Shown piece after piece: positions 1 through 64,000 of a DNA stretch of 64,000 nucleotides. A program made the translations under genes and the position numbers. The notes beneath the pieces are model-generated. The model had not been told where the DNA came from, made no database searches, and saw only the letters and a list, made by a program, of their open reading frames with translations. Each line of letters begins with the position of its first letter. Position 1 is the first letter of the stretch. Source of the DNA: Seonamhaeicola algicola (GTDB taxonomy: Bacteria; Bacteroidota; Bacteroidia; Flavobacteriales; Flavobacteriaceae); assembly GCF_007997385.1 (NCBI RefSeq), contig NZ_VOSC01000019.1, forward strand, positions 265,864 to 329,863. Reading direction: 5' to 3'.

Positions 1-127
1 TACCAAAGGGTTTAAAAAACTCGTTTTGTTTACTATTTATCCAATTGGCGGTATAAATAATGTTTATTAATGCTTTTACTTTGCTATTAGTAAATGTTGA
101 ATTGATATCTTTTGAAATATTCCCCAT
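1..127 (-). CDS. MarR-family transcriptional regulator, N-terminal part only
   Basis: An open frame starts with ATG at 127 and runs off the left edge, giving 42 residues beginning MGNISKDINSTF and including KALINIIYTANWIN and EFFKPFG. This matches the N-terminal helices of small MarR-type winged-helix repressors common in Flavobacteriia; the DNA-binding wing lies outside the window. It starts 15 bases after the FMN reductase stop on the same strand, so the two are probably co-transcribed. MarR proteins usually repress their own operon, and a long inverted repeat lies upstream of the reductase at 744-767. Family assignment is from remembered sequence pattern on a short fragment. Confidence 0.7.
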   Translation of the reverse strand, partial: MGNISKDINSTFTNSKVKALINIIYTANWINSKQNEFFKPFG

Positions 128-142
128 AATTGCAATAATTTT

Positions 143-673
143 TTATAACGCATCTTTTAAAGCTGCAACTTGCGCTTTCAAATCATTGTTCAATGTTGTA
201 TTGGTTATTTGCCCGTTTGAAAAATTGTCTCCAAATGAAGGTAAACTAAATTCTGCCACAATATTACCGCCCATAAACGGAAAACGGCCTTTTGCTACTT
301 CTAAAACTGTGGCTCCTCCTCTAGCTCCTGGTGATGTTGCCATTAATAACATAGGCTTATTGCTCCATAATTTTCCATCAATTCTAGACATCCAATCAAA
401 TATATTTTTAAATACCGTTGCATAGGCGCCATTGTGTTCTGCTAAAGACAAAACAATTCCATCGGCAGATTGAATTTCACCTAAAAATAAGTGTGCGTTT
501 TCTGGTATACCATGTTCTAATTCATAATCAATACCATATAAAGGCAACTCATAATCGTTTAAATCTAAAATTGATATTTCAGCATCATCAACCAAGTTTG
601 CTGCATATTCCGCTAACTGTTTGTTAATTGATGTTTTACTATTACTGCCTGCAAATGCTACTATTTTTTTCAT
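143..673 (-). CDS. NADPH-dependent FMN reductase family protein
   Basis: A 176-residue flavodoxin-like protein without signal peptide. The N-terminus MKKIVAFAGSNSKTS has the FMN phosphate-binding loop (GSNSKTS, residues about 9-15). The flavin-contacting segments SLAEHNGAYATVFKNIFDW (about 76-94) and SPGARGGA (about 114-121) follow. Family members transfer electrons from NAD(P)H to FMN or to quinone and azo substrates in the cytoplasm; the exact substrate cannot be read. It leads a minus-strand pair with the MarR gene, which suggests induction by a redox-active or aromatic compound. Length is normal for the family. Confidence 0.85.
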   Translation of the reverse strand: MKKIVAFAGSNSKTSINKQLAEYAANLVDDAEISILDLNDYELPLYGIDYELEHGIPENAHLFLGEIQSADGIVLSLAEHNGAYATVFKNIFDWMSRIDGKLWSNKPMLLMATSPGARGGATVLEVAKGRFPFMGGNIVAEFSLPSFGDNFSNGQITNTTLNNDLKAQVAALKDAL

Positions 674-743
674 ATATCTGTTTTTTTGTTGGTATTACAA
701 TTTTCTGTTTATCAATTTCATGGTACAAATTTAAAATAATTTA

Positions 744-767
744 AAATATATTCCAAGGAATATATTT
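744..767. promoter_or_regulatory. Inverted repeat, probable MarR operator
   Basis: Two 11-base arms flank a two-base centre; the core is ATATTCCAAGGAATAT at 748-763. It sits 71 bases upstream of the FMN reductase start and 84 bases upstream of the carboxylase start. The position suits binding of the MarR-type repressor encoded downstream of the reductase, but nothing in the sequence proves which protein binds. Confidence 0.45.
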
Positions 768-850
768 CCTAAGAATTTAATTTATGAATTTATTAACATT
801 GTTTTACATAAACATCTTGTTTTGTACTTTAGCAGGAAACAAAATTGACT

Positions 851-2494
851 ATGGACATCAACTTCAATAAAAACGAAGATTACAATAAACTTTTAGTATC
901 CGACTTAAAGAAAAGACTAACAAAAGTAAAGCTTGGTGGTGGAAAAAAGCGCATAGAAAACCTGCACGCAAAGGGTAAAATGAGCGCTAGAGAACGTATT
1001 GAATATTTGTTAGATAATGATACTAAAAGTATAGAAATTGCTGCTTTTGCAGGCGAAGATATGTACGCCGAACATGGTGGATGTCCTTCTGGTGGTGTAG
1101 TTGTTAAAATTGGCCATATTAAAGGCAAACAATGCATTGTTGTTGCCAATGACGCTACCGTTAAAGCTGGTGCTTGGTTTCCAATTACAGGAAAAAAGAA
1201 CTTGCGCGCCCAAGAAATAGCTATAGAAAATAAACTACCAATTATTTATTTAGTCGATTCTGCTGGCGTGTATTTACCAATGCAAGATGAAATTTTTCCA
1301 GACAAAGAGCACTTTGGGCGTATTTTTAGAAATAACGCTATTATGAGCAGCATGGGCATCACACAAATTGCTGCGGTTATGGGTAGTTGTGTTGCAGGTG
1401 GCGCCTATTTACCTATTATGAGTGATGAAGCCTTAATTGTAGATAAAACTGGTAGTATTTTTTTAGCAGGAAGCTATTTAGTTAAAGCCGCCATTGGTGA
1501 AAGTATTGATAATGAAACGCTTGGTGGCGCTACTACACATTGTGAAATTAGCGGTGTAACCGATTATAAAGCTAAAGATGATAAAGACGCCCTTGATAAA
1601 ATTAAAAATATAGTTGATAAAATAGGAAGTTTTGATAAAGCTGGTTTTAACCGCACAAAAGCACTTAAACCACTTGAAAAACAAGAAGATATTTATGGTA
1701 TTTTGCCAAAAAGTCGCGCCGATCAATATGATATGTATGAAATCATAAAGCGCTTAGTTGATAATTCTGAATTTGAAGAATACAAAGCTGGTTATGGCCA
1801 AACCATTATTACCTGTTATGCGCGTATAGATGGTTGGGCTGTTGGTATTATTGCAAACCAACGCCAAATAGTAAAAACCAAAGGAGCCAAAACAAAACCT
1901 GCCGAAATGCAATTTGGCGGCGTAATTTATAATGATAGTGCAGATAAAGCTACCCGTTTTATAGCCAACTGTAACCAAAAGAAAATTCCGTTGGTCTTTT
2001 TACAAGACGTTACTGGTTTTATGGTTGGTAGCAAAAGTGAACATAGTGGTATTATTAAAGATGGCGCAAAAATGGTAAATGCTGTTAGTAATTCGGTAGT
2101 ACCTAAATTTACAGTAGTTATTGGCAATAGTTACGGTGCTGGTAATTACGCTATGTGTGGTAAAGCCTATGACCCACGTTTAATAGTTGCATGGCCTAGT
2201 GCAGAATTGGCAGTTATGAGTGGTAAAAGTGCCGCTAAAGTTTTACTACAAATTGAAAAAGCTTCTTTAGAAAAACAAGGCGAAACATTTACCAAAGAAA
2301 AAGAAGAAGCGCTCTACAATAAAATAAAAGCTAAATATGACAACCAAGTATCTCCTTACTATGCTGCTGCTAGAATATGGACAGATGCTGTTATTGACCC
2401 TTTAGATACTAGAAAATGGATTAGCATGGGCATTGAAGCAGCTAACCACGCTCCTATTGAAAAACCATTTAATTTAGGTGTTTTACAAGTGTAA
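851..2494 (+). CDS. Acyl-CoA carboxylase, carboxyltransferase (beta) subunit
   Basis: 547 residues from ATG at 851; the frame is open to a TTG six bases earlier, but the ATG gives the better start. The protein has the two crotonase-like halves of the carboxyl_trans family. The N half contains GGCPSGGVVVKIGHIKGK and MGSCVAGGAYLPIMSDE; the C half contains FLQDVTGFMVG and GNSYGAGNYAMCGKAYDP. Such subunits move carboxyl groups from biotin to propionyl-, acetyl- or methylcrotonyl-CoA. The RIWTDAVIDPLDTR C-terminal motif is shared with propionyl- and methylcrotonyl-CoA carboxylases. No biotin carboxylase or biotin carrier gene is adjacent, so the substrate is unresolved. Confidence 0.9.
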   Translation: MDINFNKNEDYNKLLVSDLKKRLTKVKLGGGKKRIENLHAKGKMSARERIEYLLDNDTKSIEIAAFAGEDMYAEHGGCPSGGVVVKIGHIKGKQCIVVANDATVKAGAWFPITGKKNLRAQEIAIENKLPIIYLVDSAGVYLPMQDEIFPDKEHFGRIFRNNAIMSSMGITQIAAVMGSCVAGGAYLPIMSDEALIVDKTGSIFLAGSYLVKAAIGESIDNETLGGATTHCEISGVTDYKAKDDKDALDKIKNIVDKIGSFDKAGFNRTKALKPLEKQEDIYGILPKSRADQYDMYEIIKRLVDNSEFEEYKAGYGQTIITCYARIDGWAVGIIANQRQIVKTKGAKTKPAEMQFGGVIYNDSADKATRFIANCNQKKIPLVFLQDVTGFMVGSKSEHSGIIKDGAKMVNAVSNSVVPKFTVVIGNSYGAGNYAMCGKAYDPRLIVAWPSAELAVMSGKSAAKVLLQIEKASLEKQGETFTKEKEEALYNKIKAKYDNQVSPYYAAARIWTDAVIDPLDTRKWISMGIEAANHAPIEKPFNLGVLQV

Positions 2495-2557
2495 TTTAAA
2501 CCTAATAAAAATAGGCAAATACACGCTTTTAAACTAGCTATTTTCATGCCATAAAGG

Positions 2558-2565
2558 TATCTTTG
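2558..2565 (+). promoter_or_regulatory. Bacteroidota -7 box for cydA
   Basis: TATCTTTG matches the Bacteroidota -7 consensus TAnnTTTG and lies 26 bases before the cydA ATG. I do not see a convincing TTTG at the expected -33 distance, so this is only a partial promoter. Confidence 0.4.
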
Positions 2566-2591
2566 TAGTACTTCAAAAAAACGGTGCTATT

Positions 2592-3899
2592 ATGGATAAT
2601 TTAGATGCAGCAAGACTGCAAATGGCATTCACACTTATTTTTCATATTGTGTTTGCTTGTATTGGTATGGTTATGCCATTTTTTATGGTTGTAGCTCATA
2701 AAAAGTGGTTAAACACCAAAAACCCTATTTATTTAACGCTTACAAAATCATGGCAAAAAGGTGTTGCCATTTTTTTTGTTACTGGCGCAGTATCGGGTAC
2801 CGCCTTATCTTTTGAGTTAGGCTTACTTTGGCCCGAATTTATGAAATATGCTGGACCAATTATTGGTATGCCATTTTCACTTGAAGGTGCAGCCTTTTTT
2901 GTTGAAGCCATTGCCCTTGGTTTTTATTTATATGGCTGGAATAAACTGCCCGAAAAATTTCACTGGTTTACAGGTGTTATTGTTGGTATTGCGGGTGTTG
3001 CTTCTGGTATTTTAGTGGTATCTGCAAACGGTTGGATGAATGCACCCTCTGGTTTTGATTATATTAATGGAGAATTCACCAACATAAACCCCATAAAAGC
3101 CTTATTAAACGATGCTTGGTTTACACAAGCCTTACACATGACTTTAGCTGCATTTACAGCCACAGGTTTTGCTGTTGCTGGCATTCATGCCTTTCAAATT
3201 TATAAAAAACGACACGTAGAACTTCATACAAAAGCTTTTAAAATAGCTATTACTTTTGGCGCAATTGCTGCTATTTTACAGCCCTTAAGTGGCGATTTAT
3301 CTGCTAAAGACATTGCTAAAAGACAACCTGTAAAATTAGCTGCTATGGAAGCGCATTACCATACTCAAAAAGGTGCTCCTTTATACATTGGCGGTATTGT
3401 TAATAACGAAAAAGGCGAAGTAACCCATAAAATTGAAATACCTAAAGCCTTATCTTTTTTAGCTTTTGGTAATTTTGATGCCGAAGTAAAAGGTTTAAAT
3501 GATTTTCCTGATGATGTAAAACCTAAAAATATAGCTTTAGTACACTATGCATTTCAAACCATGGTTGGCTTAGGCACCTTACTCATGTTTGCCGGTATTT
3601 TATTTTTTATTAGTTTGAAGAAAACACATTGGATGCAAAATAAACGTTACTGGCTACTCTTTTTTTTATTAGCGCCTCTTGGCTTTTTAGCTTTAGAAGC
3701 AGGCTGGATTGTTACCGAAGTTGGCAGACAACCATGGATAATTCATAATGTAATGAAAACAAAAGATGCTGTTACACCAATGCCAGGTATTGTTTATAGC
3801 TTTTACATGTACTTAGTGTTGTACGGTATTTTAACAGTAGCCGTAACATGGTTAATGCTTAGGCAAATTAAGTTTTTAAACAACTCTAAAATCTCATAA
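2592..3899 (+). CDS. cydA: Cytochrome bd-type quinol oxidase subunit I
   Basis: 435 residues, a multi-pass inner-membrane protein. It has the conserved start DAARLQMAFTLIFHIVF with an early histidine haem ligand, FELGLLWPEFM, NGWMNAP, and the C-terminal GRQPWIIHNVMKT. With subunit II it forms the bd oxidase that reduces oxygen to water with quinol at low oxygen or under oxidative stress, without pumping protons. It is the short form, lacking the long Q-loop insertion of the E. coli enzyme, as is usual in Bacteroidota. cydB follows two bases after the stop, so the two form an operon. Confidence 0.95.
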   Translation: MDNLDAARLQMAFTLIFHIVFACIGMVMPFFMVVAHKKWLNTKNPIYLTLTKSWQKGVAIFFVTGAVSGTALSFELGLLWPEFMKYAGPIIGMPFSLEGAAFFVEAIALGFYLYGWNKLPEKFHWFTGVIVGIAGVASGILVVSANGWMNAPSGFDYINGEFTNINPIKALLNDAWFTQALHMTLAAFTATGFAVAGIHAFQIYKKRHVELHTKAFKIAITFGAIAAILQPLSGDLSAKDIAKRQPVKLAAMEAHYHTQKGAPLYIGGIVNNEKGEVTHKIEIPKALSFLAFGNFDAEVKGLNDFPDDVKPKNIALVHYAFQTMVGLGTLLMFAGILFFISLKKTHWMQNKRYWLLFFLLAPLGFLALEAGWIVTEVGRQPWIIHNVMKTKDAVTPMPGIVYSFYMYLVLYGILTVAVTWLMLRQIKFLNNSKIS

Positions 3900-3901
3900 T
3901 T

Positions 3902-4918
3902 ATGCTATACGTTGTTTTATTTTTTTTAGCATTTTCATTGCTTTTATATGTGCTTTTAGCTGGAGCCGATTTTGGTGCTGGCATTATTGAGCAGTTTTCT
4001 TCAAAACACAACCGTACACTTACTAAAAAAACTATTTACCGCGTTATTGGTCCTGTTTGGGAAGCCAATCATATATGGATTATTATAGTTATTGTTATTC
4101 TGTGGGTAGGTTTTCCGGGGTTTTACAATATTCTTATGGTATATTTACACATACCGCTTACCTTAATTTTACTAGGCATTACCCTTAGAGGTGTAGCTTT
4201 TGTTTTTAGGCATTATGATGCTTACAAAGATAAAACACAACTTTTATATGATTGGATGTTTAGAGTATCTAGCGTTGTAACACCTATATTTTTAGGCGTA
4301 ACTTTTGGCGGTTTAATTTCAGGGGATATTGAAATTACTGCAAACCTAGAAAACACCAATTTTTACAGCGCTTACATTGCTTCTTGGTTTAATTTATTTT
4401 CATTATTTGTTGGTTTCTTTTTTGCAGGTATTTGCGCCTTTTTAGCCAGCATTATGCTTATTGGTGAAGCTAACAAAACAGAACGCCGTTTATACGTTAA
4501 AAAAGCTAGAATTGCCACTATTACAGTTATAATTTTAGGCTTTTTAGTATTGGCCGTTGGGTTTGTACAAGAAAAAGTTTTTGTTTTAAGTTTTTTTAAA
4601 AACCCATATGCAATAGGTCTTATTGTTTTTTCGGCATTATTAATACTACCGCTTTTAAACAGTATTAAAAACGAAAGACGTATTATAACCAGAGCTTTAG
4701 CAGGACTTCAGGTTATATTAATTTTATTAGCTGCTTTTGTAACGCATTTTCCTGATATAATTATAACTACAAACGGCAGTGTAAATATTTTAGAAACTGT
4801 AGCTACTAACCAAGTTATAAAAGTATTAGGTATTGCTCTTATAATAGGCGGTGCTATAATTTTACCAGGATTATTTCACCTTATGAAATCATTTAAAATG
4901 ATAAAAATTTTAGAATAG
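3902..4918 (+). CDS. cydB: Cytochrome bd-type quinol oxidase subunit II
   Basis: 338 residues with about eight predicted membrane helices. The start VLAGADFGAGIIEQF is the family hallmark and GPVWEANHIWIII is the conserved first-loop motif. It partners CydA, which it follows at two bases, in the inner-membrane bd oxidase. No small CydX-like gene is visible after it; a strong symmetrical terminator closes the operon. Confidence 0.95.
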   Translation: MLYVVLFFLAFSLLLYVLLAGADFGAGIIEQFSSKHNRTLTKKTIYRVIGPVWEANHIWIIIVIVILWVGFPGFYNILMVYLHIPLTLILLGITLRGVAFVFRHYDAYKDKTQLLYDWMFRVSSVVTPIFLGVTFGGLISGDIEITANLENTNFYSAYIASWFNLFSLFVGFFFAGICAFLASIMLIGEANKTERRLYVKKARIATITVIILGFLVLAVGFVQEKVFVLSFFKNPYAIGLIVFSALLILPLLNSIKNERRIITRALAGLQVILILLAAFVTHFPDIIITTNGSVNILETVATNQVIKVLGIALIIGGAIILPGLFHLMKSFKMIKILE

Positions 4919-4929
4919 AAATTAGCACA

Positions 4930-4960
4930 AAAAAACGCAACTCAATGAGTTGCGTTTTTT
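4930..4960. terminator. Bidirectional intrinsic terminator, cydB / dnaK
   Basis: A near-perfect hairpin (arms containing AAAAAACGCAACT and AGTTGCGTTTTTT) is flanked by A- and T-tracts. It lies between the convergent cydB and dnaK genes and can serve both strands. Confidence 0.85.
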
Positions 4961-5047
4961 CATTTAGCTTTCTGTCTGTTAACTTTAAGCTTTTATTCAG
5001 TATAAGTAATTCTATCAATATTGAACATTTCAACATTGATTAAGTCC

Positions 5048-6958
5048 TTACTTTACTTCTTCGAAATCAACGTCTTCAACATCGCTTCCTTCGTTTGTGT
5101 TTCCTCCAGCAGAAGCATCAGGTCCTGGTTGAGCACCACCAGCTTGTTGTGCTTCAGCTTGTGCTTTATACATTTCTTCAGAAGCAACTTTCCACGCTTC
5201 ATTCATTTTTTCTAAAGCAGGTTCAATTGTAGCTAAATCTTTAGTTTCGTATGCTTTTTTCAATTCTTCTAAAGCTGCTTGAATTGGTTGTTTTTTATCA
5301 TCTGATAATTTATCACCAAATTCTTCTAATTGCTTTTCCGTTTGGAAAATCATAGAATCTGCTTCATTTAATTTTTTAGCAGATTCTGCTGCTTTTGCAT
5401 CTGCTTCAGCATTTGCTTCAGCATCTGCTTTCATTTTTTGGATTTCTTCTTCAGTTAATCCAGAAGATGCTTCAATTCTAATATCTTGTTTCTTACCTGT
5501 TGCTTTATCTTCAGCAGATACTTTAATAATACCGTTTGCGTCAATATCAAACGTTACTTCAATTTGCGGTGTACCACGTCTTGCTGGTGGAATACCATCT
5601 AAGTGAAAACGTCCAATAGTTTTGTTATCGGCAGCCATTGGTCTTTCTCCTTGTAACACGTGTATTTCAACAGATGGCTGATTATCGGCAGCTGTAGAGA
5701 ATACTTGCGATTTTTTGGTAGGAATGGTTGTATTTGCTTCAATTAATTTAGTAAATACGTTACCCATAGTTTCAATACCAAGTGATAATGGTGTTACATC
5801 TAAAAGTAATACATCTTTAACATCGCCTGTTAATACACCACCTTGAATACCAGCTCCTAATGACACAACCTCGTCTGGGTTTACACCTTTACTTGGGGCT
5901 TTACCAAAGAAGTTTTCAACGGCTTTTTGTACAGCAGGAATACGTGTTGAACCACCTACTAAAATAATTTCGTCAATATCACTTTTACTTAAACCGGCAG
6001 CTTTTAAAGCAGACTGACAAGGCTCTATTGTACGTTTTACTAAATCGTCAATTAATTGTTCAAATTTACTACGTGTTAATGTACGTACTAAGTGTTTTGG
6101 TCCGCTTGCTGTAGCAGTAATATATGGTAAATTAATTTCGGTTTGTTCAGAAGATGATAACTCAATTTTTGCTTTTTCAGCAGCTTCTTTTAAGCGTTGA
6201 AGTGACATAGGATCTTGTCTTAAATCCATATTTTCTTCAGCTTTAAATTCTTCGGCTAACCAATTGATAATTTTATCATCAACATCATCACCACCTAAGT
6301 GTGTATCACCATCGGTAGATAATACTTCAAATACACCATCTCCTAGTTCTAAAATAGACACGTCATGCGTACCACCACCAAAATCAAATACAACTATTTT
6401 TTGGTCTGATCCTTTTTTATCTAAACCATAAGCTAAAGCTGCAGCTGTAGGCTCGTTAATTATACGCTCTACTTTTAAACCTGCAATTTCACCGGCTTCT
6501 TTTGTTGCTTGACGCTGAGAATCATTAAAGTACGCAGGTACTGTAATTACTGCTCTACTTACGTCTTGCCCTAAATAGTCTTCAGCCGTTTTCTTCATTT
6601 TTTGAAGAATCATGGCACTTAATTCTTGTGGCGTATATAATCTGCCATCAATATCAACTCTAGGTGTATCATTATCACCTTTTACTACTTTATAAGGTAC
6701 ACGTTCTGCTTCGTTTTTAGACTCAGAATATTTGTTACCCATAAAACGTTTAATAGAATAAACGGTTTTTGTTGGGTTTGTTACTGCTTGACGTTTTGCA
6801 GGATCACCAACTTTTATCTCACCGCCTTCAACAAATGCAATTACAGATGGTGTAGTACGTTTCCCTTCTGCATTTGGGATTACTACAGGATCATTTCCTT
6901 CCATTACTGAAACGCAAGAGTTGGTTGTTCCTAAATCTATTCCAATAATTTTACTCAT
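5048..6958 (-). CDS. dnaK: Molecular chaperone DnaK (Hsp70)
   Basis: 636 residues. The ATPase domain begins [12 protein letters not shown] and carries [14 protein letters not shown] and the [13 protein letters not shown] phosphate loop. The linker [17 protein letters not shown] leads to the substrate-binding domain and a helical lid. The tail is rich in A, G and Q and ends [11 protein letters not shown], a variant of the terminal EEVD-like motif. DnaK folds and refolds client proteins in the cytoplasm with DnaJ and GrpE, neither of which is adjacent. A palindrome at 7041-7053 in its promoter region may be a heat-shock regulatory site. Confidence 0.97.
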
Positions 6959-7040
6959 AATATTTTATACTTTATTGTGTTGAATGTTCTTTTTTATGTT
7001 CGGTTTATACTAGTCAATCTTTATGCCAACAAAAAAATAC

Positions 7041-7053
7041 TGACACAGTGTCA
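7041..7053. promoter_or_regulatory. Palindrome upstream of dnaK
   Basis: TGACACAGTGTCA is a perfect 6-1-6 inverted repeat 83 bases upstream of the dnaK start. It is not the CIRCE element (TTAGCACTC-N9-GAGTGCTAA). It may bind the factor that controls heat-shock expression in this lineage; the regulator is unknown to me. Confidence 0.4.
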
Positions 7054-7216
7054 TATTAACAAATTGTAACCCATATTTAAATTTAAGTTTTATGAAATGT
7101 TAACACATTTATATTTAATAACATTAACATAGTATTGCTGCATGTTGTTTTAATGTTTACTTAAAAAATAAGCTTTGTAAAACATATAACTTGCTTATTT
7201 GAAAACAGATGCTTTT

Positions 7217-7831
7217 ATGAAACGTTTACATACCAAAAACTTTTTAAAAACTTTAAGTTTAACTAAGCTTTACCATAAGTACGTTACATATAATTTTAGA
7301 ACTATTTCTAAAGGAAAAGTATATAAAAGCGGCGTTATTAACCCCGACAAAATTGTTGATTTTTTAACTGAACACAATATTAAAAGTGTTATAGATTTGA
7401 GGCTTCCTGGTACATCAGACTTAAAAAATAATCCTGAAATTACAACCGAAGTTAATGCCGAAAAATTAGCGCTTGAAAAAACAGATACCATTACATATTT
7501 TTACAACGGTACAAAACAAATACCCAAAAAAAAGCAGTTAAAATCGTTTTTTAAAATTATGGATAACCCCAATAATTATCCTGTTTTAATACACTGCCAC
7601 CATGGTGTTGGAAGAGCAAAACTATTTTCGGCATTATACAGAATAGAATATGAAGGTTGGAGCAACACAAAAGCAAGAAAACATACAAGATTTATAACTA
7701 AATGGAGTTCATTTGCTATAGGCAAAGGCAAAGGTGATTTTTTAAACAATTACATTAAACGCACTGACAAACAACCAACTGTAATTAAATTAAAAGTTAA
7801 AAAGAAAAGACCATTTAAAGTTGCCACTTAA
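7217..7831 (+). CDS. Tyrosine / dual-specificity phosphatase family protein
   Basis: 204 residues from ATG 7217; an in-frame TTG at 7199 is the alternative start. The phosphatase signature HCHHGVGRAK gives the catalytic Cys127 and Arg133 (CX5R). The upstream KSVIDLRLPGTSD strand is typical of DSP-like and atypical tyrosine phosphatases. There is no signal peptide, so action is cytoplasmic; the substrate could be phosphotyrosine, an inositol phosphate or a nucleotide. The C-terminus is very basic (KLKVKKKRPFK). It is monocistronic, between dnaK (divergent) and the serine dehydratase. Confidence 0.75.
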   Translation: MKRLHTKNFLKTLSLTKLYHKYVTYNFRTISKGKVYKSGVINPDKIVDFLTEHNIKSVIDLRLPGTSDLKNNPEITTEVNAEKLALEKTDTITYFYNGTKQIPKKKQLKSFFKIMDNPNNYPVLIHCHHGVGRAKLFSALYRIEYEGWSNTKARKHTRFITKWSSFAIGKGKGDFLNNYIKRTDKQPTVIKLKVKKKRPFKVAT

Positions 7832-7881
7832 CACCTTGTAAAGTCTTTTGTAATTATACTAAATTACATAAAAAAACACGC

Positions 7882-7889
7882 TATATTTG
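7882..7889 (+). promoter_or_regulatory. Bacteroidota -7 box for serine dehydratase
   Basis: TATATTTG matches TAnnTTTG and lies 23 bases before the ATG at 7913. No clear -33 TTTG is at the expected distance. Confidence 0.4.
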
Positions 7890-7912
7890 CCCAAACTATA
7901 ACGTTGTAGTAA

Positions 7913-9334
7913 ATGGAATGTATCTCAGTTTTTGATATGCTTAAAATAGGTATAGGGCCATCAAGCTCTCATACTTTGGGGCCTTGGCGTGCAGCCGAAC
8001 GATGGATAAATAAATTAAAAAGCACTAATAAATTTCATTTAGTAGAAAAAATTACGGTTAATCTATACGGTTCGTTATCTTTAACAGGAAAAGGGCATGC
8101 CACAGATGTTGCCGTAATACTTGGGTTAAGCGGAGAAAACCCTGAAACTATAAACACATCAAACATAAATGCTACCATAAATACTATTAAAGCAAACAAA
8201 ATTTTATTGTTTGGTGCTGAAAAACCTATAGCTTTCAATCCTGAAACTGATATTATTTTTAACCGCGAATTTTTGCCTTTTCATGCAAATGGCATGAGTT
8301 TTACAGCAGTTATAAACGGAAAAAAAATCACTAAAAAATACTATTCTATTGGAGGTGGTTTTGTGGTAAAAAAGAAACGAAAAAACGCCAAAAAAAACTT
8401 CGAGATAAAATGCACATTCCCCTATCCTATTGAAAAAGGCACGGAGTTACTTCAATTTTGCAAAACATTAAATATGTCGGTTTCTGAAATTGTTTTAGAA
8501 AACGAAAAATCAATTAGAACCGAAACTGAAATTAATTACCAATTAAAACGCATTTGGAATGTTATGCTAGATAGCATGTATACTGGCTGCCATACCGAAG
8601 GTGTTTTACCTGGAGGTTTAAACGTAAGGCGTAGGGCTTTTGACATGCACCATAAATTAATTGGCAACAAAAGCTATGCAAATGCTACTGAATGGATTTA
8701 TAGCATTAGAGATACCGAGGTTAAATTCCGTCAAATTATAAAATGGGTAAGCTGTTTTGCCTTAGCTGTTAACGAAGTTAATGCCTCACTTGGGCGTGTA
8801 GTTACAGCACCAACTAACGGTAGTGCTGGTGTTATTCCGGCAGTTTTAATGTACTATTTAGTAATTGAAAACCACGATGGCAATTTTGAAGATATTAAAA
8901 AATTTCTTCTTGTAGCTGGCGAAATTGGCAGTATTTTTAAAAAAGGGGCTACTATTAGTGCCGCCATGGGTGGCTGTCAAGCTGAAATTGGCGTATCTTC
9001 TGCCATGGCAGCCGGTGCACTTTGCGAACTTTTAGGCGGTACACCAGAACAAGTTTTAATAGCTGCCGAAATTGCTATGGAACACCACTTAGGGCTTACC
9101 TGCGACCCCATTGGTGGACTCGTACAAGTACCATGTATAGAGCGCAATGCCATGGGTGCCATTAAAGCTATAAATGCCGCTGAATTAGCACTAGATACCA
9201 ACCCTGAAAATGCCAAAGTACCTCTAGACAAAGTGGTTTCTACCATGTGGGAAACCGCTAAAGATATGAATACCAAATACAAAGAAACTAGCGAAGGTGG
9301 TTTAGCTGTAGGTGTACATTTAAGCGATTGCTAA
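7913..9334 (+). CDS. sdaA: L-serine ammonia-lyase (iron-sulfur type)
   Basis: 473 residues in the single-chain arrangement: beta domain at the N-terminus ([19 protein letters not shown], the signature start) and alpha domain at the C-terminus. Conserved alpha-domain cysteines that can hold the 4Fe-4S cluster are visible in [17 protein letters not shown] and VQVPCIERN, together with [15 protein letters not shown]. The enzyme deaminates L-serine to pyruvate and ammonium in the cytoplasm. It stands alone between a phosphatase and panB. Confidence 0.93.
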
Positions 9335-9412
9335 GCCACTAAAGATATCATAATTTAAAAGCCTTTACAGTTAATTTTATTACTTTTACAATCAATTACT
9401 AAACTAAAAAAA

Positions 9413-10231
9413 ATGTCTACAGCAAAAAAAGAATACAAGCGTGTTACAGTAAAATCATTAGTTGATATGAAACGTTCAAACGAAAAAATATCAATGCTAA
9501 CAGCCTATGATTATACCATGGCAAAAATTGTTGATGGTGCGGGTGTAGATGTTATTTTAGTTGGAGATTCTGCTAGTAACGTTATGGCAGGACATGAAAC
9601 AACGCTTCCTATCACTTTAGATCAGATGATTTATCATGCATCATCAGTAATTAGAGCCATTGACAGGGCTTTAGTTGTTGTAGATTTACCATTTGGAAGC
9701 TACCAAAGTGACCCTAAAGAGGCCTTACGTTCTGCCATTAGAATTATGAAAGAAAGTGGTGCGCATTCTGTAAAACTTGAAGGTGGTAAAGAAATAAAAG
9801 AATCTATTAAACGTATTTTACACGCTGGTATTCCTGTAATGGGGCATCTTGGTTTAACTCCGCAATCTATTTATAAGTTTGGCACTTATACCGTTAGAGC
9901 TAAAGAGGAAGAAGAAGCCGAAAGGCTTATTGAAGATGCCAAAATGCTTGAACGTATTGGTTGTTTTGCCATTGTTTTAGAAAAAATACCTGCTTCGCTT
10001 GCTAAAAAAGTAGCCGAAAGCGTAAGCATTCCTATAATTGGTATTGGTGCAGGCCCTAACGTTGATGGGCAAGTTCTTGTTTTGCATGACATGCTTGGCA
10101 TGACACATGAGTTTAATCCGCGTTTTTTACGTAGGTATTTAAATTTATATGAAGATATGACAAATGCTATGAAACAATATGTTGCTGATGTAAAAAGTGT
10201 TGATTTTCCTAATGAAGAGGAACAATACTAA
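9413..10231 (+). CDS. panB: 3-methyl-2-oxobutanoate hydroxymethyltransferase
   Basis: 272 residues. Ketopantoate hydroxymethyltransferase motifs are clear: [63 protein letters not shown] and [18 protein letters not shown]. It transfers a one-carbon unit from 5,10-methylene-THF to 2-oxoisovalerate in pantothenate and coenzyme A biosynthesis. The active-site Glu in ALVLEKIP and the metal-binding Asp in VGDSAS are present. The RluA gene follows after 55 bases and may be co-transcribed. Confidence 0.96.
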
Positions 10232-10286
10232 AACTATTAATTGTTTTTTGGTGCTTATTTATAATTTGTAATAATCTGTACAATTA

Positions 10287-10988
10287 GTGTCTAATAAAGT
10301 TTTATCAAATAAAGACAACCTTCAAGTTATTTATGAAGATAATCACATCATCATTATAAATAAACGTGCTGGCGATATTGTTCAAGGCGATAAAACCGGT
10401 GATACCCCTTTAAGTGATGTTGTAAAAAATTATATTAAAGACAAATACAACAAACCCGGTAATGTGTTTTTAGGCACTGTACACCGTTTAGATAGGCCAA
10501 CTACAGGCATTGTAATTTTTGCCAAAACTAGTAAAGCTTTAACACGGTTAAATAAATTGTTTGTTTCAAAAGGTATTGAAAAAACTTATTGGGCTGTAGT
10601 TAATAACGCCCCTTCAAAACCTAAAGGCACACTAATTAACTGGCTAAAAAAGAACCCTAAAAACAATAAATCTTACGCCCACAAAACCGAAGTAAAAGAT
10701 AGCAAAAAGGCCATTCTTCATTATAAATTATTAAAAGAATTAGATAATTATTGCTTACTTGAAGTTAATTTAGAAACAGGAAGACATCATCAAATTAGGT
10801 GTCAGCTCTCAAATATTGGTTGCATTATTAAAGGCGATTTAAAATACGGTGCACAACGCAGTAATAAAGATGCCAGCATACATTTACATGCCAGAAAAAT
10901 ACAATTTGAACATCCTGTTTCAAAAGAAAACTTACAAATAATTGCGCCTTTACCAAATGATACTGTTTGGGCTGCTTGTTCTAACTAA
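10287..10988 (+). CDS. RluA-family RNA pseudouridine synthase
   Basis: 233 residues from a GTG start; the frame has no ATG that keeps the conserved IYEDNHIIIINKRAGD segment. The catalytic motif HRLDRPTTGIVIFAKT (Asp69) and the binding segment ETGRHHQIRCQLS are both intact. It isomerises uridine to pseudouridine in rRNA or tRNA. There is no S4 domain at the N-terminus, so it is the compact form, and the target position cannot be inferred. It sits 27 bases ahead of the aldehyde dehydrogenase. Confidence 0.9.
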   Translation: MSNKVLSNKDNLQVIYEDNHIIIINKRAGDIVQGDKTGDTPLSDVVKNYIKDKYNKPGNVFLGTVHRLDRPTTGIVIFAKTSKALTRLNKLFVSKGIEKTYWAVVNNAPSKPKGTLINWLKKNPKNNKSYAHKTEVKDSKKAILHYKLLKELDNYCLLEVNLETGRHHQIRCQLSNIGCIIKGDLKYGAQRSNKDASIHLHARKIQFEHPVSKENLQIIAPLPNDTVWAACSN

Positions 10989-11015
10989 TTTCTTATATTT
11001 AAAGAAAAAGTTTTA

Positions 11016-12395
11016 ATGAACATTCCTGAAATAATCAATGCCCAAAAAGCATTTTTTAAAACGCAACAAACTAAAAACGTTGCTTACAGATTACAATTAT
11101 TAAAAGCCTTAAAAGCTGAAATAATTGCTAACGAAGATGCTATTTATACAGCACTGAATAATGATTTCAAAAAACCAAAATTTGAAAGCTTTTTAAGTGA
11201 ATATGGTTTGGTTATTTCGGCATTAAATTTAAGTATTAAAAACTTAAAAAAATGGGCTAAACCACAACGTGTTAAGGCATCAATACTTATGTTTTCTTCA
11301 AAAGATTACATTTACAATGAACCCTACGGTACCGTACTTGTAATTGGCCCATGGAACTACCCGTTTTTACTGGCTTTAGAGCCTCTTATAATGGCCATAG
11401 CCGCTGGTAATACTGTTATTTTAAAACCTAGTGAACTTACCATAAACACATCAAACTTAATTGAAAAAATTATAACAAAAGTATTTCCTGAAACTGTTGT
11501 TAAAACAATACAAGGTGGTGTTGATACTTCTACAGAATTACTTGCCCAAAGATGGGATTATATTTTTTTTACAGGAAGCGTACCAGTTGGTAAAATTGTA
11601 GCTAAAGCAGCTGCTAAACATTTAACACCTGTAACCCTAGAATTGGGAGGAAAATCGCCGTGTATTATCGACCAAACCGTCAATTTAAAACTTACTGCTA
11701 AACGCATTGTTTGGGGTAAATTTTTAAATGGCGGTCAAACATGTGTAGCTGCAGATTATGTTATTGTACATAAAGCCATTAAAAATGATTTTGTAGAAGC
11801 TTTAATAACCGAAATTAAAAATGCCTATGGTGAAAATGTAGAGTTTTCAGAGGATTTCCCAAGAATAATTAATGAAAAAAACACCAAACGGTTAGCAAAC
11901 ATGCTAAATGGCGCAAACATACTTTATGGTGGAAATGTTGCTATTAATAAATGCTATGTCTCCCCTACTTTAGTGGCTGTTAATGACATGAATACTCCTT
12001 TAATGAAAGAGGAAATTTTTGGACCTATACTTCCTATTTTAACTTATGAAACTGAAACTGACATTGAAAACATTATTTGGCATTATGAAAAACCATTAGC
12101 TTTTTACATATTTTCAAACAACAAAACATTTGTAGAAAATACTTTAGCTAAATTTGAATTTGGTGGTGGTGTTGTTAATGATTTATTGATTCATTTAGCT
12201 AACCATAAATTACCTTTTGGTGGTGTTGGGCATAGTGGTATTGGCGCGTATCATGGAAAACATGGTTTTGATACCTTTACCCACAAAAAAGCTATAGTTA
12301 AACGAGGTAATTGGATAGATCCGCCGGTGCGTTACGCGCCCTACTCTTCTAAAAAATTTAAGCTATTAAAAACTATGTTTAAATGGTTTGGATAG
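11016..12395 (+). CDS. NAD(P)-dependent aldehyde dehydrogenase (class 3-like)
   Basis: 459 residues, the short class-3 type without an N-terminal extension. Motifs are VLVIGPWNYPFLLALEP, GNTVILKPSE, the NAD loop FTGSVPVGKIV, LELGGKSPC with Glu209, and NGGQTCVAADYV with the catalytic Cys243. It oxidises aldehydes, often aliphatic or lipid-derived, to acids. A hydrophobic tail (KFKLLKTMFKWFG) could allow membrane association. The natural substrate is not determinable. Confidence 0.92.
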   Translation: MNIPEIINAQKAFFKTQQTKNVAYRLQLLKALKAEIIANEDAIYTALNNDFKKPKFESFLSEYGLVISALNLSIKNLKKWAKPQRVKASILMFSSKDYIYNEPYGTVLVIGPWNYPFLLALEPLIMAIAAGNTVILKPSELTINTSNLIEKIITKVFPETVVKTIQGGVDTSTELLAQRWDYIFFTGSVPVGKIVAKAAAKHLTPVTLELGGKSPCIIDQTVNLKLTAKRIVWGKFLNGGQTCVAADYVIVHKAIKNDFVEALITEIKNAYGENVEFSEDFPRIINEKNTKRLANMLNGANILYGGNVAINKCYVSPTLVAVNDMNTPLMKEEIFGPILPILTYETETDIENIIWHYEKPLAFYIFSNNKTFVENTLAKFEFGGGVVNDLLIHLANHKLPFGGVGHSGIGAYHGKHGFDTFTHKKAIVKRGNWIDPPVRYAPYSSKKFKLLKTMFKWFG

Positions 12396-12461
12396 GCTTT
12401 AAAAATAGTATTCATTGTTATATTGCTTAGTTAGCAATTATTTAAAAATTAACCTGTTAAA

Positions 12462-12887
12462 ATGAATTTAAAAAAAGAAGAAGAAGAAAATTTTAACCAG
12501 TTATCATATTATACCTTGACTCACAAGGACTCTTCTTTCATTCATCAACATATTGTAGATGCTTATGGAGCTCAAATAGCTAATCAAACCACTAAGAAAA
12601 TACGAACTATCTTTTCGCTAGTTGGACTTTATTTGTATTTGGAAATGGACTACACTGGAAGAAAGGTGCAAGAATTTCATACGCTAATGTCTAAAAATAA
12701 AATGGAATGGCCTAAAATAGATTTCCCAAAATATCGTGGAGAAATTGGCGTGTCAGATGTGTTAGCTACTAAGCAAGGTTTTGAAAGAGATAATATGATA
12801 CGAAATTGGTGTTTTTCAGTTTGGAAAGAATATGAAGAAAACAGAAATTCAATTATTGAATTAGTTAAAAAATACAACAATAAATAG
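12462..12887 (+). CDS. DUF5946-like protein of unknown function
   Basis: 141 residues, no signal peptide or membrane segment. The segment YYTLTHKDSSFIHQHIVDAYGAQ carries histidines (H26, H29 region) reminiscent of small proteins I associate with DUF5946, and KIRTIFSLVGLYLYLE follows. I recognise the pattern but no function. It stands alone downstream of the aldehyde dehydrogenase, with 66 bases between them. Confidence 0.55.
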   Translation: MNLKKEEEENFNQLSYYTLTHKDSSFIHQHIVDAYGAQIANQTTKKIRTIFSLVGLYLYLEMDYTGRKVQEFHTLMSKNKMEWPKIDFPKYRGEIGVSDVLATKQGFERDNMIRNWCFSVWKEYEENRNSIIELVKKYNNK

Positions 12888-13072
12888 GCTAAAAAATAAA
12901 AAAACTAACTACTAAAAATGCTTATAAAATTGACAAGATGTTTATAAAACCAAGAATTTCAACTAATTTCTAACTTTATATTTAATCAAAAATTCTGAGC
13001 TTCGAAATCGCCTACTTTTCATATACTATCCGTATTAACAACTTACCTAGCCTTAAATTAAGGCTATAAAAA

Positions 13073-13882
13073 TTATTCAAACGGATAATTAATTGTAAGC
13101 TCTACACCTTTACCAACTTCTGCTTGTAAATGTAATTGGGCGTTTACTAATTTTGCTCTACTTTGCATATTTAATAAACCTGCACCTTTTTGTACGGTAT
13201 TAATATTGAAACCTTTACCATTATCTTTTGCAGTAATAATAAGGTTGTCTGGTTTATAATTTAATGTGATATTTAGGTTTTCAGCTTCTGAGTATTTTAC
13301 TGAATTTGATAGAAACTCTTGTAATATTCTAAATAAAATAATTTCATGTTGCCTATTTTCAAATGGCTTTTTAGCTCCTAAAACTATTAATTCGGCTTTA
13401 GCAAACTTCATCTTTTTTAAACGTTTTAATTCGTTATCAATAGATTTTTCAAAACCTATATTTAAAACAACTTCATTATTTAACGTTCTTGATAATTGGC
13501 GTACTTCATGCAAACTTTGGCTTAAAGCATCACTAGTGTCTTTAAATTTATTTCTTAAATCTTCATCTGCTTGCATTTTTAAAATACTCAATTGCATGCT
13601 TGCAAATGATAGTAACTGCCCTACATTGTCATGCAATTCCCAACCTATATTTTTAAGGGTTTGTTCTTGGGTTTCGGTTTGAGCCAATACTATTTCTTTT
13701 TCAAAAGCTTGTTCTTGGGCTATTTTATCAAGTAGTAATTTATTTTTTCGTTTTAAAAACACCACAAAAAAAACAATAACTAATGAGGTTATAATTACCA
13801 AAACAGCAATCATATATACTAATAAATAACGCTCTGATGCGGTACTTGCTAATTGTTCAGTAGTTTGAAGTATAACACACAT
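13073..13882 (-). CDS. Sensor histidine kinase (HisKA_3 / NarL-partner type)
   Basis: 269 residues. One membrane helix lies at about 20-44 after a short N-terminal extension, then a cytoplasmic coiled region and the H-box IGWELHDNVGQLLSFA (His84). The ATPase part has the N-box FLSNSVKYSEAEN and the G-box DNGKGFN, ending VGKGVELTINYPFE. There is no periplasmic sensor domain, so signals may come through membrane partners. It is the last gene of a three-gene minus-strand operon (14636, 13913, 13073). No LuxR-type response regulator is adjacent, which is unusual for this type. Confidence 0.88.
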   Translation of the reverse strand: MCVILQTTEQLASTASERYLLVYMIAVLVIITSLVIVFFVVFLKRKNKLLLDKIAQEQAFEKEIVLAQTETQEQTLKNIGWELHDNVGQLLSFASMQLSILKMQADEDLRNKFKDTSDALSQSLHEVRQLSRTLNNEVVLNIGFEKSIDNELKRLKKMKFAKAELIVLGAKKPFENRQHEIILFRILQEFLSNSVKYSEAENLNITLNYKPDNLIITAKDNGKGFNINTVQKGAGLLNMQSRAKLVNAQLHLQAEVGKGVELTINYPFE

Positions 13883-13912
13883 AAATGTATTTTTTTAAGT
13901 TACAAAGTTTTA

Positions 13913-14629
13913 CTAAACCTCTGTAGTTTTGTCTTCTGGTTTGCAAAATATTAAGGCGAAGGTAAAGGTACTGTACATTATAATGTTTGATAAAATATAA
14001 ATTAATCGTCTTATTCCTATATAAACCATATCTCTATGAGACATATAAATATCAAAAAAAACAATAGGTGTTATTATAAGCCACCATATAAAAATAGCTG
14101 CACTAATATAAAAATTCATTGACTTATAAAATGTTAGAATTCTATCTGATAATAGTGTTTCTATAAAATAGAATACGGAACACAGAAATACTATAATAGC
14201 TCCTAAAATACTTATCCAAGGTAAATATTGCTTAAAAAAAGCTTTAAAGTTAAAAAGGATGTAAGATACTGAAAACAGTAAAAACAAAATTGTACTATAC
14301 TTAAGTATGCTTTTAAATTTTTTATTGGTTAATATTTTGTTGTAATAAAAAGCAAAAAAAATAATGGCCCCAATATTCCAAAATAACGTTGACCACCAAT
14401 AACTTTTTTCTAACAATGTGCCTTTAAGAAAACTTAAAAAGGTTTTTGAACGAACAAGCAAAGGATACCAGTTTAAAATATCACAAATAGTTAAGGCTAT
14501 TAAAAAAAAAATAAAGTATTTAATAGTTAAATGCTTGTATTTAGAAAATAAAAACACACCAGTTAAAGCAGCTATTGCTTCAACAGAGTGTGTAATTATA
14601 ATATAATTTTTTAAAAGAAATTCTTCCAC
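13913..14629 (-). CDS. Seven-helix integral membrane protein, unknown function
   Basis: 238 residues with about seven hydrophobic helices spread over the whole length, beginning IIITHSVEAIAALTGVFLFSKY and ending in a short charged tail (CKPEDKTTEV). I do not recognise a family. It lies between a small anchored protein and the sensor kinase in one operon (gaps of 6 and 30 bases), so it may supply the sensing module that the kinase lacks; that is inference from position only. Confidence 0.6.
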   Translation of the reverse strand: MEEFLLKNYIIITHSVEAIAALTGVFLFSKYKHLTIKYFIFFLIALTICDILNWYPLLVRSKTFLSFLKGTLLEKSYWWSTLFWNIGAIIFFAFYYNKILTNKKFKSILKYSTILFLLFSVSYILFNFKAFFKQYLPWISILGAIIVFLCSVFYFIETLLSDRILTFYKSMNFYISAAIFIWWLIITPIVFFDIYMSHRDMVYIGIRRLIYILSNIIMYSTFTFALIFCKPEDKTTEV

Positions 14630-14635
14630 AGAAAT

Positions 14636-15148
14636 TTAAGGATAAGGTTCTCCTCCACCGCCTCCATTGTTTAAAGGTGGTATTGGTAATTTACCATCGT
14701 CTTGGGCAAAATTATAAAAACTACTAGCTTTAGATGTATTTTTAACACCTGTAGGTACTATAAATAAAGTATTTCTGTTTTTTTTCTTCGGGTTTAAATT
14801 TTTACCATAGTTACCCATATAAACAGTAATACCTGTCATTTTAAACCCTAAAGTATCAGCTTTAGCTTCAGCATATGCTAAATATTCTTTTACAACATCT
14901 AGAGACCATGCTACATTAGTTGTTATTTTACGTGGCCCTTCAACATCTATTAAAGAATCTATCTCTGTTGGATTGTTTTTTTGCCAATTTTTAAACAAAC
15001 TTGTTGCTTCAGCCACAGAAATAGTGTCTTTTGGTGCTTTTTCTGAAATATGATTATTGTTCATATTATCTGCGTTTCTTGGGCAAAAAAAGTATGTTAG
15101 TAAAGCGCCTATTACCAAGCCCAAAAGAAGTATTATAAAATTCTTCAT
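14636..15148 (-). CDS. Membrane-anchored hypothetical protein with Gly-rich tail
   Basis: 170 residues. A single N-terminal helix (FIILLLGLVIGALLTYFF) anchors or exports the protein; a Cys directly after it (FFC) is not a typical lipobox. The soluble part contains ISVAEATSLFKNWQKNNP and NVAWSLDVVKEYLAYAEAKA, and the end is PPLNNGGGGGEPYP. No known domain is recognised. As first gene of the kinase operon it may be an envelope partner of the signalling proteins. Confidence 0.6.
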   Translation of the reverse strand: MKNFIILLLGLVIGALLTYFFCPRNADNMNNNHISEKAPKDTISVAEATSLFKNWQKNNPTEIDSLIDVEGPRKITTNVAWSLDVVKEYLAYAEAKADTLGFKMTGITVYMGNYGKNLNPKKKNRNTLFIVPTGVKNTSKASSFYNFAQDDGKLPIPPLNNGGGGGEPYP

Positions 15149-15239
15149 AAATTAAAATTATTTTAGTTAATAGCATAAGGGCTAAATGTACTAATTTTTT
15201 TAAATATTGAAATAATTAAGTAGCATATACTATACTTAT

Positions 15240-15866
15240 TTAGCCTGGAAAACCCAACATACTCCCCATGCCTACAGTAAACAACCAACAGCCATATAAT
15301 GCATGTTCTATTGAAACCAGAAGCGTAGAATTAGTTTTTTTATAAGTATATGAAAACAATAAGCCTCCTAAAAAAGTTAACACCAATACCAATATATTTT
15401 TAAAAAGTAAATGTGCTAAAGCAAAAACTACGGCATTTACTAATAAAAATAATTGTGTGTTTTTAACTAAACTTTTATAACGATTAAAAAAGAATGTACG
15501 ATAAATTACTTCTTGTGGATAAACCGATAAAAATGTATAAACAAATAAAATAAACACATACAGTTTTGGCTTATTAAGTAACACGTAAAACAACGCATTC
15601 TTATTAGTAATCCATACAAAAATGGTAGTTATAAAAGCTATTATTAAAAACTTTATAAACGTTTGTTTAATGAAACGTTTCCAATTTAAATTTTGGGCTA
15701 TTTTAAATTTTAAACCTTCTACTTTAAGTAATACAAATATCACATACACAAAGCCTAAAACACCTAAAGCAAACTTAACTAAGGGTAAATAATTCCATGT
15801 AAAACTTACTGGTATTAGTATAAAAATAATAAGGCATTCAATGTATTTATAAATAGCCGTTTTCAT
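15240..15866 (-). CDS. CPBP-family intramembrane metalloprotease
   Basis: 208 residues with about six membrane helices. The family motifs are present: YPQEVIYRTFFFNRY (motif 1, QExxxR in place of EExxxR), FALAHLLF (motif 2, FxxxH) and EHALYG. Such CAAX/bacteriocin-processing proteases cleave within the inner membrane; in Bacteroidota the substrates are mostly unknown. The gene lies four bases after the Lrp regulator on the same strand and is probably co-transcribed. Confidence 0.8.
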   Translation of the reverse strand: MKTAIYKYIECLIIFILIPVSFTWNYLPLVKFALGVLGFVYVIFVLLKVEGLKFKIAQNLNWKRFIKQTFIKFLIIAFITTIFVWITNKNALFYVLLNKPKLYVFILFVYTFLSVYPQEVIYRTFFFNRYKSLVKNTQLFLLVNAVVFALAHLLFKNILVLVLTFLGGLLFSYTYKKTNSTLLVSIEHALYGCWLFTVGMGSMLGFPG

Positions 15867-15869
15867 AAT

Positions 15870-16328
15870 TTAAAAATTAATAGCTGTAGTGTGTTTTACT
15901 TCATTTATTACAAACATACTATGTGTACTGCCAATATGCCTTATTGTTGTTAATTTTTTAACCATAAATTCTCTAAAAGCAGCCATATCACTTACTAAAA
16001 CTTTTAGTAGGTAATCATAATCGCCACTCAAATGGTAACATTCTAAAACTTCATTTAGTTGGTTTACTTCTTTTTCAAAACTAACCACATATTCTTGTGT
16101 GTGCTGTATCAATTTTACATGGCAATACACGCTAAAATTTTTAGCAACTTTTTCTTTGTTTAGTAATGCTACGTAGCTTTTAATAAATCCGCCTCTTTCT
16201 AGTTTTTTTATGCGCTCATAAACAGCAGTTACAGATAAGTTTAATTTGTTTGAAAGCTCTTTGTTTGTTTGTTTACTATCGGCTTGTAAAAGCTCTAACA
16301 GTTTTTTATCTATTGTATCAAACACCAT
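15870..16328 (-). CDS. Lrp/AsnC-family transcriptional regulator
   Basis: 152 residues: N-terminal helix-turn-helix (DTIDKKLLELLQADSKQTNKELSNKLNLS) and C-terminal RAM ligand-binding domain (ECYHLSGDYDYLLKVLVSD). It is divergent from the methionine gamma-lyase-like gene across 156 bases, the usual arrangement when an Lrp protein senses an amino acid and controls the enzyme for it. The effector is inferred, not seen. Confidence 0.92.
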   Translation of the reverse strand: MVFDTIDKKLLELLQADSKQTNKELSNKLNLSVTAVYERIKKLERGGFIKSYVALLNKEKVAKNFSVYCHVKLIQHTQEYVVSFEKEVNQLNEVLECYHLSGDYDYLLKVLVSDMAAFREFMVKKLTTIRHIGSTHSMFVINEVKHTTAINF

Positions 16329-16484
16329 AGTTGAAAATTTTTCGGTTTAAAGTAACTTAAAATTAATATACAGAATATTTTTCACAATAAAACAAAAAAT
16401 TAAGATTTATTTAAACCTAAAACACAATACTATTGATAAATAGACTTTAAATTCTCAATTTTACTTAAAATAAAACATAATAAC

Positions 16485-17684
16485 ATGAGTTTTAAACCAG
16501 CAAATAACATACAAGATTTACAATATTTTGGCGAATTTGGAGGCGTAAATCCTTCCATTTCAGATTCATCAACCTATACATTTCTTTCAGCTAAAACAAT
16601 GTTTGACACCTTTGAGGGAAATGCCGATGGCTGCTACTTATATTCCAGACACTCATCGCCTTCAAATTTATATTTAGGTGAAGCTTTAGCTGCAATGGAA
16701 GGCACTGAAACCGCCAATGTTGCGGCTTCTGGCATGGGTGCTATTACAGCTACTTTAATGCAACTTTGCAATGCCGGAGACCATATTATTTCTAGTAGAA
16801 CTATTTACGGTGGCACGTACGCATTTCTTAAAAATTTTGCTCCTAAATTTAATATTGAAACAAGCTTTGTTGATATTACAAAACCCGAAAGTGTTACAGC
16901 TGCTATAACTAAAAACACTAAAGTTATTTTTTGTGAATCTGTAAGTAACCCGTTATTGGAAATAGCCAATTTAAAAACCCTCTCTGAAATAGCAAAAAAA
17001 CATAATGTAAAGCTTGTTGTTGATAATACATTTTCACCTTTATCTATTTCACCAATAAAATTAGGTGCAGACGTTGTAATACATAGTTTAACAAAATTTA
17101 TTAATGGTGCAAGTGATACTGTAGGCGGTGTAGTTTGTGGTACTCAAGCATTTATTAATGACTTAAGAAATGTAAATGATGGGGCATCAATGCTATTAGG
17201 CAGTACTATGGATAGTTTGCGTGCTGCATCAGTACTAAAAAACCTGCGCACTTTACATATTAGAATGCAACAACACAGCAAAAATGCACTTTTTTTAGCT
17301 GAAAAATTTGAAGCCAACGGACTAAAAACGGTGTATCCTGGATTAAAATCGCATCCTGCACATAAACTATTCAAATCTCAAATGAACGAAGAATATGGCT
17401 TTGGAGGTATGTTAACCATTGATGTTGGCTCTTTAGAAAAAGCAAATGAACTTATGGAAATGATGCAACAAAAAAACCTTGGCTATTTGGCAGTAAGTTT
17501 AGGCTTTTATAAAACGTTATTTAGTGCTCCCGGAACATCAACATCATCTGAAATACCTGAAGAAGAACAAAAACAAATGGGATTAACCGATGGTTTAATA
17601 CGTTTTTCAATTGGTTTAGATGCTGATATTGACAGAACCTACAACATGATGAAACATTGTATGGAATTCCTTAATATTTTATAA
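16485..17684 (+). CDS. Cys/Met-metabolism PLP enzyme, methionine gamma-lyase-like
   Basis: 399 residues of the trans-sulfuration family. Motifs are SGMGAITATLMQL, the YGGTYAF loop, VDNTFSPL with the PLP-contacting Asp, and VIHSLTKFINGASD with the PLP lysine K204. The C half carries FSAPGTSTSSEIPEEEQ and GLIRFSIGLD. Likely reactions are alpha,gamma-elimination of methionine to 2-oxobutyrate and methanethiol, or a related cystathionine lyase reaction. The divergent Lrp-type gene suggests amino-acid-responsive control. Confidence 0.88.
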   Translation: MSFKPANNIQDLQYFGEFGGVNPSISDSSTYTFLSAKTMFDTFEGNADGCYLYSRHSSPSNLYLGEALAAMEGTETANVAASGMGAITATLMQLCNAGDHIISSRTIYGGTYAFLKNFAPKFNIETSFVDITKPESVTAAITKNTKVIFCESVSNPLLEIANLKTLSEIAKKHNVKLVVDNTFSPLSISPIKLGADVVIHSLTKFINGASDTVGGVVCGTQAFINDLRNVNDGASMLLGSTMDSLRAASVLKNLRTLHIRMQQHSKNALFLAEKFEANGLKTVYPGLKSHPAHKLFKSQMNEEYGFGGMLTIDVGSLEKANELMEMMQQKNLGYLAVSLGFYKTLFSAPGTSTSSEIPEEEQKQMGLTDGLIRFSIGLDADIDRTYNMMKHCMEFLNIL

Positions 17685-17983
17685 AACTACTATTATTAAT
17701 TTTTTGAAAGATGGTTGAAGCTTGCAGTTTCAGCCATTTATTATTTCTACTAAACAAAAGTGTAGTCAATTTTTGTCGTTGAAATAATCATTAGTATTGA
17801 AATCATGCTTTTTCCTTTTTTTTAATAATTGAGAAGTGGTATCAAAAGAAAAAAAAAGGCACACCAAAACAATTAAAGCCATACTTAAAGTAAAAAAAAG
17901 CATACAGTTTGAGGGTATTGGTTACATATTTAAGACACGTAAATAACTAAAAGTCACATACTTTAATAAAAAATCTTAAATAT
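17685..17983. other. Intergenic region with one wobble-paired hairpin
   Basis: No gene is visible. An imperfect stem-loop near 17711-17738 (ATGGTTGAA against TTTCAGCCAT, with one G-U pair) follows the lyase gene and may be a weak terminator. The rest is A+T-rich and featureless to me. Confidence 0.4.
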
Positions 17984-18136
17984 TTACCTAAACGGTGTTT
18001 GCTTTTTATTTCTAGTAATATAATCAGGCGAAATTTCAAAATCGTTATCATCTTCAATGTGCGATGTATAACTATCAATGTAAAAGAAAAATCCTAGTAA
18101 AACTAAGGCTGTAATTGAAATTATTAAAAGAATCAT
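17984..18136 (-). CDS. Possible 50-residue single-pass membrane protein
   Basis: ATG at 18136 opens a 50-codon frame ending in TAA. The product begins MILLIISITALVLLGFFFYI, one complete membrane helix, followed by an acidic stretch (HIEDDNDFE) and a basic end (TRNKKQTPFR). The clean split between helix and charged cytosolic tail looks protein-like rather than random. It faces NhaC divergently. No family is recognised and expression is unproven. Confidence 0.45.
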   Translation of the reverse strand: MILLIISITALVLLGFFFYIDSYTSHIEDDNDFEISPDYITRNKKQTPFR

Positions 18137-18248
18137 AATTTGAGAGTGTTTGAGAGGCTTCTTTTAAAAGAAATTAAATTAGCAATTATACTTCAAAGCA
18201 ACAATTAAAAAGAAATTACTACTTTCACGCTAAATATAGAAATTATTT

Positions 18249-19742
18249 ATGGAAAGTCAAAACATTAAACCAAGAGAACCACAAGATGAAAACATTATAA
18301 CCAACAAAAAACTAAGCATATGGGAAGCTTTAATACCTGTTTTTGCATTGGTTATTATGCTATTCTTTAATGTTTTTTTTGTTTATGGTGATGATGCTTT
18401 AAGCGGTAGCAACCAGTTTATTTTACTTTTAGGAGCTGCTGTAGCTGCTATTGTTGGTTTTTTTAATAAAGTAACGTATGAACAAATGCTTGATGAAATT
18501 GCTGAAAATTTAAAATCTACATCGGGGGCAATTTTAATACTTTTAATGGTTGGCTCTTTAGCAGGAACATGGTTAATAAGCGGCATTATACCTACCATGA
18601 TTTATTATGGTTTACAAATTTTAAATCCTACTATATTTTTAGCAGCGTGTGTTGTTATTTGCGCCATTATATCGGTTGCAACAGGCAGTAGCTGGACCAC
18701 CTCTGCCACCGTTGGTATTGCTTTAATTGGAATAGGTGAAACCTTGGGGATTTCTTTGGGCATGACAGCCGGTGCTGTACTTTCTGGTGCTTATTTTGGT
18801 GATAAAATGTCGCCGTTAAGTGATACTACAAATTTAGCACCTGCCATGGCTGGAGGCGATTTATTTACTCACATAAAATATATGGCCTTAACCACTATAC
18901 CAACCATTGTTATTACCCTAGTTGTATTTATTATTATTGGCTTAAGTATTGATACTACAGGCACACCCGATATAACAGACAAACTAACAGCCATTAATCA
19001 GGCTTTTAATATAACACCTTGGCTATTTGTAGTACCTGTGCTTGTAATTGCTTTAATTATTAAAAAAACCCCGCCATTAGTAGCACTTTTAGTAGGCACG
19101 CTCCTTGGTGGTATTGCTGCCGTTATTGCACAACCAAATATTGTTATGGCTGTTGCCGAAACTGATAATTTAACATTTACATCGGCATATAAAGGTGTTA
19201 TGAATGCAATAACTGTTGATACTGCTGTTGAAACTTCTAGTGCAGAGTTAAACGATTTATTTTCTTCTGGTGGTATGAATGGTATGCTTGGTACCATTTG
19301 GTTAATTATTTGTGCCATGGTATTTGGTGGCGTTATGGATGCTATTGGCGCTTTATCTAGAATAAGCGAAGCATTACTACGTTTTGCGTCGTCTGTTTTT
19401 GGTTTATTTGCAAGTACTGTTGCTAGTTGTTTAGCTTTAAATTTTACAGCTTCAGACCAATATTTAGCATTAGTAGTACCAGGTAAAATGTTTAAAAAAG
19501 CTTACGAAGATAAAGGTTTAGCTCCTGAAAATTTAAGTAGAACTTTAGAAGATTCTGGAACAGTTACATCGGTTTTAATACCATGGAATACCTGTGGCGC
19601 CTACCATTCTGGGGTTTTAGGTGTTCCGGTTGTAGATTATGTGTTTTTTGCCATTTTTAACTGGTTAAGTCCGTTTATGACATTGCTTTTTGCTGCCTTC
19701 AGAATTAAAATAAAACAACTTACTTCAAAAGAAAACATGTAA
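18249..19742 (+). CDS. nhaC: Na+/H+ antiporter, NhaC family
   Basis: 497 residues, about eleven membrane helices. The conserved segments ATGSSWTTSATVGIALIGIG, GAVLSGAYFGDKMSPLSDTT and VLIPWNTCGAYHSGVLGVP are typical of NhaC. It exchanges sodium for protons across the inner membrane and supports pH and salt balance, in keeping with a marine host. It is monocistronic. Confidence 0.92.
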   Translation: MESQNIKPREPQDENIITNKKLSIWEALIPVFALVIMLFFNVFFVYGDDALSGSNQFILLLGAAVAAIVGFFNKVTYEQMLDEIAENLKSTSGAILILLMVGSLAGTWLISGIIPTMIYYGLQILNPTIFLAACVVICAIISVATGSSWTTSATVGIALIGIGETLGISLGMTAGAVLSGAYFGDKMSPLSDTTNLAPAMAGGDLFTHIKYMALTTIPTIVITLVVFIIIGLSIDTTGTPDITDKLTAINQAFNITPWLFVVPVLVIALIIKKTPPLVALLVGTLLGGIAAVIAQPNIVMAVAETDNLTFTSAYKGVMNAITVDTAVETSSAELNDLFSSGGMNGMLGTIWLIICAMVFGGVMDAIGALSRISEALLRFASSVFGLFASTVASCLALNFTASDQYLALVVPGKMFKKAYEDKGLAPENLSRTLEDSGTVTSVLIPWNTCGAYHSGVLGVPVVDYVFFAIFNWLSPFMTLLFAAFRIKIKQLTSKENM

Positions 19743-19843
19743 TTAATCTTATTATCTTAACCGATAATTTTGTTGTACATCTTTTTTATTTCATTTAAAA
19801 TTTTAACTGAGCAATATTTGTTATCAATGCTATTAACAAATTT

Positions 19844-20713
19844 ATGGATGCTTATAAGATTAATAAAATAGAACGATGCTCTGGTATATCAGAGAAAGAG
19901 TTCTACAACAAATTTGTAAAAAAATCAATTCCTGTTGTTATATGTGATAAAGCCAAATGGGTTTTTTCAGAAAAATGTACACCTGAATACTTTAAAAAAA
20001 ACTATAACCATGTTACAAAAGTTGTAAATGGTACCAAACATTCTTTATCAGAAATAATTGAACTTTGTCAAAATTCAACACCAACCAATAAAGCTCCTTA
20101 TCCAAATATCTATGATATACCTAAGCATTTTCCAGAATATCTTGATTTAATTCCAAAAATTCTCTTCGGAAAATCTAATCGTATTTTCAGTAAACTACTG
20201 CCAAATATTATAGCTAGTAGAAATAATCAAATTGAATTTTTCTTTGGCGGATATGGCTGCTCATTTCCTTATTTACACATTGATTATAATTGGGTACATA
20301 CACAACTTACCCAAGTTATAGGAGAAAAAGACTTTATCTTGTATCCTCCAAGTCAAACCAAATATTTATATCCAGATAAAGATGCTCCCAATAAAAGCCC
20401 TGTAAATATTATAAACCCTGATTATGAAAAATATCCTGAATTTAAAAATGCTAAATCTGTAAAAGTTACTCTCAAACCAGGCGAAACTATTTTTATTCCC
20501 TCAGGTTGGTGGCATACAACTTATATTCATAATTTCAATCTTACTTTTGCTGTAGACCATGTAAATAAATATAACTGGAATACTTTTTTGAACAAGAATT
20601 ATGATGTTGCAAAAAAACACATTCCTAAAGTTGCTTGGTCTTTAAAAATTTACAAAGTTATTTTTGGTACTATATTCAATATCAAAGAGTTTTTATTCAA
20701 TAAATTAAAATAA
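19844..20713 (+). CDS. JmjC/cupin-like Fe(II)/2-oxoglutarate oxygenase
   Basis: 289 residues, no signal peptide. The beta-barrel motif SFPYLHIDYNW gives the metal ligands His145 and Asp147, and IFIPSGWWHTTYIHN gives His224, the HxD...H triad of cupin_8/JmjC hydroxylases. GEKDFILYPPSQTKYLYP is the characteristic middle strand. Known relatives hydroxylate proteins, RNA or small molecules; the substrate here is unknown. The gene is somewhat richer in A+T than its neighbours. Confidence 0.8.
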   Translation: MDAYKINKIERCSGISEKEFYNKFVKKSIPVVICDKAKWVFSEKCTPEYFKKNYNHVTKVVNGTKHSLSEIIELCQNSTPTNKAPYPNIYDIPKHFPEYLDLIPKILFGKSNRIFSKLLPNIIASRNNQIEFFFGGYGCSFPYLHIDYNWVHTQLTQVIGEKDFILYPPSQTKYLYPDKDAPNKSPVNIINPDYEKYPEFKNAKSVKVTLKPGETIFIPSGWWHTTYIHNFNLTFAVDHVNKYNWNTFLNKNYDVAKKHIPKVAWSLKIYKVIFGTIFNIKEFLFNKLK

Positions 20714-20828
20714 AACAACTCACTTTAAAATAAGAATAAATTATCGTTTAAAAAACAAACTATAATTAATATCTATTGATTGATAAAAAATTAAAATTTT
20801 ATTTTTCAATGAATTCTTAATGCTGTTT

Positions 20829-20836
20829 TATATTTG
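20829..20836 (+). promoter_or_regulatory. Bacteroidota -7 box for peroxiredoxin
   Basis: TATATTTG matches TAnnTTTG and lies 36 bases before the peroxiredoxin ATG; the -33 element is not clear. Confidence 0.45.
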
Positions 20837-20872
20837 TAGTGAAAAATTTAATAACTATTTAAATATAAAAAC

Positions 20873-21511
20873 ATGTCATTAGTAGGTAAAAAATTCCCTG
20901 ATTTAAACGTAGACGCCATGAACGAAATGGGCGATACTTTTAAAGTAAACGTATTAGAAGAAGCTGTAAACAACAAAAAGAAAGTTGTGCTTTTTTGGTA
21001 TCCAAAAGATTTTACTTTTGTATGCCCTACAGAATTACACGCATTTCAGGCTGCATTACCAGAATTTGAAAAACGCAATACAATTGTAATTGGCGCTTCA
21101 TGTGATACGCCAGAAGTACACTTTGCGTGGTTAAATACTGCTAAAGATAACGGTGGTATTGAAGGCGTTACTTACCCAATTCTTGCAGATAGTAACAGAA
21201 ACCTTTCTAGCATTTTAGGTATTTTAGATATTACTAATGAAAAATACGATGAAGAAACTGGTACTGTGCAAGTTGAAGGAGATAACGTTACTTACAGAGC
21301 TACCTATATTATTGATGAAGAAGGTACAGTACAACACGAAAGTATTAACAACATGCCATTAGGTAGAAATGTTGGTGAGTATATTAGATTAGTTGATGCC
21401 TTAACACACGTACAAGAAAAAGGAGAGGTTTGTCCTGCTAACTGGGAAGAAGGTAAAGATGCCATGAATGCCAATAGAGATGGTGTTGCATCATACTTAG
21501 CAAGCCACTAA
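20873..21511 (+). CDS. Typical 2-Cys peroxiredoxin (AhpC/Prx1 type)
   Basis: 212 residues. Peroxidatic Cys51 is in DFTFVCPTELHAF, and the resolving Cys187 is in GEVCPANW. The enzyme reduces hydrogen peroxide, alkyl hydroperoxides and peroxynitrite in the cytoplasm and is recycled by a thioredoxin. A thioredoxin gene follows after 56 bases, across a stable hairpin. No ahpF is adjacent, so the thioredoxin route is likely. Confidence 0.94.
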   Translation: MSLVGKKFPDLNVDAMNEMGDTFKVNVLEEAVNNKKKVVLFWYPKDFTFVCPTELHAFQAALPEFEKRNTIVIGASCDTPEVHFAWLNTAKDNGGIEGVTYPILADSNRNLSSILGILDITNEKYDEETGTVQVEGDNVTYRATYIIDEEGTVQHESINNMPLGRNVGEYIRLVDALTHVQEKGEVCPANWEEGKDAMNANRDGVASYLASH

Positions 21512-21523
21512 AAAAATAACCAC

Positions 21524-21553
21524 AATCAAGGTAGATATCTTTCTACCTTGATT
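21524..21553 (+). terminator. Hairpin between peroxiredoxin and thioredoxin genes
   Basis: Two perfect 12-base arms (AATCAAGGTAGA and its complement) enclose a six-base loop. Only a short T-run follows, before an A-tract, so it looks like a partial terminator or an RNA-stabilising stem that gives more peroxiredoxin than thioredoxin transcript. Confidence 0.55.
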
Positions 21554-21567
21554 TAAAAAAAGTTGCT

Positions 21568-21876
21568 ATGATAAAAGAATTAGATCAAGATAATTTAGCC
21601 AGTATTGTTTCAGATAACAATACAGTAATTGTGCAATACTCTGCCACATGGTGTGGTAATTGCCGTATTATGAAGCCAAAGTTTAAAAAATTAGCTTCAG
21701 AAAATGAAAACGTATCATTTGTAATTGTTGATGCTGAAAAATTTCCAGAATCAAGAAAATTAGCTACCGTTGATAATTTACCAACCTTTGCTACTTTTAA
21801 AAACGGAAATAAAGTAAACCAAGTACAAACCAATAAGTTTGATGTTTTAAAAGAACTTGTTGACGAAGTCATTTAG
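21568..21876 (+). CDS. Thioredoxin-family protein
   Basis: 102 residues with the redox centre SATWCGNCRIMKPKF (Cys29 and Cys32; CGNC instead of the classical CGPC) and the cis-proline loop NLPTFATFKNG. It is cytoplasmic and probably reduces the peroxiredoxin encoded just upstream. The CGNC centre should shift the redox potential relative to CGPC thioredoxins. Confidence 0.9.
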   Translation: MIKELDQDNLASIVSDNNTVIVQYSATWCGNCRIMKPKFKKLASENENVSFVIVDAEKFPESRKLATVDNLPTFATFKNGNKVNQVQTNKFDVLKELVDEVI

Positions 21877-21941
21877 TTTTAAGCACAGATACATACACAA
21901 AATAGTTTTCGCTACAGCGGAAATACAAAATAATAATCTAT

Positions 21942-22199
21942 ATGAAGTTACCAGTAATTAAACATTTAACGCAGTTTATTGAAGAAAACGACGAAGATTT
22001 TGTTAATGAAACAATTGAAACGTTAGAAGCTTTAACCGAAGTACCATCTTTAAAAGATGAAGAACTTGATGTTATTGGAGAACTAATTTCTAACATGTAC
22101 GGTGCTGTTGAAGTTAATAAAATGATTAAAGACGGTACGCCTAAAAAAGAAGCATTAAACAATTTTATGCAACGTGTTTTAGGCTCTATTGACAAATAG
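21942..22199 (+). CDS. Small acidic protein, DUF6952-like
   Basis: 85 residues, all helical in character (LPVIKHLTQFIEENDEDFVN, LISNMYGAVEVNKMI). I associate this sequence with DUF6952, a small conserved protein found beside peroxiredoxin and thioredoxin genes in Flavobacteriia; no function is known to me. It follows the thioredoxin by 65 bases and ends in a strong terminator, so the three genes form one unit. Confidence 0.7.
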   Translation: MKLPVIKHLTQFIEENDEDFVNETIETLEALTEVPSLKDEELDVIGELISNMYGAVEVNKMIKDGTPKKEALNNFMQRVLGSIDK

Positions 22200-22222
22200 A
22201 AGTTATAGAAAAAGAAAAATTT

Positions 22223-22256
22223 AAAACCACTTTGTTTGTGCAAAGTGGTTTTTTTA
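22223..22256 (+). terminator. Intrinsic terminator of the Prx-Trx-DUF6952 unit
   Basis: Arms AAAACCACTTTG and CAAAGTGGTTTT with a TTTTTTT tail. Confidence 0.85.
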
Positions 22257-22441
22257 TTTTTAAAATTAACCAAAGGCAACCTGTAAATCCACTAGTAAAA
22301 ATGAAGCTAACAAAACTATTGAAAAGGTTAATGCTTGCACAAAATTATTGTAAATAATAAGTCATATAAGTTTATTCCTAAAAAAAGAACTTTTAATCTT
22401 AAAACAACAACTACCTTTGGTATTACTTTAAGCCAACCATT

Positions 22442-22726
22442 ATGCATGCAAAAAAGCTATTAATAATTTCAATACTATTAACATTTACAGCTAGTTTAAT
22501 GATATATATTAAACTAAGCTATTTTTTTTGGAGCTCAAAGTTCGATTATATCTTCAACCTAAGCACAGGTATATTCTTAATGGCTGCGCTACTAGCTTTA
22601 ATAGTATGTATTAAATCTTCAATACAATTTTACAACACCCAAAAATTTCAATGGCTCTGGTTTTTTAGCACCACATTAGCCATTTCATTTATTACTGCTT
22701 TTGTATATTATTTAATTAATAAATAA
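22442..22726 (+). CDS. Small three-helix membrane protein
   Basis: 94 residues with hydrophobic segments at about 5-26, 42-60 and 72-91, and short charged loops. No known domain. It stands alone between a terminator and the TetR gene. Codon use is like its neighbours, so it is probably real, but no function can be proposed. Confidence 0.5.
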   Translation: MHAKKLLIISILLTFTASLMIYIKLSYFFWSSKFDYIFNLSTGIFLMAALLALIVCIKSSIQFYNTQKFQWLWFFSTTLAISFITAFVYYLINK

Positions 22727-22830
22727 AATAGAAATACATTAGTTAAAAACGGGTACTTGTAAAGCTAAAGAACGAATCTACCATTACAGCTAATATAATA
22801 AAACACTTAATTTTAAAATTTCGTTAAAAA

Positions 22831-22863
22831 TTTGGAATAAATATTCCAAAAATTATATATTTG
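22831..22863 (+). promoter_or_regulatory. TetR promoter with overlapping operator
   Basis: The perfect 9-2-9 inverted repeat TTTGGAATAAATATTCCAAA occupies 22831-22850. Its first TTTG can serve as the -33 element, and TATATTTG at 22856-22863 is an exact -7 box 21 bases further. A repressor on the repeat would block polymerase. A related repeat lies before the SDR gene. Confidence 0.7.
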
Positions 22864-22867
22864 CCTT

Positions 22868-23419
22868 GTGAATAAAAAAGAAGCCATATTATCTGCCGCC
22901 ATTACCTTACTAACAGAAAAAGGTGTGCACAATACACCAATGTCTGCTATTGCAAAAGCTGCAGGCACAGGCATGGGAACCATTTATAATTATTTCCCTA
23001 ATAAAGAGGCATTAATTAACGCTATATATGTAAATATTAAACAACAAGAAACTAACGTTTTTATAACGTTTGATGTTAGCAAACCTATTAAAACACAGTT
23101 TGAAAATTATTATGCAGCAATAATAGACTTTTTTATTGCACATCCTACTTACTTTCAATTTATGGAACAGCTTCAAGCATCACCAATAATTACTGAAAGC
23201 TCTAGAAACGAAGGACAAAAATCTATTACTGAAGTTTATAATTTACTAGAAAAAGGCCAACAACAACGCATAATAAAGCCTATTAACATAAATGAGTTAC
23301 TTATGTTTATTGGTGGCTCTATTTTATCATATTTACGCTGGTATTTTAATGTAAACGAAACTAAAAAAGCAGCGCTTAACAATCAAATTAACCTACTTTG
23401 GGATGCTATAAAAGCATAA
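22868..23419 (+). CDS. TetR/AcrR-family transcriptional repressor
   Basis: 183 residues from a GTG start. The N-terminal helix-turn-helix is evident (KEAILSAAITLLTEKGVHNTPMSAIAKAAGTGMGTIYNYFPNKEAL). The C-terminal ligand-binding part is helical. The GTG is only four bases after the -7 box, so the mRNA may be nearly leaderless. It heads a unit with the SDR gene, and both promoters carry similar palindromes, which suggests autoregulation plus control of the SDR. Confidence 0.92.
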   Translation: MNKKEAILSAAITLLTEKGVHNTPMSAIAKAAGTGMGTIYNYFPNKEALINAIYVNIKQQETNVFITFDVSKPIKTQFENYYAAIIDFFIAHPTYFQFMEQLQASPIITESSRNEGQKSITEVYNLLEKGQQQRIIKPININELLMFIGGSILSYLRWYFNVNETKKAALNNQINLLWDAIKA

Positions 23420-23437
23420 AAAAATTTACTATTAATT

Positions 23438-23457
23438 TGGAATGAATATTCACTCCA
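23438..23457. promoter_or_regulatory. Second TetR operator, before the SDR gene
   Basis: TGGAATGAATATTCACTCCA is an inverted repeat with one mismatched pair, 13 bases before the SDR start. Its core TGGAAT-x-AATATTC matches the repeat at 22831-22850. Confidence 0.65.
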
Positions 23458-23470
23458 CAAAATAAAACTT

Positions 23471-24331
23471 ATGAAAAAAAACATTTTAATTACAGGAACA
23501 TCAACAGGCGTTGGTTTTGAAAGCGCCATACTATTTGCTAAAAACAATTATAAAGTGTACGCAACCATGCGAAACCTAGATAAAGCTGTAGATTTAAAAA
23601 AACAAATAGAAGCGCACAGTCTAGATATCCATCTATTACCTTTAGACGTTACAAAAACCGAAACTATAAAAGCAGCTGTAAATACTATTATTAAAAACGA
23701 TGGAAAAATAGATATGCTATTAAACAATGCAGGTGCTGGTTTTGCAAAAACAACAGAGCAAGCCACAGAAGCTGAAATTAAATGGGTTACAGACGTAAAC
23801 TACCTTGGTGTGGTATATTGTACACAAGCAGTTTTACCACACATGCGTAAACAAAAATCGGGACAAATAATTAGTATAACCTCGGTTGGTGGTTTAGTTG
23901 GGCAACCATTTAACGAGTTGTATTGCGGTGCTAAATTTGCGGTTGAAGGTTTTATGGAAGGTTTAGCAGCCTATGTTAGCGATGCCTTTAATATTAAAAT
24001 TTCTTGTGTAGAACCTGGCGGAATTTCAACAGAATTTATGGCTTCGGCAATAGAAAAAACAGCTGTAGAAGGACAATTTGCAACCGGCGAGTACGCTCCT
24101 ATTTTTGAGCGTTATATGGCAGGAAACCAACAAAGAGCCAAAGAAAGTAAAATACAAGTGTACCAAACTGGTTTAGAAGTAGCTCAAGTGGTTTTAAATG
24201 TAGCACAAAGCGAAAATCCACCATTACGCATACGTACCTCACAATGGGCCGAAGATTTTTGCAAACTAAAAACACAAGCAGACCCTGATGGTACAAAATT
24301 AGTAGCACAAATTAAAAACAGTTTTTTATAA
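23471..24331 (+). CDS. Short-chain dehydrogenase/reductase (classical SDR)
   Basis: 286 residues. The Rossmann motif is GTSTGVGFESA near the N-terminus, followed by NNAGAGF, the catalytic Ser in ISITSVGG, and YCGAKFA (YxxxK). The C-terminal part includes CVEPGGISTEF. It uses NAD(P)H to reduce or oxidise a carbonyl or alcohol substrate that cannot be named. The upstream TetR gene and shared operator suggest induction by the TetR ligand, perhaps an aldehyde or xenobiotic. Confidence 0.92.
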   Translation: MKKNILITGTSTGVGFESAILFAKNNYKVYATMRNLDKAVDLKKQIEAHSLDIHLLPLDVTKTETIKAAVNTIIKNDGKIDMLLNNAGAGFAKTTEQATEAEIKWVTDVNYLGVVYCTQAVLPHMRKQKSGQIISITSVGGLVGQPFNELYCGAKFAVEGFMEGLAAYVSDAFNIKISCVEPGGISTEFMASAIEKTAVEGQFATGEYAPIFERYMAGNQQRAKESKIQVYQTGLEVAQVVLNVAQSENPPLRIRTSQWAEDFCKLKTQADPDGTKLVAQIKNSFL

Positions 24332-24353
24332 CATTTTATAAAACTGAATTTTT

Positions 24354-24386
24354 AAAACCACTTAGCAAACGCTTGGTGGTTTTTTG
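24354..24386 (+). terminator. Intrinsic terminator after the SDR gene
   Basis: Interrupted stem AAAACCAC / GTGGTTTT with an inner AGC/GCT pair and loop AAAC, then T-tract. It separates the TetR/SDR unit from the reverse-transcriptase cassette. Confidence 0.7.
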
Positions 24387-24498
24387 TTTTTAATAACTTG
24401 TTATTGTTTAAAAAATGTACGAAAACAAAGAAGCCTTTTGCATATATTTTTTGATTTAATTTGGTAAATTCGTGGGAGCTATTAATTAACTATCCACT

Positions 24499-25998
24499 AT
24501 GTTAGATCAATCCTTTTCAAGTAGTAATTTTAATAAAATCTTTTTAAAAGAAAATCGAAAAGGGAATTTTGACAAATCCCACTTCACTGAAGAATATTTA
24601 AAGAAGCATCAAGAGTTTAAAAATATTGTAGGGGAAAAATTAAACCTAAAGAAAACCAGAGCTCTAACTGAAGAAGAATTAGACAATTTTGCTGAAAGGT
24701 TAGAGAAAATTAATAATGAAAAAGAAGAAATTAGACTATCTGTTTTTGAAGATTATTCTAATGTAATTAACAACCAAAATACTCCTTTTCAATTCAAAAT
24801 AGTATATAATTCTACAAAAGAAGTTTATACTGTTGAAAACGATGCTGCTTCCTATTATGCAATAAAACAACTCCAACGAAATATCTACAAGACTTTTAAA
24901 GTTATTCAAGCGGATAGAAATAAAATTATAAAGCAAATTTTTAATATTGCTTCCGATGGATTTCCTAAAGTAATTATAAAGACTGATATAAAATCATTTT
25001 ACGAGTCCATTCCTCAAGATAAACTCTTTAAAAAAATAGAGAATAATACGTTGCTTTCACCATTTTCTAAAAAATTGATTAAAAGGCTTTTTTATGAGTT
25101 TGAAGATAAAAAAGACAAAACTAAAATACCTTTAGGAAAAGGTGTACCGAGAGGAATTGGTATTAGCGCATATCTATCTGAATTATATATGCGAGATATA
25201 GATAAAGAAATTAAAACATTAGAGGATGTAATTTATTATGCTCGTTATGTTGATGATATTATTGTAATTATTTGCCCAAAAACCGAATCAAAGAAAAGAG
25301 ATTATTTAAGCGAAATTAAAAGAATTGTGAATGAAAATTTATTGGAGTTAAAAGATGGATCTGATGGAGAAGAGAGTAAAACTAAAGAAATACCCCTATT
25401 TGAAAATAAGGAGAATAATGATCCAATCTCTGAAGAATTTAAATACTTAGGTTATAAATTCATTTTAAAGCATTTCCCTAAGAAATGTAAAACAGATTTA
25501 ACCTTTGAAATAAGCGATAATAAAATCAAAGAGAAATATATTAATCGATTAGAAGCTTTAGTTGAAACGTATAATAATGATTCAAAATATAATGAAAAGA
25601 GGGCTCGCAAAATTATGCTTGAAAGAATAAAGTTCCTTACCGGAAATTTTCACTTAAATAACAATAAGAAAAATATAAAATCAGGTGTGTTTTATTCTAA
25701 TAGAATGTTAGAATTAAATTACAACAACTTTGAAAGTTTAGATTTCCTCAATTCTGAATTAAGTAGAATAATTAATAATCTTTCTCCTCCTGTCATAATT
25801 CATAATGAAAACAACAATTTTAAAGAAAAACTAATTGATCATATCTTAAGTAACTATGATTTTAAAAAAGGTTTTAAAAACAAAGAAAAATTCTTCTATA
25901 CTTTTAATTTTAACTCAAAGGAAGAATCTTCTTTTTATTCAAAAAAATTCAAAAGAATAACAAACAAATTTGAAGTAATTAAATCTATTTGGAAGTAA
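24499..25998 (+). CDS. Reverse transcriptase, probable Drt3a (UG3-type) of a DRT3 antiphage system
   Basis: 499 residues, cytoplasmic. RT motif A is VIIKTDIKSFYESIP (Asp163), motif B is KGVPRGIGISAYLSELYM (about 214-231), motif C is YYARYVDDIIVI (Asp252, Asp253), and FKYLGYKF follows as a later palm segment. All catalytic carboxylates are intact. There is no maturase X, HNH or protease domain, so it is not a group II intron or diversity-generating RT. About 160 residues precede motif A and a long lysine-rich helical region follows. Its stop overlaps the next RT by one base. The pairing of two unlike RTs plus a downstream ncRNA is the DRT type 3 layout. The UG3 label is inferred from context, not from a profile search. 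Confidence 0.8.
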   Translation: MLDQSFSSSNFNKIFLKENRKGNFDKSHFTEEYLKKHQEFKNIVGEKLNLKKTRALTEEELDNFAERLEKINNEKEEIRLSVFEDYSNVINNQNTPFQFKIVYNSTKEVYTVENDAASYYAIKQLQRNIYKTFKVIQADRNKIIKQIFNIASDGFPKVIIKTDIKSFYESIPQDKLFKKIENNTLLSPFSKKLIKRLFYEFEDKKDKTKIPLGKGVPRGIGISAYLSELYMRDIDKEIKTLEDVIYYARYVDDIIVIICPKTESKKRDYLSEIKRIVNENLLELKDGSDGEESKTKEIPLFENKENNDPISEEFKYLGYKFILKHFPKKCKTDLTFEISDNKIKEKYINRLEALVETYNNDSKYNEKRARKIMLERIKFLTGNFHLNNNKKNIKSGVFYSNRMLELNYNNFESLDFLNSELSRIINNLSPPVIIHNENNNFKEKLIDHILSNYDFKKGFKNKEKFFYTFNFNSKEESSFYSKKFKRITNKFEVIKSIWK

Positions 25999-28235
25999 TG
26001 AGTAAAAAGAAAAAACATATAAAATATCCAAAAGAACGAGCGATACTTTCTGATGTTCTTCCTTATGAAATTCCTATTACTTTTTCTAATAGATATTTCT
26101 ACAGATTTTTGGTTAATAATGAAATAGAGCTTATACCATCTTCAAAATTTAATATAAAAGGTATAGTTCAATCGGATTTTCCTAACCTAAGTTTAAAAAA
26201 TTCAAATGGGTTAATTAAACATAAATCAAAATTAAAAGGAGAGAACCTTGAGGCATTAGAAATAATTTTGAAGGTATTATTTTCAACAAATACTAATAAT
26301 GTAAATACTAGAAAAATTCCTTTTACTTATAAAATTAGTCATAAGGAAAAAGATTTTAGAGAACTTGCTTTGATTCATCCAATGAATCAACTATTACTAG
26401 TTAATTTCTATGAACAATTTAAAGAATCAATCATATATTCTTGTTCATTAAGTAACTACAGCATAAGAAGACCTGATGGTGTAGCTAAATTTACTTTTTT
26501 TAATGATAAACTTCATCAGTCTAACAAAGGTGATTCGTCTGATTTTTTAGAATTGAGTGGTAAAGAATATGAAAATTTAAAGACTTTTTTTTCTTACAGT
26601 AAATACACCAATATTTATCAGTTTTTTGAAGATTACAGATATCAAAGAGCTGAAAAAAAATATAATCATTTATTTAAATTTGACATTTCTAAATGTTTTG
26701 ATAGTATTTATACCCATTCAATATCTTGGGCTGTATTAGGTCTAGAAGTTGTTAAAGAAAATTTTAAGTTTTCTGAAAATTCATTTTCAGGAAAATTTGA
26801 TAGATTTATTCAAAATACTAATTATGGTGAAACTAACAGTATTTTAATTGGTCCAGAATTTTCTAGAATATTTGCGGAGATTATTTTACAAAAAATAGAT
26901 ATAACAATAGAGAAAAAATTAAAAGAAAATAATTATTTACTTAAAGTAGACTACGAAATGTATCGTTATGTTGATGATTATTTTCTGTTCTGTGATGATA
27001 GTGTTTTAAAAGACGAAATATTAAAACTACTTAAACACGAATTAAAAAAATATAAATTATCAATTAATAATTCTAAAACAGAAGAATATAACAAACCAAT
27101 TATAACTGAAATAACAATTGCTAAAAATAAAATTATTGATTTATTTTCTGAAAATCCTAAATTTAAAATAACGGAAATAGAAGAAAAGGAAGTAGACAAG
27201 AAAGATAAAGATGATGCAGATGATGAAGTTTCTTTACTGAATCATAAATTTGAATTATCATTCAATCCCAATAAATTAGCAACACGTTACAAAATAATCA
27301 TAAAAGAATCTCAAGTTGATTATAAAGATGTTTTAAATTATAGCTTAGCTCTTCTTTCAAGTAAAATTGAAAAAAACTTAATTTCTTTTGAAAAAATATA
27401 TTTTAAATATCTTGAAGATAATGACGAAAAGGAGTTCTCTAAATCTGATTTGTTAAAACTTAGAAAAACGGAAAGTTTGTTTACTTCCCATATTGAAGGT
27501 GTAATTGATTTTATTTTCTTTATTTATTCAGTTTCCCCAAGAGTAAACTCAACAATTAAAGTGAGTCTTATTCTTTCAAAAATAATACTACTTTTTAAAG
27601 AAAAAAATAAAACGACTAAACAGTATAAAATTAGTCAAAACAACAGAGAACGTGTATTCAAAAAAATACTTGATGAGTCTAGTTTTATATTAAAGAAAAA
27701 CGCTCTAAATGAATATGCACAAGTAGAATCTCTTTATCTACTTACGCTATTAAGAGATTTAGGAAAAGAATATAGATTACCTGAAGAAATATTGATAAAA
27801 TTCTTAAACGCTTCTGAAGAAAACAATTCGGAAAAAATTACAATTAAAAATAATACGTTAAATTATTTTTCAATTGTTGTATTGTTCTATTACATAGGAC
27901 ATTCTCAAAAATATAAAAAGGTAAAAGAAGCTTTAATAGCTTATACTTTCAATTATATAAGAGAATACCCAAATGAAAAAAGAGGTAAATCTTCGGAAAT
28001 GGCACATTTAATACTTGACTTATTAGCTTGTCCATATTTAGAATTTAGAATAAAAACAAAACTCTTAATTTATTATCGCGATGATAATAAATTTTCACAA
28101 ATAAAAAAGACAATTTCTGACTCTAAAAAATTACATAAATTTCATAAAAATCATAAATATTGGTTTACTAAATGGGAAAGGTTTAACTTAGCGAAAGAAT
28201 TAGAAAATAAAAAGAGTCAAGAAGTTTACTCTTAA
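25998..28235 (+). CDS. Second reverse transcriptase, probable Drt3b (UG8-type)
   Basis: 745 residues from the ATG inside TAATG; a TTG nine bases earlier in frame is not needed. Motif A is LFKFDISKCFDSI (Asp229), motif B region is SILIGPEFSRIFAEIIL, and motif C is MYRYVDDYFLF (Asp326, Asp327). The N-terminal segment LPYEIPITFSN resembles Abi-type and UG8-type RTs. An acidic insert (EEKEVDKKDKDDADDE) follows the palm, then a helical C-terminal domain of about 350 residues, as in AbiA/AbiK-like RTs. It is translationally coupled to the first RT. In DRT3 the second enzyme is reported to make the complementary strand of an alternating repeat DNA; that role is transferred from the family, not shown here. 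Confidence 0.8.
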   Translation: MSKKKKHIKYPKERAILSDVLPYEIPITFSNRYFYRFLVNNEIELIPSSKFNIKGIVQSDFPNLSLKNSNGLIKHKSKLKGENLEALEIILKVLFSTNTNNVNTRKIPFTYKISHKEKDFRELALIHPMNQLLLVNFYEQFKESIIYSCSLSNYSIRRPDGVAKFTFFNDKLHQSNKGDSSDFLELSGKEYENLKTFFSYSKYTNIYQFFEDYRYQRAEKKYNHLFKFDISKCFDSIYTHSISWAVLGLEVVKENFKFSENSFSGKFDRFIQNTNYGETNSILIGPEFSRIFAEIILQKIDITIEKKLKENNYLLKVDYEMYRYVDDYFLFCDDSVLKDEILKLLKHELKKYKLSINNSKTEEYNKPIITEITIAKNKIIDLFSENPKFKITEIEEKEVDKKDKDDADDEVSLLNHKFELSFNPNKLATRYKIIIKESQVDYKDVLNYSLALLSSKIEKNLISFEKIYFKYLEDNDEKEFSKSDLLKLRKTESLFTSHIEGVIDFIFFIYSVSPRVNSTIKVSLILSKIILLFKEKNKTTKQYKISQNNRERVFKKILDESSFILKKNALNEYAQVESLYLLTLLRDLGKEYRLPEEILIKFLNASEENNSEKITIKNNTLNYFSIVVLFYYIGHSQKYKKVKEALIAYTFNYIREYPNEKRGKSSEMAHLILDLLACPYLEFRIKTKLLIYYRDDNKFSQIKKTISDSKKLHKFHKNHKYWFTKWERFNLAKELENKKSQEVYS

Positions 28236-28377
28236 CAATAATGCCAATGCCAATCTTCAGGTTATATCAAACGTTTATGTTAGATATAATTATTTTCACA
28301 CACTTGCAGAGGCAACAGTCCTTGGTAAAAGAGGTCAAAAACAAAAAGGTAGCGGGAGATTTTGCTACCTTTTTTTT
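28236..28377 (+). ncRNA. Probable DRT3 non-coding RNA with ACACAC template motif
   Basis: Directly after the second RT comes a structured stretch without coding potential. At 28262-28289 there is a hairpin (TTATATC/GATATAA, one mismatch, then AAC/GTT, loop GTTTAT). Next is an unpaired run with CACACAC at 28297-28303, then a small hairpin TTGC-AGAG-GCAA at 28304-28315. It ends in the intrinsic terminator at 28343-28377. In known DRT3 systems the ncRNA carries an ACACAC template copied by the first RT, as I recall. The 5' end is uncertain; a hairpin at 28212-28233 overlaps the RT stop and transcription may begin inside the RT gene. Confidence 0.65.
28343..28377 (+). terminator. Intrinsic terminator ending the RT cassette / ncRNA
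   Basis: Perfect stem AAAAAGGTAGC / GCTACCTTTTT, loop GGGAGATTTT, and a run of eight T. It is stronger than needed for a low-level operon, which fits an abundant RNA product. Confidence 0.85.
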
Positions 28378-28380
28378 ATA

Positions 28381-28680
28381 AAATGTTACCCCAATATACT
28401 TTAAAACCAAAGCCCTTAAATTTAAATCCTCAGGTTTTTTGTAAAAATTTCATAAACATCAGTAAAAATACAATTTACAGTTTCCACTGTTTATCCGTTT
28501 AAGGCATTAAATTTAACAGCAACTAGTCTGTGTAAAACACCATCATTACAAAACCTCAAACAATTTTAGGTTTTAATGTTTCAATATTAAATATATCTAT
28601 ATATACATAGTAAAACAATATTGCAACAAAGTTGCATTAATATCATGTTGATTATATTTGTTAAGTAAATAAAGATACCT
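28381..28680 (+). promoter_or_regulatory. Intergenic region with promoter and palindrome for the TrxR-like gene
   Basis: The first 240 bases show nothing recognisable. At the end, TTG (28632-28634), an 18-base spacer and TATATTTG (28653-28660) form a Bacteroidota promoter. The perfect 6-3-6 repeat TGCAACAAAGTTGCA at 28622-28636 overlaps the -33 element and is a likely operator. Confidence 0.6.
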
Positions 28681-29583
28681 ATGAAAAATATATATGATGT
28701 TATAATAATTGGCGGTAGTTATGCTGGTTTATCGGCAGCAATGGCTTTAGGGCGCTCATTAAGAAATGTATTAATTATAGATGCCGGAAAACCTTGTAAT
28801 CGTAACACGCCACACTCACAAAATTTTATTACGCAAGATGGCGAAAAGCCACATATTATTGCCGATAAAGCAAGAAAACAAGTATTAGCTTACAGTACTG
28901 TAAAACTAGTTTCAGATGTTGCTAAAAGTGGTGAAAAAACAGAACACGGTTTTAAAATTAGTACACAATCTGGCACCTATTACGAGGCTAAAAAACTTAT
29001 TATAGCCACAGGAATAAAAGATATTTTACCCAATATAAAAGGCTTTAAAGATACTTGGGCAAAGTCTGTTATACATTGCCCGTATTGCCATGGTTACGAA
29101 TTTAGAAATAAAAAAACGGCCATAATGTCTAATGGCGATAAGGCGTACCATATGATACCTTTAATACACAATTTAACAAAAAAATTTAGTGTAATAACAC
29201 AAGGAAAAGCGCATTTTACAGAAGAACAGCTAATGCATTTAAAACAACATAATATTCCTTTAATTGAAAAAGAAATATTAGAAATAGTACACGAAAATGG
29301 TGCAGTAAAACATGTAATTTACAACGACGGCACTACTGAAGCTTTTGATGCTATTTATGCGCAATTACCATTTGAACAACATACAAATATACCTAATGAA
29401 TTAGGTTGTGAACTCACAGAACAAGGTTACATACAAGTTGACGAGATGCAGAAAACAACGGTTCCTGGAATTTATGCGTGTGGTGATAATACCAATAGGT
29501 TAAGATCTGTAGCTAATGCTGTGTATTCTGGTAACCTTACTGGTGCTGTTTTAAATATGGAATTAGCACATGAAGCTTTTTAG
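28681..29583 (+). CDS. FAD/NAD(P)-dependent oxidoreductase, thioredoxin-reductase-like
   Basis: 300 residues. The FAD-binding start is YDVIIIGGSYAGLSAAMALG, the redox pair is IHCPYCHGYEF (Cys133, Cys136), and the second FAD motif is VPGIYACGDNT. The NAD(P)-binding middle domain lacks a clear GGGxSA motif (KKTAIMSNGDKAYH in its place), so it may use another electron donor or act as a low-activity or ferredoxin-type flavin reductase. It is flanked by oxidative-stress genes. A palindrome overlaps its promoter. Confidence 0.85.
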   Translation: MKNIYDVIIIGGSYAGLSAAMALGRSLRNVLIIDAGKPCNRNTPHSQNFITQDGEKPHIIADKARKQVLAYSTVKLVSDVAKSGEKTEHGFKISTQSGTYYEAKKLIIATGIKDILPNIKGFKDTWAKSVIHCPYCHGYEFRNKKTAIMSNGDKAYHMIPLIHNLTKKFSVITQGKAHFTEEQLMHLKQHNIPLIEKEILEIVHENGAVKHVIYNDGTTEAFDAIYAQLPFEQHTNIPNELGCELTEQGYIQVDEMQKTTVPGIYACGDNTNRLRSVANAVYSGNLTGAVLNMELAHEAF

Positions 29584-29625
29584 CTTAAAAACATGTAGTA
29601 TCTGCTAATTAAGTTATTGTTTAAT

Positions 29626-29668
29626 AAAAAAAAGGAATGGATTTATAATAAATACCATTCCTTTTTTA
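29626..29668. terminator. Bidirectional terminator, TrxR-like / katG
   Basis: Arms AAAAAAGGAATGG and CCATTCCTTTTTT with a 14-base loop lie between convergent genes. Confidence 0.85.
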
Positions 29669-29685
29669 TTGTGTGTTAATGTATT

Positions 29686-31872
<2,187 letters not shown>

Positions 31873-31910
31873 TTAATGTTGAAATGATTACTAAAAAATA
31901 CTGATTTTTA

Positions 31911-31929
31911 ATAAATCATCGTGATTTAT
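31911..31929. promoter_or_regulatory. Inverted repeat upstream of katG
   Basis: ATAAATCA-TCG-TGATTTAT is a perfect 8-3-8 repeat. It resembles the general layout of peroxide-responsive Fur/PerR or OxyR sites but matches neither consensus exactly. Confidence 0.45.
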
Positions 31930-32040
31930 AAAAGTTAAATTTATATTATAAAAACAACACAAATTGCTATAGCTAATTTCAAAAAATTATAACAATATCG
32001 AAATAAATGATAGTTTAAAACAAAAACTATAATTAAAAAC

Positions 32041-32068
32041 TATAAAAGCGCCAAAAGGCGCTTTTATA
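32041..32068 (-). terminator. Terminator after the fasciclin gene
   Basis: Arms TATAAAAGCGCC and GGCGCTTTTATA, loop AAAA; on the minus strand a short T-run follows. Confidence 0.7.
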
Positions 32069-32104
32069 AACTAACTTAAAAAAAGTTGCTTTAAGGGATG
32101 CTTC

Positions 32105-32683
32105 TTAAGATTTTGGTAATAAAACCGTGTCAATTACATGAATTACACCATTTGATTGGTTAACATCTGCAATTGTAACTTTAGCTGAGTTTCCGTTTTC
32201 ATCATTCACATACACATGGTTACCTTTTAACCATAATGTTATTGTACCACCGCTAACAGTTTTTACTTCGGCTTTTCCATTGTTGTCTTTAACAAGTTTT
32301 ATTACATCTTTAGCGTTCCACTTTCCTGCTACAACATGATAGGTAAGTATGGTTTGAAGCATTTTTTTGTTTTCTGGTTTTAATAAATTATCTACTGTTC
32401 CGTCAGGTAATTTGCTAAAAGCACTATTAGTTGGTGCAAAAACTGTAAAAGGGCCTTCTCCCATAAGTGTTTCTACCAAATCAGCTGCTTTTACAGCGGC
32501 TACTAATGTTGTATGATCTTTTGAATTTACAGCATTTTCAATTATATTTTTTGTTGGATACATAGCTGCACCACCAACCATTTTGGTTTTTGATGTTTTC
32601 ATACTTGATTGCGCTACTACTGATGTTGTTGCTAAAACTAAAGCTAGCATTAATGTTTTTGTAACTAAATTAAATCGTTTCAT
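32105..32683 (-). CDS. Secreted fasciclin (FAS1) domain protein
   Basis: 192 residues with a Sec signal peptide (LVTKTLMLALVLATTSVVAQ) and a single FAS1 domain. The domain shows NIIENAVNSKDHTTLVAAV, the GPFTVFAPTNSAFSKLP H1 motif, ILTYHVVAGKWNAKDV, and the closing NGVIHVIDTVLLP. Such proteins act in the periplasm or outside the cell in adhesion or matrix binding; the ligand is unknown. Monocistronic. Confidence 0.92.
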   Translation of the reverse strand: MKRFNLVTKTLMLALVLATTSVVAQSSMKTSKTKMVGGAAMYPTKNIIENAVNSKDHTTLVAAVKAADLVETLMGEGPFTVFAPTNSAFSKLPDGTVDNLLKPENKKMLQTILTYHVVAGKWNAKDVIKLVKDNNGKAEVKTVSGGTITLWLKGNHVYVNDENGNSAKVTIADVNQSNGVIHVIDTVLLPKS

Positions 32684-32828
32684 ATTTTTATTTTTTTTAT
32701 GATTTACACTATTAACGATATTTTTAAACCAGCGGTTTTAAAAAAATTTAATTTTAACATCCATTAACACTATTTTAGCAATGCTCACACTTATAATCAT
32801 TACTTTTATAAAAAATTAAATAAACATT

Positions 32829-33329
32829 ATGGCAACAGTAACATTAAAAGGAAACCCTATAAACACATCGGGCAGCTTACCAAAAGTTGGAGACAAAGCA
32901 CCTGATTTTACATTAACAGCAACCGATTTATCTTCAAAAAGCTTAAAAGATTTTGCTGGTAGCCGCGTGGTTTTAAATATTTTTCCGAGTGTAGATACCG
33001 GTACATGTGCACAATCTGTTAGACAATTTAACACTGAAGCTAGCGAACTTGAAAATACAAAAGTACTTTGTATATCGCGCGATTTACCGTTTGCACAAGA
33101 CCGTTTTTGTGGTGCCGAAGGTTTAAACAACGTGGTTAACTTATCTGATTTTAAAACTGGTAAATTTGGTGAAAATTATGGTGTAAACTTTGTTGATGGA
33201 CCGCTTGAAGGTTTACTATCTAGAAGCGTAGTAGTTATTAACGAAAATGGCGAGGTTTTATACACCGAACAAGTAGCCGAAACCGTTGATGAACCTAACT
33301 ACAAAGCAGCGTTAGAAGTTTTATACTAA
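32829..33329 (+). CDS. tpx: Thiol peroxidase (atypical 2-Cys peroxiredoxin)
   Basis: 166 residues. Peroxidatic Cys60 is in PSVDTGTCAQSVRQF and resolving Cys94 in PFAQDRFCGAEG, the spacing of Tpx. VGDKAPDFTLTATDL is the family start. It reduces lipid and hydrogen peroxides using thioredoxin. The kinase gene follows after eight bases. Confidence 0.96.
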   Translation: MATVTLKGNPINTSGSLPKVGDKAPDFTLTATDLSSKSLKDFAGSRVVLNIFPSVDTGTCAQSVRQFNTEASELENTKVLCISRDLPFAQDRFCGAEGLNNVVNLSDFKTGKFGENYGVNFVDGPLEGLLSRSVVVINENGEVLYTEQVAETVDEPNYKAALEVLY

Positions 33330-33337
33330 AACAGTAT

Positions 33338-33706
33338 ATGCAAAAAAAAGAATCCTTCTTAGTAAACCGGCTTAAAAGTATTGGTTACGCATTTAAAGGT
33401 GCTTTATATCTTATAAAAACCGAAGCAAGCATTAAAATACAAGTTTGCATTACCTTAATGGTTACTATAGCAGGATTCTTTTTTAATATTTCTGCTACTG
33501 AGTGGGCGTTACAGTGTTTTGCCATTGCACTTGTTATGGCTACTGAAGGTGTTAATACTGCCATTGAAGCCGTTGCCGATTTTATTCACCCAGAACACCA
33601 TCAAAAAATTGGCATTATTAAAGATGTTGCAGCTGGTGCCGTTTTTATAGCGGCTTTTTTTGCAACTATAATAGGTGGCATTATCTATCTTCCTAAAATT
33701 TTATAA
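33338..33706 (+). CDS. dgkA: Diacylglycerol/undecaprenol kinase family protein
   Basis: 122 residues with three membrane helices. The active-site segments are FKGALYLIKTEASIKIQ, ATEGVNTAIEAVADFI and GIIKDVAAGAVFIAA, as in DgkA-type integral kinases. In many bacteria of this type the substrate is undecaprenol rather than diacylglycerol. It acts at the inner membrane in lipid-carrier recycling. Probably co-transcribed with tpx. Confidence 0.9.
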   Translation: MQKKESFLVNRLKSIGYAFKGALYLIKTEASIKIQVCITLMVTIAGFFFNISATEWALQCFAIALVMATEGVNTAIEAVADFIHPEHHQKIGIIKDVAAGAVFIAAFFATIIGGIIYLPKIL

Positions 33707-33777
33707 CCTAACTTGCATTACATTAATTGAGGCTGTGCAATTTTTCAAAATAAAGTTTCGTTAATGTTAGTAATTTG

Positions 33778-33785
33778 TATTTTTG
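33778..33785 (+). promoter_or_regulatory. Bacteroidota -7 box for ftsK
   Basis: TATTTTTG matches TAnnTTTG, 48 bases before the ftsK ATG; the -33 element is unclear. Confidence 0.35.
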
Positions 33786-33833
33786 TCACATCGTTTTAAT
33801 TTCGATGCAAACATTTTCACACGTTAACCGTTA

Positions 33834-36239
33834 ATGGCTAAGAAAAAAACCAATACCAAAAAAACATCAAGTAAAAAAAAACTTAAAGCTCCAAGTTTAA
33901 AACTATCAAGCCAACAAAAACTAATATTTGGTAGTTTTTTAGTTATACTTGGCGTGGTTTTATGCGTTGCATTTGTATCATACTTTTTTACGGGTATTGA
34001 AGACCAAAGTACCTTAACCAACTTTACTTCTAGAGAAGTAAAAGCACAAAATTGGTTAAGTAAAACTGGTGCATGGTTAAGTCATTTTTTTATACATAAT
34101 GGTTTTGGTGTTTCAGCTTTTATATTTGCGGGTCTTTTCTTTTTATCGGGTGTTTATGTTTTAATGAATTTACCCAAAACACGCTTAAGAAAACATTGGT
34201 TTTGGGGCATATTAATAGCCATTTGGATAGCTATATTTTTTGGTTTTTTTGCCCATAAAAATGATATGCTTGGTGGCACTATTGGTTTTGAAATTAACAG
34301 CTTTTTGCAAGATTACATTGGTAAAATAGGCACATCACTCCTACTATTACTAGGTTTAATAACCTATTTAGCCATTAGGTTTAAAGTAACGTTTGAAGGT
34401 ATAGTTAACGCCTTTAAATCGGCTAAAAAAGAAGTAACCGATGAGTTATCAAAAACAAAAGAAGATGTTATAATTGCTGTTGATAATAATTTATCAGAAG
34501 AAGCCGAAGCAATAAAATCTGCTTTTGAAGTTTCTTTAGATGATAATAAAGAAACAACACCCAAAACATCTTCAACCAAAGAACCAATTGTAAAAGTTGA
34601 AGTTACACCAACGGTAACTGAAGATGAAGATGTTGAAGAAGAAGACACTAATTTAGAAATAAAAGTTGAGCAAATTGCCGAAGAACAATCTGAAACCGAT
34701 AATTTATCAAACAAATTGGTTGAAGATTTTGGTGAATTCGATCCTACTTTAGAGTTAAGCAAATACCAATTTCCGCATTTAGAGCTTCTTAAGAAATATG
34801 ATACTGAAGGTATTACTATTAACCAAGAAGAATTAGAAGAAAACAAAAACAAAATTGTTGAAACCCTTAACAATTACAAAATTGGTATAGCTAGTATAAA
34901 AGCTACCATTGGGCCAACTGTTACACTATATGAAATTGTACCAGAAGCTGGTATTCGTATTTCAAAAATTAAAAATCTTGAAGACGATATTGCACTGTCA
35001 TTATCTGCTTTAGGTATTCGTATTATTGCGCCAATTCCAGGAAAAGGTACCATTGGTATTGAGGTGCCAAATAAAAACGCCACTATAGTATCAATGCGTT
35101 CTGTAATTGCTTCAAAAAAGTTCCAATCCTCTGAAATGCAATTGCCTATAGCTTTAGGTAAAACTATTAGTAATGAAACCTTTGTAGTAGATTTAGCTAA
35201 AATGCCACACATGCTTATGGCCGGTGCCACAGGCCAAGGTAAATCGGTTGGTTTAAACGCTGTTTTAACATCATTACTTTACAAAAAACATCCAGCTGAA
35301 GTAAAATTTGTGCTAGTAGACCCTAAAAAGGTAGAGCTTACTTTATTTAATAAAATTGAACGTCATTATTTAGCAAAATTACCTGATAGCGAAGATGCTA
35401 TTATTACAGATAACACAAAGGTTATAAATACTTTAAACTCACTTTGTATAGAAATGGACAACCGCTATGAGTTGTTAAAAAATGCCATGTGCCGTAACAT
35501 TGCCGAATACAACCGTAAGTTTAAAGACCGTAAACTAAACCCAAATGACGGGCATCAATTTTTACCATACATTGTTTTAGTTGTTGATGAGTTTGCAGAT
35601 TTAATTATGACTGCCGGAAAAGAGGTTGAAACCCCTATTGCACGTTTAGCACAATTAGCACGTGCCATTGGTATACATTTAATTATTGCAACGCAACGTC
35701 CATCCGTAAACGTAATTACAGGTATTATTAAAGCTAATTTCCCTGCTAGAATTGCTTTTAGGGTAACATCAAAAATAGATTCGCGTACCATTTTAGATGG
35801 CGCTGGTGCAGACCAATTAATTGGTAGAGGAGATATGCTTTACACACAAGGTAATGATATGATACGCATACAATGTGCGTTTGTTGATACACCCGAAGTT
35901 GAAAAAATAACCGATTTTATTGGTGCCCAAAAAGCATATCCTGATGCGTATTTATTACCAGAATATGTTGGTGAAGAAAGTGGCACAAGTATTGATATAG
36001 ATATTGCAGATAGAGATAAATTATTTAAAGATGCTGCCATAGTTATTGTAACAGCACAACAAGGATCGGCCTCTTTATTACAACGAAAATTAAAATTAGG
36101 ATATAACAGAGCAGGCAGATTAATTGATCAGTTAGAAGCTGCTGGTATTGTTGGCCCCTTTGAAGGCAGTAAAGCAAGACAAGTTTTAATACCAGATTTA
36201 ATAGCACTAGATCAGCATCTTGAAAACGAAATCCAGTAA
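33834..36239 (+). CDS. ftsK: DNA translocase FtsK
   Basis: 801 residues. Four N-terminal membrane helices lie at about 30-185, then a short acidic linker (about 200-310). The RecA-like motor has Walker A GATGQGKS (464-471) and Walker B IVLVVDEFADLI, and the C-terminal gamma winged helix (GSASLLQRKLKLGYNRAGRLIDQLEAAG) reads polar DNA motifs. It anchors at the division septum and pumps chromosome termini. The linker is far shorter than in E. coli, as usual in Bacteroidota. It leads an operon with the LolA-like, LptF/G and RibB genes. Confidence 0.97.
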   Translation: MAKKKTNTKKTSSKKKLKAPSLKLSSQQKLIFGSFLVILGVVLCVAFVSYFFTGIEDQSTLTNFTSREVKAQNWLSKTGAWLSHFFIHNGFGVSAFIFAGLFFLSGVYVLMNLPKTRLRKHWFWGILIAIWIAIFFGFFAHKNDMLGGTIGFEINSFLQDYIGKIGTSLLLLLGLITYLAIRFKVTFEGIVNAFKSAKKEVTDELSKTKEDVIIAVDNNLSEEAEAIKSAFEVSLDDNKETTPKTSSTKEPIVKVEVTPTVTEDEDVEEEDTNLEIKVEQIAEEQSETDNLSNKLVEDFGEFDPTLELSKYQFPHLELLKKYDTEGITINQEELEENKNKIVETLNNYKIGIASIKATIGPTVTLYEIVPEAGIRISKIKNLEDDIALSLSALGIRIIAPIPGKGTIGIEVPNKNATIVSMRSVIASKKFQSSEMQLPIALGKTISNETFVVDLAKMPHMLMAGATGQGKSVGLNAVLTSLLYKKHPAEVKFVLVDPKKVELTLFNKIERHYLAKLPDSEDAIITDNTKVINTLNSLCIEMDNRYELLKNAMCRNIAEYNRKFKDRKLNPNDGHQFLPYIVLVVDEFADLIMTAGKEVETPIARLAQLARAIGIHLIIATQRPSVNVITGIIKANFPARIAFRVTSKIDSRTILDGAGADQLIGRGDMLYTQGNDMIRIQCAFVDTPEVEKITDFIGAQKAYPDAYLLPEYVGEESGTSIDIDIADRDKLFKDAAIVIVTAQQGSASLLQRKLKLGYNRAGRLIDQLEAAGIVGPFEGSKARQVLIPDLIALDQHLENEIQ

Positions 36240-36252
36240 AAAAACATTAAAA

Positions 36253-36909
36253 ATGAATTTTATAAACACAAATATGAAACTTATAGCTACTTGTTTAGTG
36301 CTACTATTATCAGCAAACGTTTTTTCACAAAACAAAGGCAAAGCCTTGTTAGATGACGTATCAAAGAAAGTTAAAAGCTATGATAATATTTCAATAGAAT
36401 TTAAATATACACTTGAAAACATTTCAGAAAACATCAAACAAGAAACACGAGGCGATGTTGTTTTACAAGGCGAAAAATACAAATTGAATATTCTTGGAAT
36501 TACCCGTTTGTTTGATGGATCAAAATTATACTCCATTAGTCCTGAAGATGAAGAAGTTACCATTTCAACAGGTGGCGAAGATGAAGAAGACGCCATAACA
36601 CCAAGCAAAATGCTATCATTTTATGAAGATGGTTACACCTACAAATTAGATATTCAGCAAAATATAAAAGGCCGAAAAATTCAGTATGTAAAACTTACTC
36701 CTATAGATTCAAATTCTGAACTTAAAAGCATATTATTAGGTGTTGATGCGCAAACAAAACACATATACAACCTAATTCAAACAGGAAAAAACGGTGCAAA
36801 AACTACTTTAACTGTAATTTCTTTTAAAACAAATGAGCCTATATCAAAAACCTTATTTACCTTTGATGCCAATAAATATCAAGATTATTACATCAATAAA
36901 CTAGATTAG
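36253..36909 (+). CDS. lolA: LolA-like outer-membrane lipoprotein carrier
   Basis: 218 residues from ATG 36253; the ATG at 36274 gives a cleaner signal peptide (MKLIATCLVLLLSANVFSQ) and may be the true start. The mature part has ISIEFKYTLENI, RGDVVLQGEKYKLNI and DGSKLYSISPEDEEV, the antiparallel sheet pattern of LolA. It shuttles lipoproteins through the periplasm. It follows ftsK by 13 bases; the frame is open further back into ftsK but without reason to start there. Confidence 0.88.
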   Translation: MNFINTNMKLIATCLVLLLSANVFSQNKGKALLDDVSKKVKSYDNISIEFKYTLENISENIKQETRGDVVLQGEKYKLNILGITRLFDGSKLYSISPEDEEVTISTGGEDEEDAITPSKMLSFYEDGYTYKLDIQQNIKGRKIQYVKLTPIDSNSELKSILLGVDAQTKHIYNLIQTGKNGAKTTLTVISFKTNEPISKTLFTFDANKYQDYYINKLD

Positions 36910-36917
36910 GTTTTACC

Positions 36918-38897
36918 TTGAAAATACTAGACCGTTACATATTAACATCGTACCTCAAAACTTTTATCAGCGTGTTTTTAATACTCATGCTGATATTTAT
37001 TTTACAAACCATTTGGCTGTATATTAGAGAGTTATCTGGCAAAGATTTAGACCTCATAATTGTTGGTAAATTTTTAATTTACTTTATGCCAAAGTTAATA
37101 CCGCTGGTATTACCACTAACCATTTTGCTAGCATCTATAATGGTATTTGGTAACTTTGCAGAAAACTATGAATTTGCCGCTATGAAATCTACAGGTATTT
37201 CATTACAGCGCGCCATGTCTGGTTTAAGTGTTTTTATAGTAATACTAGCAACCACAACATTTTTCTTTTCAAATAATGTTATTCCATGGGCAGAGTTAAA
37301 ATCTTATAATTTAAGACGAAACATAGCCAAACTAAAGCCAGCCATGGTAATTGCCGAAGGCCAGTTTAACGAAATAATGAATTATAACATTAAAGTTGAA
37401 AACAAAAGTGGTGATAGAGGTCAATATTTAGAAGATGTTATTATACATATTAAAGGTAACGATGGCCAAAAAAATGCCACAACCATAAAATCTGAAACCG
37501 GTGAATTAGCAAGTTCCGAAGATTCAAACGTTTTAAAACTTATACTTTATAACGGAAATTATTATACAGATATAAATCCGTCAAAACCTGAAGACCGCAG
37601 TAAAAAACCATTTGCAAAAAGTACTTTTGAAAAATATATAATTAACATTGATTTGTCAAACTTAAATGATGTTGATTTAGATGAAGAATCGCAAACTGAT
37701 AAGTACAGTATGCTTACTGTTAGAGGCCTAAATAAAGCCATTGATTCTTTAGAAAAACGAAAAGATGAAGATATTTTAGCCTTATCAAAAACACTCATGC
37801 AGCGCTCATCAGTAAGTAGGCCTGTTAGAGTAAAAAAAGACAAAGACAAAATAGAAACCATTGAAAAAGATTCTCTTTTCTCTGGTAATATTTTAGACCT
37901 TTTTAATACACGAAAAAAAATAGAACTTATTGATGCTGCAAACAGAGCCATTGTTAGCGCAAAACAAATTGTGGCATCAAAAAAATCAACTCAAAAAAAA
38001 TCAAATGAGTGGTTATACAGGCACTACATTTCATTACATGAAAAATTTGCTTTAGGCTTTGCTTGTATTATTCTATTTTTTGTGGGTGCACCTCTTGGTG
38101 CTTTAATTAGAAAAGGAGGTATTGGCTTACCTATGGTTATTGCTATACTACTGTTTTTAACCTACCACTTTATAGGTATTTTTGCTACCAATAGTGCAAA
38201 AAAAGGAGGCTTTAACCCAATACTTGCTAGTTGGTTTTCTACACTTGTTATGCTACCTTTAAGTATATTTTTAACAAGACGCGCCACTGCCGATAGAAAC
38301 TTATTTGAATTTGGTAGTATTACTGAGCCACTTCGTAAAATATTCAAAATAAAAGAAAAAGATAGTGTTGATTATAAGTTTTTAAACAACTTAACCAATA
38401 ATGAACTTTATAATATAATTGCCAATTATGAAACACTTGGGCATGAAGAAAATGTACGTTTTGAAGCCATAAAACTATTAAAAAACAGAGACGTTGATAA
38501 CACTACTCTTACTGAAAAAGTACATTTAAACGCACGTTATACAACTGCCGAAACTACTTCAAAAAATTATAAAGACCACGCCAAATTTGCTATATGGCTT
38601 TTTGGTGTTGGTGCTGCACTTTTAATATTACATTTTATATTTAAAAACAATAAACTACCACATTTAGCCTCAGCATCTATACAATTAAGTATTGTATCGT
38701 TTATACTATATGTTGTTTATTACATAAAATCACTGTTAAACTTAAAACAGTTTTACAAATTAATAAATAAGACTAAAAAAATGCCAAACGGTATTCTTTT
38801 ATTACTAGGCTTCCCTTTTTACATGATTACGTATCCTTTTTTAAATGTAAAAATTAAGGAAGACTTAAGGATTTATTGTTTAGAATCTTTAAAATAA
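36918..38897 (+). CDS. LptF/LptG-family permease (LPS export)
   Basis: 659 residues from a TTG start, which keeps the conserved beginning KILDRYILTSYLKTF. Three N-terminal helices, a large periplasmic beta-jellyroll (about 140-350) and three more helices (about 370-460) form the YjgP/YjgQ fold. A further 190-residue part with extra helices follows, an extension seen in Bacteroidota homologues. With LptB and LptC it extracts LPS from the inner membrane. Eight bases separate it from lolA. Confidence 0.9.
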   Translation: MKILDRYILTSYLKTFISVFLILMLIFILQTIWLYIRELSGKDLDLIIVGKFLIYFMPKLIPLVLPLTILLASIMVFGNFAENYEFAAMKSTGISLQRAMSGLSVFIVILATTTFFFSNNVIPWAELKSYNLRRNIAKLKPAMVIAEGQFNEIMNYNIKVENKSGDRGQYLEDVIIHIKGNDGQKNATTIKSETGELASSEDSNVLKLILYNGNYYTDINPSKPEDRSKKPFAKSTFEKYIINIDLSNLNDVDLDEESQTDKYSMLTVRGLNKAIDSLEKRKDEDILALSKTLMQRSSVSRPVRVKKDKDKIETIEKDSLFSGNILDLFNTRKKIELIDAANRAIVSAKQIVASKKSTQKKSNEWLYRHYISLHEKFALGFACIILFFVGAPLGALIRKGGIGLPMVIAILLFLTYHFIGIFATNSAKKGGFNPILASWFSTLVMLPLSIFLTRRATADRNLFEFGSITEPLRKIFKIKEKDSVDYKFLNNLTNNELYNIIANYETLGHEENVRFEAIKLLKNRDVDNTTLTEKVHLNARYTTAETTSKNYKDHAKFAIWLFGVGAALLILHFIFKNNKLPHLASASIQLSIVSFILYVVYYIKSLLNLKQFYKLINKTKKMPNGILLLLGFPFYMITYPFLNVKIKEDLRIYCLESLK

Positions 38898-38901
38898 GCA
38901 A

Positions 38902-38909
38902 TATCTTTG
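38902..38909 (+). promoter_or_regulatory. Bacteroidota -7 box for ribB
   Basis: TATCTTTG matches TAnnTTTG four bases before the first possible ATG (38914). It may fire an internal promoter and would then favour the ATG at 38929. Confidence 0.4.
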
Positions 38910-38913
38910 CTAA

Positions 38914-40071
38914 ATGATAGCAGAAACTATGACACACAACCAAAAGCAATTTAAGCTTAACTCTATACATGAAGCCATTGAAGATATAAGAAATGGCAAA
39001 GTTATTATTGTTGTTGATGATGAAAACAGAGAAAATGAAGGCGATTTTTTAGCGGCTGCCGATAAAGTTACACCGCAAATGATAAACTTTATGGCTACCC
39101 ACGGTAGAGGTTTAATTTGTACACCTTTAACCGAAAACCGTTGTAAAGAGCTTGAATTGAACATGATGGTTAGAAACAATACAGACCCTATGGAAACGGC
39201 TTTTACCGTATCGGTAGATTTAAGAGGAGGTGGTGTAACTACAGGTATTTCTGCAAGTGACAGAGCAAAAACCATACAAGCTTTAATAGACCCAAACACA
39301 AAACCTTTTGAATTAGCACGCCCTGGTCATATTTTTCCTTTAGTTGCAAAAGAAGGTGGTGTTTTACGCAGAACAGGACACACAGAAGCTGCCATAGATT
39401 TTGCAAGATTAGCGGGCTTAAAACCTGCTGGGGTTATTGTTGAAATTATGAACGAAGATGGCACTATGGCCCGATTACCTCAACTTATTGAAGTAGCCAA
39501 AAAATTCGATTTAAAAATTGTTTCTATTGAAGATTTAGTTGCTTACCGCATGCAACACGATTCTTTAATTGATAAAAAAGAAGATTTTCAAATTGAAACA
39601 CGTTTTGGTAGTTACAGAATAAGAGCTTATAAACAAACTACCAACAACCAAGTACATATAGCTTTAACTAAAGGTACCTGGAAAGACAATGAACCTGTTG
39701 CCACCCGAATTAACTCTACGCTAATAAACAACGATATTTTAGGCACACTTACTAATAACGCTGATAAGCAATTAGACGATATGTTTAAAGCAGTTGAAAA
39801 GGAAGGCAAAGGCGCTGTTATTTTTATAAATCAGGAATCACAATCTATGAATATATTAAACCGTCTTGCGTTTTTAAAAAGTAACCAAAAGCAGCAAGAA
39901 GTAACTAAAGCCCCAAGAATACACATGGATAATCGTGATTTTGGTATTGGCGCTCAAATATTGCATGATTTAAATATTCATAAATTAAAACTAATATCAA
40001 ACTCAACACAAACCAAACGTGTTGGTTTAATTGGTTATGGTTTAGAAATTGTAGATTATATAAACTATTAA
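38914..40071 (+). CDS. ribB: 3,4-dihydroxy-2-butanone 4-phosphate synthase with degenerate RibA-like domain
   Basis: 385 residues; ATG at 38929 is the alternative start. The N half has VVDDENRENEGDF, ATHGRGLICTPL, and RPGHIFPLVAKEGGVLRRTGHTEA, the full RibB active site. It makes the four-carbon precursor of riboflavin from ribulose 5-phosphate. The C half (about 215-385) resembles GTP cyclohydrolase II but has lost the zinc-binding cysteines and CDCG motif; the aligned part reads INNDILGTLTNNADKQL. A separate active cyclohydrolase is therefore expected elsewhere. Confidence 0.93.
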   Translation: MIAETMTHNQKQFKLNSIHEAIEDIRNGKVIIVVDDENRENEGDFLAAADKVTPQMINFMATHGRGLICTPLTENRCKELELNMMVRNNTDPMETAFTVSVDLRGGGVTTGISASDRAKTIQALIDPNTKPFELARPGHIFPLVAKEGGVLRRTGHTEAAIDFARLAGLKPAGVIVEIMNEDGTMARLPQLIEVAKKFDLKIVSIEDLVAYRMQHDSLIDKKEDFQIETRFGSYRIRAYKQTTNNQVHIALTKGTWKDNEPVATRINSTLINNDILGTLTNNADKQLDDMFKAVEKEGKGAVIFINQESQSMNILNRLAFLKSNQKQQEVTKAPRIHMDNRDFGIGAQILHDLNIHKLKLISNSTQTKRVGLIGYGLEIVDYINY

Positions 40072-40080
40072 TAAAAACCG

Positions 40081-40110
40081 AAAAAGGAGCTTTTTTAAGC
40101 TCCTTTTTAT
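40081..40110. terminator. Bidirectional terminator, ribB / DegT gene
   Basis: Arms AAAAAGGAGCTT and AAGCTCCTTTTT between convergent genes. Confidence 0.85.
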
Positions 40111-40131
40111 TTAAACTAATTTTGTATTTAT

Positions 40132-41325
40132 TTACAATACCGCTTTAATAATCTCTGCCATTTTTTGGCCTCTTGCCCTCACCTCTTCTTCCGTCCAAGA
40201 TAGTTTTATTAAACAGGAAATATTTCTGCCAATATAATGATCAGACATTTCAAAACTTTTAGTTTCTAGGTGTTTTAAACCATCTTTTACTTCTTTTGAT
40301 ATTGGATATAATGATTTTAATTGCTTTAAATGATCCCATTTACGAATGTAATGCCAGTTATTATCAAAATAATTCCAACAAGCATCTACACCGCCATTTT
40401 TAAAACCATCAATTACTTTTCGTGCGGTTTCTAAATTTGGTAAAAAGAAATTGAAAAAAGCACCACTTTCTTCACCGCCTTGTGGTACGGTTCTAAAAGT
40501 TACTTCTTTAATATTGGCTAAAGCTTCTTTTAAGATATTTAGGTTTCGTTTTTGAATTTGTAAAAACTCTGGTAAACGCTGTACTTGTGCTAAACCAACG
40601 GCTGCATGCAGCTCTGAAATTCTGAAATTATAACCTAAAAAAGGATGTGTTTCTGCGCCGCGATCATTCCCTATGTGGTCATGCCCATGATCACTGTAAT
40701 GATCGGCGTTTAAATAATATTGTTCATTATTGGTTATTACGGCTCCGCCTTCGCCACAGGTTATGGTTTTTACAAAATCGAAAGAGAAACAGCCTAAGTG
40801 CCCAATGCTACCTAGTGGTTTACCCTTGTAGGTTCCACCAATGGCTTGACAAGCATCTTCAACCAACAACACGTTATGTTTTTGTGCTATGGTTTGTAGC
40901 GCACCCATATTGGCCATACTACCGCACATTTGCACTACCATAATGGCTTTTGTTTTTGGGGTTATGGCCTCTTGTACAGCTTTGGGGTTAAGGCATAAGG
41001 TATCATCTACATCAACTAAAACGGGTATAGCGCCTAAGGCCATAATGGCTTCAAAGCTAGCTACAAAAGTAAAGGTTGGCATTATAACCTCATGGCCTGC
41101 GCCTACACCTGCTGATGCTAATGCTACGGTTACGGCTGCTGTACCGCTAGATACTAATTGTACGTGGTTGGTTTGAAATGTTTCTGATAGTTTGTTTTCT
41201 AATTCTTTGGCTTTGTAGTGGCCGTTACGCATGGCATCAAAGCCATAGCGCATTAATACACCGTTTTCTAAAACATCGTTTAGGTGTTTGCGCTCTAAGT
41301 CTCCAAATAATTCAAATCCTGGCAT
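40132..41325 (-). CDS. DegT/DnrJ/EryC1/StrS-family PLP aminotransferase
   Basis: 397 residues. SSGTAAVTVALASAGVGAGHEV and MPTFTFVAS bind the cofactor phosphate; VEDACQAIGG supplies the ring-contacting Asp; SFDFVKTITCGEGG supplies the PLP lysine K186. Relatives transaminate nucleotide-linked keto-sugars for surface glycans or act on related cyclitol substrates. No sugar-nucleotide genes are adjacent, so the substrate is open. Confidence 0.9.
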   Translation of the reverse strand: MPGFELFGDLERKHLNDVLENGVLMRYGFDAMRNGHYKAKELENKLSETFQTNHVQLVSSGTAAVTVALASAGVGAGHEVIMPTFTFVASFEAIMALGAIPVLVDVDDTLCLNPKAVQEAITPKTKAIMVVQMCGSMANMGALQTIAQKHNVLLVEDACQAIGGTYKGKPLGSIGHLGCFSFDFVKTITCGEGGAVITNNEQYYLNADHYSDHGHDHIGNDRGAETHPFLGYNFRISELHAAVGLAQVQRLPEFLQIQKRNLNILKEALANIKEVTFRTVPQGGEESGAFFNFFLPNLETARKVIDGFKNGGVDACWNYFDNNWHYIRKWDHLKQLKSLYPISKEVKDGLKHLETKSFEMSDHYIGRNISCLIKLSWTEEEVRARGQKMAEIIKAVL

Positions 41326-41345
41326 AATGTGTGTTTTGTGTGCGT

Positions 41346-41430
41346 TAGGGATTGTAGTGGAAATCCTTTTTTAGCCTTAAAGCTAAAAAAGATTGCAACG
41401 TAAAGCCCGACCCCTTGTGGGTAACGCCCT
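41346..41430. repeat. REP-like intergenic repeat element
   Basis: The 85-base stretch contains ATTGTAGTGGAAATCC, an internal hairpin (CTTTTTTAGC/GCTAAAAAAG), GATTGCAACGTAAAGCCCGA and CCCTTGTGGGTAACGCCC. I recognise this arrangement from recurring intergenic elements in Flavobacteriia. Only one copy is in the window, so the assignment rests on memory. Confidence 0.55.
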
Positions 41431-41436
41431 AATATT

Positions 41437-42066
41437 TTATAGTTCTATTATGGTTTCGTTTAATGTCATTCTTACTTTTTCAAAGTTTGCAAACATATCG
41501 TCATCGGCTCTGTGCCCTACGGGTAATAATAATACTGATTTTAGGCCTTTTTCTTTGAGGTTTAGGGCTTGGTTATAGGCTGTTGGGTTGAAACCTTCCA
41601 TGGGGCAGGCATCTATACCTTCTACGGCGCAAACGGTCATTAAATTACCAAGGGCTATGTAGGCTTGGTTTTTAGACCATTGTTGTTGCTGCTCTAAGGT
41701 CATGTTTTGCAACATGCTTGTTAGGTTTTCTCGGTAGGGTGCTAGTATTTCTTCGGGGGTGTTTCTAATGGTTTTTATGTTGTTGAAAAAGGCGTTTACG
41801 TCTTCTTTTAAAACGTGTTCTTTTATACAAATTACTAATAAATGTGAGGCGTCTTGTACTTGTGTTTGATTGTAAGAATGTGGCACAAGTGCTGTTTTTA
41901 ATGCTTTATTTTGAATAATTAACAGTTTTGTGGGTTGTAAACCGTATGACGTGGCTGTTAAATTAAAGGCTTGTTTTAGGGTGTTTACTTGTTTGCTTGT
42001 TAGTGTTTTTTCTGGGTTAAATTTTTTTGTTGCGTAACGCCAGTTGAGTTTATCTATGATGTTCAT
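41437..42066 (-). CDS. NAD(P)H-dependent nitroreductase-family oxidoreductase
   Basis: 209 residues from ATG 42066; an in-frame start seven codons upstream lacks support. The beginning MNIIDKLNWRYATKKFNPEK and TATSYGLQPTKLLII are FMN-contacting segments of the NfsB-like subgroup, with SHLLVICIKE, DACPMEGFN and GLKSVLLLPVGHRADDD further on. It reduces nitro compounds, quinones or similar with two electrons. Physiological substrate unknown. Confidence 0.88.
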   Translation of the reverse strand: MNIIDKLNWRYATKKFNPEKTLTSKQVNTLKQAFNLTATSYGLQPTKLLIIQNKALKTALVPHSYNQTQVQDASHLLVICIKEHVLKEDVNAFFNNIKTIRNTPEEILAPYRENLTSMLQNMTLEQQQQWSKNQAYIALGNLMTVCAVEGIDACPMEGFNPTAYNQALNLKEKGLKSVLLLPVGHRADDDMFANFEKVRMTLNETIIEL

Positions 42067-42184
42067 TTGACAATTTTCTTTATACAAATGTACTATTTGC
42101 AGCGTTATTTTTTATGAAATTGTGGTATAAAATGTGTTGATGTTATGTGTGTTAAAATTATTTTTTGAAAAAAGTGACATTTTA

Positions 42185-42216
42185 TTTGATAGAAACGAAA
42201 AAGGATTTTATATTTG
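42185..42216 (+). promoter_or_regulatory. Promoter of tRNA-Ser
   Basis: TTTG (42185-42188), a 20-base spacer and TATATTTG (42209-42216) give a full Bacteroidota promoter, 36 bases before the tRNA. Confidence 0.8.
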
Positions 42217-42252
42217 CACCCGCATTGAACAAATAGTTCATGAGGCACTCAA

Positions 42253-42337
42253 GGAGAAATGGCAGAGTGGTCGAATGCGGCAGTCTTGAAAACTGTTGAG
42301 GGTCACACCTCCGGGGGTTCGAATCCCTCTTTCTCCG
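42253..42337 (+). tRNA. tRNA-Ser (anticodon UGA)
   Basis: An 85-base cloverleaf with acceptor arms GGAGAAA/TTTCTCC and discriminator G. The anticodon loop CTTGAAA places TGA at 42287-42289. There is a long variable arm (GAGGGTCACACCTC region) as expected for a class II tRNA, and the T-loop is GGTTCGAATCC. CCA is not encoded. Confidence 0.96.
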
Positions 42338-42341
42338 CAAC

Positions 42342-42373
42342 AAAAGCTCTACTTTAATTAGTAGAGCTTTTTT
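42342..42373 (+). terminator. Terminator of tRNA-Ser
   Basis: Arms AAAAGCTCTAC and GTAGAGCTTTT followed by T-run, five bases after the tRNA. Confidence 0.85.
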
Positions 42374-42398
42374 ATTTTGGTTATTTTATAAATAACTA

Positions 42399-42431
42399 TA
42401 AAAAAGCCCTAAAACAATAGCTTTAGGGCTT
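42399..42431 (-). terminator. Terminator of the 42459 sulfatase gene
   Basis: Arms AAGCCCTAAA and TTTAGGGCTT; read on the minus strand the stem is followed by a run of T. Confidence 0.8.
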
Positions 42432-42458
42432 GGTATTTATTTTAAATAATGTATTCTA

Positions 42459-44015
42459 TTACTTTAACTCTAATTTTTCAGTTTTACTGAAGTCTTCACC
42501 TCTTAATTTAACGAAGATTTCATGCATTTCCTTTAACTTTTCAGGGTTAGCCTCTGCTAAATTGTTTTTCTGACTTAAATCGCCTTTTAAATTGTAAAGT
42601 AATGGTACATCACTATTACCAACTTCAATATTTACTTGAGTGTTTAAAGGTTTACCACCATAAGCCGGAATGTAAATATAATCACCACTACGTAGTGCGG
42701 TTCTTGAGGTAGCTTCTATTATTAAATGTTCTCTACCAGTATTACTTTTTCCTAAAAACACATCTAATAGATCTTTACTATCGGTTGTTGTTTCTTCGGT
42801 ACCTACTAATTTGGCTAACGATGCTAGCAAATCTATTTGACACACTAAAGCATCAGAAGTAGTTGGTTTAATGTTACCTTTCCAATAGGTTATAAACGGC
42901 ATGCGTGTACCAGCTTCAAACAGACTATATTTACCACCTCTTAAAACACCTGCCGGTGTGTGATTTCCTATTTTAGTATCGGCATCGTCATAATATCCAT
43001 CGTTTAAAACGGGTCCGTTATCACTTGAAAAAACAATTAAAGTATTTTCTAAAACGCCTTCTTCTTCTAAGGTTTTTATAAATTCTCCAATACACCAATC
43101 TGCTTCTAAAATAACATCGCCTCTTGGCCCCATACCAGATTTACCTGCAAACCTTGGGTGCGGTGTACGCGGTACATGCGGTTGTTGCATGGCATAGTAT
43201 AAAAAGAAAGGTTCATTTTTATGTGTTTTTACATAGGTTTGTGCTTTTTCTAAAAAGTGATCAGCCATATCAACATCACTCCATTTTGCTGCTTCACCAC
43301 CTTTCATATACCCAATTCTAGGTATGCCATTTACAATGCTATTATTGTGTCCATGATGCCATTTCATGGTTGTTAATTCTGGGTTATCTTTTCCTGTTGG
43401 TTGGCCTTCAAAGTTATTTTTATAATCAACCTCTATAGGGTCATTAGGGTCTAAATTAACTACATGTCCGTTTTTAATATACACCGTAGGAACGCGGTCT
43501 TGCGTAGCAGCAAGAATGTATGATTCATCAAAACCAACTTCATTTGGTCCTGGTGATACACGCTCATTCCAGTTAACGTTACCAGTGCCTAAACCTAAAT
43601 GCCATTTACCTACAATAGCTGTTTGGTAACCTTGCTTTTTAAGCATTTTTGGTAACGTTTGTTGTTCTGTACTAATTATTAATGGCGCTGTGCCAGGTAA
43701 AATTTTAGCATTTTTATTTTTCCAAGGGTACATACCCGTTAGTAATGCATACCTACTTGGTGTGCATGTAGCTGATGATGCGTAACCGTTTGTAAAACGT
43801 ATACCACCATTAGCCAAAGCATCAATATTAGGTGTTTGTAATTCTGTGGCGCCATAGGCACTTAAATCTCCGTAGCCTAAATCATCTAAATAAATTACAA
43901 CTATGTTTGGTTTTTTAGTGGTTTCAGTTTGCGAAACTTCGGCCGTTTGCTTTTTGTTTTTTGCACAACTAACCATAAAAAGTGTGCTTAAAAGAAATAA
44001 TACGAGCTTATTCAT
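42459..44015 (-). CDS. Sulfatase, S1 family (lipoprotein)
   Basis: 518 residues. The leader LVLFLLSTLFMVSCAKNKK is a lipobox (Cys17), so the enzyme is a membrane-anchored periplasmic or surface lipoprotein. The formylglycine motif CTPSR (Cys84-Arg88) lies in SATCTPSRYALLTGMYPW. Calcium ligands are in IYLDDLGYGD and VFSSDNGP; GKWHLG is also conserved. It hydrolyses sulfate esters, probably on the algal glycan handled by the adjacent locus. It is transcribed alone, separated from the main gene run by the divergent barrel gene. Confidence 0.93.
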   Translation of the reverse strand: MNKLVLFLLSTLFMVSCAKNKKQTAEVSQTETTKKPNIVVIYLDDLGYGDLSAYGATELQTPNIDALANGGIRFTNGYASSATCTPSRYALLTGMYPWKNKNAKILPGTAPLIISTEQQTLPKMLKKQGYQTAIVGKWHLGLGTGNVNWNERVSPGPNEVGFDESYILAATQDRVPTVYIKNGHVVNLDPNDPIEVDYKNNFEGQPTGKDNPELTTMKWHHGHNNSIVNGIPRIGYMKGGEAAKWSDVDMADHFLEKAQTYVKTHKNEPFFLYYAMQQPHVPRTPHPRFAGKSGMGPRGDVILEADWCIGEFIKTLEEEGVLENTLIVFSSDNGPVLNDGYYDDADTKIGNHTPAGVLRGGKYSLFEAGTRMPFITYWKGNIKPTTSDALVCQIDLLASLAKLVGTEETTTDSKDLLDVFLGKSNTGREHLIIEATSRTALRSGDYIYIPAYGGKPLNTQVNIEVGNSDVPLLYNLKGDLSQKNNLAEANPEKLKEMHEIFVKLRGEDFSKTEKLELK

Positions 44016-44393
44016 TTTTAATGGTATTAATTTATTGTTTAGTGTTTATGTCATTACAAATATTGCATTTTTTTTATCATACAATTAACCATATACTTTT
44101 TTGTGTACCTTAAATGGTTAATATACCCCTAAAAATTGCTATTTAATTACAACAAAGTAAAAAAAGACGTTTAATTTATTGTAGTTATCTGTTTAATAAA
44201 TGTAGTTACTAATAATTTTGCGTTACAAAGTTTTAGGCTTACTCAAAATATTAAACCCTAAAAAAAGACAACAAATGGGTTTATTATTATTTTGCCTAAC
44301 AATTGCCTAGGTTTTGTATAACCTTTTTTAATAATAAATTTTTCTTTTGCTTAATACTTACTTTAAATTTAGCGTAAAACATAAAGCCTAACC
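44016..44393. other. Divergent intergenic region between sulfatase and barrel gene
   Basis: 378 A+T-rich bases hold both promoters by position. TAAATTTA at 44364-44371 is a near match to the -7 box for the plus-strand gene. I see no strong operator; a weak AGGTT/AACCT stem lies near 44309-44324. Confidence 0.4.
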
Positions 44394-47120
44394 ATGTTTC
44401 AAACAATTTATAAGATATTTTTTCTTTTTTTTATTACCAATATTATCTATTGCCAAAGTGTTCCCGCCATTCAAGGCAGTGTTTTTGATGAACAGAACTT
44501 ACCATTAGAACTTGTTTCGGTGGCTTTTTTAAAACAAAAAGATTCTACGCTTATAAATTACACAATTACTGATAGTAATGGCTATTTCTCTATGACAGAT
44601 GTACCAAAAGGTAATATTACCGTACAAATATCATTTATGGGCTTTAATACATTTAAAAAAAATATTACTTACAATAGCACACCAATAAATTTAAAAACTA
44701 TTATACTAAAAGAAAGTCCTAGTGTTTTAGATGCTGTAACAATATCGGCTGTTGTACCTGTACAAGTAAAAAAAGATACACTTGCCTTTAACGCAAGTTC
44801 TTTTAAGGTAAATCCTGATGATAATTTAGAATCTTTACTAACAAAATTACCCGGTTTAGAAATAGAATCTGACGGAAAAGTAGTTGCACAAGGTAACCAA
44901 GTAACCAGAATATTTGTTGATGGCAAAGAGTTTTTTGGAGGCGATCCGGCATTGGTTTTAAAAAATCTTTCAGCCGATGCTATTGAAAAAGTTGAAATAA
45001 TTGATAAAAAAAGTGAAGATGCTGAACTTACAGGTGTTGATGATGGCAACAAAGAAATGATTATAAACTTCACATTAAAAAAAAGCAAAAAAAATATGGG
45101 TTTTGGTAAGTTTGCCGCTGGTATGGGTTTAGATAGCCGCTATTTTAGCAATTTAAATTACAATAAATTTAACCCTAAAACTCAAATATCTTTAATTGGT
45201 AAGTTTAACAACATAAATATAACCGGTTCAAACATTCAAGGCTTTTTAGAAAATGCCAACGGTATTGCCGATGAAGATGATGATGATACTAACAACACAC
45301 CAAAACCCCGAAGCTTAAGTGGTTATTTAAAAACTGAAGTTGCAGGCGCCCACTTTGGGCACGAGTTTAAAGAAAAAGTTGATGTTAATGCCGATTATTT
45401 TTATAATCTTTCTGATAATCAAGGTGCTTCTTCTTCCAAAAGAGTATCATTTACTAATGCAAATAATTTTGATTTTGCATCTGAAGATACGTTTAACAGA
45501 TTATCAAAAAATCATAATTTCAATTTTAATTATAAACACCGTGCTAATAAAAATAATAGGCTTATAGTTAGAGGAAAATTAAATGCTACTGAAAACATAA
45601 GTAATGACACCAAAAACGGAACATTTACCAACAGTAATGGCGAATTAACAACCACAAACCAGCAAAATCTTCATAATAACAACACACGTAATACAGCCAA
45701 TTTTAACATAGATTATTACCAGAAACTACAAAAAAATGGGCGTAGTTTTAATACGGGATTTAACACCGTTTTAAACTCACAAAAAAGAGAAAACAACCAA
45801 TATACTTTTACAGTACGAAATTTACATAAAACAACACCAACCGAACGTGAAATTGAAACGGTTAGAGATGAGAAATTTAACAATAATAACTATAATTTTA
45901 ATTTTAGATATACAGAACCTATAGTAGATAAACATTACTTTAAACTACAGTCTTTTTTAAGATTTAAAACTGAAAAAGAAGATATATACCAACTAAAAAA
46001 CACCATTACTGATAACGAAGAAGAGCTATTAACCTTTAAGTATAAACATTTAGAAAACAGTTTTCAAACACGATTTGCCCATAATTATGTATCACCAAAA
46101 TTAAACATTTTTAGTGCTTTAGAACTTCAAGATTTAAGCCGCAATTTTGGCATTATTACTGAGCCTTCAATTACCAAACATTTATTTTTTTTAAATCCTA
46201 TTTCAAACATTCTTTACAAACCTAAAAAAGGGCATAAATATAGATTAGCCTATAAAAAAGTAATACGAAACCCAAGAAAACACGAAAGTTCTACGGTTGT
46301 AAATGATTTGAACCCGTTTTATATAAGACAAGGAAACCCAAATTTAAAGGCCGAAAAAATGAATGAAATAGCCCTTACCGCCAATGTTTTTAATTTTAAA
46401 TCTTCAACAACTTTTTATAGCCGAATTTTATACCAACATGCTACTGATGCTATTGTACAAAGTATAGATATTGATGATAGTTTTGTAAGAACCCGTAGTT
46501 ACCAAAATAGCGGCAATAGAAAAGTATTTACAGCCAACTTTAGCCTTAGCAAAAAACTAAAAGGTCTTGGCGTTAGGTATACATTAAAAAACAAAAATGC
46601 TTACAGAACATCAAACTCCATTATTAATTTAGAACTAAATGACGTTACATCAAAAGATTTTTTTGTTGGTTTATTGCTTGAAAACTCTAACAAAAATGTA
46701 GTTGATTTAAAATTTGGCGCAGATTATAGCGTTAATAACACCAATTTTTCTTTAGAAGAAGATTTAAACCGTACTTATAGGCAGCAAAAATACTTTTCAA
46801 TGTTTGATTATGATTTAACCAGTAAATTAAACATAAACACACAGTTTGATTATATTGTTTTTTCTGACAATCAATTTTCTTCAAACACTACATTGCCTAT
46901 TTGGAGCGCTGCATTTTCATACAACCTTTCAAAAAACAAAAAAAATATTTGTAAGCTTCTTTTAATTGATTTGCTAAACAAAAATGTTGATGTTTACAGA
47001 CGTAGTACCACCAATTATTTTGAAGAAACCACCTCTGAGAGTTTAGGGCGCTACGTTATTTTAAGTTACACTTATAAACTTAATAGTAAACCCAAAAAAC
47101 AAAAACGCAATAATGCTTAA
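44394..47120 (+). CDS. Outer-membrane beta-barrel protein (TonB-receptor-like, CarboxypepD_reg N-domain)
   Basis: 908 residues with signal peptide (IFFLFFITNIIYCQS). A carboxypeptidase-regulatory-like beta-sandwich (about 25-110; IQGSVFDEQNLPLELVSVAF) is followed by a plug-like domain (about 130-235; NLESLLTKLPGLEIESDGKV, RIFVDGKEFFGGDP) and a long Asn-rich barrel. It belongs to the outer-membrane beta-barrel group rather than true SusC: no TonB box is obvious and no SusD gene follows. It could import or secrete a substrate or sense one. It stops one base before the convergent sulfatase gene. Confidence 0.85.
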   Translation: MFQTIYKIFFLFFITNIIYCQSVPAIQGSVFDEQNLPLELVSVAFLKQKDSTLINYTITDSNGYFSMTDVPKGNITVQISFMGFNTFKKNITYNSTPINLKTIILKESPSVLDAVTISAVVPVQVKKDTLAFNASSFKVNPDDNLESLLTKLPGLEIESDGKVVAQGNQVTRIFVDGKEFFGGDPALVLKNLSADAIEKVEIIDKKSEDAELTGVDDGNKEMIINFTLKKSKKNMGFGKFAAGMGLDSRYFSNLNYNKFNPKTQISLIGKFNNINITGSNIQGFLENANGIADEDDDDTNNTPKPRSLSGYLKTEVAGAHFGHEFKEKVDVNADYFYNLSDNQGASSSKRVSFTNANNFDFASEDTFNRLSKNHNFNFNYKHRANKNNRLIVRGKLNATENISNDTKNGTFTNSNGELTTTNQQNLHNNNTRNTANFNIDYYQKLQKNGRSFNTGFNTVLNSQKRENNQYTFTVRNLHKTTPTEREIETVRDEKFNNNNYNFNFRYTEPIVDKHYFKLQSFLRFKTEKEDIYQLKNTITDNEEELLTFKYKHLENSFQTRFAHNYVSPKLNIFSALELQDLSRNFGIITEPSITKHLFFLNPISNILYKPKKGHKYRLAYKKVIRNPRKHESSTVVNDLNPFYIRQGNPNLKAEKMNEIALTANVFNFKSSTTFYSRILYQHATDAIVQSIDIDDSFVRTRSYQNSGNRKVFTANFSLSKKLKGLGVRYTLKNKNAYRTSNSIINLELNDVTSKDFFVGLLLENSNKNVVDLKFGADYSVNNTNFSLEEDLNRTYRQQKYFSMFDYDLTSKLNINTQFDYIVFSDNQFSSNTTLPIWSAAFSYNLSKNKKNICKLLLIDLLNKNVDVYRRSTTNYFEETTSESLGRYVILSYTYKLNSKPKKQKRNNA

Positions 47121-47121
47121 C

Positions 47122-48963
47122 TTATTTTTTTGTAATGTAAATATAATACGTACCCGCTATTACATTATTTTCACTGTTTAGCATTTGCCCTTTAACACTT
47201 GTGTTTCCTGCTTTTAAAGGCACTTCAAAAACAACAGAGGTATCTGTAATTTTAACAGGTTTTGTTTGGTTGTAATCCCCTACTTGTAAAGCTATAGCTT
47301 GCACAGGCAACGCTACCATTGTATTACCATAAATAAGCTTTTTTACTCCGCCTTGAGGTAACCAAGCATCTACTGTTTTATTTTTAAAACTAGGCACTCC
47401 GGCTATTGGTGCTTTGGCTTCACGCGGCCACCTAGATACTTCAAATGTGTAAGTTGCATTAGTTTCAACAGTAATATGCCATTCTCCAACTTCTGAAAAG
47501 CCTTTTGCAACTTGTGAATGATTCCAAGGTACTGCTGGTAAATACCAATCTGATGGTGTTAAAAACACTTCAGTATCTTTTTCACTTCCAATAATTGGTC
47601 TGGGTACTTCTCTATCATTAGGTGTTACTTTTTCCCAATAGTTTTTATGAGCAACTCTTAAATTTTTTACAACATCAGGATACTTATTAATAACGTTGGT
47701 TGTTTGTGCAAAATCGGTTTCCATATCATACAACTCAGTGTTATCAATTAACCGCCAACGATTTGTCATTGCGGCCATATTAACCCAAGGTTGCGCTTTA
47801 AATGTTCTTTGATTTTCTACAAAAAGTATACGTTCTTCTAGTTTCTTTTCTGGGTTATATAATTGCTGCTTAAAGCTTCTTCCATCAAAATTTATAGTAT
47901 CATGAGTTTTAGTTTTTAAGCCACACAAATCTATAAGTGTAGGTAGTACATCAAAATGAGATGTTAAATCTTCTACATCTTTACCATGCTTTATAGCACC
48001 ATTTTTCCAATGTATAAAAAAAGGTACTCTATGCCCACCTTCATAAGCCTGTCCTTTTCTACCTTTCATGCCGGCATTATACATTTTTACACCTTCTGTT
48101 CCTCCATTATCGCTCATAAAAATGAGTATGGTATTATCTGCCAATTGTAAATTTTCAAGCGTTTTTCTTAATTTTCCAATATTCCTATCAATTCGCTGAA
48201 TGCCTGCATAAAAATAAGATACATTTTTTGGTACTTCAGGCCCAAAATTATTGGCCATTGAAACATCTGGCACCGTATGTGGATGATGAGGTAAATACGT
48301 TGGTAAATACACAAAAAATGGTTGTTTAGATTCCTTTTTCTGCTTAATAAAATTTATTGCTGCATTGTAAAAAACATCAGGTGCATATCCTTCAATTTTC
48401 TTTTTTTCACCGTTGTGCCAATAATAGTCATTTACTCTATCATTATCAAACCAATCATCGGTAGTTCCTGTTCCGCCATCACCTTGCCCAAGCCATTCAT
48501 CAAAACCTCTATCTATTGGCCTATAAGGATAATTTGCACCTAAATGCCACTTACCAAAAAGCCCTGTGGCATAACCAGATTCTTTAAAAACATTAGCCAT
48601 AGTAAGCTCATTAGTTTTTAGATGATTCCCGCCTGCTATTGTATGCCAAACACCAACATTATGTGCGTATTTACCTGTTAGTAAAGCGGCTCTTGTTGGT
48701 GCACAAGTAGGATCTACGTGGAAATCTGTAAAACGAACAGATTCTTCATGTAACTTGTCCATATTTGGTGTTTTAAAATAGGGGTTACCATGGCAACTCA
48801 AATCTCCATAACCTTGATCATCGGTTAGAATTAAAATTACATTAGGTTTCTCTTGTTTTTTAAGCTCATAATTTTTTGAACATGCGCTCATTAAAATCAT
48901 TACTATGAGAAAAATGAAACTTGAGTAATGTAGAGTTTTTAAGTTATGGTAATATATTTTCAA
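47122..48963 (-). CDS. Sulfatase, S1 family, with C-terminal beta-sandwich (lipoprotein)
   Basis: 613 residues from a TTG start, which gives a hydrophobic leader ending in the lipobox ILMSACSKN. The active site DPTCAPTRAALLTG has Cys87 and Arg91 (CxPxR, converted to formylglycine). LTDDQGYGDLS and MSDNGGTEG bind calcium. The last 140 residues, starting near HSQVAKGFSEVGEWHITVE, form an extra domain often seen in arylsulfatase-B-like enzymes of polysaccharide loci. It is the last gene of the eleven-gene run. Its start overlaps the stop of a T9SS-tail remnant. Confidence 0.92.
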   Translation of the reverse strand: MKIYYHNLKTLHYSSFIFLIVMILMSACSKNYELKKQEKPNVILILTDDQGYGDLSCHGNPYFKTPNMDKLHEESVRFTDFHVDPTCAPTRAALLTGKYAHNVGVWHTIAGGNHLKTNELTMANVFKESGYATGLFGKWHLGANYPYRPIDRGFDEWLGQGDGGTGTTDDWFDNDRVNDYYWHNGEKKKIEGYAPDVFYNAAINFIKQKKESKQPFFVYLPTYLPHHPHTVPDVSMANNFGPEVPKNVSYFYAGIQRIDRNIGKLRKTLENLQLADNTILIFMSDNGGTEGVKMYNAGMKGRKGQAYEGGHRVPFFIHWKNGAIKHGKDVEDLTSHFDVLPTLIDLCGLKTKTHDTINFDGRSFKQQLYNPEKKLEERILFVENQRTFKAQPWVNMAAMTNRWRLIDNTELYDMETDFAQTTNVINKYPDVVKNLRVAHKNYWEKVTPNDREVPRPIIGSEKDTEVFLTPSDWYLPAVPWNHSQVAKGFSEVGEWHITVETNATYTFEVSRWPREAKAPIAGVPSFKNKTVDAWLPQGGVKKLIYGNTMVALPVQAIALQVGDYNQTKPVKITDTSVVFEVPLKAGNTSVKGQMLNSENNVIAGTYYIYITKK

Positions 48964-49052
48964 AACAGTATTAATTTTTTAATTAACTTTTTTATTTTAT
49001 CACTATCATCTTTCTTAACCTTAATAAAGTACAAACCACTGGCAAAAGTTAA
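48960..49052 (-). pseudogene. Orphan T9SS type-A sorting-tail remnant
   Basis: Just past the GH43 stop, in another frame, about 30 codons read TFASGLYFIKVKKDDSDK, then IKKLIKK and a stop. The ASGLYxIKV...KKLIK pattern is that of the type IX secretion C-terminal sorting domain. No intact gene precedes it: upstream in this frame it is antiphase to GH43. It looks like the end of a lost secreted protein. Confidence 0.5.
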
Positions 49053-49056
49053 AAAT

Positions 49057-50688
49057 CTATTTTTGTTTATACTCAAACCAATCAAAACTTGCGGTTTTGC
49101 TACTTTTATTACCTTCAGAAGTAGCATACATACCAATATAAACACCGTTAAAACGTTGTGCGACATCATCAGAAATTACCGTATAATCCTGTATGTTTCC
49201 AATTACTTTTAAACTGTTTTCATTTTCACCATAATAAAACTGTGCGTTTATACTATTTACGTCAACTTTAAAAATGACTTCTTTTTTTGTATATGCTACT
49301 GAAGCTATTTTTTCTGATTGAAAATCACCTTTATTATCTTTTTGTAATGTTTTTAATAAAATAATTTCATTTTTAGTTTTTAGTAATTGAAAATGATTAC
49401 CATGTCTTCGGTAAATAACTAAACCTGCTTTTTCATTCTCTTTATTTGTTTTAAATACTAATTTAGTAGAAGCTATATAATTATGATGACGAGTACGTTG
49501 AGCTATAAAGGAAGGATTTACTAATTCTGAAACTGTTTCAGGACGTAATTGTAACTCTAAATCACCATTAATTATTTTGTACCACTCATACTTTGGTGAT
49601 CTTAAAAAGTTCCATTCTAAAGCTAAATTATTTTTATTAAAATCATCTTTTTCGGGAATTTCAGGTACAGGTGTCCATGGTAAATTTGGACGTTCTTGTA
49701 CTGCTTGCAATAAACCTTTACCTGGGTTATAAATTGGTGTTATACCACTTTCTTGTTGTGTCATTTCTACTTTTGCCAAAAAAGTTTCTCTAGCAAGTGT
49801 TATAAAACCATCAACCCGTCTTTTAGCTAGCATAACACTCCACCAATCGCCGTTTTGTGTTTGTACCAAATCGGCATGTCCTGTTTGACCAATGAAATGT
49901 GTTTTTCCTAAATGACGATGCGTCATAACAGGGTTAGAATGGTTGGGTATATATGGCCCCCATAAACTTTTACTATTAAAAACAGTTACAGCATGGTATT
50001 CTCCAGTTCCTCCTTCTCCAATTAATAACAAATACTCGCCATCAATTTTATATAAGTGAGGCCCTTCAGCCCAACGTGCATTAGATGCATGCCCATAAGT
50101 TAATTGTTTTTTTTCGCCTAAAAGCACCCCTTTGTCGGGGTCTATTTCTTGCATCCAAATACCGTTTTTTCCAGGCCATTCTTTTTGGGTTCCATCAACA
50201 ATGCCAGCTCCTGTGTAATAACAGCGTCCATCGTCATCCCAAAACAAAGAAGGATCTATACCAGGTGCATTATCAATCCACATTGGGTCACTCCAAGGTC
50301 CTTCTGGGTTTTTAGCTGTAATAATGAAATTACCTTTTTGCCCTACCATTGTTGTTATTATATAAAAAGTACCATTGTTATATCTAATAGATGGTGCAAA
50401 AATGCCATTTGAATTTCTAAGGCCATCTTCATAAACTATTTGATCTGACCTATGTAAACCATAACCAATTTTTTGCCAATTAACTAAATCTTTACTTTTA
50501 TGTATTGGTAAACCTGGGTACCACTCAAAAGACGAGTTTACCATATAATAAGTATCATCCACTCTACAAATTGAAGGATCTGGATAAAACCCAGACAAAA
50601 TTGGGTTTTTAAAAGTTTCAGGTGCCTTTTGTGCTATTACTAGATATGAAAACAGATATAATAAAAATGCTGTATGTTGTTTTTTCAT
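49057..50688 (-). CDS. Glycoside hydrolase family 43 with C-terminal beta-sandwich
   Basis: 543 residues; Sec signal peptide ending YLVIAQ, no lipobox. The five-bladed propeller has base Asp37 (GFYPDPSICR), pKa-setting Asp145 (PGIDPSLFWDDDG) and acid Glu208 (RWAEGPHLYK). A beta-xylosidase-type concanavalin-like domain follows (about 345-543). Family activities are beta-xylosidase and alpha-L-arabinofuranosidase. It is a close relative of the gene just upstream (50703), with the same domains. Confidence 0.92.
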   Translation of the reverse strand: MKKQHTAFLLYLFSYLVIAQKAPETFKNPILSGFYPDPSICRVDDTYYMVNSSFEWYPGLPIHKSKDLVNWQKIGYGLHRSDQIVYEDGLRNSNGIFAPSIRYNNGTFYIITTMVGQKGNFIITAKNPEGPWSDPMWIDNAPGIDPSLFWDDDGRCYYTGAGIVDGTQKEWPGKNGIWMQEIDPDKGVLLGEKKQLTYGHASNARWAEGPHLYKIDGEYLLLIGEGGTGEYHAVTVFNSKSLWGPYIPNHSNPVMTHRHLGKTHFIGQTGHADLVQTQNGDWWSVMLAKRRVDGFITLARETFLAKVEMTQQESGITPIYNPGKGLLQAVQERPNLPWTPVPEIPEKDDFNKNNLALEWNFLRSPKYEWYKIINGDLELQLRPETVSELVNPSFIAQRTRHHNYIASTKLVFKTNKENEKAGLVIYRRHGNHFQLLKTKNEIILLKTLQKDNKGDFQSEKIASVAYTKKEVIFKVDVNSINAQFYYGENENSLKVIGNIQDYTVISDDVAQRFNGVYIGMYATSEGNKSSKTASFDWFEYKQK

Positions 50689-50702
50689 GCTTATATAAAT
50701 GT

Positions 50703-52337
50703 TTAGTTTATGTTTCTATTTTGGAACCAATTAAAAATGGCCCAATTACTACTTTTTATATTGTTTGAAGTAGCGTATAATCCTGCTACAGTACCATTAA
50801 ATCTTCCAGCAATTTCATCACTAACAATAGAAAAATCTTGAACTTTACCTATTGGTTTTAAAGTGTTTTCATTTTCACCGTAATAAAACTGAAGATCTAA
50901 ATTATACCCTTTCACCTTTAAAACAACATCGTCTTTTGAATATGGTACTGTAGCAACAACCGTTTTTGTTGATGCTGTTCCTGTTTGTTTTAATGCTACA
51001 GTTTTTATTAAAGAAATAGTGCTTTTTTCTTTCAATAATTGATAATGTGTACTTGATTTTCGGTAAACCACTAAACCAGCTTGCTCATTATTTTTTTTAG
51101 TATTAAACGTTAATTGTGTACTTATTTCAAAATGATGAGAACGAATACGCTGTGCCCAAAACGATGGATTTACCAAGCTATCAATTACTTTAGGTCTTAA
51201 TTTTAGTTTTAATTTTCCTTCTTCTAATTTATACCAATTTTCGATGGGCGAACGTAAACAAATCCATTCAAACCCCAACTTTTCATTGTTAAATTCATCT
51301 CTTTCTTGTATTTTTTTAACCGGTGACCATGGTAAATTAGGTCGTTCTTGTTCAAACTGAAGCAAACCTATTCCCGGATTGAAAACTGGGGTAACTCCAC
51401 TTTCTTGATTAGTCATTTCTACTTTTGCTAAAAATGTTTCCCTGCATAAAACCGATTGTCCTTTAATAGGTCTTTTAGCATGTAAAACAGCCCACCAATT
51501 TCCTTGTTGGGTTTGGACTAGATCTCCATGACCTGTTTTAACTATTGGGTATGTATAGCCCAAGTGTCTATGCGTCATTACAGGGTTAGCATGGTTAGGA
51601 ATATATGGTCCCCATAGGTTTTTACTATTAAAAACTGTTATAGCATGATTTTCATTAGTACCTCCTTCAGCTACCATTAAAAGGTACTCGCCATTTATTT
51701 TAAAAAGTCTTGGTCCTTCTGTCCACATAGCATTTGAAGCATGCCCATGTGTAAGTTGTATTGGCTCTCCTAATAAACCACCCGTTTTAACGTTTATTTC
51801 CTGCATGAAAATGCCATTTATTCCTGGCCATTTATTTCTGTTTCCATTTACAATGCCAGCAGCTAAAAAATAAGATTTACCATCATCATCCCAAAACAGT
51901 GTAGGATCTATGCTCCCCGGACCTTTAATCCAAATAGGGTCTGACCATGGACCTTCAGGGTTAGTTGCTGTAACAATAAAATTACCATTACAACCCACGC
52001 AGGTACAAATAACATAAAATGTTCCGTTATTATATCTAATACTTGGAGCAAACATACCCAATGAATTATCTAAACCATCAGGAAAGTGTATTTGATCTAC
52101 CCTTTCAATAGCGTGTCCAATTTTTTCCCAATTAACCAAATCTTTACTGCGCATTATAGGTAATGCAGGAAACCATTCTAATGTAGGATGTGTCATATAA
52201 TAAGTATTACCTACTCTACATATTGAAGGATCTGAGTGAAAACCTGAAACAATTGGGTTTTTAAATGTATTTGGAGTATTCTGAGAAAAAATAAAACCAC
52301 TTAATAAAAAAACTACTATTTTGAATACTAAATGCAT
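50703..52337 (-). CDS. Glycoside hydrolase family 43 with C-terminal beta-sandwich (paralogue)
   Basis: 544 residues; Sec signal peptide ending SGFIFSQ. Catalytic residues are Asp36 (GFHSDPSICR), Asp144 (GSIDPTLFWDDDG) and Glu207 (MWTEGPRLFK). It shares the layout and much of the sequence with the 49057 product, 14 bases downstream, so a tandem duplication is likely. Differences near the active site (VNSSFEW there, THPTLEW here) may give different aglycone preference. Xylosidase or arabinofuranosidase activity is inferred. Confidence 0.92.
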   Translation of the reverse strand: MHLVFKIVVFLLSGFIFSQNTPNTFKNPIVSGFHSDPSICRVGNTYYMTHPTLEWFPALPIMRSKDLVNWEKIGHAIERVDQIHFPDGLDNSLGMFAPSIRYNNGTFYVICTCVGCNGNFIVTATNPEGPWSDPIWIKGPGSIDPTLFWDDDGKSYFLAAGIVNGNRNKWPGINGIFMQEINVKTGGLLGEPIQLTHGHASNAMWTEGPRLFKINGEYLLMVAEGGTNENHAITVFNSKNLWGPYIPNHANPVMTHRHLGYTYPIVKTGHGDLVQTQQGNWWAVLHAKRPIKGQSVLCRETFLAKVEMTNQESGVTPVFNPGIGLLQFEQERPNLPWSPVKKIQERDEFNNEKLGFEWICLRSPIENWYKLEEGKLKLKLRPKVIDSLVNPSFWAQRIRSHHFEISTQLTFNTKKNNEQAGLVVYRKSSTHYQLLKEKSTISLIKTVALKQTGTASTKTVVATVPYSKDDVVLKVKGYNLDLQFYYGENENTLKPIGKVQDFSIVSDEIAGRFNGTVAGLYATSNNIKSSNWAIFNWFQNRNIN

Positions 52338-52343
52338 TTCTTT

Positions 52344-53579
52344 TTAATCTTTATACCCATCAGCAAACTCTGCTTTGGTGTTTCTGTTTCTTGAAAAACT
52401 AAATCTTGCCAAATATTGATCTCCTGCCCACCAAGGTTTGCCTGGGTAATTTTTAGACATATGATGAAGCCCCCAACTTAAAGCCTCGGTTGGATGCTTA
52501 TCATTATCTAAAGTGGTAACAAGCCCCATAGCTGAAGGTACCCAGTTTACATAAGCCATTATTTCAAAATTAATACCATCTGGCGCATATTGTATGGTTT
52601 GTCTTTCTGGTCCGTCGTGTGATGATACCATAGCAATACCCTCTTTGTATTTCCATACACAAAGCTCATGCCCACTATGTGTAATTGGGTTGTATTCAGA
52701 TTTTACATAAGGTCCCGTTATACTATCGGCAATGGCAACACCCCAACGAATTTCGCGTCCGCCAGCTGTATTTCGTTCACCCATGCGCTCGCCTTTGTAA
52801 TACAAATAGAATTTATTTTTATAGTATAGTAATGTTGGGTCATGTACCTTCTGGCTATCAAAGCTTCCTTGAGATTTTACTGCAAACCTACTGTCTTCTT
52901 CTCCTAACCATTCGCCATCTTTTGAAGCTTCTAAAATAGGTGCTTCAAGTCGTTTCCATGGTCCATTAGGGCTATTAGCAATAGACATGCCTACCGTATT
53001 AAAAGTTCTGTTTAAATACGGTGCTTTAACACATTGATACACCAAATAATATTTGCCGTTATGTGCTAAAATTTCAGGTGTAAAAACAGATCTATCGTCA
53101 TAAGCGCCTTTTGGGCCATAGGTAATAGCTACACCTTGTTCTTTCCAATCCCAACCATCTTTTGACGTTGCATACCAAATTTCGGTTTTATCCCAAGGGA
53201 ATACTTTTTTTTCAGGATCACCCGTGCCAAACCCATATGTTTTACCTACAGATTTTGAATACCAAGTGTAATACAAACCATTAACCTGAATAACCATTGT
53301 AGGATCGCGGCGAATAACACCTTTTTCATAACCTATATCTCCTTTTAATTCGTGATTATTGAATGTGCCAAACCACTGGTCATTTTTATGATAATTGTTT
53401 CTTAGTGCTCTTTTTGATGCAGCACTCATCTTATTAGGGTTTCCTATGGCAAGAAAATCATAATCTTCTTGGGTGTATTGCGGTTTAGTTTCTGTAATAT
53501 TTTCAGCTTTTGATTCTTGCTTAGTATTACATGAAAAAAGTAGTGTGACAAAACACAAAATGGTGATAAAAAACTTCAT
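52344..53579 (-). CDS. GH117-like glycoside hydrolase (lipoprotein)
   Basis: 411 residues; lipobox LLFSC (Cys17). The propeller carries [11 protein letters not shown] (candidate base Asp92), [33 protein letters not shown] and [10 protein letters not shown]. These resemble GH117, whose known members cleave terminal 3,6-anhydro-L-galactose from agar oligosaccharides. A related GH43-clan specificity is possible. It is six bases from the next GH43 gene, within the same run. If GH117 is right, the target is an agar- or porphyran-type galactan. Confidence 0.75.
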
Positions 53580-53636
53580 TATTTTTAGTTTATTATTTTA
53601 TGCTTTAAAATTGTTTATTGAAAGGTTTACCATAAA

Positions 53637-55259
53637 TTAATCATTCCAATGTTTATCAACTATTGCTTGAATTTCAGGAAAGTTTTCATCAGTTTCATTT
53701 AAATCAATACGTTGTTGTTTAAGTTGTACTTTCATTTTATCAATAATAGCTTTGTATTCAGGATCGTTATAGCGATTATGCAATTCTTCAGGATCGTTTT
53801 TTAAATCATAAAACTCCCATGTATGGGGCGTTTCGCGTTCAATGCCATAATATTGTGTTGCCCAATAATGCTTTTTAAAATCTTTTTCTGGTAAATAATG
53901 TTTTCCGTAGTAAAACATAAGTTTATAATCTTTTGAACGCACCCCAAAATGTGCTGGCACATAATGATGTATAATATGCATCCAGTAACGGTAATACGTA
54001 GTTTCTCTCCAGTTATTTTCTTCTTTACCTTGTAAGGTGTTTATAAAACTTTTACCTTGCATGTACTCTGGTGTTTTTCCGCCTGCAAGTTCTATCATGG
54101 TTGGGGCATAATCTGTGTTGTTTATTAACAAATCTGTTACGCTTTGTGGTTTTATCATTTTTGGGTAGTGCATTATGTATGGCATGCGCATAGACTCGTC
54201 ATACATCCAACGTTTATCTTGTAAATCGTGTTCACCAAGCATCATGCCTTGGTCTCCTGTGTAAATAATAACAGTGTTCTCCCAAAGGCCTTCCTCTTTT
54301 AAATAGGCAAATAATCGGCCTAAATTATCATCAACACCTTTTACACAGCGTAAGTATCTTTTTAAATAATCTTGGTAAGCTACGTGTGCAGAGTTAGCGC
54401 GCCCTTGTAAACTATCTTCATGAAAAAACTTGTTGTAGTTTCTGTACATATGCCTGTTAGAAATGGATGTACCTATATAATTTACTAACGAATCGTTTTT
54501 CCCTCTTGTTCCTTCTGAGCCCCAATTAGGTTGATAATATAAGCTTGATGGTTCCGGAATTTCTGTATTGGCTAAAAAATCTTCGTATCTAGGTGCATAT
54601 TCAAACATATCATGTGGTGCTTTGTAATGATGCATTAAAAAGAATGGTTTATTTTTATCTCTATTTTTTAAATAATCAATAGAGGCATCAGTAATAACAT
54701 CGGTTGAATGCCCTGTAGTTTCTACTTTATTTTTTTTCCATGGGCCTTTACCTTTTTCGTAAAACGAAGGATTAAAATACTTACCTTGACCTGGTAAAAC
54801 TTTATAATAATCAAAGGCCGAAGGTTCTATATGTAAATGCCATTTTCCTATTACAGCTGTTGAATACCCTAACTTTTTCAACTCTTTAGGTAAATATTGC
54901 TTTTCAGGATCTAGAGCAATATCTAAATCTAAAACACCATTAGTTTGCGGGTATTGTCCTGATATTATTGAAGCCCTACTTGGTGTACAAATTGAATTGT
55001 TACAAAATGCATTTGTAAAACGTATACCGTTGTTTGCTAACGTATCTAAATTAGGAGTTAAATTTAAGTTTGAAAGTCTGCCTCCATAAGCTCCAATGGC
55101 TTGTGAGGTATGATCATCAGACATTATGAAGATAATGTTAGGCTTTGATGATTTTTTTTTAGTTGCTTCTATATTTTTTTGTGCAAAAGCAAATGATACC
55201 AATAACCCTAATAGCAATGGTAATACTTTTTTCTTATAGTGTCTTTTTATAACGTACAT
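53637..55259 (-). CDS. Sulfatase, S1 family (secreted)
   Basis: 540 residues; signal peptide ending VSFAFAQ after a basic start. The formylglycine motif is ICTPSRASIISG (Cys91, Arg95). IMSDDHTSQAIGAYGG and YTGDQGMMLGEHDL provide metal ligands; GKWHLHIEPS is the conserved Lys-His region. The sequence is of the iduronate-sulfatase-like type frequent in marine polysaccharide loci. It probably removes a defined sulfate group before the exo-glycosidases can act. Confidence 0.93.
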   Translation of the reverse strand: MYVIKRHYKKKVLPLLLGLLVSFAFAQKNIEATKKKSSKPNIIFIMSDDHTSQAIGAYGGRLSNLNLTPNLDTLANNGIRFTNAFCNNSICTPSRASIISGQYPQTNGVLDLDIALDPEKQYLPKELKKLGYSTAVIGKWHLHIEPSAFDYYKVLPGQGKYFNPSFYEKGKGPWKKNKVETTGHSTDVITDASIDYLKNRDKNKPFFLMHHYKAPHDMFEYAPRYEDFLANTEIPEPSSLYYQPNWGSEGTRGKNDSLVNYIGTSISNRHMYRNYNKFFHEDSLQGRANSAHVAYQDYLKRYLRCVKGVDDNLGRLFAYLKEEGLWENTVIIYTGDQGMMLGEHDLQDKRWMYDESMRMPYIMHYPKMIKPQSVTDLLINNTDYAPTMIELAGGKTPEYMQGKSFINTLQGKEENNWRETTYYRYWMHIIHHYVPAHFGVRSKDYKLMFYYGKHYLPEKDFKKHYWATQYYGIERETPHTWEFYDLKNDPEELHNRYNDPEYKAIIDKMKVQLKQQRIDLNETDENFPEIQAIVDKHWND

Positions 55260-55290
55260 TTAGTTTTAATTAAATATTATATTTTCAAAC

Positions 55291-55401
55291 CTAAAAATTA
55301 AATATTTCATCAAAATCTTCAGGTGTTTTTTTACTAGAATTATAATTAGGTTTAGCACAGTTGGTAACTAATAGAATGCAACCAATAAAAAATACAAATC
55401 C
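55291..55401 (-). pseudogene. Orphan lipoprotein-leader fragment
   Basis: Between the sulfatase and the GH43-like gene, a 36-codon frame without any start codon reads GFVFFIGCILLVTNCAKPNY followed by an acidic stretch (SSKKTPEDFDEIFNF) and stop. It has the shape of a lipoprotein leader with lipobox (VTNC), bounded by a stop upstream. It may be a decayed small lipoprotein gene. Chance cannot be excluded. Confidence 0.35.
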
Positions 55402-55407
55402 TTAATC

Positions 55408-56208
55408 TTATTTATTATTTAAAATTTTTATTGGTATTTGTACATTCCATGAGTGTAAAACCCCCTTAGTATCTAAAGTATCGGCTGCACAAAATAAAGC
55501 TATTGGCTTTCCGTTTTCAAAAAACATTTGCGGACGCTCTAAATGTTTAAGTTTTTGTATGCTACCGTCTTGTTTTGTTATTTCTAATTTAGAAACTAGT
55601 GGGTTTTTAGATAGTTTCCAATCAAATCCATCTAAAGCATTTTCATCTTCACTGGCATCTATAAGTGGCTCATCAAAACGTTTCCAAGGGCCATTTGGGT
55701 TATCAGCTACCGCTACTCCGATGCGTTGGTTATTTCTATGAGTCCAATTATATTCAATCTTTCCAGGTACACATGGGTTTACATCATCACCAGTATTACC
55801 CATATAGTAAAGATAATATTTACCTTCAAACTTATGTGTTGTTGGATTATGTGTACACAAACCATCCCAATATTCTGCGCCTCTTCTAGGAAAAACTACA
55901 TCTTTATGTTTAAATGGTCCGAATGGAGATGTTGAAACCGCATGAGCTATTTCAGAATGTGTTACCCAAGCCCAACCTAAATTCTTCTTCCAACGAGAAT
56001 AAAACATGTGATATAAACCATCTTCACCTTTTATAGCTGAACCTCCCCAAACAGTAATATTATCAGTATCAGTAAAATTTGAAAAATCAGATACTTTACC
56101 CAATTCTAGGGTAATATCATTATATATATTTTTTTTAGTATTTATATTTTCACTCACTTTATTTGCACAAGATATTAATAAGTAAGAATAAAAAATTAGC
56201 TTAGTCAT
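55408..56208 (-). CDS. GH43-like propeller protein, apparently shortened (lipoprotein)
   Basis: 266 residues; the leader LIFYSYLLISCANK has a lipobox. Blades with GGSAIKGEDGLYHMFYSRW, TSPFGPFKHKDVVFPRRG and THKFEGKYYLYYMGNTGD are well formed. After NPNGPWKRFDEPLID the sequence jumps from ASEDENALD to GFDWKLSKNPLVSKLE, which in relatives I remember are separated by about 100 residues holding further blades. The frame is preserved. It may therefore be an in-frame deletion product with reduced or lost activity. The intact relatives act on algal or plant glycans. Confidence 0.65.
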   Translation of the reverse strand: MTKLIFYSYLLISCANKVSENINTKKNIYNDITLELGKVSDFSNFTDTDNITVWGGSAIKGEDGLYHMFYSRWKKNLGWAWVTHSEIAHAVSTSPFGPFKHKDVVFPRRGAEYWDGLCTHNPTTHKFEGKYYLYYMGNTGDDVNPCVPGKIEYNWTHRNNQRIGVAVADNPNGPWKRFDEPLIDASEDENALDGFDWKLSKNPLVSKLEITKQDGSIQKLKHLERPQMFFENGKPIALFCAADTLDTKGVLHSWNVQIPIKILNNK

Positions 56209-56406
56209 CTATTATTATTTTTTTAATTTATAAACACGTATATAATCAATAAGCTGTTTTATCTTCATCACTTAATTCATGAACCTTTACCCTTGATTTA
56301 CAAGTGTTTTGGGCGATTTAGAAAAAGTAGTTACAATAATCATACAAATAAATATAACCGTCAATTTATATTTAAAATTAAATGTTTCACTATTTAATTT
56401 TAAGGT

Positions 56407-58941
56407 TTATTCTAAAATTAGTGTTAAAACATCACTTTTTATATTACCTAAACTAGCTGTAATATTTATGGCTCCTTTTTGTGCTTTAGAACGAATAATA
56501 CCCAAAGCTCTACCTTTATGTGTTTGTACTTTATTTGTATTATGAGGACTTACATTCATTTCCCAACCATTATCTACTGCTATTAAGTCTGCTCCCTCAG
56601 ATACATCAAACGTAATATCCTCATTAACGTTTGTTACCTTATTTCCTGCTTCGTCGTATAACGTAACGTATACGTGTGCTACATCATAGTTATTTGCTTT
56701 TAATGTGGTTTTATCAGTATTTAGTTTTATTGAAGCTGGAGCACCTGTTGTACTAATTTGATACTCACTTACTACTTCACCTTTATTATAACCAATTACC
56801 TTTAGCTCTCCTTTCTTGTATGGCACTAACCATTTTATAATATTGTCTTCTTCTTTAAAATCGGCTAAGGCTTGTTTACCTAGGCTTTTTCCGTTAAGAA
56901 ATAATTCCGCTTCTTCACAGTTTGTATATGTTTGAACAACTATTGGCTCATTATCATTGTAATTCCAATGTTCATTTACTTTATACCACTCCCACAACCT
57001 CAGCTTATTCCAAACTGGAGGTGGTGTGTATTGTATATCAAATTTCCATCCTTCGTTTTTTGTAAAAGAAAATTCCGATTCAGAAGCAGGCGTTGTTACC
57101 ATATATACTTTAGGGTCTTCTTTCCAAAGGCACTCAAAGAAATGGCCTCTTGGATTCTTAAATCCTGCAAAATCGAATAGTGAAATGTTTAGTCCTTTTC
57201 TTGGCCATGGGCCTGCTTCTCCTAAATAGGCAAAACCAGTCCAAACGAAAATACCAGGAATAAAATCACGCTCTAGAGCAGCTTTCCATTCAGAATAAGC
57301 TACCCAGTTTTCTGAACCTAATAAACATTTCTCTGGAAAAGCTTTATGGGCCACATCATAATCAATGGCTCTATAATTTAATCCGAGTACATCTACTGCA
57401 TCGGCGTAACCACTTGCAAAAGCTACTGTTGGTCTCACACTTCCACAAACAACAGGTCTTGTAGTATCTTCTTCCTTAACCCACTTGGATAATTTGTGAG
57501 CTACAATTGATAACGAATCTACACCTCCTGTTAATTTATTAAATACTGGTTTTATTTTTGATACATCATAAGTTGGAGGGCCTTTATATTCATTAATATC
57601 TCCTTCTACTTCACTATAAGTTTTAGAATAATTAGGAAAAGTCCATTCAATTTCATTGCCTATACTCCACATTATTACCGAAGGGTGATTAAAATCTCTT
57701 TGAATTAATGCTTTTAAATCTTTTTCAGCCCATTCAAAGAAAACACTGCTATATCCTTTAGAAATAGTATCTTCTGCAGCATTGTCACCTAAATAGTTAA
57801 CACTTTTGGCTTTAGGGTTGTGCCACTCATCAAAAAACTCATTCATAACCAACATTCCCATTTCATCACAAACTTCCATTAATAGAGGTGAATGCGGATT
57901 ATGTGCCATACGTATTGCATTAACGCCTATAGATTTTAATTTGGCAACCCTATACTCCCAGATTGATTTAGTAGCTGCTGCTCCAACAGCTCCAGCATCA
58001 TGATGAAGGTTAACCCCTTTAATTTTAACGTTTTCATCATTAAGGAAGAAGCCTTTATTTGAATCAAAACGGAATTTTCTAATTCCGAATTCTTGTACTA
58101 CTTTATCAACTAATGCCCCGTTGTGTTTAACCGAAATAATGGCAGTATATAAATTAGGTGTTTGTATACCCCATAAAGTTGGGTTCTCAACATTTAGAGT
58201 TTGAATACATTTGTTTCCTTCTGTTAAGATATCTGTTTTCTCAAAGGCTACTTGGGTACCGTTTCCATCTAAAATTTGAGTTTCAATTTCAACACTATCA
58301 TTGGCACCAACAACTCTTGATTCAATATGTACTGAAGCTCTACTTTTATCAACATTAGGGGTAGTAACTCTTACTCCCCATTGTGGAATATGAACTTTTG
58401 AAGTTTTTACAAACCGTACATCTCTATAAATTCCAGACCCTGTATACCACCTAGAATCTACATAAGCTGTGTGATCTACTCTCACAGCTACCACATTATT
58501 TTCGCCATAGTTTAAATGCTCAGTTAAATCATAAGAAAAACTGGCATAACCATTGGGTCTAAAACCAAGTTTTGTACCGTTTATCCAAACCGTAGCGTTA
58601 TTATAAATACCATCAAACTCAATCCAAATAGCTTTTCCTTCATCAGTTTTTGGTACTTGAAATTCTTTTCTGTACCAACCAATGCCTCCCTCAGAAAAAC
58701 CAGTGCTTGCTGCAGTATTCTCTTTTTGATATCCTGCGAGGATACTCCAATCATGCGGAAGTCTAACAACTTCCCAAGAAGCATCATTATAACTTAATAT
58801 TTCGGCGTTTGAATGGTCTCCCTTTATAAACTTCCAATTAAAATTGAAATCTTCTATACTTCGTGGTTGAATATCAGAATTAGAACATGATGCTATTATT
58901 GATGCTAAAACTAGCAATATAATATACGTTTTGCATTTCAT
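56407..58941 (-). CDS. Glycoside hydrolase family 2, beta-galactosidase-like (lipoprotein)
   Basis: 844 residues; lipobox SIIASCSNS (Cys19). The order is sugar-binding jellyroll (about 28-180), immunoglobulin-like domain (about 185-290), TIM barrel (about 295-600) and C-terminal domains with DUF4982-like and Ig-like character (about 640-844). The acid/base Glu430 is in MWSIGNEIEW; the likely nucleophile is Glu544 in LGSENWVAY. Galactosidase is the most common activity of this layout in porphyran and agar loci, but mannosidase or glucuronidase cannot be excluded. Confidence 0.88.
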   Translation of the reverse strand: MKCKTYIILLVLASIIASCSNSDIQPRSIEDFNFNWKFIKGDHSNAEILSYNDASWEVVRLPHDWSILAGYQKENTAASTGFSEGGIGWYRKEFQVPKTDEGKAIWIEFDGIYNNATVWINGTKLGFRPNGYASFSYDLTEHLNYGENNVVAVRVDHTAYVDSRWYTGSGIYRDVRFVKTSKVHIPQWGVRVTTPNVDKSRASVHIESRVVGANDSVEIETQILDGNGTQVAFEKTDILTEGNKCIQTLNVENPTLWGIQTPNLYTAIISVKHNGALVDKVVQEFGIRKFRFDSNKGFFLNDENVKIKGVNLHHDAGAVGAAATKSIWEYRVAKLKSIGVNAIRMAHNPHSPLLMEVCDEMGMLVMNEFFDEWHNPKAKSVNYLGDNAAEDTISKGYSSVFFEWAEKDLKALIQRDFNHPSVIMWSIGNEIEWTFPNYSKTYSEVEGDINEYKGPPTYDVSKIKPVFNKLTGGVDSLSIVAHKLSKWVKEEDTTRPVVCGSVRPTVAFASGYADAVDVLGLNYRAIDYDVAHKAFPEKCLLGSENWVAYSEWKAALERDFIPGIFVWTGFAYLGEAGPWPRKGLNISLFDFAGFKNPRGHFFECLWKEDPKVYMVTTPASESEFSFTKNEGWKFDIQYTPPPVWNKLRLWEWYKVNEHWNYNDNEPIVVQTYTNCEEAELFLNGKSLGKQALADFKEEDNIIKWLVPYKKGELKVIGYNKGEVVSEYQISTTGAPASIKLNTDKTTLKANNYDVAHVYVTLYDEAGNKVTNVNEDITFDVSEGADLIAVDNGWEMNVSPHNTNKVQTHKGRALGIIRSKAQKGAINITASLGNIKSDVLTLILE

Positions 58942-58945
58942 TTAT

Positions 58946-60460
58946 TTACTTTTTTATTTTAAACACCCAAGCGTTTTTAAGATTTGTGTTTTCTGGTAAT
59001 GAAATGTTTAATCCATTTTCTGTTTGATTAAACTTAATTTCACCATCAAATCCTAAAAGTTGGACATCTTTCACATGTAATTTTGTAGTTGAAAGGTACT
59101 TAATATTAATGTCTTTTGTAGGCGGAACTAAAATAGTTGCGTAAATAAAACCATTTCTTGTAGTGAAACGAATGTCTTGTTCTGTAAAGCCTTTATTTTT
59201 ACCTTCAGACAGATGTCCTGTTTCAGTTTTTGTTGGTCCTTCGCCGTAAACATCATAATATTTAGAACCGTAAACAGCCTCTCCATTTATTTTTAACCAC
59301 TCGCCTATTTCTAATAATGTTTGTTTTTGATCATCGGGTATAATGCCATCTTTTCTTGGGCCAATATTTAACAATAAACACCCATTTTTACTCACAATAT
59401 CCATTAAATCTGCAACTAAACTTTCAGCCGATTTTGGTATCCAGTTTTTAGCGTAATACCAAGAATTTTTACCTATAGAGGTGTCTGTTTGCCAATAATC
59501 TTTACGTAATGAGTCCATTTTACTACGCTCTAAATCTAGCATGTGTGTTCCTGGTTTAAAAGACTCATAATGTAAGTTTTTGGTTTGAAGAACCACATTT
59601 TTGTTGCGTTTTAAGCCTGAATTGTAATAGTAAGCAGCTAGTTTTTTATGGTAAGGAGCAAACTCCGGACGGTCTAAATAAAAATCGAACCAAAGAATAT
59701 CTGGTTGGTATTTATCAATAATTTCTTTAGTTCTAGGCCACCAAGTATCAGCTAACCATGCTGCACTTGCTGGCGAATACGGTTCATGCTGTGGGGCATA
59801 TAAAGCGGCATATTCTGGATTTCCAGTATCAAATCTGTCGCTTTGCGTGTAAAAGTTCCAGTTAAAAGCTAAATGAGAGCTTACACCACAGATGAGTCCT
59901 TGATTTTTAATTTCGTCTGTTAACTCTTTTAAAACATCCTTTTTTGGCCCCATAGCAACAGCGTTGTATGGTGTTATGCTAGATTCATATAGAGCAAAAC
60001 CATCATGATGTTCTGCTACGGGAACTACATATTGAGCACCTGCTTCTTTAAATAAATCTACCCAGGCTTTGGCATCAAAATTTTCCATAGTCCACATTGG
60101 TATTAAGTCTTTAAAACCAAATGTTTTTGGATCTCCAAATTTTTCTTTGTGATACACAGATGCCGGATGCGGAATATCATTTACTTTCTTTCCTGTTGTA
60201 TGATCTACATGTCCTTCATCTAAATACATCCAACGCGGATACCAATCGGTGTGTAATTCTGCTACAGAGTTTGGCCCCCAATGAATAAAAATCCCAAATT
60301 TGGCATCTTTCATCCATTGCGGAATTTCGTATTGTTTTAAACTTTCCCAGTTTTCTTTATATTTTTCGGTTCCTGCAATTTCTTCAGTAGCTTTATCTTG
60401 ATTTTGGTCTTTACATGCGAAGGCCAAAATTGCTAAAAGAACTATAAGTATTTTTTTCAT
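58946..60460 (-). CDS. GH29 alpha-L-fucosidase-family enzyme (lipoprotein)
   Basis: 504 residues; lipobox LAFAC (Cys16). The barrel has KFGIFIHWGPNSV (54-66), the sugar-pocket motif AEHHDGFALYES (149-160) and the nucleophile Asp259 in PDILWFDFYL. A C-terminal beta-sandwich follows. All pocket motifs are canonical, so removal of alpha-L-fucose (or alpha-L-galactose, which GH29 members can also cleave) is likely. It lies four bases upstream of the GH2 gene. Confidence 0.92.
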   Translation of the reverse strand: MKKILIVLLAILAFACKDQNQDKATEEIAGTEKYKENWESLKQYEIPQWMKDAKFGIFIHWGPNSVAELHTDWYPRWMYLDEGHVDHTTGKKVNDIPHPASVYHKEKFGDPKTFGFKDLIPMWTMENFDAKAWVDLFKEAGAQYVVPVAEHHDGFALYESSITPYNAVAMGPKKDVLKELTDEIKNQGLICGVSSHLAFNWNFYTQSDRFDTGNPEYAALYAPQHEPYSPASAAWLADTWWPRTKEIIDKYQPDILWFDFYLDRPEFAPYHKKLAAYYYNSGLKRNKNVVLQTKNLHYESFKPGTHMLDLERSKMDSLRKDYWQTDTSIGKNSWYYAKNWIPKSAESLVADLMDIVSKNGCLLLNIGPRKDGIIPDDQKQTLLEIGEWLKINGEAVYGSKYYDVYGEGPTKTETGHLSEGKNKGFTEQDIRFTTRNGFIYATILVPPTKDINIKYLSTTKLHVKDVQLLGFDGEIKFNQTENGLNISLPENTNLKNAWVFKIKK

Positions 60461-60477
60461 TTTTTTTATTTAGTATG

Positions 60478-61998
60478 TTATGATTTTCGTTTAATTTTAA
60501 AAACGCAAGCATATTTTCCTTCAAAATTAGCTGGCATTTGTAATGTTAAATTATATGGGTTGTGATGGTATTCAATTTTTGCATCACTACCAATTAGTTC
60601 AAGAGAAACAATATCATTTTTATTCAATCTGGCATTGCTTCCTAATGAATTTATTGTTATTTCGCCTTTAGGTATCCCTAGACATATAGCATATAAAGTG
60701 TTATCTTTTTGAGTAAACCTAAAATCTTTATCTGTATATTTTGCATTTTCTCTTTTCTCTGAATAATGCCCTGTTACTGGTAAATACGAAGGCCCTTCTC
60801 CATAAATGCTCCAAGGCATTGTACCGTAAATAGCTTCTCCATTTAATTGTAGCCAATCACCAACTTCATACAATTCATCTTTTATGAATTGCGCAAAAGT
60901 ACCATCAGGTTTAGGAGGTACGTTTAATAGAAGTATCCCGTTTTTTGCAGTAATGTCAACAAGCATGTCTACTAGTAAATTAGCTTTTTTAATACCTATG
61001 TTTGGTTTGTACCACCAACTTACTGGGTTACAAATATCTATATCTGTCATCCAAGTGTCATAGGTTAGTTTATCAATTAATCCGTTTTCAAAATTTCTCA
61101 TACCAATTCCCGGAGGAATATCATGTTCTTTGTAAACAAATTCTACTTCTTTATTTTTTTCAAGCGCATTATTAAAAAAATGACTCAAATATTTTCGTTG
61201 CCTAACTTCATCATATCCTCCAAAATAAAGGCTATCAGAAAGTGTTTTACCATGTTTAAATTTGCCTACATTATGTGCCCAAACCGAGCCTCCAAATGAA
61301 ACATCGGCCCAAGAAATATCGGGGGAATATTTTGTGGTAGACTCCATCATTTTTTTTAACCACAAATCACTATAAGTATTGGAATATTTTGATTGTTTTT
61401 CAGCGTGGTCTTTCCAAGGTGTAAAATTGGTAACATTTTCATCATGTGGTTCTCCATACAACTCGTAAAATTCAGGTTTTTTTCTACCAGGATTATCTCT
61501 GTCTAGTAATGCCCTATACCAATAACCAGTATGAAAAGACATTAAGAATTTCATGTCTCTTTTTGTAATCTCTTCTTTTAATAATCCAGTGATGTCCTTT
61601 TTGGGGCCCTTATCAACCACATCAAACTCTGTAACATCACTATTCCAGTGTACCATGCCACTACCATGCCAAGCAACTGGTCCAGCAAATTTTGCACCAG
61701 CGCGCTTAAAAAGTTCTGCCCATGCTGCGGCATTAAAATTCTCAAACTTAAACTCATTTAAAAGTTCATGAAAGTGTTTATTTTCGTTTCCATTTTTAAA
61801 CCTCATACTTTCTAATGAAAAATGTGTGTAAATACCAAATTTAGCGTCTTTAAGCCATTGAGGAGTTTCGTGCTGCTGAAGCGATGACCAAGTAGGTTTA
61901 TATACATTTGCTTTTAATGCATCAGTATTATTAGAACCTTTTTTGGAATTGCAGCCTATAAATGATAAAACTAATATAAAAAATAAACCTTTTTTCAA
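60478..61998 (-). CDS. Divergent GH29-family enzyme (lipoprotein)
   Basis: 506 residues; lipobox SFIGC (Cys16). The fold and nucleophile motif (PDISWADVSFGG, Asp232) are kept. The pocket motifs differ: KFGIYTHFSLESM replaces the usual IHWGxxSVP, and AWHGSGMVHWNS (109-120) replaces EHHDGF. These changes hit residues that bind the fucose hydroxyls in characterised enzymes, so the sugar accepted at the -1 site is probably not plain fucose. It follows the MaoC-like gene after one base. Confidence 0.85.
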   Translation of the reverse strand: MKKGLFFILVLSFIGCNSKKGSNNTDALKANVYKPTWSSLQQHETPQWLKDAKFGIYTHFSLESMRFKNGNENKHFHELLNEFKFENFNAAAWAELFKRAGAKFAGPVAWHGSGMVHWNSDVTEFDVVDKGPKKDITGLLKEEITKRDMKFLMSFHTGYWYRALLDRDNPGRKKPEFYELYGEPHDENVTNFTPWKDHAEKQSKYSNTYSDLWLKKMMESTTKYSPDISWADVSFGGSVWAHNVGKFKHGKTLSDSLYFGGYDEVRQRKYLSHFFNNALEKNKEVEFVYKEHDIPPGIGMRNFENGLIDKLTYDTWMTDIDICNPVSWWYKPNIGIKKANLLVDMLVDITAKNGILLLNVPPKPDGTFAQFIKDELYEVGDWLQLNGEAIYGTMPWSIYGEGPSYLPVTGHYSEKRENAKYTDKDFRFTQKDNTLYAICLGIPKGEITINSLGSNARLNKNDIVSLELIGSDAKIEYHHNPYNLTLQMPANFEGKYACVFKIKRKS

Positions 61999-61999
61999 C

Positions 62000-62506
62000 T
62001 TACCCTTTTTTAAAATTTACTGAATTTCTATACTTCACTGTTTGTAAGTGCTCACAATATAATACTAGTTCTCCTGGTTGTTTATAAACCTCATAACTCA
62101 CAGTTATTAAGCCCATTTCATCATACTTAGGTGTTTTATTAAGGTGTGTTCTAACTGTGTAAATTGTGTCTCCAATAAAAACAGGTTTTATAAAACGTAA
62201 CTTATCATAACCATAACTAAACGTATTAACATTGTTATTGGCCATTAAGCCTAAACCTAAGCTGAATACCATTGCTCCTGCAACTAAGCGTTTTCCAAAG
62301 AGGCCTTCTTCTTCGGCAAATACTTGGTCTCCTACATAAGGGTGCATATCTAATACCAAACCATTAAACATCATAGCTTCGCCTTCTGATATTGTTCTGC
62401 TTATTGATCGGTCTTTTTGGCCTAATTTAAAATCTTCATACAACCATGTTTCCGTGTTATATAATGGAATGTCTTTATGTTGTTCTAGTGGCGTGTTTTC
62501 TGGCAT
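62000..62506 (-). CDS. MaoC-like hotdog-fold protein
   Basis: 168 residues, no signal peptide, hence cytoplasmic. [20 protein letters not shown] and [19 protein letters not shown] are typical of MaoC-type (R)-hydratases. In the catalytic loop the Asp is kept ([13 protein letters not shown]) but the usual His of DxNPxH is Val, and the later HG motif is VAGAM. It sits between two GH29 genes (gaps of 1 and 11 bases) in a run of otherwise exported enzymes. It may process a sugar-derived acid or CoA ester, or a different hotdog reaction. Confidence 0.8.
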
Positions 62507-62517
62507 AACTATAATTT

Positions 62518-64000
62518 TTAATTGATTTTAAACACAAATGCGTGCTCACATGGTTTAGTATCTGGTAATTGAATACTAAGTGCGTCTATGGTCTGTTTAT
62601 GCTTTAATTTACCATTATGACCTATTAATTCTACGGTTTTAATGTTTCCGTTATACTTGCTAGTGCTTAGGGATTTTATCGGTAAAACTCCAGATTCTGG
62701 CCAACCTAAGGCAATGGCATATAGCTGGCCATTACGCGTAGTAAATCGAATATCTTTATCACCGAAACCATCAAACTGCATATCGGCTAAATGTCCTGTT
62801 TTTGTTTCGGTTGGGCCTTCTCCATATATTAACCATGGACGGCTTTCATAAATAGCTTCTCCGTTTAGTTTTAACCATTTACCCATTTCTCTTAAACGCT
62901 GCTTCTGTTCATCAGGAATAGTGCCATTAGGATGTGGTGCCACATTTAATAGTAGATTACCATTTTTACTTACAATGTCAACCAAATCGTCTATTAAATT
63001 ATTGGTTGGATAGCATTTTAAGTCTTTATGCCAAATCCATTTTTGTTTAGAAATAGAATTGTCTGTCAACCACGGTTCTGGATAAATATCAGGCATTCTA
63101 GAGCGTTCTAAATCTACGGTTCCTGTTCCCAAAGGAAAATCTGGCCGCTTAAATGTTAGAACAAATTCTTGTTCTTTTTTGGCTGCTTCATTGTATGCAT
63201 AGGCCATCATCTGTTTACGTATACCTTCTGAAAGTATTTGAATACGATTATCAAACCAAAGTAAATCTGGCGAATAACCATCTACTACCTCTTTTACCTT
63301 TTCTAGCCATACACGCTCAAATGCTTCACTTGGCATTGGATTTACGGTGTACCATGTACTTCCTTTGTCTAGTTGCCATGCGGTTTTAGGTACCTTTTCA
63401 CCATATAGTGAAGCATTTGCTGGGTCTGCGCAATCTGTGGTTTTATCCCAGGTTGGGAACCAGCCCCATAACCAAGAATGGTGTAAGCTTACAACATATT
63501 TTAAACCACGCTTACGAATGGCCTTTTCTAATTCGGCCGTTATATCACGTTTAGGTCCCATTTCAACAGAGTTCCAAGGGTTTACTTTAGAATTCCACAT
63601 AGAAAAACCATCAGCATGTTCACCTGCTGGTCCAGCAAAACGTGCGCCTGATTCTACAAACAAATCTGCCCATTCATCTGCATTAAACTTTTCTGCTTTA
63701 AAAAGTGGTACTAAATCCTTGTATCCAAATTCTTTTTGGTCACCATAAGTTTCCTTATGATACTTGTAGTTTGGATGTGTTTTATTATACATATGCGTAC
63801 CATACCAGTCAGATTCAGTTTCTGGTACGGAGTAAACGCCCCAATGGGTATAGATACCAAATTTGGCGTCTCTGAACCACTCAGGACATTCGTATTGTTG
63901 TAAAGATTCCCAAGTTGGTTGAAACTTTTCGGCAGACTTTTGGGAATACCCATTTTGACCAAAGTTTAAAACCATTAGCCCTAACAGAATTAGTAAACGT
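62518..64000 (-). CDS. GH29 alpha-L-fucosidase-family enzyme, N-terminus beyond the window
   Basis: The frame is open to the right edge: residues RLLILLGL precede the ATG at 63975, and together with [12 protein letters not shown] they form a Sec signal peptide, so the real start lies outside. The barrel has [27 protein letters not shown] and the nucleophile in [12 protein letters not shown] (Asp242 counted from the ATG at 63975). There is no lipobox in the visible part. EHADGF in place of EHHDGF is a modest pocket change. Probable exo-alpha-L-fucosidase or -galactosidase. Confidence 0.9.

Follow-up and report, generated by a model that had tools for sequence, protein, structure and literature searches.

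A compact two-reverse-transcriptase cassette in a Bacteroidota genome is very probably an intact DRT3 anti-phage system

In the DRT3 system of Escherichia coli, one reverse transcriptase (RT) copies an ACACAC RNA template and a second RT makes the other strand without a nucleic acid template. According to the accessible part of Wang et al. (PMC13174585), residues E22, R71 and R241, the YVDD motif and Y666 of E. coli Drt3b are tied to template-free poly(CA) synthesis. DRT3 is the case where protein side chains replace a template. DRT10 (UG17) resembles DRT3, as far as the available portion of PMC12632851 describes it, in that an RT recopies a short looped RNA template with a stem-loop just 5′ of it; unlike DRT3, it has no Drt3b partner, carries a SLATT protein and uses templates that vary among systems.

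Here we describe a locus in a 64,000-nucleotide stretch of DNA (the window) from a Bacteroidota host, probably a member of the Flavobacteriaceae. Positions 24499–28377 very probably constitute an intact DRT3 anti-phage system, organized as a compact three-part unit, whose mechanism would follow that of E. coli by analogy. This copy is an ordinary member of DRT3, a kind already described. The mechanism given in a sequence-only reading of the same DNA agrees with the account in the accessible part of Wang et al., and the sequence features that it needs are present.

Two reverse transcriptase genes

The coding part of the cassette comprises the following features.

24499–25998, + strand: drt3a (ORF1), Class 2 (UG3) reverse transcriptase, 499 aa (NF041747, PADLOC, solved Drt3a match)
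25996–26000, + strand: TAATG, in which the drt3a stop and the drt3b start overlap (sequence)
25998–28235, + strand: drt3b (ORF2), Class 1 (UG8) reverse transcriptase, 745 aa from ATG, C-terminal half mostly helical (NF041748, solved Drt3b matches)
26067–26069, + strand: E24 of Drt3b, corresponding to E22 (dA gate; E in 88/89 rows)
26358–26360, + strand: R121 of Drt3b, counterpart of R71 (R in 89/89 rows)
26865–26867, + strand: R290 of Drt3b, corresponding to R241 (dC gate; R in 89/89 rows)
26967–26978, + strand: YVDD catalytic motif, Drt3b residues 324–327 (sequence, alignment)
28227–28229, + strand: Y744 of Drt3b, the penultimate residue, corresponding to Y666, the priming tyrosine (Tyr in 88/89 rows)

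The sequence-only reading had likened the pair to DRT type 3 and suggested a search against UG3 and UG8 profiles, and this search bore it out. The two RTs, described there as non-identical, fall in separate families, ORF1 being Drt3a (NF041747, 392 bits; curated cut-off 200) and ORF2 Drt3b (NF041748, 747.6 bits; curated cut-off 350), each at about twice the NCBI curated cut-off. With the PADLOC models, Drt3a reached 340 bits, the runner-up class scoring 100, and Drt3b reached 634 bits with a runner-up at 142. The nearest solved proteins were likewise DRT3 chains, namely 9z6y_A for Drt3a (E = 4.4e-25) and 26cz_A (E = 2.5e-76) and 9z6y_H (E = 5.3e-54) for Drt3b. Profile search therefore places a UG3 and a UG8 enzyme side by side in the window, as in DRT3, and nothing counted against membership of the pair. 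Neither protein had its best match among intron or other RTs; a group II intron identity was rejected for both, as TIGR04416 gave 68.8 and 35.7 bits against an equivalog cut-off of 300. A DRT10 (UG17) identity for ORF1 was also rejected, the UG17 model lying 240 bits below Drt3a and no SLATT family match being found among the ten neighbours scanned, one of which matched nothing.

Both active sites are intact, as had been claimed from the sequence, each enzyme possessing a YVDD motif (residues 250–253 in Drt3a, codons 25246–25257) and a motif-A aspartate (D163 in Drt3a, D229 in Drt3b) that are invariant in the alignments, which for Drt3a means the six sequences of alignment A2. The TAATG overlap of the two frames was also read correctly. 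Residue equivalence of Drt3b to the E. coli numbering was taken from the alignment with 26cz; the odd row lacking an aligned counterpart of Y744 (L054) belongs to a Drt3b that still ends in Tyr. In the predicted Drt3b fold (mean pLDDT 81.7) the C-terminal half is mostly helical, in keeping with the helical repeats of Class 1 UG RTs, and the nearest solved folds were DRT4, DRT6, UG15 and AbiK, with TM-scores of 0.38–0.49 by query length for the best 10 of the 50 listed. The DRT3 structures 9z6y and 26cz were absent among these 50 matches from a structure library ending on 8 April 2026. The impression that the proteins are long also held, as they have 499 and 745 aa against NCBI model lengths of 412 and 647 positions, and a quick protein tree supported the guess of a Bacteroidota branch.

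The downstream RNA and its possible pseudoknot

The third part of the unit lies between drt3b and the end of the cassette.

28240–28377, + strand: ncRNA, predicted, ends approximate (covariance model R1, fold z)
28242–28251, + strand: P1 5′ strand, stem closing the template arm, as drawn by us (alignment)
28252–28258, + strand: proposed pseudoknot 5′ strand AATCTTC (alignment)
28262–28289, + strand: TTATATC/GATATAA hairpin on the 5′ side of the template, which it may delimit (in alignment A5, 82.4% of cells paired)
28297–28303, + strand: template CACACAC (conservation of ACACAC downstream of drt3b)
28304–28314, + strand: P1 3′ strand (alignment)
28320–28334, + strand: P2 hairpin (alignment)
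28345–28372, + strand: P3 terminal hairpin, probable terminator, with eight T at 28370–28377; the proposed pseudoknot 3′ strand, GGAGATT (28355–28361), lies in its loop

The structured stretch and terminator noticed earlier were confirmed, since the DNA 3′ of the ORFs folds better than 200/200 dinucleotide shuffles (z −3.42) and ends in a hairpin running into eight T, the last of which is position 28377, exactly where the sequence-only reading had put the end of the cassette. A simple terminator scan did not list the P3 hairpin, whose drawn loop of 10 nt exceeds the scan maximum of 8. Covariance model R1, built from 31 relatives all outside the window's own clade, matched 28253–28371 with 25.3 bits (E = 2.2e-4), the only match at E ≤ 10 in the window. 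Over the whole genome the score is modest, the ncRNA locus having E = 0.0126 and the next best match 18.4 bits; the model also finds the E. coli plasmid DRT3 (L118, 35.3 bits) and failed on 16 of 42 other loci, two from the window's clade included.

ACACAC occurs within 140 nt after the drt3b stop in 81/81 loci (the window and its 80 nearest relatives) compared with 2.3 in shuffles, and in 1/81 loci in a control stretch 300–440 nt downstream. By its sequence, the locus thus appears to have the ncRNA 3′ of drt3b with ACACAC in a loop that characterizes DRT3. Constancy of the template in the nearest loci, together with the retention of CACACAC, E24, R121, R290 and Y744, makes it very unlikely that the locus is DRT3 by descent with a product other than a matched GT/AC duplex, such as a different repeat, even though Drt3b shares only 39% identity with its counterpart on the E. 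coli plasmid (tblastn), some more distant Drt3b-bearing pairs have no ACACAC downstream, and templates vary in the DRT10 systems covered in the available portion of PMC12632851. Across the 81 loci the template is constant and the gate residues are near-invariant despite diverging proteins, as matched strands would require.

The fold of the RNA is supported by covariation, and the loop of its terminal hairpin appears, on the aligned sequences, to pair back to the 5′ end as a pseudoknot. We advance, tentatively and as somewhat short of probable, a model in which the DRT3 RNA folds into a pseudoknotted particle. Its 5′ element just inside P1 would pair with the terminator-hairpin loop, so that the template arm would be locked only when the RNA is complete down to its terminator. 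Since the helices were drawn by eye on the same sequences that were later used, one covariation test is not independent. A swap test, which selects a terminal hairpin regardless of pairing, gave −10.06 versus −6.53 (0/500) in the 65 loci without outlying picks, and −7.97 versus −5.64 (0/500) in 63 loci when the 22 nt before the template were omitted. The other 16 of the 81 picks fall outside the range of 36–56 nt 3′ of the template, and several of them, including those of the four L100-type Enterobacterales, are clearly different hairpins, so these loci (alone −6.06 versus −4.77, 1/500) are no test of the pseudoknot. Covariation favours the pseudoknot in Bacteroidota, Alphaproteobacteria and Halomonas-type Gammaproteobacteria; in Enterobacterales the pairing was read by inspection only. 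A measure of further pair types was not above shuffles in A5 (171/500), an alignment in which P3 is misaligned for L041, L042 and L044. Minimum-energy folding, a method unable to represent pseudoknots, closes part of the P3 loop by pairing within it, and the drawn P1, interrupted by an internal loop, is not paired as drawn in the R1 alignment.

No mention of a DRT3 RNA pseudoknot was found in the literature searched, which did not extend to the main structural paper. The comparison of loci yields a testable model. If true, the pseudoknot could tie assembly with Drt3a to the completion of transcription, and it could fix the template edge. In telomerase RNA, a pseudoknot can define the template edge.

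Relatives, selection and genomic setting

The proteins are 84% (Drt3b) and 78% (Drt3a) identical to those of L038 (Aquimarina aggregata), whose DRT3 has an RNA similar to that of the window; in the nearest relatives (L038–L045) Drt3a has 490–498 aa and Drt3b 711–725 aa. DNA similarity to the Aquimarina copy and to that of Arenibacter sp. 6A1 (L039) is bounded by the start of drt3a and by the terminator (24496–28374 in two pieces for L038), and the compared flanks of both are without similarity to the window (25 kb of the window against loci of ~10 kb). Between these two copies, which come from different genera, identity is 96.4% across the unit together with 66 nt on its 5′ side and ~37 nt on its 3′ side, and similarity ends there. 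DNA similarity confined to the cassette shows that the unit spreads as a whole. Drt3b had no match in viral contigs and, among phage records, three partial matches of <30% identity, two from the same phage. A divergent pair (L132) considered as a DRT3 variant was set aside, as comparison was impossible when a search of 391 genomes, together with viral contigs and plasmids, gave only partial matches besides L132 itself.

Compared with L038, dN/dS values were 0.166/0.795 for Drt3a and 0.090/0.786 for Drt3b, so both genes are under purifying selection. These low dN values, the two frames open over their full length with motifs kept, and the RNA with its terminator all speak against a decayed or silent DRT3 remnant, which we consider most improbable. 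No sigma-70-like site was found just before drt3a. A remnant would fit the failure of the Bacteroidota promoter form TTTG-N-TAnnTTTG to match there, a single loose TTG/TAnnTTG match apart. It would also fit the lack of a control region common to the window and L038, similarity between them starting 3 bases before the start codon; L038 and L039, however, have 66 nt before drt3a in common. That retron, group II intron, DGR or DRT10-like RTs stand here in chance order is extremely improbable, for although the palm is common to all RTs and Drt3a matches RT_UG17 (DRT10) at 99.6 bits, Drt3a and Drt3b lie 240 and >490 bits ahead of the next class, TIGR04416 is far below its cut-off, and an open YxDD frame ends beside drt3b in 77/80 named loci.

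The G+C content is 0.23–0.26 across the cassette (1-kb steps) and 0.265–0.386 in the sampled flanks. The ten neighbours scanned, which include TetR, SDR, an oxidoreductase, KatG, peroxiredoxins and FtsK, showed no defence island and no integrase, and the genome had no other RVT_1 match at E ≤ 0.001. A clean insertion point could not be read, because in a genome of the same genus (G002) the left-hand SDR gene is followed by a different ORF and the right-hand gene has only short matches (≤65 bases) in two of six other genomes of the genus. The genome has a RecB/AddA-like helicase-nuclease gene and an AddB-like gene, with an OmpA-like ORF between the two; the matches behind the names AddA and AddB score under the NCBI cut-offs.

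Proposed mechanism and comparison with known systems

By analogy with E. coli, Drt3a would bind the RNA encoded 3′ of drt3b and copy the CACACAC template repeatedly into poly(dT-dG). The C-terminal tyrosine Y744 would prime Drt3b, which would add dC and dA alternately, with E24 and R290 acting in place of a template, and the two strands could then anneal into a repeat duplex DNA. A hexameric complex, as in DRT3, would likewise be expected. As proposed for RecBCD in E. coli, the AddAB-like pair may restrain the product until a phage blocks the nuclease, whereupon the infected cell would stop. A Bacteroidota DRT3 in a host with AddAB-like genes would offer a natural setting in which to test the reach of the RecBCD-guard model.

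The locus differs from E. coli DRT3 in a Drt3b that is 39% identical to the plasmid-borne one, in proteins longer than the NCBI DRT3 models and in a P1 that has an internal loop as drawn. It has in common with E. coli DRT3, as presented in the accessible part of PMC13174585 and in 26cz and 9z6y, the gene order, the UG3 and UG8 pair, the downstream ACACAC RNA, the E22/R71/R241 gates, YVDD, the C-terminal priming Tyr and the helical-repeat half.

Two reverse transcriptases of DRT type 3

The cassette comprises two genes, whose overlap in the sequence is TAATG:
24499-25998, + strand: ORF1 (drt3a), 499 aa
25998-28235, + strand: ORF2 (drt3b), 745 aa

NCBI equivalog models identified ORF1 as Drt3a (392 bits, cut-off 200) and ORF2 as Drt3b (748 bits, cut-off 350), and PADLOC profiles gave the same assignment with wide margins over all other listed classes. 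This search with UG3 and UG8 models from both sources confirmed the DRT type 3 identity proposed by the sequence-only reading, and the cassette is an intact DRT3. Its genes are under purifying selection, and the two ORFs gave the only RVT_1 matches in the whole genome at E<=0.001. The closest solved structures to the ORF1 and ORF2 proteins were Drt3a and Drt3b chains, respectively. For the AlphaFold2 model of Drt3b (33 sequences; pLDDT 81.7, pTM 0.85), the nearest solved folds were DRT4, DRT6, UG15 and AbiK, which are Class 1 RTs.

According to the accessible text of Wang et al. (PMC13174585), bases in E. coli Drt3b are gated by E22 and R241 with the help of R71, and synthesis is primed from Y666. 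If 108 of the 775 residues of chain 26cz are taken to be a tag, leaving 667, then E22, R71 and R241 land on E, R and R of our alignment, corresponding to E24, R121 and R290 in the window's Drt3b; the Y666 counterpart is Y744, at the C-terminal end. Across the 89 alignment rows (the window, 80 loci and eight further loci, some near-copies among them), every row had the two arginines (R71 and R241), the Asp of motif A and the Asp pair of YVDD, and 88 had E22, the exception being L012, where the N-terminal part of the Drt3b model matched on a different contig. The priming Tyr was aligned in 88 rows, and the odd one (L054) likewise ends in Tyr. Eight more plasmid or phage systems (L145-L152) all kept R241; the E22 position was E in seven and D in one (L146), and R71 was found in seven, L149 lacking it as aligned.

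The RNA, its template and a probable pseudoknot

The elements of the RNA are arranged as follows:
5' to 3': P1 5' strand, pseudoknot 5' strand, boundary hairpin, template, P1 3' strand, P2, P3, T tract
pseudoknot 3' strand: in the loop of the terminal hairpin P3

ACACAC lay within 140 nt after the drt3b stop in 81/81 loci (the window and the 80 closest of 336 relatives), as against 2.3 in shuffles and 1 in a control stretch 300-440 nt downstream. Among the eight further loci, some of which are the same places as loci in the 80, it was found 29-43 nt past the stop in five, at 184 in L012 and at 220 in L004, and L013 showed none within 450 nt. It followed the stop at 50-222 nt in six of L145-L152 and was absent after it in L150 and L151. 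Three loci (L078, L112 and L061) had ACACAC and Drt3b with no long open YxDD frame found beside drt3b; L061 is close to a contig end, and L078 and L112 may carry a broken Drt3a.

A covariance model built from 31 RNAs, none of the window's clade, had its sole match in the window at 28253-28371 (25.3 bits, E=2.2e-4), which also ranked best in a whole-genome scan (E=0.0126; runner-up 18.4 bits). Among 42 other loci the model matched 26 at E<=1 and 19 at E<=0.01, including E. coli L118, and missed 16, among them L040 and L042 of the window's clade. In the 31 RNAs, 81.7% of cells were paired over the full structure, the two pseudoknot helices were paired in 93% and 70%, and covariation was 0.545 versus 0.273 shuffled and at most 0.19 slid. 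The window's clade of nine gave 87.5% of cells paired and covariation of 0.269 versus 0.181.

When terminal loops were swapped between loci, the 5' region paired with its own loop at a mean of -9.27 kcal/mol versus -6.07 with other loci's loops; for the bases that follow the template, the corresponding means were -9.39 and -5.96 kcal/mol. None of 500 shuffles reached either value, the same held in 37 loci less than 60% identical to each other, and two control stretches gave no own-versus-foreign difference. Without 16 doubtful hairpin picks (65 loci), the own terminal loop gave -10.06 versus -6.53. A contiguous pseudoknot helix of at least 6 pairs was found in 64/81 loci versus 32 with foreign loops (maximum 38 in 20 shuffles), and in the E. 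coli plasmid copy a candidate helix, TCAGGC/GCCTGA, was seen by eye. These comparisons of sequences indicate a probable pseudoknot in DRT3 RNA. The word is absent from the accessible text of Wang et al. (PMC13174585) and of the review PMC13314766, and the three papers found to join it to 'defense-associated reverse transcriptase' concern, by titles and abstracts, DRT2, DRT1 and DRT10; the pseudoknot may well already be visible in the structure of Deng et al.

Spread, divergent pairs and host

In a quick tree sampling mostly its nearest relatives, the window grouped with Aquimarina and Arenibacter (support 99), within a clade of nine (support 100) whose eight named members are Bacteroidota. DNA similarity to the Aquimarina aggregata locus (L038) spanned 24496-28374 in two pieces, with 26129-26213 unaligned and none in the compared flanks. 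L038 and the Arenibacter sp. 6A1 locus matched at 96.4% over 3,880 bases, a stretch that begins 66 nt ahead of drt3a and stops ~37 nt beyond the terminator. The genes and RNA thus travel together. The G+C of the cassette is below that of its flanks. Drt3b exceeded the cut-off in 4/98 relatives and in 5/395 genomes of a phylum sample, both counts including the window's own genome.

Divergent two-RT pairs were observed elsewhere. That of L132 (Bacteroidota genome G127, 3008-6352) has a first RT resembling Drt3a/UG17 (239 and 172 bits) and a Drt3b-like second (NF041748, 299.6 bits, cut-off 350) retaining the E/R/R gates and terminal Tyr. No ACACAC lies downstream of its Drt3b-like gene; immediately 5' of the first RT, GGGCGAGG...CCTCGCCC flank AAAACACAACACATTA (by eye), perhaps an upstream RNA carrying another template. 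On a Pediococcus pentosaceus plasmid (L150, 1551-5004), Drt3a-like (185 bits, cut-off 200) and Drt3b-like (285, cut-off 350) genes point away from each other, with ACACAC in the intergenic gap, upstream of the first gene, on the minus strand and not on the plus strand. The pair borne by Erysipelothrix phage SE-1 (L151, 1356-4863), whose members carry the annotations 'hypothetical' and 'DNA binding protein', shows a distant resemblance to Drt3a (94 bits) and Drt3b (240 bits against a cut-off of 350). The gate residues are present, and the plus strand of that interval has no ACACAC.

The same genome as the cassette encodes a RecB/AddA-like helicase that includes a PD-(D/E)XK nuclease domain and, close to it, an AddB-like protein; both score under NCBI named cut-offs, and an OmpA-like ORF lies between their genes. 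A Flavo-1 RNA (Rfam RF01705) lies at 41333-41416 of the window (61.7 bits).

Comparison with E. coli DRT3

According to the accessible text of PMC13174585, E. coli DRT3 makes RNA-templated poly(dT-dG) and tyrosine-primed poly(dC-dA), the two product strands anneal, and RecBCD acts as restraint and Gam as trigger. For the window cassette, whose identity, residues, RNA, template, covariation, selection and spread as a unit were established here, such restraint and triggering might by analogy carry over to its AddAB-like host. The comparative gain is that template and gates are retained together across the nearest 81 loci, along with a probable pseudoknot.
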